From the NCBI GenBank assembly GCA_031292235.1, contig JARLHM010000109.1, positions 1-38,250 on the forward strand: 38,250 nucleotides of DNA. The letters are read 5' to 3'. A program made the position numbers and the translations under genes. Shown here piece by piece: positions 1 to 38,250 of the stretch (the first letter of the stretch is position 1; every line of letters starts with the position of its first letter). Under the pieces are notes generated by a model, which was given only the letters and a program-made list of their open reading frames with translations, searched no databases and was not told the origin of the DNA. The stretch is from Syntrophaceae bacterium. GTDB taxonomy: Bacteria > Desulfobacterota > Desulfomonilia > Desulfomonilales > Desulfomonilaceae.

Positions 1-1
1 A

Positions 2-550
2 TGCGAGGTCCTTGAGGAGGGTTTGAAAAAGTTTACCGGGACCATAGTGTTGATCACTCATGACAGAAGACTCATGAATGGGATTTGCACAGGCATTCTG
101 GAAATTCATGACAGCACGGGGGACTTTTATCCTGGAAACTACGATGATTACCAGTTCAAAAAGGACCTGATGAGCAAAGAGATCCAAAGTAATTTTACTG
201 AGGTTCAACTAGTCCGTCCCGTTGCCCAGGCAAGCACAATTAATTTTGGCAATAAGGATCAGCGAAAAGATAAAAAGAGAAAAGACGCTCAAGCACGTCA
301 GGTATTATCGAAAAAAATGGCCCCAGTCAAAGAACAGATCACGCGTATAGAAATCGATTTGGGGGAAAAAGAATCTCGTCGGAAAGAGATTCAGGACTTG
401 ATTGCCGACCCCAAAATTTACGAGGACAAAGAAGCATTGATGTCGCTGTTGACCGAAGGACCAGCCATCTCTAAGGAAATCTCCGCTCTAGAGGTGAAAT
501 GGGAGACGCTTCACACTGAACTCGAAACGCTCGAAGCAGAATCGGGGTGA
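2..550 (+). CDS. ABC-F family ATPase, C-terminal fragment (5' end lies outside the window)
   Basis: The frame is open from base 2 (CEVLEEGLKKFTGTIVLITHDRRLM...), continuing upstream of the listed start. It has an H-loop-like LITHDR and a charged coiled-coil C-terminus typical of ABC-F proteins. Confidence 0.85.
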   Translation, partial: CEVLEEGLKKFTGTIVLITHDRRLMNGICTGILEIHDSTGDFYPGNYDDYQFKKDLMSKEIQSNFTEVQLVRPVAQASTINFGNKDQRKDKKRKDAQARQVLSKKMAPVKEQITRIEIDLGEKESRRKEIQDLIADPKIYEDKEALMSLLTEGPAISKEISALEVKWETLHTELETLEAESG

Positions 551-699
551 GGTAGAGGTCTGCGTAAATTCCTACAACCCGTAGCCTCTTACGCCGAGCG
601 TTTGATATAAGGAATAGACTGTTATCTTTATAGATTACCGATTCGTTAACGGGTCCGTTTTTTTAGCTCATCCACAACACGGTGGACATCGGCTAGACA

Positions 700-891
700 T
701 CATTTTCCCGATGGGTTATTGGTGGCGCAATGACATCCCCCGATCTTCTTTTCGAACATGATTTTTTCCATGATCAATGATTTGCCATTAGTTATGAAAT
801 CTTGCTCCAGATTATTCCTAGTGTAGCCAAAACAGTAGCAAATCAATGGATTGTCGTTCTGCTTTTCTAGTTCATCCGTGTTGGTTTTCAT
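700..891 (-). CDS. Small BFD/CopZ C-terminal-like [2Fe-2S]-binding protein
   Basis: MKTNTDELEKQNDNPLICYCFGYTRNNLEQDF...EKKIGGCHCATNNPSGK has the CxC...CxC pattern. The internal ATG at 891 is a better start than the listed TTG at 957, whose first 22 residues look like an antitoxin tail. Confidence 0.7.
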   Translation of the reverse strand: MKTNTDELEKQNDNPLICYCFGYTRNNLEQDFITNGKSLIMEKIMFEKKIGGCHCATNNPSGK

Positions 892-1057
892 TTGAATCTC
901 GATTCTTTCGGTCCCTACGAGTTTAGCAAGCATCTTGCCACTTTCCAACGCAATCAATGACTAATCCAAGCCTAACAAGCGCTGTCTTTTCAACAATTCC
1001 GGTCAGCTTAGAAGCTTTTTGAATTAGTTCATCATCTATGTTTAGTGTTGCTCTCAT
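892..1057 (-). pseudogene. VapB-like antitoxin remnant, frameshifted
   Basis: The minus strand from 1057 reads MRATLNIDDELIQKASKLTGIVEKTALVRLGL, a VapB-type N-terminus. The match then continues in another frame from 957 (LIALESGKMLAKLVGTERIEIQ). The original frame stops after 44 codons. Confidence 0.7.
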
Positions 1058-1544
1058 TTGTCGAGCCCTTGCGCTGATATCTGTTTTCTGTACGATGCAA
1101 TATGCATATTTTATCTGTATCTGTAAAGAGAACCATCTCTTGCTGAGGTTGACATGTTATGTAAAAACGAGTTTTCACTTGACTGAAAAATTGAGTTGAC
1201 ACAATATATGATCAATTAGGCCGTTAATTTATCTTAGGATTAATTAGTTAGAGATGTTCACCACTTTTGTAGGTATTAATAAGGTATGTTCAAGAATTCA
1301 GTATAGACTACAAATTTCTATTGCGCATGAACATGTAAAGGGTTAAACTTAAATTTGGACACAAGATTACCTTGTTCTACAGTTCTTTGGAACCCAAACA
1401 GGAAAGAGCCCAAACAGCAAACGAAAGTTTCATATACATCAGACTCCAGGGAGTGGTTGTTGAAAATTCGTTAGGGCTGTTCGCTCAGGATTATTTCTAT
1501 CACCACTTTTTCGCACCAGATCTATAATCCGGAGGTATCTATTT

Positions 1545-2720
1545 ATGGATCGTAACGTTTGCGTTATCGCCGGAGGTATGTCCAAGTGGGGAGTAAGGGA
1601 TGGCAGTCAGCGAGATTTCTTTCAGGAAGCCGCCAAGGCCTGCTACGACGACAATCCTCAATTAAACCCTAAAGAAATTGATGGCTTGCTCGTCGCCTCG
1701 GCATACACTGAGAGGACTTCGTACCAGACACATCTTGCTCCGCTTGTGGCTGAGTATGTAGGGATTCAACCCAAGAATATCTGCGCCAGAGTCGAATTGC
1801 TGTGCGCGAGCGGTAGTTCCGCGATTATTCTGGCTTTTGCCATGATAAAATCGGGCCAAGCCGACATAGTCATGGTGGCCGGTGGAGAAAAGCTTTACAC
1901 ACCCCAGAAATGGGAAATTTTTTACAGCGAACTGGCATCTGTCGATCATGATTGGGATGGCGGTCAGGGACTGGGACTGCCACCCCCTGTGTTCGCTATG
2001 GTGGCCAAGCAGCACATGCTCAAGTATGGCACCAAGAAAGAGCATCTCGGAGTTGTTTCAGTAAAGAACCGCAGAAATTCCGCCAAGAATCCCAAGGCCC
2101 AGTTTCAAACGCCTGTAACGATGGAAGAAGTCATGAGTGGCCGTATGATCGTCCCGCCACTAACGCTATATGATTGCTGCCCCATTACTGATGGTGCCGC
2201 CTGTATTGTTCTGGCGGCTGAAGAAATGGCCAAAGACATGACCGATAAGCCGTTGGTCTACATTCGTGGCACAGCACAGGCCTCAGTAAACAATATGTCC
2301 GCGAACATGCCGAACTGGACCACTTGGGAAGCCCTAAAGATTGCGGCTCAACAGGCTTATTCAAAATCCAAGGTAGACCCCAAAGAGGTCAATGTCGCCA
2401 TGACGCACGATTGTTTCACTATATCCGAAATAATCGAAATGGAAGATCTTGGGTTCTGCAAAAAGGGCGAGGGTGGATTCTTCGTCGCCGATGGCCAAAA
2501 CGATTTCGGAGGTCAAGTCCCGACCAATACCGATGGTGGATTGCTTGGATGTGGTCACCCGTTCGGCGGCACTGGAATAAGACAGGGTATCGAGGTGACC
2601 CGTCAGTTGCGTGGTGACGCCATTCAACAGGTACCTAACGCAACCATCGGCCTCACCCATAATCTCAGCGGTTTTATCGCCGCTCATACTGTTTTGATCT
2701 ACGGGAGGGAAGTCGCATGA
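1545..2720 (+). CDS. SCP2-type thiolase / acetyl-CoA acetyltransferase family (BbsB-like candidate)
   Basis: 391 aa with active-site LLCASGSSA and GHPFGGTG motifs. ATGA overlap with the downstream DUF35 gene. Confidence 0.85.
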   Translation: MDRNVCVIAGGMSKWGVRDGSQRDFFQEAAKACYDDNPQLNPKEIDGLLVASAYTERTSYQTHLAPLVAEYVGIQPKNICARVELLCASGSSAIILAFAMIKSGQADIVMVAGGEKLYTPQKWEIFYSELASVDHDWDGGQGLGLPPPVFAMVAKQHMLKYGTKKEHLGVVSVKNRRNSAKNPKAQFQTPVTMEEVMSGRMIVPPLTLYDCCPITDGAACIVLAAEEMAKDMTDKPLVYIRGTAQASVNNMSANMPNWTTWEALKIAAQQAYSKSKVDPKEVNVAMTHDCFTISEIIEMEDLGFCKKGEGGFFVADGQNDFGGQVPTNTDGGLLGCGHPFGGTGIRQGIEVTRQLRGDAIQQVPNATIGLTHNLSGFIAAHTVLIYGREVA

Positions 2721-3205
2721 GCACACCCGGAATTTCCATACTGGATGGAAAATACATGGTCACCATGGACCTGTTCCCTCAGCAGTCCAAAGAATTTAAC
2801 CAGATTTATAAGTTTTACGAATATCTCAAAGAGGGCCGCTTTACGACCACAAAATGCAAAGATTGCGGATCGGAACCCTTCCCGCCAAGGGTCATGTGTC
2901 CTGACTGCTATAGCACTAATGTTGAGTGGATAGATTGGCCAACCATAGGCACAGTGATTGATGTTACCGAAGAAGCGGTCGGCGTTCCCCTTGGTTTCGG
3001 CAAACCTCCTCTGGTCCACGCGTTGGTCGACCTTGACGGCAAAAAGACTTTTTTTGTCCGAATAATCAATTGTAAGACAGGCGAACTTAAATCCGGCGAC
3101 AAGGTTAAGTTAGCTGTCTTCGATGTCGATCCGGTCCCGCAGGAATTTGGAAGAGAAGTAATTAATATTCCAAGGGTTTTCTATGCCTTTGAACCTGTCA
3201 AGTAG
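2717..3205 (+). CDS. Zn-ribbon/OB-fold DUF35 protein (thiolase partner, BbsA-like candidate)
   Basis: 162 aa with CKDCG...CPDCYSTNVEW zinc ribbon followed by an OB-fold-like region. It overlaps the thiolase stop codon. Confidence 0.85.
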   Translation: MSTPGISILDGKYMVTMDLFPQQSKEFNQIYKFYEYLKEGRFTTTKCKDCGSEPFPPRVMCPDCYSTNVEWIDWPTIGTVIDVTEEAVGVPLGFGKPPLVHALVDLDGKKTFFVRIINCKTGELKSGDKVKLAVFDVDPVPQEFGREVINIPRVFYAFEPVK

Positions 3206-3306
3206 GTGGACCCTATATCGAATTATAGCGGTCAGCAAGAGACCCAAACAGTTAATCAATTGGATCAAGTGGCGCTTGTGTCAAAACAAATAATCAGGAG
3301 GATCAA

Positions 3307-4437
3307 ATGACTCTGGAATGGTTGCCTCGGGATAATGGATCAAAGAACCACATACTTATAGGCTCGGAGCATTGGGGCACGGAAGCTCCCTGCACAGTTT
3401 ATGAAAAGAAACTTTTAACAAATCCCAAGGGAGAAGAAATCCCTGGTCTTTATGTGGCATGGATCAGACTTAACAACCCGAACCAGTATAATTCGTACAC
3501 TACGGAGATGGTCAAAGGCGTTATCGCCGGATTTACAGCGGCCAGTCAAGATCGTTCAGTTGTTGCGGTCGTGTTCACCGGCACAGGCGACAAAGCGTTC
3601 TGTACTGGCGGCAATACAAAAGAATACGCCGAATATTACAGCAAAAGGCCCCACGAATACGGCGAATACATGGATTTGTTTAATGGAATGGTTGATTCCA
3701 TCCTTGATTGCAAGAAACCAGTCATTTGCCGTGTAAACGGTATGAGGGTCGCAGGTGGTCAGGAAATCGGTATGGCGTGCGATCTTGCCATTTCCAGTGA
3801 CGTTGCCATATTCGGGCAGGCGGGAGCACGGCATGGTTCGAGCCCTGATGGTGGGTCTACGGACTTCCTGCCGTGGTTCCTTTCCATGGAAGACGCAATG
3901 TGGAACTGTGTAAGCTGTGAGATGTGGAGCGCTTACAAGATGAAAGCCAAGAACTTGATCTCCAAGGCCGTCCCGGTACTGAAGCAAGGCGACAAGTTTA
4001 TAAGAAATCCTTTGATCGTAACGGATACTTATGTAAAAGACGGCGAAATCGTTTTTGGGGAATTCAAGACTGGCGATGAAGCCAAGGTGGCGAAATCGTT
4101 AATTAAAGAATTACCAACAGATTTCACCCTGCTCGACAAGGAAGTAAACAAGGTCATTTGGACTTTCGCCAACCTGTTTCCAGGATGTTTAATCAAGGCG
4201 GTCGACGGGATTAGAGCCAAAAAGAAATTCTTCTGGGACCAGTCGAAGCTCCCGAACAGACATTGGCTCATGGCCAATATGAGCTACGAAGCCTATTTGG
4301 GGTTTAATGCTTTTAATTCCAAGAAAATCACGGGGACCGACGTAATCGACTTTATTAAATGGAGACAATTGATTGCGGAGGGCGCTCCCGCCACAGACGA
4401 AAACTTTGCCAAGGTTTTAGGAAAACCCAAGGAATAA
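3307..4437 (+). CDS. bamA: 6-oxocyclohex-1-ene-1-carbonyl-CoA hydrolase
   Basis: 376-aa crotonase-superfamily protein with BamA-like sequence throughout (WLPRDNGSKNHILIGSEHWGTEAPC, GGNTKEYAEYYSKRPHEYGEYMDLFNGMVD, GQAGARHGSSPDGGSTDFLPWFL). Good SD (aggagg) upstream. Confidence 0.93.
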   Translation: MTLEWLPRDNGSKNHILIGSEHWGTEAPCTVYEKKLLTNPKGEEIPGLYVAWIRLNNPNQYNSYTTEMVKGVIAGFTAASQDRSVVAVVFTGTGDKAFCTGGNTKEYAEYYSKRPHEYGEYMDLFNGMVDSILDCKKPVICRVNGMRVAGGQEIGMACDLAISSDVAIFGQAGARHGSSPDGGSTDFLPWFLSMEDAMWNCVSCEMWSAYKMKAKNLISKAVPVLKQGDKFIRNPLIVTDTYVKDGEIVFGEFKTGDEAKVAKSLIKELPTDFTLLDKEVNKVIWTFANLFPGCLIKAVDGIRAKKKFFWDQSKLPNRHWLMANMSYEAYLGFNAFNSKKITGTDVIDFIKWRQLIAEGAPATDENFAKVLGKPKE

Positions 4438-4461
4438 TCATTTGATTCCTGAATTATAAAT

Positions 4462-4501
4462 GTCGTCGGTCCACTCGATTCTAATTTAGTGGACCGGCGG
4501 C
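4462..4501 (+). other. Strong intergenic hairpin between bamA and bamR
   Basis: GTCGTCGGTCCACT (4462-4475) pairs with AGTGGACCGGCGGC (4488-4501): 14 bp including 2 G-U pairs, with a 12-nt loop. No U-tract follows. Confidence 0.7.
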
Positions 4502-4530
4502 TAAACAATTTGATCCGAGGTTACGGTAAA

Positions 4531-5310
4531 ATGGAATACCGATTGATTAAGGTTGAGAAATATTTCGACGAATCTGTGATCAAAATTGTGCTGAACTCGC
4601 CGAAAGCAAATGTTCTGGAAGCCGCGATGCTGGGTGAAATCTTGGAGGTAATCCAAGATCTTAGCATCGACAACAACCTTAAACTCCTCGTGTTTGAAGG
4701 CGCAGGTAAGCATTTTTCTTTCGGCGCCAGCGTTCCGGAGCACACCAAAGATAATGCGGCCATGATGTTGAAGTCTTTCCATGAGCTGTTTTATCAACTT
4801 TCCAACATGGGCGTCTTGACCATGGCTATAGTCAGAGGCCAGTGTTTGGGCGGTGGCATGGAATTGGCCCTATTCTGTAATTTCATCGTGGCTGATCCAA
4901 CCGCCTTTTTTGGCCAACCGGAGATTGTTCTGGGCGTGTTTCCTCCCCCTGCGTCAGTAATGCTGCCTCTAAAGGTCGGCCAGACATTTGCCGATGAAAT
5001 CGCTATTACCGGACGGTCCTTGGACGCGAATGAAGCCGATAGAATCGGCCTTGTCAACGTGCTTTGCGAGGAAGGTCAGGACGCATGGGAATTGGCTTCC
5101 AAGTGGATTGAAAAATATATTGTTCCAAAGAGCGCATCAAGTTTGCGGATTGCAAATCTAGCGGTCAGGACCAATTTCTTTCGTGCGATTCGAGAAGATT
5201 TACCACGCATGGAAGGGCTTTATCTAAAACTTTTGATGGAAACCCTTGACGCTAATGAGGGAATCCAGGCGTTTCTCGAAAAAAGAAAGCCGACTTGGAA
5301 AAACGAATAG
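4531..5310 (+). CDS. bamR: Cyclohexa-1,5-diene-1-carbonyl-CoA hydratase (enoyl-CoA hydratase family)
   Basis: Crotonase fold with LNSPKANVLEAAMLGEI and RGQCLGGGMELALFCNFIVA, resembling the dienoyl-CoA hydratase family, and located next to bamA. ATG at 4531 preferred because the listed start at 4489 lies inside a hairpin. Confidence 0.8.
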   Translation: MEYRLIKVEKYFDESVIKIVLNSPKANVLEAAMLGEILEVIQDLSIDNNLKLLVFEGAGKHFSFGASVPEHTKDNAAMMLKSFHELFYQLSNMGVLTMAIVRGQCLGGGMELALFCNFIVADPTAFFGQPEIVLGVFPPPASVMLPLKVGQTFADEIAITGRSLDANEADRIGLVNVLCEEGQDAWELASKWIEKYIVPKSASSLRIANLAVRTNFFRAIREDLPRMEGLYLKLLMETLDANEGIQAFLEKRKPTWKNE

Positions 5311-5339
5311 AATTCTAATTACCGATTAAGATTAATACC

Positions 5340-6350
5340 TTATTTAAGAGCGGTTATTATCTGATCCATCTGATTCCCACCACGGACCAGTTGGACATCA
5401 TTAAAACCTGCAATAATAAGGTCTTCAGAAATTTCTCTAAACGTATATGTGTTCCCTTCCCTTGTAGCGACAAGCATGTTCACCGCAAAAATTGCTCCAT
5501 CACTGGGTGAAATTCTAGACTCATCCATGATGTGGTCTCTAATTATGAGCAGACCATTTGGTTCCAGCGCCTGATAGGCCTTTGAGAATAGTGACCGATT
5601 TCTCTCCCGTCCGTTTATGTGAATAATAGCGGACAACAACACCGTATCGTGTCCTGTCGGTAACGCATCCTTATTGAAATCACCTTCAACATAACTTATC
5701 CGACTGGCAAACTTGGTCCCGGTAATTCTTTCACGAGTTATTTCAATCACCAATGAAAGATCGAACAACGTTGCGGACAGATTGGGATTAAGTTCCAATA
5801 ATGCTCTGGAATAAACTCCTGACCCACCCCCAATATCCAGGAGATTTTTTCTGCCATCCAGATTTATGTCCTTGGCTATCCGCATGGCCCTTTTCCGACC
5901 GACTACTTCCATTGCTCCTATGAAAGCTTCAATATCATTTCTAGATTTATCTGTTTTTATGAAAGACCCCTTGTCGAAGTCGCCCTTAACTATGGATGTC
6001 AAATTCGACCAACTTTTCCACATGCGGGCTCGGTGCAAAATCATGGGCAATATCGATTCTTCGGAATTGGGATCCAAAGCCATGTAAAGTTGTGGCTTAA
6101 TAGAATAGGATTCCGAGGACTTATTCAACAATTTAAGGGAGGCGAGCGCATCTAGCAGGATTTCAAGCCCTCTAAGGTCCCATCCATAAGCTTCACATAG
6201 ATCGTCAGCCGATTTAGGCCCTGAAAGTAACTTCGAAAATATATCCAGTTCGGCCGCCGTAAGGATTATGCGCGCCTTTTGAAAACCTACGCTCATTAAA
6301 TCTATAGCCCGAACATCTAACGCTGTTTCCAATATTGAACCTCCTGTCAC
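5340..6350 (-). CDS. SAM-dependent O-methyltransferase (winged-helix N-terminus plus Methyltransf_2-like domain)
   Basis: 336 aa with LLDIGGGSGVYSRALLELNPNLSATLFDL, SAM motif I. Confidence 0.8.
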   Translation of the reverse strand: MTGGSILETALDVRAIDLMSVGFQKARIILTAAELDIFSKLLSGPKSADDLCEAYGWDLRGLEILLDALASLKLLNKSSESYSIKPQLYMALDPNSEESILPMILHRARMWKSWSNLTSIVKGDFDKGSFIKTDKSRNDIEAFIGAMEVVGRKRAMRIAKDINLDGRKNLLDIGGGSGVYSRALLELNPNLSATLFDLSLVIEITRERITGTKFASRISYVEGDFNKDALPTGHDTVLLSAIIHINGRERNRSLFSKAYQALEPNGLLIIRDHIMDESRISPSDGAIFAVNMLVATREGNTYTFREISEDLIIAGFNDVQLVRGGNQMDQIITALK

Positions 6351-6354
6351 AAGT

Positions 6355-6756
6355 TCAGTGGGACAAATGCTTGAAAAGTTCCAAGCCCGCCGAACTCATA
6401 ACTATCAATATCGTCCCCAACATTATATACAAGCCCATTAATGGAAGAGCAGTCATATATCCCTTGTAACGTAGTACGACACACAATTTGATGATTAGGA
6501 AGACAAAAACAGCCATTCCCAGGAAACCGTGAATCAGAAAATTTACTGGAGTATTTTCGAAGAACGCGATCCGCGGGACCATGTATACAAAAAAGGCGCT
6601 AAATAGGATCATAAACAGACGTCCAAGCCATCGATGCGCTGTTTTAAAAATTTGCGGGCCGCCTCTGCGCCCCAATATTTCGACGATTAACAGAGTATTG
6701 ACGATTCCCAAAACGGCTAGGATGATCGCGCCTGCAAGAATTAGTGATTCTGGCAT
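6355..6756 (-). CDS. Small membrane protein (about 4 TM), unknown function
   Basis: 133 aa, strongly hydrophobic, with several predicted helices and His residues near helix ends (TAHRWLGR, LIHGFLG). Just upstream of the methyltransferase on the same strand. Confidence 0.65.
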   Translation of the reverse strand: MPESLILAGAIILAVLGIVNTLLIVEILGRRGGPQIFKTAHRWLGRLFMILFSAFFVYMVPRIAFFENTPVNFLIHGFLGMAVFVFLIIKLCVVLRYKGYMTALPLMGLYIMLGTILIVMSSAGLELFKHLSH

Positions 6757-7007
6757 ATTTGCACTACCCCCAATTTTCTAAAGCAATTCTGAACAAATCC
6801 CACTCACATAGAATAGCTTTTTTATGAATTCATGCAAGCGAACCTCAAAGCAAATATCTCGACACTGACATAATTCATAACTTTAATTATACTCGCTTTT
6901 ATATTGTTATTAATTGACAATATTGCCTAGTAATAATATCTTCAACCCGCGTCGTTCCGTTTTATTTGAGACGTGTGACGCGGTTCGGGAATTTAAGACA
7001 GGTGCGC

Positions 7008-7820
7008 ATGAATCCTTCAAGAAGAGTGCAGAGAGGGTTCAGGGTCCATCCAGATTGGGCCACTTCCCTTGGGAATATTCAAATTGTCTTGGTGGGAACG
7101 ACTCATCCCGGGAACATAGGCGCCGTCGCGCGTGTCATGAAAAACATGGGATTGAAAAAACTTGAACTTGTTTCTTCAACCGGTTGTGGTACCGAGACAG
7201 ACGCCTTCCCTATGGCTTCCGGCGCATATGATATAGTCGCAAACGCAGGGGTTTTTGATCACCTGACCGAGGCTCTCGCCAATTCAGTAATGGCGGTAGC
7301 CACTTCCGCCAGGCTGGGTGGGAAAAGAACAACTGCGAAAACTCCATCGGAAATAGCGCCGGAAATTATGTCGACAGCAAAGTCAGCAGAAGTTTCAATA
7401 GTTTTCGGTCGAGAATCGAGGGGACTAACCAACGAAGAAATCAAATTTTGTGATCATCATGTGATCATACCCACAGATGCGGATTTCGCTTCTATGAATT
7501 TGGCTCAAGCCGTGGCGGTAATTTGTTACGAACTTTTTAAAATGGCTTCTCAACCAGTTGGGTTTCAGGCGCTTTCCTTCCACCCTGCTCCAATAGAATC
7601 TCGTGAACTTATGTTTAAGCATATTGAGCAGTCTCTGTCGCGAGTCGGTTTCTTACCCCGCAAGAACCCATTAAGGATGATGCGGGACGTGCGGCGCATT
7701 CTAAATAGCGCAACAATCGATGAACGGGATGTAAGGATAATTCGGGGCATGTTTCGCAAGGTCGATAACGCCATGCGAATGGCTGGACTTAACCGGCATA
7801 ATGAGGCTAGAGAAGAATGA
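7008..7820 (+). CDS. trmJ: tRNA (cytidine/uridine-2'-O-)-methyltransferase TrmJ-like (SpoU/SPOUT)
   Basis: IQIVLVGTTHPGNIGAVARVMKNMG, VFGRESRGLTNEEIKFCDHHVIIPTDADFASMNLAQAVAVICYEL. Internal ATG at 7008 preferred. Confidence 0.87.
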   Translation: MNPSRRVQRGFRVHPDWATSLGNIQIVLVGTTHPGNIGAVARVMKNMGLKKLELVSSTGCGTETDAFPMASGAYDIVANAGVFDHLTEALANSVMAVATSARLGGKRTTAKTPSEIAPEIMSTAKSAEVSIVFGRESRGLTNEEIKFCDHHVIIPTDADFASMNLAQAVAVICYELFKMASQPVGFQALSFHPAPIESRELMFKHIEQSLSRVGFLPRKNPLRMMRDVRRILNSATIDERDVRIIRGMFRKVDNAMRMAGLNRHNEAREE

Positions 7821-8626
7821 ACATGTCGAGCCACATGCTCTTTGATCCGGTAATCTTCAGGCTTGGACCATTGGAGTTTCGTTGGTACGGTTTGATGTAT
7901 TTGATCGGATTTGGGATAGCCTACCTCATAATAAAAAGTGAATTGACCAGGAAAAAAGGCACCCTACCGCCGGAAGCCGCAGGGGATTTTCTTTTCTATT
8001 TGATACTCGGCTTGTTGGTCGGAGCTAGAATAGGATACGTCATTTTTTACAACTTGCCAGTTTATATTCAACGACCATGGGAAGTCTTTGCAATTTGGCA
8101 CGGTGGCATGAGTTTTCACGGCGGGCTTATTGGCATGATTGTTTTTGGGTTCATTTTCTCAACGAAATATAGAGTTCCTTTTTTTGAACTTGCTGATGTT
8201 GGCGCTTTGGCCGCCCCGATGGGCCTCATGTTGGGCCGAATCGGCAATTTCATCAATGGAGAGCTTTTCGGTAGGCCTACAAGCCTACCGTGGGGAATGA
8301 TTTTCCCAGGTGGAGGGAATATTCCTCGACACCCATCTCAGATCTACGAAGCGCTGCTGGAAGGCCCTGTCCTTTTTTCTATTCTATGGGTCCTCAGGAC
8401 CAGGATTAAACGGCCTGGTAATATTCTGGCAATTTTCTTGATGATCTATGGTTTGTTTAGATTTCTTGCGGAATTCTTTAGGGAACCCGATCCTCAATTG
8501 GGCTTCATATTCGAGGGCCTGACTATGGGGCAAATTCTTTGTCTGGCCATGATCAGCTCTGGCGCTGGACTTTTTGTATATCTCAGGTTAACCGACAGGT
8601 CGTTTGACCAGGCTAATTCGACGTAG
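7817..8626 (+). CDS. lgt: Prolipoprotein diacylglyceryl transferase
   Basis: 269 aa multi-TM with GRIGNFINGELFGRPTSLPWGMIFPGGGNIPRHPSQIYEALLEG. Start overlaps the trmJ stop. Confidence 0.95.
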   Translation: MNMSSHMLFDPVIFRLGPLEFRWYGLMYLIGFGIAYLIIKSELTRKKGTLPPEAAGDFLFYLILGLLVGARIGYVIFYNLPVYIQRPWEVFAIWHGGMSFHGGLIGMIVFGFIFSTKYRVPFFELADVGALAAPMGLMLGRIGNFINGELFGRPTSLPWGMIFPGGGNIPRHPSQIYEALLEGPVLFSILWVLRTRIKRPGNILAIFLMIYGLFRFLAEFFREPDPQLGFIFEGLTMGQILCLAMISSGAGLFVYLRLTDRSFDQANST

Positions 8627-8702
8627 ATTGAATTGGCGACTGATCTGTCCGATAATTAATAAGTTTAGAAATGCAAGCAACACATATTTAAATGGTGCGC
8701 TC

Positions 8703-11700
8703 ATGAAAATTAATTCGCGTTTTTTCTATGGTCTATCTCTAATATGCTTAGGTATATCATTTTACCCAGGGCAGGTCAGTCAAGCTCAATACGGCGCGCC
8801 GTTTCATTCTGTTGTTATTGGGGCCAGTGGAGATCCCAGTTCGGAAACTAGACCCAACCCACAACATTCGGATTTTCATCGCGGCTGGGATCTTGTTGCA
8901 AAAGCCTCCTCAGACAAGAATCATAAACATGAAAAGAGCGCTAAGCCCGGAGCAGAACAGCAAACAGAAAACTCAGCCAACGAGCCTGTTACGAACCCAA
9001 AACCCAACATTTCATCATCCCCTTCCAAGGGCGATTCAAAAACGTTGACTCCAGCCTCTGAAACAAGGGGGTCCAATAAATCTAACGAGGAGGCGGCAAG
9101 CCCGAAGGCCATATCTGAATCGGCTTCAAATCTCCTGAAATCGGCTGAAGAACAGGAAAGAAAGGGAGATTCGGAGGGGGCCCTCAATTCATATCAATCA
9201 GCTTTGGATCAGTCAAGGTCAATAAACCAACCAAAGCTTGAAGCCTTGGCATTGAGAGGAGCGTCGAGGGCCAATTTCCAAATGGGACGACTTGACGAGG
9301 CTATGGGATTTGTTGAAAAGGCCATAGAAACTAATCGGTCTATGAAAAACGCCAAAGGACGCTCACTTGATCTCATATTGGCTGGACAGATTTCTATCGC
9401 TCAGGGAAACTATCCAAAAGCAGTGAGTCAGCTTGAGGAATCCCAAAAAATTTTACCTTTGTCGGAATCTGCCGCACTCCCCGGCTTATTGCAAGATCTC
9501 GCAAAAGCCTACATAAAATCGCAGCGATTCCAGGAGGCTCTTTCCGTATTGAACCGATTGGGGGCCTTTTATTCAAAGAACAATAATACCGAACAGTTGG
9601 CTCGCATTCGGATCAATGTGAGTGACATCCTCTTATCCAAGGGTGATTATAAAAGCGCCGGAACAGAACTTAAAAAGGCTGAAAAGACATTCCGGGAACT
9701 TAACCAATCCAAGGAGTTAGGCCAAACACTATTTCGCTTGTCTTACCTGGAACTCATCTCAGGAGACTTACCTGGCGCCAAAGACACATTGGATGAAGCA
9801 ATAAAACAAACATCCGGGGCCGATGTGAAATGGGCTCATACACTTCAGGCAACGCTCAAGGGAATGGAATCGTACCAAAAAGGTGAACTTGATGGGGCAT
9901 CAAAGCAGCTTAATGAAGCGCTTTCCGAGATTGAACAGACTCAGCGCATTCTTCTAAAAAGCCAAGTCCAATTGACACTGGCCAAGGTTGACATGGAAAT
10001 GGCAAATTGGAAATCAGCTCAGGATTTAGCTTCCTCAGCCCTTAAAGGATTCACAGGTTCTTCGACCGTTGCAGGAGAAGCTGACGCAGAACTTACCATA
10101 GCACAAATACTTTTTCGGCAAAGTTCTCTAAAAGACGCAATGGATCACGCTCAAAAGGCCCTTGAGATTTTTAAGAAACTCAAAAACAGGGCTAGAATGG
10201 TCGAATGTAGAATCCTAATTGCTGAAATTAGTGAGGTTTTTGGAGACCCAACAGTAACACTGAAACAACTGAAGGACGCTCTCGAAGACTCAAAAACGGG
10301 GATAGATCGCAAGACTACGAATTGTTTGAGATTGGCTGTAGCCAAGTTTCGTGTCACCCGGGAGAACCCCGAGAAGGCGCTGGAATCGGCATTGGAAGCC
10401 AAAAAGGATTTTCAGGCTATACAGGATCGTCGAGGCATAGCTGAAGCCAATTTCGTCCTAGGCTTAGCCTACGAACTCGGTGGCAACATCAACAAAGGCC
10501 GGGAGATGTTGGAACAGGCATTAAGTTTCCACGAGAAACAGAGAGATCTTTTTTCACAGGGCAAAGACCTTACTGCTCTGGGGGTAATTTACAAAAATGC
10601 CGGGGAGATTGATAAGGCTGAAGAGACTTTCACAAAGGCCTTAAACTTGAGGAAATCTCTAGGCGATTTAAGGGGATATGCTGCAAATCTTGCCAATTTG
10701 GCCAATATTTACCGACGCAAGTCCCAAAATGCTCAGGCTTCTCAAAACCTTCAAAAGGCTTTGTCCATATATAAGCAGGTCTCTGACAAAAAGGGCGAAG
10801 CAGACGCGCTAACCAACCTCGGCAACCTGGACGCCATCGAAGGTTCTTATCAGGTGGCTATGGACAAATTTCAGACAGCGCTCCAGTTGCATCGGGAAAC
10901 CTCTGATATAAGGGGAATTGCGACGGATCTAATAAGCATCGCCTCCCTTCATTTAGTCAGAGGTGAAATAGATAATGGAGCTGCTGCTCTAAAAGAAGCT
11001 GAAACTTACAACAAGCGGATATACAACCCGGTTGGCAGTCTCGCAATCCTTTCGGAGATGGCCACGGTGGCGAAGGCTCGGAGAAATTTCCCTGAGGCGC
11101 TAGCCAATTTAAATAAGGCGATGGAGTTGGCAAAGAAAATCGAAGATCCCAAAGCAATATCATCCATCAATTTGAAGATGGCGTCTGTATATGGGGAAAT
11201 GGGAGATTTTCCAAAGGCTCTTGGAATTCTCAATCAAACACGTGATCAGCTTACTCAAAGCCATGATACCAAAGGGCTTGCTTGGGCCCTCGGTGAGACC
11301 GGCATTATTCAAGCCAAGATGGAAGATTATGAAAACGCCTTAAAGAATCTCAATGAAGCAAATCAGATCCGTGCCGAACACAACATAACATCACCACAAT
11401 CGCAACAGATAGACTTCTATCTTGCTGAGATTTATCAAGGATTCAAAGTGTATGACAGAGCGCTCGACTGTTACCATAGAGCATTATCCTGCTCCCAGAC
11501 ACCTGGAGGCGATAGACTTGTCGGTAAAATTTATGATCGAATCGGTACAATTTACTTTGGTATGGAAGAATACCCCAAAGCACGCGACTTCATGGAGGAC
11601 GCTCTTCGAATAAGCACAGAATCTGGCGACGTAAAAACGCAAAAAGCCCAACTCATAAAGTTAGCTGATGTGCTGAGCAAACTCAAAGACCCAGAGAACG

Positions 11701-13808
11701 GCCTAAAATACCTCCAAAAGGCCCTGTCTTTGACCAGGGAAACTAAGGACCCTGTAAATGAGGCTAGAGTCCTGACCCGGATGGGGACATTGAACCAAGT
11801 TCAAGGGCGTCCTAAAACAGCCATCGAAAATTACACGGAGGCTACGGATATAAGAACCGGGATGGGAGATAAAAGAGGAATAAGCGAAAACCTCCTTCAA
11901 ATTGCTCTTGTGAACGCTACCCTCGGAGATTTCGACCAGTCGGTCACAAATTTAAAACGGGCGCTCGATATTGCACAAGCTTCTGAAGATCGTGGAATGC
12001 TTTGGAAAGCCTATTTCATAATGGGCCGCACCCTGGAGGAAAGGAAAAATTTCGGCGAAGCGCTGGAAGCCTACAGAAAGGCGCTTAGTATAGTTGACAC
12101 CATGGATGTGGACTATTCTGAGGATTCAGAGGAAGATGATTTCATTTTTGGCGGTACATCGGCCCTGTTTGAAACGACACTCCGAGTGCTTATGAAGCTG
12201 GCCAGGAAAGACCCTGATGGGGCATACGACAATCAGGCATTGAGACTCGTGGAGAGGCTCAAAGCCGCCTCGTTTGAGAAGACGCTGTTGAGGATCAATG
12301 TTCCGAGTTTTTCAAACATCCCAAATGATCTACTAATTAAGGAAAAAAGTTTAAGGTTCAGTCTCAGCAGATTCAATGCAAAATTAATGGAACAGAGAGC
12401 AAAAATTCGCTCAAATCCTGAACTCATGAAAAAGTTACTCGAGGAGAGGCGAGCCAAAGAGACAAGTTTCGCCAATTTACGGGATCAACTCTCCAGAGAA
12501 TACCCCGCCTACGTCAATTTAACAAAACCTAAGCCAATATCTATCCACCAGATCCAAAAGAGTTTGGACCCTGAAGAAGTCTTACTGGAATATATGGTGA
12601 CCCGCGGGCGAACATACATCTTTGCGATAGATAAATATCGCTTTCACACTTTTTCGGTCGATTATCCGTTATCCGAGATAGAGAAAGACGTTGAACTATT
12701 GGTACGTCCACTCCGCAAACATGAGACCCTGGCAAGTTGGGATCCATCCGTGGCCTATAAACTCTATTCAAAAATAGTGAAACCTGTTGAATATACGATG
12801 TCAGGTAAAAAGACAGTGGTGGTGATCCCCAACGGTCCATTATGCTGGGTCCCCTTCGAGATTCTTGTAGATTCAAAATCCCATGAAACAAAACGATTTT
12901 GGTCAGCAAATGATAGTCCTTCGTATTTGTTGGAAAAATACGCGTTTTCCTATGCGGAATCTACCTACTCGCTATGTTTGTACAGAAACAGACGGGTAGA
13001 AAAGAAGCCAGGGTGGAATCTTGTAGCTTTTGGTGATCCTGTTTTTGGTGACCCTGATAAGACACTGGAAGAAAACCCCGGCGCTCAGAAAATCCTGTCC
13101 GCAATTGAAAGCCAACCCAATATGCCACTCCAAGGAAATGACTTGCTAAGACCTTTACATGAAACCAGAAAAGAGATCTTGGAGATCACCAAAATACTTG
13201 GGGGTCCCACTCAAACTTATCTTGGTCCGCAAGCGACTGAAACCCTTTTCAAGAAGGCGGATTTGAGCCGGTATGTATACATCCATCTGGGAACTTATGG
13301 GATTTTCACAGCCGGATTGGGACGATCGCAGCAACAACCGGCAATAGTTTTCTCACTTTATGGTGACAAAGAAAGTGACGGATTTCTGGAACTGGGAGAG
13401 GTTTTTGGCCTTAAACTCAATGCGGACCTATTAGTACTGTCTTCAATCATGACTCCAGGGAAGATTTTCAGCTTCGGGTCCAATGGTCCGTTGGATCTGG
13501 CGCGGGCATTCCTTTTTGCCGGAGCCGATTCCATGGTCATGAGTTCCTGGCAGGTCAACCAGGAACACTCCCAAAGACTGCTTCTAGAGATGTATAAGAA
13601 CCTAAAAGACGGTTCCAAGGCTGAAGCCCTTAGAAAGGCCAAGCTAGCTCTTTTAAACAGCCAGGGCACTTCGCATCCCTATTACTGGGGATCTTTCATA
13701 CTTGTGGGAGACTGGCGTCCGAGATTCGTTACGGAGACCAATCACTGGGAACCGGAGAGTATTGGTTTCAAAGGGGTTTCCACTTGGCGAAAGCTTTTCA
13801 ACATGTAG
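8703..13808 (+). CDS. Secreted TPR-array protein with C-terminal CHAT-like domain (predicted catalytically inactive)
   Basis: About 1701 aa from ATG 8703 with signal peptide MKINSRFFYGLSLICLGISFYPGQVSQAQ, then a long array of TPR-like helices (A...G/YxxAxxxxxxAL). The C-terminus resembles CHAT (LDLARAFLFAGADSMVMSSWQV..., HPYYWGSFILVGDW). Confidence 0.87.
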   Translation: MKINSRFFYGLSLICLGISFYPGQVSQAQYGAPFHSVVIGASGDPSSETRPNPQHSDFHRGWDLVAKASSDKNHKHEKSAKPGAEQQTENSANEPVTNPKPNISSSPSKGDSKTLTPASETRGSNKSNEEAASPKAISESASNLLKSAEEQERKGDSEGALNSYQSALDQSRSINQPKLEALALRGASRANFQMGRLDEAMGFVEKAIETNRSMKNAKGRSLDLILAGQISIAQGNYPKAVSQLEESQKILPLSESAALPGLLQDLAKAYIKSQRFQEALSVLNRLGAFYSKNNNTEQLARIRINVSDILLSKGDYKSAGTELKKAEKTFRELNQSKELGQTLFRLSYLELISGDLPGAKDTLDEAIKQTSGADVKWAHTLQATLKGMESYQKGELDGASKQLNEALSEIEQTQRILLKSQVQLTLAKVDMEMANWKSAQDLASSALKGFTGSSTVAGEADAELTIAQILFRQSSLKDAMDHAQKALEIFKKLKNRARMVECRILIAEISEVFGDPTVTLKQLKDALEDSKTGIDRKTTNCLRLAVAKFRVTRENPEKALESALEAKKDFQAIQDRRGIAEANFVLGLAYELGGNINKGREMLEQALSFHEKQRDLFSQGKDLTALGVIYKNAGEIDKAEETFTKALNLRKSLGDLRGYAANLANLANIYRRKSQNAQASQNLQKALSIYKQVSDKKGEADALTNLGNLDAIEGSYQVAMDKFQTALQLHRETSDIRGIATDLISIASLHLVRGEIDNGAAALKEAETYNKRIYNPVGSLAILSEMATVAKARRNFPEALANLNKAMELAKKIEDPKAISSINLKMASVYGEMGDFPKALGILNQTRDQLTQSHDTKGLAWALGETGIIQAKMEDYENALKNLNEANQIRAEHNITSPQSQQIDFYLAEIYQGFKVYDRALDCYHRALSCSQTPGGDRLVGKIYDRIGTIYFGMEEYPKARDFMEDALRISTESGDVKTQKAQLIKLADVLSKLKDPENGLKYLQKALSLTRETKDPVNEARVLTRMGTLNQVQGRPKTAIENYTEATDIRTGMGDKRGISENLLQIALVNATLGDFDQSVTNLKRALDIAQASEDRGMLWKAYFIMGRTLEERKNFGEALEAYRKALSIVDTMDVDYSEDSEEDDFIFGGTSALFETTLRVLMKLARKDPDGAYDNQALRLVERLKAASFEKTLLRINVPSFSNIPNDLLIKEKSLRFSLSRFNAKLMEQRAKIRSNPELMKKLLEERRAKETSFANLRDQLSREYPAYVNLTKPKPISIHQIQKSLDPEEVLLEYMVTRGRTYIFAIDKYRFHTFSVDYPLSEIEKDVELLVRPLRKHETLASWDPSVAYKLYSKIVKPVEYTMSGKKTVVVIPNGPLCWVPFEILVDSKSHETKRFWSANDSPSYLLEKYAFSYAESTYSLCLYRNRRVEKKPGWNLVAFGDPVFGDPDKTLEENPGAQKILSAIESQPNMPLQGNDLLRPLHETRKEILEITKILGGPTQTYLGPQATETLFKKADLSRYVYIHLGTYGIFTAGLGRSQQQPAIVFSLYGDKESDGFLELGEVFGLKLNADLLVLSSIMTPGKIFSFGSNGPLDLARAFLFAGADSMVMSSWQVNQEHSQRLLLEMYKNLKDGSKAEALRKAKLALLNSQGTSHPYYWGSFILVGDWRPRFVTETNHWEPESIGFKGVSTWRKLFNM

Positions 13809-13836
13809 AAATTTTCAGGTTCGTTCAGGGTTGAAT

Positions 13837-15057
13837 ATGAAGATTTTGGTGCTCAATAGTGGCAGTTCTTCTCTAAAATTCATTCTCTTCAAAATGAGCG
13901 GTGAACAGGTCCTGATTTCAGGAACAATCGATAGGATTGGTATTTCCCAATCTATGGTTAGTTTCCAGGAATGTAACAAACAACCCGAATTCATTTTAGG
14001 CAATATCCCCGACCATGGAGCAGCGCTGGATACGTTGTTTCAAGTCCTGACAGTAGGACCAATTTCGGCTCTACCGGACATCCCGGCGATTGCTCACAGG
14101 GTTGCCCATGGTGGCAAATTTAGGGAATCCGTTGTCATCACACCGGAAGTATTGGACCAGATTCGGTCCATGAACCGCTTTTTCCCGCTTCATCACCCTG
14201 CAATGATATTGGAAATTCAGGAATGTATGGAGAAAATGCCGCACGCCGTACATGTGGCTGTCTTTGACAATTCATTTCACAGAGACATTCCGGATGAGGC
14301 TGCCATTTATGGGCTCCCTTATCGATATTTTTCGGAAAAGGGCTACAAGCGGACAGGATATCATGGCAATTCACATGCATTCTCCGCCGATGAATCGGCA
14401 AAATTCTTGAACACTCCTCTAGAAAAGTTAAAAATTGTAACATGTCATTTGGGAAACGGGGCTAGTACCTGTGCGATAAAATATGGAAAGTCTATCGATA
14501 CCAGTCTTGGAATTAGCGCAATTGAGGGCCTAATTATGGGAACCAGATCCGGAGATGTTGATCCAGGATTGATACCTATAATAATGGACGAGGAGGGCTT
14601 ATCTCCGGATCAGTTGACAGATATGCTGAGCCGTTCTTCTGGTTTGCTTGGAATTAGCGGACTAAGTCGTGATATGAGAGAAGTCGAAGCTGCGGCTGCT
14701 GATGGTCACAAACGGGCAACTTTAGCTCTGAATGCCTTTTGTTACAAAGTCAAACGTTCTATAGGATCAATGTTGATGGCGCTAGGCGGTTGCGACGTTC
14801 TCGTTTTTACAGGGGGGATAGGAATAAACAGCGCTATTGTTCGGGAGAAATCCCTTGAGGGAGCGAATGCCCTCGGCTTTCGATTAGACCCTGTAAAAAA
14901 TCGCAATCTGATCCCCTTAACCATGACAAACCCTGTGCAAGAGATATCTTCTGAAAATTCTCCAATCAGGATTCTAGTAATAAGAGCCAATGAAGAACTC
15001 ATGATTGCCAGAGAATGTTATAGAATTACTCAAGACGTATTGGGGGCATGGGCATAG
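13837..15057 (+). CDS. ackA: Acetate kinase
   Basis: MKILVLNSGSSSLKF, GYHGNSHAF, CHLGNGAS, MGTRSGDVDPGL, FTGGIGINS. ATG at 13837 rather than the listed 13702. Confidence 0.95.
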   Translation: MKILVLNSGSSSLKFILFKMSGEQVLISGTIDRIGISQSMVSFQECNKQPEFILGNIPDHGAALDTLFQVLTVGPISALPDIPAIAHRVAHGGKFRESVVITPEVLDQIRSMNRFFPLHHPAMILEIQECMEKMPHAVHVAVFDNSFHRDIPDEAAIYGLPYRYFSEKGYKRTGYHGNSHAFSADESAKFLNTPLEKLKIVTCHLGNGASTCAIKYGKSIDTSLGISAIEGLIMGTRSGDVDPGLIPIIMDEEGLSPDQLTDMLSRSSGLLGISGLSRDMREVEAAAADGHKRATLALNAFCYKVKRSIGSMLMALGGCDVLVFTGGIGINSAIVREKSLEGANALGFRLDPVKNRNLIPLTMTNPVQEISSENSPIRILVIRANEELMIARECYRITQDVLGAWA

Positions 15058-15114
15058 GTAGCCATCAATTTTTAGCGCCCCTGATCAGTACGTTAATTTT
15101 TTGGAGAAGCTATT

Positions 15115-15681
15115 TTGGATAAACTGGGAGTAGTGGTTGGACGATTTCAGATTTTTCACAATGATCACCTTAAATATCTTCTGGCCGGAAAGTCCCTTTG
15201 CGAGCACCTCATAATAGGAATTACCAATCCTGATCCCACACACTCGAAAAACGATTCCTCTGATCCTCACCGGCATCTCGGTTCTTCAAATCCACTTACA
15301 TATTTTGAACGTTACACCATCCTTAAAGCAGTATTGAGCGAATACAGTGTGCCATACTGCAATTTTTCCATCGTTCCCTTTCCTGTTAATTTTCCAGAGC
15401 TTTACTGTCATTATGTTCCTTCAGAAGCGGTTTTTTACTTAACCATATATGATAGCTGGGGCAAGAAGAAACTTGAACTGCTTAAGAGTCGTGGCCTCAG
15501 GACACAAGTGATTTGGGAAAAATCCCCAAATGAAAAAGGCGTGACCGGATCTGAAGTCCGACGACGAATCGCATCAGGCGAGCCTTGGGACCACCTCGTT
15601 CCTCTTAGTGTGGCCGAACTGATTCGAAAATGGGATGTAAGATCAAGGCTGCGTATGCAATCCACAGCAACCAGTCGTTGA
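15115..15681 (+). CDS. NadM-like nucleotidyl/cytidylyltransferase (HxGH superfamily; HNDH variant)
   Basis: LGVVVGRFQIFHNDHLKYLLAGKS...IIGITNPDP...GVTGSEVRRRIASGEPW. TTG start. Confidence 0.75.
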   Translation: MDKLGVVVGRFQIFHNDHLKYLLAGKSLCEHLIIGITNPDPTHSKNDSSDPHRHLGSSNPLTYFERYTILKAVLSEYSVPYCNFSIVPFPVNFPELYCHYVPSEAVFYLTIYDSWGKKKLELLKSRGLRTQVIWEKSPNEKGVTGSEVRRRIASGEPWDHLVPLSVAELIRKWDVRSRLRMQSTATSR

Positions 15682-15703
15682 TCCAACGCTTTTGTAATTG
15701 TGG

Positions 15704-16483
15704 TCATAGAAATTTTTCACGCTCTAAATGAGGCTTGTCAAGAATCGCATAAATGTCACCCTGGAGAGTTCTAGTAGAAAGGCTTCGGAATATTTGGAGG
15801 AGATCTGTCGAATTCAGCCATACTGACGATCTGAAACACGGCTGTTCACCGACAGTATAGTTAAATGAGTATGTCCCAAATTCTGCAAGCCTGCTTAAAC
15901 AAAATTCCAATTTTGAAAGGCATTCTATGTGGTATTCGAAGGATAGTTTTTCGAGTGGAAAATTGAGCCCCATCAAAACTTCATGCTCGTAACCTTCCGC
16001 ATCTATCTTACAAAACGATGGCTTACCATATTTCTCAATGAGATTGTCCACACACGTTACAGCTACAGCTTGAGATCTTCGCCACTCAAAGTGTCTGAAT
16101 CTACCGCTTGTTTTTACGGCTTCAATCCAGTCTCGCGACATCGAAGAGATTGGCGTCCTGACATCACTCAGATACAATAACCCTTTGCCTTCCTTTTCCC
16201 CTATCGCGACAGGTTCTATTGATACTCGATGATCCCTGCCAAACCTGGAGACTAGTAATTTCACACAATCCCCCTGAGGCTCTATAGCCACAACCCGCGC
16301 CCCCAGTTTTAGGCACACCATAACGTAATTGCCAACATTAGCGCCTACGTCAAAAACAAGGTCCCCTGGTTTGACAAACTCCGATAGAAACAACCGTAAC
16401 CTGGGTGAATTGATCGATCGCCTGACCGTTTTGTAAACGGACCTAAATTTCGAATAAAATCTAAGAACGTCTTGAAGATCCAA
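15704..16483 (-). CDS. FkbM family methyltransferase
   Basis: LVFDVGANVGNYVMVCLKLGARVVAIEPQ...FCKIDAEGYEHEVLMGL. Confidence 0.85.
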   Translation of the reverse strand: MDLQDVLRFYSKFRSVYKTVRRSINSPRLRLFLSEFVKPGDLVFDVGANVGNYVMVCLKLGARVVAIEPQGDCVKLLVSRFGRDHRVSIEPVAIGEKEGKGLLYLSDVRTPISSMSRDWIEAVKTSGRFRHFEWRRSQAVAVTCVDNLIEKYGKPSFCKIDAEGYEHEVLMGLNFPLEKLSFEYHIECLSKLEFCLSRLAEFGTYSFNYTVGEQPCFRSSVWLNSTDLLQIFRSLSTRTLQGDIYAILDKPHLEREKFL

Positions 16484-16571
16484 TATTCATCTGCCTTCGT
16501 CACGGCTGGCCCCCTTCACTGAGGGGATACTATGCATTGAAAATCTATCCTAAAGCGCTTCGTATTAACAT

Positions 16572-17687
16572 TCATTGAAGAGGTTGATCATTTTCCCCAT
16601 GTTCCGATATGAACGCCTCAGTCAATTCGTATGCCTTGTCATCTGTGAACTGTACAGGAGGTCTCTTCATGAAATACGCCGAAGGGCCCTCCAGAACACC
16701 CCCTATCCCCTTGTCTAGAGCAAGCTTACAACATCTGATAGCGTCTATCCCAACTCCTGCGGAATTGGGGGAATCTTCTACGGAAAGGCGCAACTCCAAA
16801 TTTATCGGGACATTTCCAAATATCCTTCCATCGATTCTAATAAAGCATATTTTGTTGTCTTTGAGCCACGGGACATAATCACTTGGACCAACATGAATCT
16901 TATCGTCATCCAACTGATTAAAGAATACTGATTGAACAGCCTCGGTTTTTGAAATTTTCTTTGATTTAAGCCGCTCCCGATTTATCATGTTAAGAAAATC
17001 AGTATTTCCTCCAACATTGAGCTGATAAGTTCGATCTATCTTTGCTCCCCTCTTCTCAAAAAGGTCCGATAAAACTCGATGAACAATGGTTGCCCCAATT
17101 TGAGATTTAATATCGTCACCAATAATTGGCAGTCCCAGTTTCTTGAACCGGTCTGCCCATATTTTGTCACTTGCTATGAAAACGGGGATATTGTTCACGA
17201 ACCCAAGACCAGCTTTCAAGGCGCACTCAGCGTAAAAAGCGGTGGCTAATTGTGAGCCGACAGGAAGATAATTAAGCATTATTTCTGTTTCTGATTCCTT
17301 GAGGATCGAGACAATATCCTCCTGACACATTTCCTCTTCGTTAGACAGTTTGAAGGTCTGTGGCGCAGGATATTCGTTCATGTGGGATGAGAAGCCATCA
17401 AGAATTGACCCCATTCTAACAATTACACCACTTTTGGGGGTTTCTTTTACGATATGCACACAACAGTTTGGATCGCAAAAGACCGCAACTGAAACGTCTT
17501 TGCCAACTTTTCTCGCGTCAATGTCGAAAGCGGCCACCACTTCGATATCGGAGGGTCCATATTGGCCAATCATAGCGTGCATTAGTCCAATTGTATGCGC
17601 ATCTACTGAATCATAATAATGAATCCCCTGAATTACAGCGCTTGCGCAGTTCCCGACCCCTACGATGGCAACCCTGATTTTCTTCAT
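16572..17687 (-). CDS. ino1: Inositol-3-phosphate synthase family protein
   Basis: MKKIRVAIVGVGNCASAVIQGIHYY, LNVGGNTDFLNMINRERLKSKKISKTEAVQS, GIDAIRCCKLALDKGIGGVLEGPSAYFMKRPP. Confidence 0.88.
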   Translation of the reverse strand: MKKIRVAIVGVGNCASAVIQGIHYYDSVDAHTIGLMHAMIGQYGPSDIEVVAAFDIDARKVGKDVSVAVFCDPNCCVHIVKETPKSGVIVRMGSILDGFSSHMNEYPAPQTFKLSNEEEMCQEDIVSILKESETEIMLNYLPVGSQLATAFYAECALKAGLGFVNNIPVFIASDKIWADRFKKLGLPIIGDDIKSQIGATIVHRVLSDLFEKRGAKIDRTYQLNVGGNTDFLNMINRERLKSKKISKTEAVQSVFFNQLDDDKIHVGPSDYVPWLKDNKICFIRIDGRIFGNVPINLELRLSVEDSPNSAGVGIDAIRCCKLALDKGIGGVLEGPSAYFMKRPPVQFTDDKAYELTEAFISEHGENDQPLQ

Positions 17688-17808
17688 CGAAACCCCTTTT
17701 CCCATCCCTTTATGTACAAAGGCAAAACTAACTCTTGATTATTTGCGTAATACTTTCAGTAGACAGCCGTTAAAGTAATTTGATACTTTTAACATAACAC
17801 AATTATTC

Positions 17809-18501
17809 TTGAATTCAATTGTTCCAATGTCGGAATCACGTCCGTTAGTGAGGAGACAAAAATTGGCGACAGAATGGAAAACCAAACCGACCGATCGCTT
17901 TATCCTAAAGTGGATCAAGGTTAATCTCTCGTCCAGGATCACACAGAGGCTCCTCAAATGTAGCGCCTTAAAACCTTGGATGATTACCTCATTTTCCATG
18001 ATTACAGGAGTCTTCGCTGGAGTTCTCTTTTCTTTTAACTTTGGATTTCTGGCTGGATTAATGGCGGCTACGTCTCAAGTGTTTGATGGAGTGGACGGGC
18101 AATTTGCGAGATTAACCAACCGAGTAACAAATTCCGGAGCATTTCTTGATTCCGTTCTGGACAGATACGCGGATGGATCAATGGTAATGGGTTTGGTCAT
18201 TTTCAATTTGCACAATAATTCCGAATGGGGTACAGGCTTTTTAATTACATTGGCAACCCTTGCCCTAATCGGAAGTGGCCTAATTAGTTATACTAGCGCT
18301 CGGGCTCAGAATTTGGGAATTAGCTTTGGAAAGCCTACTTTAGTCAGTAAAGGAACGCGGACCGCCATTATAGCAATATGCGGACTACTAAGCCCAATTA
18401 GTTCTTTGATTCCGCTGTCGACCCTGGTTTATCTCGTTGTCCACACGAATATGGTTGTTCTGTTTCGAGTTTATAAGGCGATGACTCACGACAAATATTG
18501 A
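17809..18501 (+). CDS. CDP-alcohol phosphatidyltransferase family protein
   Basis: Complete CDP-AP motif DGVDGQFARLTNRVTNSGAFLDSVLDRYAD, with flanking TM helices. Confidence 0.88.
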   Translation: MNSIVPMSESRPLVRRQKLATEWKTKPTDRFILKWIKVNLSSRITQRLLKCSALKPWMITSFSMITGVFAGVLFSFNFGFLAGLMAATSQVFDGVDGQFARLTNRVTNSGAFLDSVLDRYADGSMVMGLVIFNLHNNSEWGTGFLITLATLALIGSGLISYTSARAQNLGISFGKPTLVSKGTRTAIIAICGLLSPISSLIPLSTLVYLVVHTNMVVLFRVYKAMTHDKY

Positions 18502-18718
18502 TTTTACACAGCAAGAGCTTAAATTTTATAAGGTGACCGTCATGACATTAACGAAGGCGCCAGTTCTGGTTAAATTGGATCGAAATAGCTTGTAAGCTGC
18601 TCTATAAGACTTTTGTCAACGCACTAATTGAAATCTTTTTTCATCCAACTCATGGTTGGCGCGTCCTGGTTTATTAAATTTGTATGACCGGCCCAATCAA
18701 GCATGGAGAGACATCGTG

Positions 18719-19009
18719 ATGTATACTATTTCCCTTAGATCATTGTCATTTGTTGTCCTATTATGTGGTCTGTTGAGCTGTGCCGCTATCGAACCACAGA
18801 CCAAAGAGAACATAGATTCGACTCCCAAGGTTAGAGAGGAGGACATCACCGAGAACAGGTCTAACGGTCAGACAAATCAGTTTCCTCAGAACCTCAGTTC
18901 TCCCAGCCCTTACGGGCCCGGCCAACCCGGGAATACTATTTCTCCAACATCGCCAGAGTCTGGAGGAGTGAAAAACCCTCGAAGATTTCTTTGGAAGGAT
19001 AGAAATTGA
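18719..19009 (+). CDS. Small putative lipoprotein
   Basis: MYTISLRSLSFVVLLCGLLSCAAI lipobox followed by a low-complexity Pro/Ser/Asn-rich tail. Confidence 0.6.
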   Translation: MYTISLRSLSFVVLLCGLLSCAAIEPQTKENIDSTPKVREEDITENRSNGQTNQFPQNLSSPSPYGPGQPGNTISPTSPESGGVKNPRRFLWKDRN

Positions 19010-19183
19010 GGGACCGCAGTTACGGGCTTGGGTTGCTTTTCATTTGCCTCTAAATTATAAATTTCTCAATGAAGCTGTTTAGGGCCGATTTCGTAATTCG
19101 TTATCGGCCTATTGTTATTTTTGACACTGGAGAGCTTGCAGGAGTGCGTTTCAGGAAATGATTCAATTCCTATTTGGCCCCAA

Positions 19184-20368
19184 ATGACAGAATTCCTCAC
19201 CAATAGCCGTTTTATGGTCCTGGCTGGTTCTAATTTCTTTCTTTTCCTCGTAGTCTCAGCTTGGAGTTTCCTATCCATTTTTGTCTCTGATTTAGGCGCA
19301 AACACCGGGGATATCGGCGTCTTGATGGCATCGGCCGGGATAACTTCGCTTGGTTCCCTTCCGTTCATTGCCCCCTTAATTGATCGGTATGGCCGCAAGA
19401 ATTTTATAGTCCTTGGAATCCTAATGGTTGGGGTTTCAAATCTCGGTTTTATGTTCTTTGAAAGTTATTCTCACTGGATGTTGCTTATTAGACTGTTACA
19501 GGGATTGGCCTTTGCGGCGTGTTTCAACGCGTGCTCTACCGCTATGGTAGATCTGTTGCCTTTCCACAAGAGAGTTCAAGGAATTGGGCTATACGGAATT
19601 TCTGGTTCGCTTGCCGTCGCGATTGGCCCATATTTGGGGGAAACTATCCTGATTCATTATGGATTTAGCGCATATTTTGTTCTATTGGCTATTTTTGGTG
19701 TTTTCGGCGCGTGCCTTGCCTTGACATTCACGGAACTTCCACGGACTGATCGGTCTAGAGAGTCCCGCGTGAAGTTTTTTCCAACCGTCTTTGAGGGAAA
19801 ACATATTGCCATGATGGCCCTCGTTGCGGTATTCGGCTCAGGATTCGCAGCGATGAATACGTTCTTTCCTCTTTTCGCCAAGAGCCTTGGCATAAGGGCG
19901 GGGATTTTCTTTTCGTCTTACGGGGTGTTTTTAATCTTTGTAAGAGTAGTCCTAGGGTCTTTAGTAGATCGAATGGATCGCGACAAACTAATACTTTTTT
20001 GTCTAATTGGTTTTGGGACCCTTTTAGTCGCGACATCCCAAATACAGGCCCTTTGGCAGACGGTGTTTCTGGGCGGACTTTTTGGCGTAACACAGGGTAT
20101 TTCCTATCCAGCTATGATGGCCCGAATGGTGGATCGTTCCACTGACATCAATCGCGCAATCGTGGTGTCACTTTTCACAGGGTCATTCGGGGTAGGAATA
20201 AACTTATCCGTTTTGCTCTGGGGTTTTATTGCAAACCTTCAAAGTTTATCATTCATGTTCGTTTTTGGAGGTTGCTTGATGCTGCTTGCGGCTTTTTTCT
20301 GCGTTTTAATGTTTGCTCTAAATAGAAGCCCGTCAGCGCCGACACAAGGGATCGTTCCTCATAAGTGA
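19184..20368 (+). CDS. MFS family transporter
   Basis: About 12 hydrophobic segments, APLIDRYGRKNFIVLG and LGSLVDRMDRDKLILF loop motifs. Internal ATG 19184 plausible. Confidence 0.88.
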   Translation: MTEFLTNSRFMVLAGSNFFLFLVVSAWSFLSIFVSDLGANTGDIGVLMASAGITSLGSLPFIAPLIDRYGRKNFIVLGILMVGVSNLGFMFFESYSHWMLLIRLLQGLAFAACFNACSTAMVDLLPFHKRVQGIGLYGISGSLAVAIGPYLGETILIHYGFSAYFVLLAIFGVFGACLALTFTELPRTDRSRESRVKFFPTVFEGKHIAMMALVAVFGSGFAAMNTFFPLFAKSLGIRAGIFFSSYGVFLIFVRVVLGSLVDRMDRDKLILFCLIGFGTLLVATSQIQALWQTVFLGGLFGVTQGISYPAMMARMVDRSTDINRAIVVSLFTGSFGVGINLSVLLWGFIANLQSLSFMFVFGGCLMLLAAFFCVLMFALNRSPSAPTQGIVPHK

Positions 20369-20569
20369 AGTTGAGCCACGATTTTGTTTCCCCAGGGTAA
20401 ATCTTACTTAGCCCGGACCCAATATCGATCGGGACCCCGATTTACGTTCATTACTTGGTGAGAGGGGGGAATCATTACAGAGCCTATCTACGGCTGGTTA
20501 CGGCTACGTGTTGAGAAGATTGGGGAGCCCGCGCCTGAGCTGTGGCAAAGACATTCGACTGTACAAAGC

Positions 20570-20598
20570 AAAAGGGCCGGGAAGACCCGACCCTTTTA
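20570..20598 (-). terminator. Rho-independent terminator for the 20624-21022 gene
   Basis: AAAAGGGCCGGG-AAGA-CCCGACCCTTTT inverted repeat directly after the minus-strand stop codon, with a T-rich 3' arm on that strand. Confidence 0.8.
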
Positions 20599-20623
20599 AG
20601 AGCATCAATGCCCTTTTGTTAGC

Positions 20624-21022
20624 TTACCAGCCTTTAGGACCGGTATAAACGTGAACCGGTGTGCAAGGAACAGCGGCTGTAACATAAGCGGGACCATCTA
20701 ATTCCAGCGGGCAGCAGTTGTTGCCAGGAGCAAGCTGACCGGTGAATATAGGAGTAGCGACTAGCCCCAAGGCTCTAAAAGGAATACTCAAGGCCGCATG
20801 CAACACTCCGGGAATCAAAGGCGGCTCGCACGCAGGAGCCACAGGCCCCCTAAGAGTAACGTCCTCAGGGTTAACGCCAGCCAGACAAGAACCCCCGGGC
20901 AAAAATGTTGTGTTCGGAATACCTGGAGCCGGCCACGAACTTACTGTGTAACTCCAGGACATCCCCACGCCTAATGTTAGCATAGCCAGGATTCCAAGAG
21001 CTACAACGAATTTTCTAACCAT
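20624..21022 (-). CDS. Small secreted/envelope protein of unknown function
   Basis: 132 aa, signal peptide MVRKFVVALGILAMLTLGVGMSWSYT, SD aaggagg, downstream terminator. Confidence 0.72.
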   Translation of the reverse strand: MVRKFVVALGILAMLTLGVGMSWSYTVSSWPAPGIPNTTFLPGGSCLAGVNPEDVTLRGPVAPACEPPLIPGVLHAALSIPFRALGLVATPIFTGQLAPGNNCCPLELDGPAYVTAAVPCTPVHVYTGPKGW

Positions 21023-21041
21023 ACCCTCATCCTCCTTTCAT
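21016..21041 (-). repeat. 26-nt exact repeat covering the translation start, copy 1
   Basis: taaccataccctcatcctcctttcat, identical to 21750-21775. On the minus strand it reads ATGAAAGGAGGATGAGGGTATGGTTA. Confidence 0.95.
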
Positions 21042-21217
21042 TCAAGACGTTCCGGTTAACAATCCGGGCGTCAAGTTATATTTCGTCAAGTTTTAGCGCA
21101 CAATTTACGCTATTTTTACCTTATGTTTAAAGGGTTGTCAAGGTTTTTTTGCTTCCCGAGCGGCACCCGCCTATCGGAAACTCACATTGAGAAGCAAACG
21201 CTAAGTTCAGGGAACGG

Positions 21218-21244
21218 GACCGGATTCAGTTAAAGGATCCGGTC
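21218..21244 (-). other. Inverted repeat/hairpin downstream of the Gly/Cys-rich protein gene
   Basis: GACCGGAT...ATCCGGTC perfect 8-bp arms just past the minus-strand stop at 21280. Weak U-tract, so a terminator is uncertain. Confidence 0.5.
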
Positions 21245-21279
21245 TCGTGTATAAACGCGTTCACAAGCGTTGTCTAAGC

Positions 21280-21756
21280 TTACCAAAGAGCGCCAAAAAC
21301 AGTCGTCTCTCCGGACAACATGGTTGCGCCCGAGCCAAAAACCCCAGAAAGACCGCCTAGAAACGGAGAGCCACAGCCACGACCGCCGCCGCTGCCACAA
21401 CCGCCGCCGCCACCGAAACATGTGTTACAACCATATACGCCACCGAACCCACCAAAAATTGCATCAAACGGGGCGCCAACAACACCAGCTAGGCAACACA
21501 GTAATCCGGGTTTTGGTCCTTTAAGATTGTTGCATGAAGAACCACAACCAGGCATAGGCGCAGGGCAAGGACCCTCTATCTTGCATTCCCATGTCTTAAC
21601 TATGGTCTTCGATACACCTGTATCGGGACAATCAACTGGAACATAGAGCGGTGCGCATGAAGAGCCGCAGCCTCCACCCATAAAGCCGAAAGACGTCCCC
21701 GCCACCATCAGCGTCAGAGACAAAATACTGAGAACGACTAATGTTCTCTTAACCAT
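21280..21756 (-). CDS. Small secreted Gly/Cys-rich protein, paralog-like to 20624-21022
   Basis: 158 aa, signal peptide MVKRTLVVLSILSLTLMVAGTSFG, repeated GCGSSC motifs and a Gly-rich tract. Same start-site block as the neighbour. Confidence 0.7.
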   Translation of the reverse strand: MVKRTLVVLSILSLTLMVAGTSFGFMGGGCGSSCAPLYVPVDCPDTGVSKTIVKTWECKIEGPCPAPMPGCGSSCNNLKGPKPGLLCCLAGVVGAPFDAIFGGFGGVYGCNTCFGGGGGCGSGGGRGCGSPFLGGLSGVFGSGATMLSGETTVFGALW

Positions 21757-21775
21757 ACCCTCATCCTCCTTTCAT
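21750..21775 (-). repeat. 26-nt exact repeat covering the translation start, copy 2
   Basis: Identical to 21016-21041. Confidence 0.95.
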
Positions 21776-22218
21776 CAATCCTTTCCAAAGGAAGCCTTAA
21801 TACCAGATTTGGATAGCCTCCAAAAAAATATAGCTCTGGATGTGTTTTAACTTTATTACAGAAATCCGCAAGGTTGTCAACCCTTTTTTTCGCTACGCCA
21901 AACCTCGCATTTACAAAAACCTTAATCTACGGGTGACTCGCGTCACCTTATCCAGCCTTTCTGTTTATTGTCAAGTCAAAAATTGGCCATCAACGACGTT
22001 GAACGTGCCGCTAGGAATTATTGAACGCCACTTCACTCTTTTAACGACGCCACATCCTTTGGAATATGCTTGTTGACTCTTTAGCAAGAACGGTAATAAA
22101 GGTTTTTATGAGTTTTTTTACTTGGGAACAATTTACAACGAACCCATTGCCTATTATTTGGAAAATGGTGGATTATGTTTTCTTAAATATATTTAACAGA
22201 ACGAAGGAGCCCAAATTA

Positions 22219-23070
22219 ATGCCTCACGAATCATCGCCGCCCGTCTTTGAAGGCGCATCCAAGTATGTGCTCGACGAAGAACTGGCGAAAATAGTCAACA
22301 TTTCAATCGCGTTGGAAATGCCGCTGCTTCTAAAAGGCGAGCCAGGCACAGGAAAAACGATGCTCGCTCACGCAATAGCCACGTCTCAAAACATGCGACT
22401 TATCGTGCTGAACGTAAAATCAAGCCTCAAACTGGTGGACGCCCTATACCAATACGATACCCTCACGCGTCTTAATGACAGTAGATTCGGAGATTCAAAG
22501 CGGGACGTGAGTAACATCGAGGAATACATTCAGATGGGTAAAATAGGCCGGGCTTTTGTAGCGGATAGCCGAGTCGTGCTCTTAATTGACGAAATAGACA
22601 AGGCCGACACCGATTTCCAAGACGACATGCTCGATGTCCTGGATCAGATGGAATTCGACATTATCGAGATCGACAAAACTATTAAGGCCAAAAATAGACC
22701 CGTTATCATCATAACATCCAATTCAAAAAAGGACCTTTCAGACCCGTTCCTTGGAAGGTGCAATTTTCATCATATCGCCTTTCCCGACCCTGACATGATG
22801 CGTATGATCATAAAGGTTCACTTTCCAGAACTGGACAATGAATTACTGGATATAGCCGTGAAGACTTTTTACAAGCTGCGCGATTTTCAGGGAATAGAAA
22901 AGAAACCAGCCACCAGAGAACTGATAAACTGGGTTAGGGCGTTGAAAAAGGACCCTGATTTCAGGCCAAAGGATTTGATCCAAGGCAAAATACCTTATCT
23001 CGGAATTTTGTTTAAGAAAAGTTCCGATTATCAGTTGTCTGTTCAACAGTCCAGAAGACTTCGCTCATAA
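22219..23070 (+). CDS. MoxR-like AAA+ ATPase
   Basis: LLLKGEPGTGKTMLAHAIA Walker A, VVLLIDEIDKAD Walker B, SNSKKDLSDPFLGRC. ATG 22219 follows an aaggag SD. Confidence 0.88.
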   Translation: MPHESSPPVFEGASKYVLDEELAKIVNISIALEMPLLLKGEPGTGKTMLAHAIATSQNMRLIVLNVKSSLKLVDALYQYDTLTRLNDSRFGDSKRDVSNIEEYIQMGKIGRAFVADSRVVLLIDEIDKADTDFQDDMLDVLDQMEFDIIEIDKTIKAKNRPVIIITSNSKKDLSDPFLGRCNFHHIAFPDPDMMRMIIKVHFPELDNELLDIAVKTFYKLRDFQGIEKKPATRELINWVRALKKDPDFRPKDLIQGKIPYLGILFKKSSDYQLSVQQSRRLRS

Positions 23071-23099
23071 CAAAAAAACAGGTGGCCTAGGTAAAATAA

Positions 23100-24293
23100 A
23101 TGTTTGTAGATTTTTTTTATATTCTAAGGGAATCCGGAGTGCCGGTGGCGCCAACATCGTTTCTTCGTCTCCACAAAGCGTTGGCGTTGGGACTTGTCAA
23201 CGGTCTGAGCGATTTCTATACGGCGGCCAGGACCATTCTTGTCAAAAGTGAACGATATTTTGACATTTATGACAGGGTGTTCGCCCATTTTTTTCAGGGA
23301 GCGGAATTACCGGACTTCAAAGGTGTCGATCTGGAAATTGCGGCAAAGGAACTGCTTGAGGAATGGCTGAAGCACCCGGAGGAGATGGCTAATGCGCTTG
23401 GAATTTCCAAGGAAAAAATGCAGGCGATGACACCTGAGGAGTTGCTCAAATACTTCCTCGACCGATTGAAGGAACAGACGGAAGCTCATCATGGAGGAAG
23501 TCGCTGGATTGGAACGGGCGGTACATCCCCTGTAGGACATTCTGGCTATCATCCCGGAGGCATGAGGGTCGGAGGGCAATCCCTTCATAAGAGCGCTATA
23601 AAGGTGGCTATGGACAGAAGATACAGGGATTATTCGCTCGAAGCCCCCCTGACCCAAGCTCAAATGGGAGAAGCGTTGAAAAGACTCCGACGAATGGTCC
23701 CCGTCGGGCCTAAAGATCAGATCAACATAGACGACACGATACGGGCTACCACCAGGAACGCCGGCGAGATCGAGATAGTTTTTGACAGAAGCCTGCGGGA
23801 CAGGTTGAAAGTAATACTCCTTGTTGACAATGGTGGTTGGTCGATGGATCCATACATAGACCTTGTCCAGACACTGTTCAACTATACTCGCTCTCAGTTT
23901 AAGGACGTCAAGATCTTTTATTTTCACAACACAATCTATGATTTCGTATGGGAGGATCCTCCTAGACGCTATAAGCCGCAGAGAGTTCAAGACCTTGCGA
24001 CTTGGGATCGACAATCAAGATTGGTCGTAGTAGGTGACGCGAGTATGGCGCCTTATGAACTCATGGCCACTGATGGATCAATACATATTGAGGAAAGAAG
24101 TGGGTTGCCCAGCATTGACAGGTTAAACCTCTTGGCCCAAACCTTTCAGCGTTGCGTCTGGCTAAATCCCACGGCTTACAGATTGTGGTCCTTGACTCGA
24201 ACCATAGGGGTCATCTCGTCAATTTTTCCGATGTTTGAACTCACTCTAGATGGTTTAGACCGCGCGGTAACTCACCTCATGTCCAAGAATTGA
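23100..24293 (+). CDS. VWA-domain (CoxE-like) protein
   Basis: 397 aa directly downstream of a MoxR ATPase, with VILLVDNGGWSMDPYIDLVQTLF at the MIDAS position. Confidence 0.78.
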   Translation: MFVDFFYILRESGVPVAPTSFLRLHKALALGLVNGLSDFYTAARTILVKSERYFDIYDRVFAHFFQGAELPDFKGVDLEIAAKELLEEWLKHPEEMANALGISKEKMQAMTPEELLKYFLDRLKEQTEAHHGGSRWIGTGGTSPVGHSGYHPGGMRVGGQSLHKSAIKVAMDRRYRDYSLEAPLTQAQMGEALKRLRRMVPVGPKDQINIDDTIRATTRNAGEIEIVFDRSLRDRLKVILLVDNGGWSMDPYIDLVQTLFNYTRSQFKDVKIFYFHNTIYDFVWEDPPRRYKPQRVQDLATWDRQSRLVVVGDASMAPYELMATDGSIHIEERSGLPSIDRLNLLAQTFQRCVWLNPTAYRLWSLTRTIGVISSIFPMFELTLDGLDRAVTHLMSKN

Positions 24294-24399
24294 TTTTTGA
24301 AATATCAACCGATCTATCGTCAATTCTGAACCCAATTTCCTGAGTGGCGCTGCGATTCTTTCACGATCTCAAACGTTTTTAGATGTTAACGGCACGGAA

Positions 24400-26565
24400 A
24401 TGAGCCCCAGATCCAAAAAAACAGTTCGATTGTTTCTCAAAAAGACGGTGATTTATTTCGTGATCTGCCTGTTAATCGCAACTGCAGTGATCGGTTCGAT
24501 CATCATTTGGACTTTCGAAGTAAAATTGCAACGATGGCCTATGATGATATTCAGCGCCCCCACGACGATCAAAGAAGGAAACAATTTAGAGGACATTCAG
24601 CTTACAACCCGTTTAGCCCGGTTGGGTTATTTGAGAAATGATTCTCGAGACCCTGTTGTAGGTGAATGGCGACAAACCGTATCAGAACTCACAATTTTCC
24701 TTAGATATTGTCCATTCGTAGGAAACAGACTTATTGAAGGGCCTGTAACAATATCATTGGATGACGACACTATTAAGTCGATACGACTTATGCGATCATC
24801 TCAGGATGTCAAGAGTTTTGAACTCGAACCTGAGCTATTGGGAATAGTTCCGGCCAAAGGTCGATCTCCTGAGATGTGTATTCCTATCCGACTTGATCAG
24901 GTTCCTTCCCTACTCATAGATTCCATCTTGCTGACAGAGGACAATCGTTTTTATTCTCATAACGGAATTGACTTAATTTCCATATATAGGGCCCTTATAT
25001 CAAACCTGCAAGCTGGTCGGTATGTTCAGGGGGCCAGCACAATAACGCAACAGCTAATTAGAATGACGCTGCTTAATCCCGAAAAAACTCTCTGGCGGAA
25101 GTCTCTTGAGATTGTTCTTTCTCTTGGCGCTGACGCTATTTACAGCAAGAATTCCATTTTGGAAGCATACTTGAATCGAGTTTATCTCGGGCAATTTGGA
25201 TCAATACCTATCATCGGGGTTTCAGAGGCCGCCCGGAACTTTTTCGGCAAATCAGTCGACCAGATTGACGTCTCCGAGTGCGCGTTGATTGCGGCGATAA
25301 TCAGGGCTCCAAATATCATAAATCCATTCAAACATCCTTCACGGACTCAGGCCAGACGAAATATGATTCTGGGATTGCTTTTCAAACACAGCAAGATTTC
25401 CCGCGACACATATGAAGAGGCCATCTCTAAACCGGTTCAAATGTTCAAACCCGGCGCGCCTTCACCGAGGGTGGGATCATTTATCGAAATGGTAAAACAA
25501 CAAATATTGAAGGAAAAGACTTCGGACAACGCGCCTCGAAATTGTGTGGCCACATCGATGGATCCGGCGCTGCAAGCCGAGTTGGAACTGAAGCTACGAA
25601 AGTTGGGAGAAGCCGCCCAGCAGGGCTACGCGATTGTGGCTAATCCCAAGTCCGGCGGTATCCTGGCGTATGTGACTCCAACGTCGGAAAGGTGGGATGG
25701 CAGTGGCGGCGACATGGAACTGTTCTCTCCAATGGCTCTAGCGCCAGCTTTTACACCTCAACAGGTTAATGATCCATTGTATACCCTTGCTTCGCAAATA
25801 ATCTCTCCTGGGACCGACAACAGAAGATTGGCGTTTGCAGAAGCTTTCAAGACTGATAGACAGGAACTTGTTCGTAAAATTGCAGAAGTAATAGGAGCAG
25901 AAAAGGTCATTAACGCGCTCGGAGAGTTCAATGTTGAGGCCAAGGTTGTTGATGGCCAAAAGATCCTTATAGCGCCCATGACTCCTTTGGAAGTAGTTCA
26001 GAGTTATAGCGCGCTGGCAAACTTGGGCTCCGCAGGAGTCATAAATTGCAGGCCACCGACTGCATTGTACAATACTGACCAAGCTAATCGCCCTAAACAA
26101 ATTGTCGTCTCTATTCCACCGGCCGTCCTGTTTATAATAAACAGCCTCATTAGAGACCATCAGGGGCTTAAGAACATGAACGATGGCCCACAAAAACTTC
26201 TAATGAGCCCTTCCTTTTTGTTTGCGTCCGATCACTTCGGACTGTGGTCGATCGCTTACCATAGGACAGCAATAGCTTTGATAAGAATTCCATCATCAAG
26301 CTTCTCAACCAAGCTCGCTCGAAAAGTCACCCTAGACATTTTACCCGCACCCAGTATTGACCAAGGACGTGATTCCACGATCCCGCCGGGGCTCGTTTTC
26401 AGAAAGCTTTGTGCGGAATCCGGCTTAAGGGCTACATCGACGTGCCCACTGGTGAATTTGCTTCCATTTCTCTCTGGCACACAACCGGATGAATGGTGCA
26501 CTCTGAGACACGAAGCTGATCATGACGCCAAACCACTGGAAAAAATGTGGGTTCCACCGAAATAG
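24400..26565 (+). CDS. PBP1b-like peptidoglycan glycosyltransferase with degenerate transpeptidase domain
   Basis: N-terminal TM helix; GT51 motifs LTEDNRFYSHNGID, QGASTITQQLIRMTLLNPEKTLWRKSLE, YSKNSILEAYLNRVYLGQ. The C-terminal half aligns by eye with a TP fold but has no SxxK, SxN or KTG. Confidence 0.87.
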   Translation: MSPRSKKTVRLFLKKTVIYFVICLLIATAVIGSIIIWTFEVKLQRWPMMIFSAPTTIKEGNNLEDIQLTTRLARLGYLRNDSRDPVVGEWRQTVSELTIFLRYCPFVGNRLIEGPVTISLDDDTIKSIRLMRSSQDVKSFELEPELLGIVPAKGRSPEMCIPIRLDQVPSLLIDSILLTEDNRFYSHNGIDLISIYRALISNLQAGRYVQGASTITQQLIRMTLLNPEKTLWRKSLEIVLSLGADAIYSKNSILEAYLNRVYLGQFGSIPIIGVSEAARNFFGKSVDQIDVSECALIAAIIRAPNIINPFKHPSRTQARRNMILGLLFKHSKISRDTYEEAISKPVQMFKPGAPSPRVGSFIEMVKQQILKEKTSDNAPRNCVATSMDPALQAELELKLRKLGEAAQQGYAIVANPKSGGILAYVTPTSERWDGSGGDMELFSPMALAPAFTPQQVNDPLYTLASQIISPGTDNRRLAFAEAFKTDRQELVRKIAEVIGAEKVINALGEFNVEAKVVDGQKILIAPMTPLEVVQSYSALANLGSAGVINCRPPTALYNTDQANRPKQIVVSIPPAVLFIINSLIRDHQGLKNMNDGPQKLLMSPSFLFASDHFGLWSIAYHRTAIALIRIPSSSFSTKLARKVTLDILPAPSIDQGRDSTIPPGLVFRKLCAESGLRATSTCPLVNLLPFLSGTQPDEWCTLRHEADHDAKPLEKMWVPPK

Positions 26566-26642
26566 TTTTGAAACCGGAAGAGATGAGATTAGTCTTGATC
26601 ACGGACCATAAAGACGGAAATAGAATTCAAAGGAGGTAAATC

Positions 26643-27284
26643 GTGGACGAATTTGTAAGAAATCATCAGAAGATAGTCTTTGAAACAACCCTCAATGCGC
26701 TTGAGAAAAATGGTTTTAAAGGAATTTTGGTTAGTTCCAAAGAAGAAGCGGCCGAAAAAATAATGGAAATCGCCGAGGACTGTTCCAGTATAGGGATAGC
26801 AGGGACTCATACTGTTCGCGCTCTTGGCGTTTTGCCTAAACTAGAACAGGCTGGAAAGGTGATGTCTGATCATTGGAAGTTCAAACCAGGGACGCCTGAA
26901 GAGCTTGAATGCAGAAAAAATCAAGGTAGGGTCGATCTTTTTCTTGTTTCTTCAAACGCGGTAACCATGAATGGAGAGATAGTCAATCGGGATGGGTGCG
27001 GTAACCGCGTCAACGCAATGACGTTCGGCCCCCGGAAGGTCGTCATAGTAATTGGCAAAAACAAGATAACGCCGGACCTGGAATCAGCATTAGCGCGGAT
27101 TGAAGAGGTGGCGGCCCCGATTCGGGCCATGAGTTTAAATCGCAAGACACCATGTGTCAAAACCGGATATTGCATGGATTGTGATTCACCAGAGCGAATC
27201 TGTCGAATAACAAGTATAATTCACAAGCGACCTGTAATGACGGACATCACTGTTATCATTATTCCGGAAGACTTGGGTTACTAA
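26643..27284 (+). CDS. LUD-domain (LutC/DUF162-like) protein
   Basis: SSIGIAGTHTVRALGVL, VNRDGCGNRVNAMTFGPRKVVIVIGKNKI, C-terminal Cys-rich KTGYCMDCDSPERICR. GTG start after an aaaggaggt SD. Confidence 0.83.
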   Translation: MDEFVRNHQKIVFETTLNALEKNGFKGILVSSKEEAAEKIMEIAEDCSSIGIAGTHTVRALGVLPKLEQAGKVMSDHWKFKPGTPEELECRKNQGRVDLFLVSSNAVTMNGEIVNRDGCGNRVNAMTFGPRKVVIVIGKNKITPDLESALARIEEVAAPIRAMSLNRKTPCVKTGYCMDCDSPERICRITSIIHKRPVMTDITVIIIPEDLGY

Positions 27285-27285
27285 G

Positions 27286-28302
27286 ATGCGAGTAGAAGTC
27301 AGCGCGCCCAATCGGATCGATGTAGCAGGAGGAACAACCGACCTATATCCACTATATTTACTGATGCACGGTGGGTTTACCGTAAATGTGGCGATCAACG
27401 TGCCGAGCAGGGTTACGCTGACAACCAATGATGACTGCTTTTTCAGGCTGGTTTCCGAAGATCTGGAACAGTCTTTCGAGTGCAAAGATCTGGATGATTT
27501 ACCAACCACCGGACCACTTGGACTCCCTGGTCTCATATTGAGACAATTTCCTCCACCTAAAGGTCTGAATATTACAACAAACAACTCAGCCCCGCCAGGG
27601 TCAGGCCTTGGGGCTTCCAGCGCGTTGACGGTCGCATTGATCTCCGGGCTCCTGAAAATTCGTGATGAAGAGTTGAGCTTAACGGAAGTCGTTCAGATCG
27701 CCGCTGACATCGAGACCGCCCTGATCGGGGTCCCCGCAGGTAAACAGGACCACATTGCGGCCTTGTACGGTGGCTTATCCTTGATCCATTTCGGTTTTAA
27801 AGGATATGAACGCAAAGGTTACGACAGTTCGGCGCTCAATCTCGATAAACTTCACAACATGATGGTTTTGTCCTACACAGGGGCAGGTCGTTTTTCTGGA
27901 ATGAACAATTGGGAAATCACCAAGAACTTTATTGACGGTGATCAGGCGACAAGGACAAAGCTCATGGAAATTAAGAGAATAACCATTAAGATTTGTAAGG
28001 TGGTGGAGGCTGCTGATTGGGAGGCGATGTGTCCGTTGGTTAATGAGGAGTGGCTTGTTCGACGTTCATTAGCTCCTGGGGTCAGCAATCCTGCAATTGA
28101 TTCCATGATTTCAGCTGCTATGGCTGCCGGGGCAGTCGCAGGAAAGGTTTGTGGAGCTGGCGGTGGAGGCTGTATGATTACTCTAACGCCCCCTTCGAAA
28201 AGATCCGCAGTTGAGAAAGCCCTATCTGGTCAGGGCGCCACGATTATGGACTACAACTTCGACTTTTGCGGGACGCAAATGAGAGGCCCTTTACAAGTTT
28301 AG
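27286..28302 (+). CDS. GHMP-family sugar kinase (heptose/galactose-kinase-like)
   Basis: VSAPNRIDVAGGTTDLYP, SAPPGSGLGASSALTVALI, GKVCGAGGGGCMITL. Confidence 0.85.
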   Translation: MRVEVSAPNRIDVAGGTTDLYPLYLLMHGGFTVNVAINVPSRVTLTTNDDCFFRLVSEDLEQSFECKDLDDLPTTGPLGLPGLILRQFPPPKGLNITTNNSAPPGSGLGASSALTVALISGLLKIRDEELSLTEVVQIAADIETALIGVPAGKQDHIAALYGGLSLIHFGFKGYERKGYDSSALNLDKLHNMMVLSYTGAGRFSGMNNWEITKNFIDGDQATRTKLMEIKRITIKICKVVEAADWEAMCPLVNEEWLVRRSLAPGVSNPAIDSMISAAMAAGAVAGKVCGAGGGGCMITLTPPSKRSAVEKALSGQGATIMDYNFDFCGTQMRGPLQV

Positions 28303-28386
28303 TATAAAGTTATTTTAGTTGTTGCAGATTAAAATGTTTCATGCTAGACGCTTTTCACAGTTATTTTCAAAAGATGGAGGCTAATA

Positions 28387-28650
28387 ATGAACCGGAGCTT
28401 ATTAAAAGTGTTTTTGGCGTTTGCGATGCTGCTGGCGTTTACGCTAGTCTCTGTTTCGGCATTCGCTGCTGAGAAAAAGTATTTCGTGGTTAAAGACGCC
28501 AAGGGAGTGTGCGCAGTGCGCCATCTAAAAGAAAAATCCGCTAAATCCATAGCGGGGCCTTTTGACAAGAAAGAAGACGCGGAAAAGAGTAAAAAAGAGC
28601 TTTGCCCAAAGAAAGAAAAAAAAGAAAAATCCCAGGAAAAGAAACACTAG
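28387..28650 (+). CDS. Small Lys-rich secreted protein
   Basis: 87 aa, signal peptide MNRSLLKVFLAFAMLLAFTLVSVSAFA, Lys/Glu-rich mature part, SD gatggagg. Confidence 0.65.
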   Translation: MNRSLLKVFLAFAMLLAFTLVSVSAFAAEKKYFVVKDAKGVCAVRHLKEKSAKSIAGPFDKKEDAEKSKKELCPKKEKKEKSQEKKH

Positions 28651-28686
28651 GCTTTCAAAGAGGCGCGCGGAACAGGTCCCGGATAG

Positions 28687-28725
28687 AAAAACCGTTCATC
28701 CAGACAACTCGATGAACGGTTTTTT
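28687..28725. terminator. Bidirectional rho-independent terminator
   Basis: AAAAACCGTTCATC-CAGACAACTC-GATGAACGGTTTTTT between convergent genes. Confidence 0.92.
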
Positions 28726-28802
28726 CATGTTTGGAAAGTTTATCCATCCGTCCCCCAAGGAACTTTCAATAGGGGTAGACGCTCTCTCAAAATCAAAAAT
28801 GA

Positions 28803-30908
28803 TTAAATATATCCCAAATCCGATAAACGTCTTCTGACAATTTCTTCTTCTTCGGCTGTAAAGCCCTTGCCCTCGTTATCAAAATTCACATCACGCCCGT
28901 ATATTTTGGGGATTTCCGCGGAGATTGAGCTTGTTTCAGGAGGCGCGCCAATGGCTATAGCGCTTCCGAGAATGTTTTCAGGACATTTGAGGCCATATTC
29001 GTTAAAAATGGTCGGGGCAATGTCTCGACATGAAGCGGAACTTACGGTCACATCCATTTTGGCGCCTTTTCGCAAATCACTGAGCCTCGTAGCTATAAAA
29101 ATCCCTTCATGGTCATGGTTGCAAGCGTCAAGGCCGGCCACATTCCCCCTTACCAATAGGCTCTTCATGCCAACATTTCCGACCGAACGTTTGTTAAGGG
29201 AATCAAAATAAACGATTAGGTCAGGAGCGACTCCATTGACTGATCTGTACAATTCTTCAGGCTTTAGCACGACATTGGTCGATCGCTCGCCATTCAACTC
29301 AGGCATCGCGACAAGCTCATCACGCAAATTGTCCCTGAATCTTTCATAGTCCGCTCTTTTTATAATTCCACGCGGCTCTCTTCCCTGAAGATTCATGAAA
29401 ATTCTTGCGTAATATCCACCCTCACTCCAAACATAAGTTTTGTCCCAGTCTATCATGTCCTCGGTCAAGCTGGTTTCCTGAGCTGGCGCCTCTTTCAAGA
29501 CAAGCAGGCCCTTTCTTATAAGCCATTCGTTGATGCAAACTCCTCCAGTAGATTTTTTAGCGCCATGATCGGAAACAATTATGACAGTGGTTTCATCATC
29601 AAGGAGCGCGAGGATTCCGCCAATTTTGTCATCAAGATATTTGTAGAAGTTTGGAATCACATCTTTCCATCGAGCCTCAACCGAATTTCCTGGGTTTTGT
29701 CGCTCATAGTCTCCCCAAAACGCATGTTGGAGACGATCCGGAGCAATCTCGACCATCATAAAGAAATCCCACGGCTCCTTCAGTAAGAGTTCATGGGCGA
29801 CCCTAAACCTAAGATCTACCATGCTGTATAGTCCTTGAAGCAGATTATCCTTTGGCAGGGTCCGGAAATCTCTTATGTCCGAAAGGTACGGATCATTCCC
29901 AAGACACGAAAGTTGATTTATGAGGCCGTGAGGATGTGTAAGATCTGGAGAATCTTCGATGGCCGGGAAGCCTGCAATAGTCACTCCGGAATGGGGCTCA
30001 GCCGGAAATGTCTGGGGTATTCCTACAAGAATCGATCTTTTACCATAGGTCTCAAGATGATCCCAGACTCGTGGGAAAGGGACATGTTTCGAATTGACGG
30101 TTATCACATTATAGTGATCATGGGTCAACCGGTTCCTAAACCCATACAAACCCAATTCACCGGGATCACGTCCCGTGGTGATTGTAGTCCAGGCCGGTAT
30201 GGTTATCGGTGGGTCAGTAGATTTCAGCGGTCCCCAGACCCCATGTCGCATTAACGATTCGATGTTTGCGAGTCTGCTGGATTGATTAAAAATGATACTG
30301 GGAGGGGCGCAATCAAGCCCAATTACCGCGATTTTTCGCGAATTACGGTCCCTGTGTAGTTTAGGAACACTGGCGACACTGAATTCTGGAAATCGTTTTT
30401 CGAGAAAATTAACGACCTGCTCAATGGACTCTTTTAAGTTGAATTGGTCAGTATCAATTACAAAATCCGGGCGCTCAGGCGTCTGAAAGGGCGCCGAGAT
30501 TCCCGTAAATTCGGGTATCAGGCCATGTCTCGCCTTAACATAAAGGCCCTTTGGATCACGAGCCTCACAAACACGCAAAGGACAATTTAAAAATATCTCA
30601 ACAAAATCTCCCGGCTCAAAAACTGATCTGACCGCTCTACGAAGATCTTCCATTGGGGTAATAAACGCGGCGAAGACCATGTTACCAAGATCACTTAGAA
30701 GCTTAGCGATCTCACTAGCCCTTCGAATGTTTTCGGAACGGTCCAAAGCTGAAAAACCAAGGTCTCTGTTTAACCCTGCGCGTAAGACATCTCCATCCAA
30801 AAATGCGCAAGGATGGCCTCTGGCGCCAAATACACTTATTAAAGCGCTAGCTAGGGTTGATTTTCCTGAGCCGGAAAGTCCTGTGAGCCAGATTGTTTTT
30901 CCTGACAT
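28803..30908 (-). CDS. Fusion: adenylylsulfate (APS) kinase plus alkaline-phosphatase-superfamily phosphodiesterase/nucleotide pyrophosphatase
   Basis: Residues 1-180: GLSGSGKST, FLDGDVLRAGLNRDLGFS, DPKGLYVKARHGLIPEFTGISAPFQTPERPD. From about residue 190: VIGLDCAPPSIIF, PITIPAWTTITTGRDPGELGLYGFRNR, DRLQHAFW, VIIVSDHGAKK. Confidence 0.9.
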   Translation of the reverse strand: MSGKTIWLTGLSGSGKSTLASALISVFGARGHPCAFLDGDVLRAGLNRDLGFSALDRSENIRRASEIAKLLSDLGNMVFAAFITPMEDLRRAVRSVFEPGDFVEIFLNCPLRVCEARDPKGLYVKARHGLIPEFTGISAPFQTPERPDFVIDTDQFNLKESIEQVVNFLEKRFPEFSVASVPKLHRDRNSRKIAVIGLDCAPPSIIFNQSSRLANIESLMRHGVWGPLKSTDPPITIPAWTTITTGRDPGELGLYGFRNRLTHDHYNVITVNSKHVPFPRVWDHLETYGKRSILVGIPQTFPAEPHSGVTIAGFPAIEDSPDLTHPHGLINQLSCLGNDPYLSDIRDFRTLPKDNLLQGLYSMVDLRFRVAHELLLKEPWDFFMMVEIAPDRLQHAFWGDYERQNPGNSVEARWKDVIPNFYKYLDDKIGGILALLDDETTVIIVSDHGAKKSTGGVCINEWLIRKGLLVLKEAPAQETSLTEDMIDWDKTYVWSEGGYYARIFMNLQGREPRGIIKRADYERFRDNLRDELVAMPELNGERSTNVVLKPEELYRSVNGVAPDLIVYFDSLNKRSVGNVGMKSLLVRGNVAGLDACNHDHEGIFIATRLSDLRKGAKMDVTVSSASCRDIAPTIFNEYGLKCPENILGSAIAIGAPPETSSISAEIPKIYGRDVNFDNEGKGFTAEEEEIVRRRLSDLGYI

Positions 30909-30931
30909 TTTACCAACTAATCTTGATTTGC

Positions 30932-31522
30932 TTATATTTTAGTCCGATGTTCTAGTGCCCTGCCCAAAGTAAGAGGATCAGCGTATTCTAGTGATCCCCC
31001 AACTGGTATACCGTAAGCTATTCTGGAAACAATAACCCTTATTTCCTTTAGTCGGTCCTTTATGAAAGACGCTGTCGCTTCACCTTCTACCGTTGGATTC
31101 AACGCAAGTATAACTTCAGCGATACGCTCTTCCTTGACTCTGACCAATAACTCGTTCAATCGGATTTCTCCTGGCCCTATACCGTCCAAAGGCGCCATCA
31201 CTCCATGAAGGACATGATAAATTCCTTTGAATTGGCCGGATTTTTCGACGGCCAATAGGTCGAGGGGGCTTTCAACAACGCAAAGTCGAGAACCATCGCG
31301 ACGACTATCTCTGCAAATGTTACACAGATCCTCATCCGTCAGGTGAAAACATCTGGAACAAAGGCGTAAATCTCTTTTGACAATTTCTATCGCTTTTACC
31401 AGATCATCAATTTCCGACCTGTCCGCATTCAAAATAAAAAACGCGTATCGAGTGGCCGTTTTCTCACCGACCCCAGGGAACTTTTTGAGCGAGTTTATCA
31501 GTTTTTCTAACGGACTAGCCAA
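30932..31522 (-). CDS. recR: Recombination protein RecR
   Basis: LINSLKKFPGVGEKTATRYAFFIL, CSRCFHLTDEDLCNIC zinc finger, Toprim VVESPLDLLAVE, RIAYGIPVGGSLEYADPLTLGRALEHR. Confidence 0.95.
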   Translation of the reverse strand: MASPLEKLINSLKKFPGVGEKTATRYAFFILNADRSEIDDLVKAIEIVKRDLRLCSRCFHLTDEDLCNICRDSRRDGSRLCVVESPLDLLAVEKSGQFKGIYHVLHGVMAPLDGIGPGEIRLNELLVRVKEERIAEVILALNPTVEGEATASFIKDRLKEIRVIVSRIAYGIPVGGSLEYADPLTLGRALEHRTKI

Positions 31523-31559
31523 TGAGTTCTTAAACCTTCCAAATAGACCGACAGGTCTA

Positions 31560-31871
31560 TCACGTCAATCCAGGGATTCGTAATCCTCCGGATATCTTTG
31601 CAATTTCTTCAGCGGCCATCTGGCGGGATTTCTCGAGGGCGTCGTTGACTGCGGCAACGATCAAATCTTCCAGGACTTCCTTATCGTCAGCCGCAATTAG
31701 GTCCCTTTCTATGAAAACCGAAAGAATTTCCTGGATTCCGTTGGCTTCAACCCTGACCATGTCTCCTCCTGAACTTCCCACTGTTGAACGGTCAGCCAAT
31801 TGCTCCTGGACCTCCCTGATTTTGACTTGCACACCCTGGGCCTGTTCTATCAAATTCTTTAATCCTAACAC
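31560..31871 (-). CDS. YbaB/EbfC nucleoid-associated protein
   Basis: 103 aa, GGDMVRVEANGIQEILSVFIERDLI...EDLIVAAVNDALEKSRQMAAEEIAKISGGLRIPG, directly upstream of recR. Confidence 0.9.
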   Translation of the reverse strand: MLGLKNLIEQAQGVQVKIREVQEQLADRSTVGSSGGDMVRVEANGIQEILSVFIERDLIAADDKEVLEDLIVAAVNDALEKSRQMAAEEIAKISGGLRIPGLT

Positions 31872-32085
31872 CGATCAGACCTCCAATCCAAAGACGTTTG
31901 TTGAAAAAGATTATTTAATGATTACATTTGCTATTAAATTATATCTATAATTTCTAATATTGGGATGATGATTCTTTTCAGCAATAACCATTTTAGAATA
32001 TTCGAAGTCGGGCGCTCGATTTCTCAGGTCAAGGCTATTCTTAAACCAATAATTTTCAAAAAGGAAGTCTAGAGGCTGGGGTTCA

Positions 32086-33459
32086 ATGAAACGACCCAAA
32101 ATTCTGTTAGTAAATCCCTGGATTCATGACTTCGCCGCCTATGACCTTTGGGCAAAACCACTTGGCCTGCTAGTGCTGGGATCGATGTTACGCCTTCAGG
32201 GTTGGGACCCTGTATTCGTAGACTGCCTGGATCCCCACCATCATTCACTCAAAGATTCACTCACCTCTGGACGGTCACGCGGTAAGTTTCACAAGACCAG
32301 GTTACAAAAACCGGAACCACTGGAGCTTGTTCCCAGAACTTTTTCGCGATATGGAATTTCAGTAGATGAAATCAGGAAAGATCTCGACAATCAGGAACGT
32401 CCTAAGGCAATGCTCATAACCAGCTTGATGACATATTGGTATTCAGGCGTGGCGGAAACAGCGGATTTGCTCCGCGAAGTCTTTCCCGGCGTTCCTTTGA
32501 TTCTGGGAGGCATATACGCTTCGCTCATGCCTGAACACGCTGCTAGAGCAACCATGGTCGATGAGGTCCTGTTGGGCCCGGCTGAACCCCGCCTGACCGA
32601 GACGCTGTATCGATGGACATCACTCAGTCCGGGAACGGACCGGTCAAATCCGCCGATACAATTTACGCCCAATCTCGATTTGCTAAGTTCCGTACGGTTT
32701 CTTCCCGTATTAACTTCTAGAGGTTGCCCTTATCGATGCGTTTACTGCGCCTCGAGGTTAATACAGCCAAATTATCAGCGTCGTGACCCGTTGGAAGTGG
32801 TTCGAGAAATAGAAACAAACATCTTGAAATATAACGTCGATGAAATTGTTCTATATGACGACGCCTTTCTCTGCCACGCCGCTGAACATGCTCTACCGAT
32901 TCTAGACGCATTCTCGTCTCTGAAGCCAAGATTGAGGTGGCATACCCCTAACGGCCTTCACGTTTCTGAAATCAGCCCAAGAGTCGCGTCATCGATGAAA
33001 AATGCCGGATTCAAAACTATTAGATTAGGTCTTGAAAGCACATCTGACCATTTTCATAAAACGTCCGGGGGAAAAACCAATTGGAAAGATTTTGTCAGAG
33101 CTGTGGGATATTTGAAAGACGCAGGCTTTGATACCAGCGAGATTGGAGTTTACCTTCTTGTGGGGCTCCCAGGCCAAACATCCGCTCAAATAGAACAGGA
33201 CGTTGAAAAGGCCCTTGAAGCGGGAGCTTATCCGAAACTGGCGGAATATTCTCCAATCCCCGGTTCGGCGCTTTGGTCCGTGTCGATTAACGCCAGTCGT
33301 TATCCAATTGATAAAGAGCCCCTTTATCAAAATTGTTCCTTATTGCCTGTGGCTACCCCTGAGGTAACCTGGGAGTTTTTATCCAGAATGAGGAAAATGA
33401 TTCGCGAGAGTATGCAATCACCCGGAATTGATCAATCTGGCGCATGTCTGAATAGTTGA
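32086..33459 (+). CDS. B12-binding radical SAM protein
   Basis: N-terminal B12-binding-like KILLVNPW...PLGLLVLGSMLRLQGWDPVFVDC and radical SAM motif TSRGCPYRCVYCAS. Confidence 0.88.
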   Translation: MKRPKILLVNPWIHDFAAYDLWAKPLGLLVLGSMLRLQGWDPVFVDCLDPHHHSLKDSLTSGRSRGKFHKTRLQKPEPLELVPRTFSRYGISVDEIRKDLDNQERPKAMLITSLMTYWYSGVAETADLLREVFPGVPLILGGIYASLMPEHAARATMVDEVLLGPAEPRLTETLYRWTSLSPGTDRSNPPIQFTPNLDLLSSVRFLPVLTSRGCPYRCVYCASRLIQPNYQRRDPLEVVREIETNILKYNVDEIVLYDDAFLCHAAEHALPILDAFSSLKPRLRWHTPNGLHVSEISPRVASSMKNAGFKTIRLGLESTSDHFHKTSGGKTNWKDFVRAVGYLKDAGFDTSEIGVYLLVGLPGQTSAQIEQDVEKALEAGAYPKLAEYSPIPGSALWSVSINASRYPIDKEPLYQNCSLLPVATPEVTWEFLSRMRKMIRESMQSPGIDQSGACLNS

Positions 33460-33538
33460 CAGGCAGAGAGCATACTGATAAAAAAGATATAATTCTTCAT
33501 CCAAAAACAAATAACAAAATTGGGAAAGTGAGATAATT

Positions 33539-36500
33539 ATGGCCCAACCGAAGGATGTTGTAGGCGCCGCTCTTGTCGTCGGTGGCGGCATAGCAGGCGT
33601 TCAGGCCTCGTTAGACCTGGCGGAATCGGGTTATAAGGTTTACCTGGTTGAAAGTCAGACAGGTATTGGCGGGCGTATGGCTCAGCTTGACAAGACCTTC
33701 CCTACGAACGATTGCTCGACCTGTATATTTTCCCCAAAATTGGTTACGGTAGGCCAAAACCCCAATATAGAGCTTCTATCCTATAGTGAGGTTGATGATA
33801 TCCAGGGCGAAGCGGGCCGCTTCAAAGTTCGTATAAAACAGAAATCCCGATACATTCGAAAAGATCGGTGCAAAGCATGTGGAGATTGCGCCACAGCCTG
33901 CCCGGTAAAAGTTCCTAACGCCTTTGATCAGGAATTGAGCAAACGCTCCGCGACCTATCGACTGTTCCCCCAGACCATACCGCAAACTTTTGTCATTGAT
34001 AAAGCGGACCGCGCCCCATGTGTAATTGCTTGTCCCGCGCACATAAATGTCCAGGGTTATGTGGCCCTAATAGGTAAGGGCAAATATAAGGAAGCTGTTG
34101 AATTAATCTACCAGAACCTTCCATTGCCGGGGGTCTTGGGCAGGGTCTGTCCGCATCCTTGCGAAACGGCCTGCCGTCGGACGGAAAAGGACCAGCCGAT
34201 ATCGATATGTAAACTAAAAAGGTTCGCTGCGGACCAGGTGGATTATTCATCACTGACAATCCCGGAAATTACCCCCCGTGAGGAAAAGGTAGCTATCGTA
34301 GGTTCCGGCCCCGCAGGACTATCAGCCGCCTACTACCTTGCTCTAAAAGGTTATAAGGTTTCTATGTTGGAAGCCGCCCCAGTGTTAGGTGGTTGGCTGC
34401 GTGTTGGAATTCCGGAATACAGACTACCCAGGGATGTGCTCGAAAAAGAGATCAACCACATTTTGAGTCTCGGGGTGGAAGCCAAAACCAATACCGCCCT
34501 GGGCAAGGACTTGAGCATTGATGATCTTAAAAATCAAGGCTACAAAGCGATATTCCTCGGTGTCGGATGTCAGAAGGGCGCCAAACTCGCCATTCCTGGA
34601 GAAGACTCTTCCGGCGTTATTCAGGGAGTGGATTTCCTCAAAGACGCGGCCCTAGGAAAGAAGTTCGAAGGAATCAAAAAGGCCGTCGTTATAGGTGGTG
34701 GAAATGTCGCCGTTGACGCTGCAAGGACTTTAGTAAGGCTGGGGGCTGATTCCACTATTCTTTACCGACGATCAAGGGCTGAAATGCCCGCATTTGAAGA
34801 AGAAGTCCATGCCGCTTTGGAAGAAGGCGTGAAGATTCAGTTCCTGGCGGCGCCGGTTGAAGTTGTAGTTTCCGGAGGAAAAGTAACCGGGCTTAAAGCT
34901 GTACGCATGGAATTGGGCGAGCCTGACGCTAGCGGGCGACGTCGACCTGTGCCTGTCACCGGTTCTGAATATGTTATTGACACGGACACGATTATTCCGG
35001 CAATCGGCCAGATTATTGATCCGGGTCTCTGGGATTCCATGGGGGCTTTGGCGCAGACGAGAAGGAACACTATCGAGAGTGACAAAGTCACGTTCGCGAC
35101 TTCAATCGAAGGAGTGTTTGCGGGCGGTGACGCTGTTTCCGGACCCGCAACGGTCGTGGAAGCGGTGGCCGCCGGCAAAGAGGTCGCAGAATCGATCCAC
35201 AGGTTCATCAATGGGATGGACCTTGCCGAAGGGAGACCTTTTAAATTCCCTGAGAATCCAGAATACCCACCTATCCCCGAGGAACTTAAAAACGAACCTA
35301 GGGCGATCACCCCTGAAATCGCGACAACTGAACGAAAGGGTTTTAAAGAAGTTGAACTTGTCCTGGCAGAAGAAGATGCCCTACGGGAAGCTAATAGATG
35401 TTTGAATTGTGGTGTGTGTTCTGAGTGTATGGAATGCGTCAAGGCGTGCCCTGCGCAAGCTATAGATCATACGATGGAAGACGCCTTTCTTGATGTTGAG
35501 GTGGGCTCAGTAATTCTGTCCACGGGTTATGAGATGATTGACCCTGGGAAGATTCGTGGTGAATTCTCATACGGCACGGCCCCAAACGTTCTGACAAACA
35601 TGGAATTCGAAAGAATGCTCAGCGCATCGGGTCCTAACGCCGGTGAAGTAAGAAGACCATCTGACGAAAAACATCCCCAAAAGGTGGCGTGGATTCAGTG
35701 CGTCGGTTCACGGGACGCGCAAAAAGGCATGCCTCACTGTAGTTCTATCTGCTGTATGGCGTCCATCAAGGAAGCGGTCATAGCCAAAGAGCACGACACC
35801 AATATCGAGCCTACAATTTTCTACATGGATATTCGGGCTTATGGGAAGGACTTTGACGCATATTACGAAAGAGCAAAGAACTCTGGAGCTGTTCGGTTTA
35901 TAAGGTCAATGGTCAGCCGGGTCGTTGAAGATCCGTTGACCCATAACCTTCAAATCACTTATCTCGATGAACAGCAAAAGCTTGTGACGGAAACTTTCGA
36001 CATGGTCGTGCTAGCCGTGGGGCTCAAGACATCCGAACAATCGATAGAACTTGCCGGCAAGCTGGGCATTGGTCTCAACGAATCCAAATTCTGCTCTACA
36101 ACTTCTTTTGAACCAGTTTCTACAAACCGGCCGGGGATCTTTGTCGCAGGTATGTTCCAAGGACCTAAAGACATCCCTCAGACCGTTATGGAAGCGTCAG
36201 CAGCGGCTGGCGCCTCATCAAAACTGCTGACTTCAGCCCGAAACACGTTGGCTGTAAAACAGGAATTCCCGCCTCAAAGAGACGTTTCCGGGGAAGAGCC
36301 ACGAATTGGGGTTTTCATTTGCCGATGCGGTATAAACATCGCCAATGTTGTAGATGTGCCGCGTGTCGTTGAACATGTCAGGAACCTGCCCAATGTGGTA
36401 TTCGCTGACGAGAAACTGTTTACATGTTCACAGGACACTCAGGAACAGTTCCTTGACATCATTAAGGAACATAATCTTAACCGTGTAGTTGTGTCCGCAT

Positions 36501-37975
36501 GCAGTCCCAGGACGCATGAACCCATGTTCCAGTTAACCATGGAAAAGGCAGGGTTGAATCCTTACCTTTTCACGATGACCAACATCAGAGACCAGTGTTC
36601 CTGGGTCCACGCCCACAACAAAGAAGGGGCCACATTGAAGGCCATGGACCTAGCCAGGATGGCGATCGCTCGCGCTAGACGCCTGGCCCCATTGCAGAAA
36701 TCGAAAATGGATGTCGTTCATGACGCCCTCGTATTGGGTGGCGGTGTCTCAGGTATTACAGCGGCGCTTAATCTGGCTGATCAGGGATTTCACGTATATC
36801 TGGTAGAAAAATCAGATAAACTTGGTGGAAACGCTCTATACATCGAACGTACTATTCAAGGTGAACCTATCAAACCGTTTGTTGACGACCTGGTCAAAAA
36901 AGTCGAAAACCATTCCAAGATAGAAGTTTTCAAAAACGCTTCTTTTACAAACCTGTCAGGACATGTCGCCCATTTCAAGGGAACAATCCTCAATGGTGAT
37001 GGAAACGGGAAAGATATCGAATTCGGCGCCGCAATAATCGCTACCGGAGGTGTAGAGTCCAAGCCCAGAGAATATTTGTTCGGAGAAAGCAAGGCTGTTG
37101 AGACCCAGCATTCTCTGGAAGAACGAATAATCGCGGGCGACCCGAGTCTCAAGAATGTCAAAAACGCCGTATTCATACAGTGTGTAGGTTCGCGTGACGA
37201 GGAACGCCCCTACTGTTCCAAGATATGCTGTTCAGGGTCCGTGCGTCTTGCCGGTCGGTTAAGGGAGATTAACCCAAACGCGAACATTTACATACTTTTT
37301 AGAGATCTTAGAACTTATGGACTGCTTGAAAAGTTTTACGCCGAAGCCAGGAAAGCGGGAGTCATATTTGTACGGTTTGATCCAGAAAACAAACCGGTGT
37401 GCGAGATGGCTGGAGACAAAGTGAAAGTTACTGTCAAAGACCCCGCACTGGACCGCGATATGACCATCATGGCTGACCTGGTGACTCTTGCAGCGGCTAT
37501 TGACCCTGGAGAAACAAACAAGCAAATGGGTCAGTTGTTCAAGGTTACAGTTAATTCATACGGGTACTTCGTTGAAGCCCACATGAAACTTCGGCCAGTT
37601 GACTTCACGACAGAAGGAGTGTTTCTCGCCGGATTGGCCCATTATCCCAAACCTATTGATGAGTCTATAGCTCAGGCTACCGCGGCGGCGCAAAGGGCGT
37701 CTATCATCATAAGTCAGGAGCAGATGACGTTCCCTGGCGTAATATCCAAGGTTGATCCTGACAAGTGCGCAGCATGCCTGACATGTGTGAGACTTTGTCC
37801 ATATGGCGCACCGTTCATCAATGAGGACCACAAGGCGGAGATAGTCCCGGCCCTGTGCCAGGGATGTGGGATATGCTCGTCCGTTTGCCCGGGCAACGCA
37901 ATTGATCTTCAGCATTTTAGGGATGACCAGGTATTCGCTGAGATAGACACGTTGCTCGTCAAAGAGGCTTCGTAG
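33539..37975 (+). CDS. HdrA-GltD-HdrA fusion: multi-FAD, multi-[4Fe-4S] heterodisulfide-reductase-A-like protein
   Basis: VVGGGIAGVQASLDLAESG; TNDCSTCIFSPKLV; CKACGDCATACP; GltD-like CPHPCETACRR, VAIVGSGPAGLSAAYYLA and VVIGGGNVAVDAARTLVRLGA; CGVCSECMECVKACP; CVGSRD...CSSICC; ALVLGGGVSGITAALNLADQG; second CVGSRD...CSKICC; C-terminal CAACLTCVRLCP and CQGCGICSSVCP. Confidence 0.92.
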   Translation: MAQPKDVVGAALVVGGGIAGVQASLDLAESGYKVYLVESQTGIGGRMAQLDKTFPTNDCSTCIFSPKLVTVGQNPNIELLSYSEVDDIQGEAGRFKVRIKQKSRYIRKDRCKACGDCATACPVKVPNAFDQELSKRSATYRLFPQTIPQTFVIDKADRAPCVIACPAHINVQGYVALIGKGKYKEAVELIYQNLPLPGVLGRVCPHPCETACRRTEKDQPISICKLKRFAADQVDYSSLTIPEITPREEKVAIVGSGPAGLSAAYYLALKGYKVSMLEAAPVLGGWLRVGIPEYRLPRDVLEKEINHILSLGVEAKTNTALGKDLSIDDLKNQGYKAIFLGVGCQKGAKLAIPGEDSSGVIQGVDFLKDAALGKKFEGIKKAVVIGGGNVAVDAARTLVRLGADSTILYRRSRAEMPAFEEEVHAALEEGVKIQFLAAPVEVVVSGGKVTGLKAVRMELGEPDASGRRRPVPVTGSEYVIDTDTIIPAIGQIIDPGLWDSMGALAQTRRNTIESDKVTFATSIEGVFAGGDAVSGPATVVEAVAAGKEVAESIHRFINGMDLAEGRPFKFPENPEYPPIPEELKNEPRAITPEIATTERKGFKEVELVLAEEDALREANRCLNCGVCSECMECVKACPAQAIDHTMEDAFLDVEVGSVILSTGYEMIDPGKIRGEFSYGTAPNVLTNMEFERMLSASGPNAGEVRRPSDEKHPQKVAWIQCVGSRDAQKGMPHCSSICCMASIKEAVIAKEHDTNIEPTIFYMDIRAYGKDFDAYYERAKNSGAVRFIRSMVSRVVEDPLTHNLQITYLDEQQKLVTETFDMVVLAVGLKTSEQSIELAGKLGIGLNESKFCSTTSFEPVSTNRPGIFVAGMFQGPKDIPQTVMEASAAAGASSKLLTSARNTLAVKQEFPPQRDVSGEEPRIGVFICRCGINIANVVDVPRVVEHVRNLPNVVFADEKLFTCSQDTQEQFLDIIKEHNLNRVVVSACSPRTHEPMFQLTMEKAGLNPYLFTMTNIRDQCSWVHAHNKEGATLKAMDLARMAIARARRLAPLQKSKMDVVHDALVLGGGVSGITAALNLADQGFHVYLVEKSDKLGGNALYIERTIQGEPIKPFVDDLVKKVENHSKIEVFKNASFTNLSGHVAHFKGTILNGDGNGKDIEFGAAIIATGGVESKPREYLFGESKAVETQHSLEERIIAGDPSLKNVKNAVFIQCVGSRDEERPYCSKICCSGSVRLAGRLREINPNANIYILFRDLRTYGLLEKFYAEARKAGVIFVRFDPENKPVCEMAGDKVKVTVKDPALDRDMTIMADLVTLAAAIDPGETNKQMGQLFKVTVNSYGYFVEAHMKLRPVDFTTEGVFLAGLAHYPKPIDESIAQATAAAQRASIIISQEQMTFPGVISKVDPDKCAACLTCVRLCPYGAPFINEDHKAEIVPALCQGCGICSSVCPGNAIDLQHFRDDQVFAEIDTLLVKEAS

Positions 37976-38070
37976 TTCTGCCCGCAGGTTAGAAGGACTG
38001 TCCGTTGTTATAAAGAGGTCGAATCGGAATAACGTTTTGGGATTATATAGCTTCTAAACAGGAGAAGAAA

Positions 38071-38250
38071 ATGCTCCAGGCCAATATGACCGCTTCAGTG
38101 AAAAATTCACCCATGTCGGCGGATTTAATGTCGGTAATAAATCAGTGCTATCAGTGTGGTAAATGTTCCGCGGGTTGTCCAGTTGCTCCTGAGATGGACC
38201 TTTTGCCTCATCAGCTTGTTCGTCTGGCCGTCTTGGGAGATGTGGACAGG
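38071..38250 (+). CDS. HdrC-like iron-sulfur protein, 3'-truncated by the window edge
   Basis: ATG 38071 after aggagaag; MLQANMTASVKNSPMSADLMSVINQCYQCGKCSAGCPVAPEMDLLPHQLVRLAVLGDVDR. Confidence 0.82.
   Translation, partial: MLQANMTASVKNSPMSADLMSVINQCYQCGKCSAGCPVAPEMDLLPHQLVRLAVLGDVDR

Follow-up and report, generated by a model that had tools for sequence, protein, structure and literature searches.

A single-copy, exported-type TPR-CHAT protein of Desulfomonilales, probably maintained as a pseudoprotease after stepwise loss of its His-Cys dyad

The protein described here is encoded in a 38,250 nucleotide stretch of DNA (the window; contig JARLHM010000109.1 of GenBank assembly GCA_031292235.1, from a Syntrophaceae bacterium placed in the Desulfomonilales), and is probably an exported pseudoprotease that selection has maintained. 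Its CHAT domain has lost both residues of the catalytic dyad in a defined order, the loss is fixed, and purifying selection has acted on the domain after the loss. By prediction, the CHAT fold is kept, and a scaffolding or binding function is the most likely role. A CHAT protein is usually taken to be a protease or an effector in cell death and defence. In this case, a single-copy CHAT protein found across an order of bacteria persists at housekeeping-level constraint after the stepwise loss of its dyad. The persistence under constraint therefore points to selection for a non-catalytic function, which is perhaps an older function that was present all along.

The gene is an uninterrupted open reading frame on the forward strand (8703..13808, +), coding for 1701 amino acids plus a stop, and thus bears out the sequence-only reading, which had reported a signal peptide, a TPR-like array over most of about 1700 residues and a C-terminal CHAT-like domain. 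The protein begins with a signal-peptide-like segment, assigned by hydropathy only (MKINSRFFYGLSLICLGISFYPGQVSQA, residues 1-28, 8703..8786, +), and continues with a fast-evolving linker of low complexity (residues 29-140, 8787..9122, +), for which dN/dS is 0.35-0.49 in the clade with the Tyr-Ile pair, compared with about 0.1 for the TPR region. The TPR array follows (residues 141-1150, 9123..12152, +). It is matched by Pfam TPR_12 (1.4e-80) and other TPR models, and both autocorrelation and self-identity peak at 40, 80 and 120 amino acids. The sharp period of 40 amino acids over this region corresponds to about 25 repeats. The best PDB sequence matches of the TPR region are TPR chains of the LGN/PINS type. 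A helical linker with the first strands before the CHAT domain (residues 1151-1340, 12153..12722, +) was delimited in the AF2 model mc313c0dae441, with 52 of 68 HC-invariant (His-Cys) columns retained by the genus, and the caspase/separase-fold CHAT domain itself spans residues 1351-1670 (12753..13712, +), where PF12770 matches with 156.6 bits and an E-value of 1.3e-45 (curated cutoff 24 bits). Structure prediction, proposed earlier as a check, supports the assignment: the AF2 model of residues 1160-1701 has a pLDDT of 89.3 and a pTM of 0.89, and its top Foldseek matches are the TPR-CHAT protein of Craspase (the best match, E 1.2e-13) and separase (4e-09). Profile and predicted fold both place the protein in the CHAT domain family.

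Export of the protein, either to the periplasm or to the outer surface, is probable, judged from the hydropathy of its sequence. The hydrophobicity of its signal segment is only moderate, and a comparable N-terminal hydrophobic segment and charge pattern is present in all 13 full-length orthologs, which have otherwise divergent N-termini. A second hydrophobic segment strong enough for a clear transmembrane helix is absent from the protein by the same measure.

The catalytic columns were located with a profile of 73 CHAT sequences that was aligned to solved chains. The dyad of the Craspase TPR-CHAT protein consists of H585 and C627, and mutation of C627 abolished its protease activity (PMC9729208). 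In the HMM alignment, the column of C627 (7x8a_D, 619+8) is occupied by Ile1582 (codon ATC, 13446..13448, +, in the motif LSSIMTPG), and the column of the histidine of ATHG in DdvA (PDB 8rot) by Tyr1532 (codon TAT, 13296..13298, +, in HLGTYG). The dyad of active CHAT peptidases is thus absent from the protein, with tyrosine in place of the histidine of [AG]-T-H-G and isoleucine in place of the cysteine that comes after the next core strand. Both residues and their codons had been named in the sequence-only reading; the codon alignment confirms them, and the comparison with solved chains places them on the catalytic columns. Six columns are identical across all 67 aligned CHAT sequences outside the genus of the window species, and the two catalytic ones are the only ones lost. 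The other four (Phe1603, Gly1607, Pro1659 and Trp1662) are retained, and the window protein keeps 40 of the 44 columns that are conserved at 88% or more. This conservation alignment omitted two degenerate paralogs of the census, one with a His-to-Leu change (L161) and one a broken fragment (L162).

One objection foreseen from the start was that a different conserved His/Cys pair might serve as active site. When all His and Cys columns were listed, no such pair was found at the catalytic columns of the Tyr-Ile clade. Position 1582 carries the sole cysteine that is conserved in the His-Cys state, and the conserved histidines at positions 1315, 1340, 1394, 1528, 1622 and 1658 have no conserved partner cysteine in the clade. 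On its residues, the window protein is probably inactive as a protease, a conclusion that its sequence supports well.

Of the 18 genomes of the order, 16 carry a single-copy ortholog, among them all eight of high quality, with 47-94% identity; named relatives include uncultured Desulfomonile sp. and a Desulfomonile tiedjei MAG. The search of 295 other sampled genomes of the phylum revealed no ortholog, the best matches (about 33% identity) being paralogous CHATs. Each species is represented by a single genome, in many cases a draft, with a completeness of 82-99%. The gene is missing from two genomes of the order, G006 and G007, both with a completeness of 82-85%. In G007, the conserved upstream neighbour lgt is missing as well, and the lgt of G006 is only 53% identical, so that an assembly gap is likelier than gene loss in both.

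All six members of the genus have tyrosine at the His column. At the Cys column, isoleucine is found in the window genome (G000), G002 and G003, and cysteine is kept in G001, G004 and G005. Outside the genus, histidine and cysteine are both present in all ten orthologs in which the sites are covered, nine of them codon-aligned and one a fragment from G008 (HLATHG, SSC), and the histidine is also found in 57 of 57 aligned paralogs. Whether orthologs share both residues had been proposed as a check: tyrosine is shared throughout the genus, isoleucine by half of it, and neither by the other genera. In the maximum likelihood tree, the genus is supported by 100/100, and the isoleucine clade, also at 100/100, is nested inside it. 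By parsimony, this nested distribution indicates a stepwise loss, from His-Cys (HC) through Tyr-Cys (YC) to Tyr-Ile (YI). A single base change suffices to turn His into Tyr, and two are needed to turn Cys into Ile.

Selection after the loss was assessed by pairwise NG86 estimates of dN/dS with 95% bootstrap intervals. Within the YI clade, the CHAT domain has values of 0.051 (0.027-0.081) and 0.048 (0.027-0.079) at a dS of about 0.5-0.6, and of 0.082 in the closest pair. For comparison, dN/dS is 0.11-0.14 for the TPR region, 0.06-0.085 for lgt and 0.08-0.11 for ackA, so the dyad-less CHAT domain is under constraint of about the same strength as the housekeeping genes beside it. At codon 1532 only TAT and TAC occur, and at codon 1582 only ATC and ATT, with synonymous sites near saturation across the genus. 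As both catalytic residues are gone in the window protein and the assembly is a draft, a decaying pseudogene, a strain mutation or a sequencing error has to be considered. Orthologs with an intact dyad, which had been named as a warning sign of this kind, do exist; yet the tyrosine is fixed in independent assemblies of six species and the isoleucine in three, the reading frames are intact, and dN/dS is about 0.05. The loss is therefore not specific to a strain, and decay or error is refuted, with next to no probability left. The proposal of an exported pseudoprotease, already made in the sequence-only reading, is supported by what was found: homology to an active family (the activity of the relatives being judged from their dyad), tyrosine and isoleucine at the dyad columns, purifying selection, and N-terminal hydrophobic segments in all full-length orthologs. 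The role as scaffold or sensor that was proposed with it is putative.

It could be argued that no protease activity was lost at all. The dyad may never have been proteolytic in this ortholog group, in which case the HC members would be binders too, and the loss of histidine and cysteine would be drift at dispensable positions. The nucleophile loop of the HC orthologs (residues 1579-1586, window 13437-13460) is indeed divergent, with S-S-C-L-[ST] and one inserted residue versus x-A-C-[QE]-T-G in the paralogs. In addition, a second and anciently dyad-less family of exported CHAT proteins in the same genomes suggests that non-catalytic exported CHATs are normal in the order. However, every HC ortholog that covers the sites has this histidine and this cysteine, despite an identity of only about 47-60% to the window protein, which is hard to explain if the residues were unused. 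A dyad that was idle from the outset is thus unlikely, though the odd S-S-C-L loop means that the peptidase activity of the HC orthologs is itself putative.

The second family is represented in the window genome by P0002 (contig C81, L069:2230-4224), another exported-type, dyad-less CHAT homologue. Its members, of about 665-690 amino acids, are single-copy in each well-sequenced genome of the order, have a strongly hydrophobic N-terminal segment according to hydropathy, and were not found in 196 other sampled genomes of the phylum. The CHAT domain of P0002 is degenerate: PF12770 scores 30 bits, whereas profile-profile comparison with the CHAT set gives a probability of 99.6 and an E-value of 5.6e-25. 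The model of P0002, which is of moderate confidence (pLDDT 65), matches the Craspase TPR-CHAT fold. Every member has proline at the His column, and the Cys column holds serine or alanine, with cysteine in two members. By these residues, the family appears to be an ancient pseudo-CHAT. With this second dyad-less family, exported non-catalytic CHATs can be regarded as an established feature of the order, and one may speculate that the window protein and P0002 work together. The P0002 gene, barely caught by Pfam, lies upstream of hypF/hypD genes in the window genome. The census counted about 76 non-orthologous CHATs with the HC pair, so dyad loss is rare outside the two order-specific families. 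Intact HC paralogs with TPR and CHAT domains are strongly expanded in G004 and G012 (19 and 16 CHAT matches), and the CHATs of the Tyr-Ile species are all dyad-less.

A further reading is that catalysis has been relocated. The base would have moved from position 1532 to His1622 (13566..13568, +, placed by alignment columns), in the loop that follows a core strand of the CHAT domain; the YC proteins would still use Cys1582, and the YI proteins would have recruited, for example, Ser1580 or Ser1581. Position 1622 is serine in all HC orthologs and histidine in all six members of the genus, a change that coincides with the loss of the catalytic histidine. In caspase-fold enzymes, the loops that follow adjacent parallel strands lie along the same edge of the sheet. 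Against this stand the subsequent replacement of the cysteine by isoleucine and the presence of both serines already in the HC orthologs. Moreover, about a quarter of the HC-invariant columns have changed somewhere in the genus, so that one new histidine may be coincidence. Relocation is therefore improbable. The same low odds apply to the fuller version, in which the His1532Tyr and Ser1622His changes together represent relocation of the base, the YC proteins are altered cysteine hydrolases, and the YI proteins have either new chemistry or the role of a substrate-trapping receptor. If true, it would make the genus a natural series that begins with a protease, passes through a rewired enzyme and ends with a receptor. 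Dyad loss alone leaves a small door to other chemistry, given the new histidine at position 1622 that all members of the genus share.

Pseudoenzymes that regulate active relatives are a common precedent, and the pseudo-CHAT might likewise be a decoy that acts, by competition or dimerisation, on an active CHAT or caspase-like protease in the same cell. Possible partners exist in the YC species G004 and G001, which have 19 and 6 CHAT matches, mostly HC, as well as C14 homologues. In contrast, the only CHAT matches in the most complete YI genome (G002, 97%) are two dyad-less ones, and C14 homologues are absent from it, which makes regulation of an active paralogue less likely. The window genome (83% complete) is like G002 in this respect, and in G003 two dyad-less CHATs are accompanied by one C14 match. 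The decoy has only a slim chance of being correct.

The preferred reading, a selected exported pseudoprotease with a scaffolding or binding function, would start from an exported TPR-CHAT ancestor with the His-Cys dyad of clan CD. The catalytic histidine was exchanged for tyrosine on the stem of the genus, and the cysteine, by then presumably idle, for isoleucine in a subclade that includes the window species. Peptidase activity would have been given up, and the fold, the superhelix of about 25 TPRs and export would have been kept under strong selection. The superhelix may capture one or more envelope proteins or peptides, with the CHAT fold as a binding or dimerising cap, the groove of which possibly still grips the former substrate but no longer cleaves it. 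Since the protein persists under constraint after the loss, a function independent of the dyad should have been under selection when the histidine was lost, and should be so still. The HC, YC and YI forms among close relatives are natural variants by which the catalytic and scaffold roles of TPR-CHAT proteins could be told apart.

By analogy, the closest precedent is the pseudo-orthocaspases, which belong to a different family of the same fold. Substitutions have been recorded in 858 of 9,994 orthocaspases, with changes from HC to YS, YC or YN being frequent (PMC6426788), and the knock-out of the Tyr-Gly SyOC of Synechocystis has a phenotype (PMC7889975). Like the window protein, pseudo-orthocaspases have a caspase fold and tyrosine at the His position, and are kept despite the loss of the dyad. 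The recorded Y-C and Y-S pairs parallel the YC intermediate described here, and a pseudo-orthocaspase can be the only caspase homologue of a cell. However, they are p20/Peptidase_C14 proteins, whereas the window protein is an exported-type CHAT protein with a 25-TPR array, and PF00656 matches nothing in the window genome, so it is not one of them. Unlike the pseudo-orthocaspases, the genus of the window protein resolves the order of the two losses among species.

Among solved structures, Csx29, the TPR-CHAT protein of type III-E CRISPR (Craspase; PDB 7y8t, 8eex), has the closest fold and the same order of TPRs and C-terminal CHAT domain, but it is an active, CRISPR-linked protease with H585 and C627, in contrast to the dyad-less window protein. 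No Cas gene was found among the scanned genes of the window (spoU, lgt, ackA, a cytidylyltransferase-like gene and others), which speaks against membership in such a system, marked as it is by association with a gRAMP/Cas7-11 CRISPR locus. DdvA (PDB 8rot/8rw5), a transmembrane anti-sigma factor, is a membrane-associated CHAT protein with sequence similarity to the window protein through the CHAT domain. By sequence it keeps ATHG and AAC, and the window protein differs from it also in having no second hydrophobic segment that would make a clear transmembrane helix. HetF of Anabaena is an envelope-associated CHAT and TPR protein that acts through contacts with FtsI at the divisome (PMC8406250). 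Its CHAT domain is N-terminal and active-site mutation abolishes its function, whereas the window protein has a C-terminal CHAT domain without the dyad. Separase, like the window protein, has a long superhelix of helical repeats and ends in a caspase-fold domain, but is an active eukaryotic protease. In the literature searched, which covered only a minor part of the subscription journals, no description of inactive CHAT domains was found. PADLOC, run for defence systems, returned a generic TPR match only, and a viral fold library contained no significant match to the protein.

The position of the gene between lgt and ackA, noted in the sequence-only reading, is general on one side only. The order spoU-lgt-CHAT is found in the window genome and 12 others, which are all 13 genomes with a contig that shows this side, and is thus a feature of the whole order. 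In the window, lgt (7817..8626, +; PF01790, 1.2e-78) codes for prolipoprotein diacylglyceryl transferase. Its adjacency is compatible with an envelope role of the CHAT protein, but proves nothing. Promoter or terminator signals between the two genes were no more frequent in a scan than in shuffled sequences. On the other side, ackA (13837..15057, +; PF00871) adjoins the CHAT gene in the six members of the genus, but not in other genera. As the adjacency is limited in this way, ackA was ruled out as a general functional partner. Two further genes of the window may be mentioned. One (28803-30908, -) codes for a 701-residue protein in which an adenylylsulphate kinase is joined to a type I phosphodiesterase/nucleotide pyrophosphatase domain, an unusual-looking fusion. 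The other (33539-37975, +) codes for a 1478-residue protein that combines several 4Fe-4S domains with two FAD/NAD oxidoreductase modules, in a mosaic of HdrA-like and glutamate-synthase-like parts.
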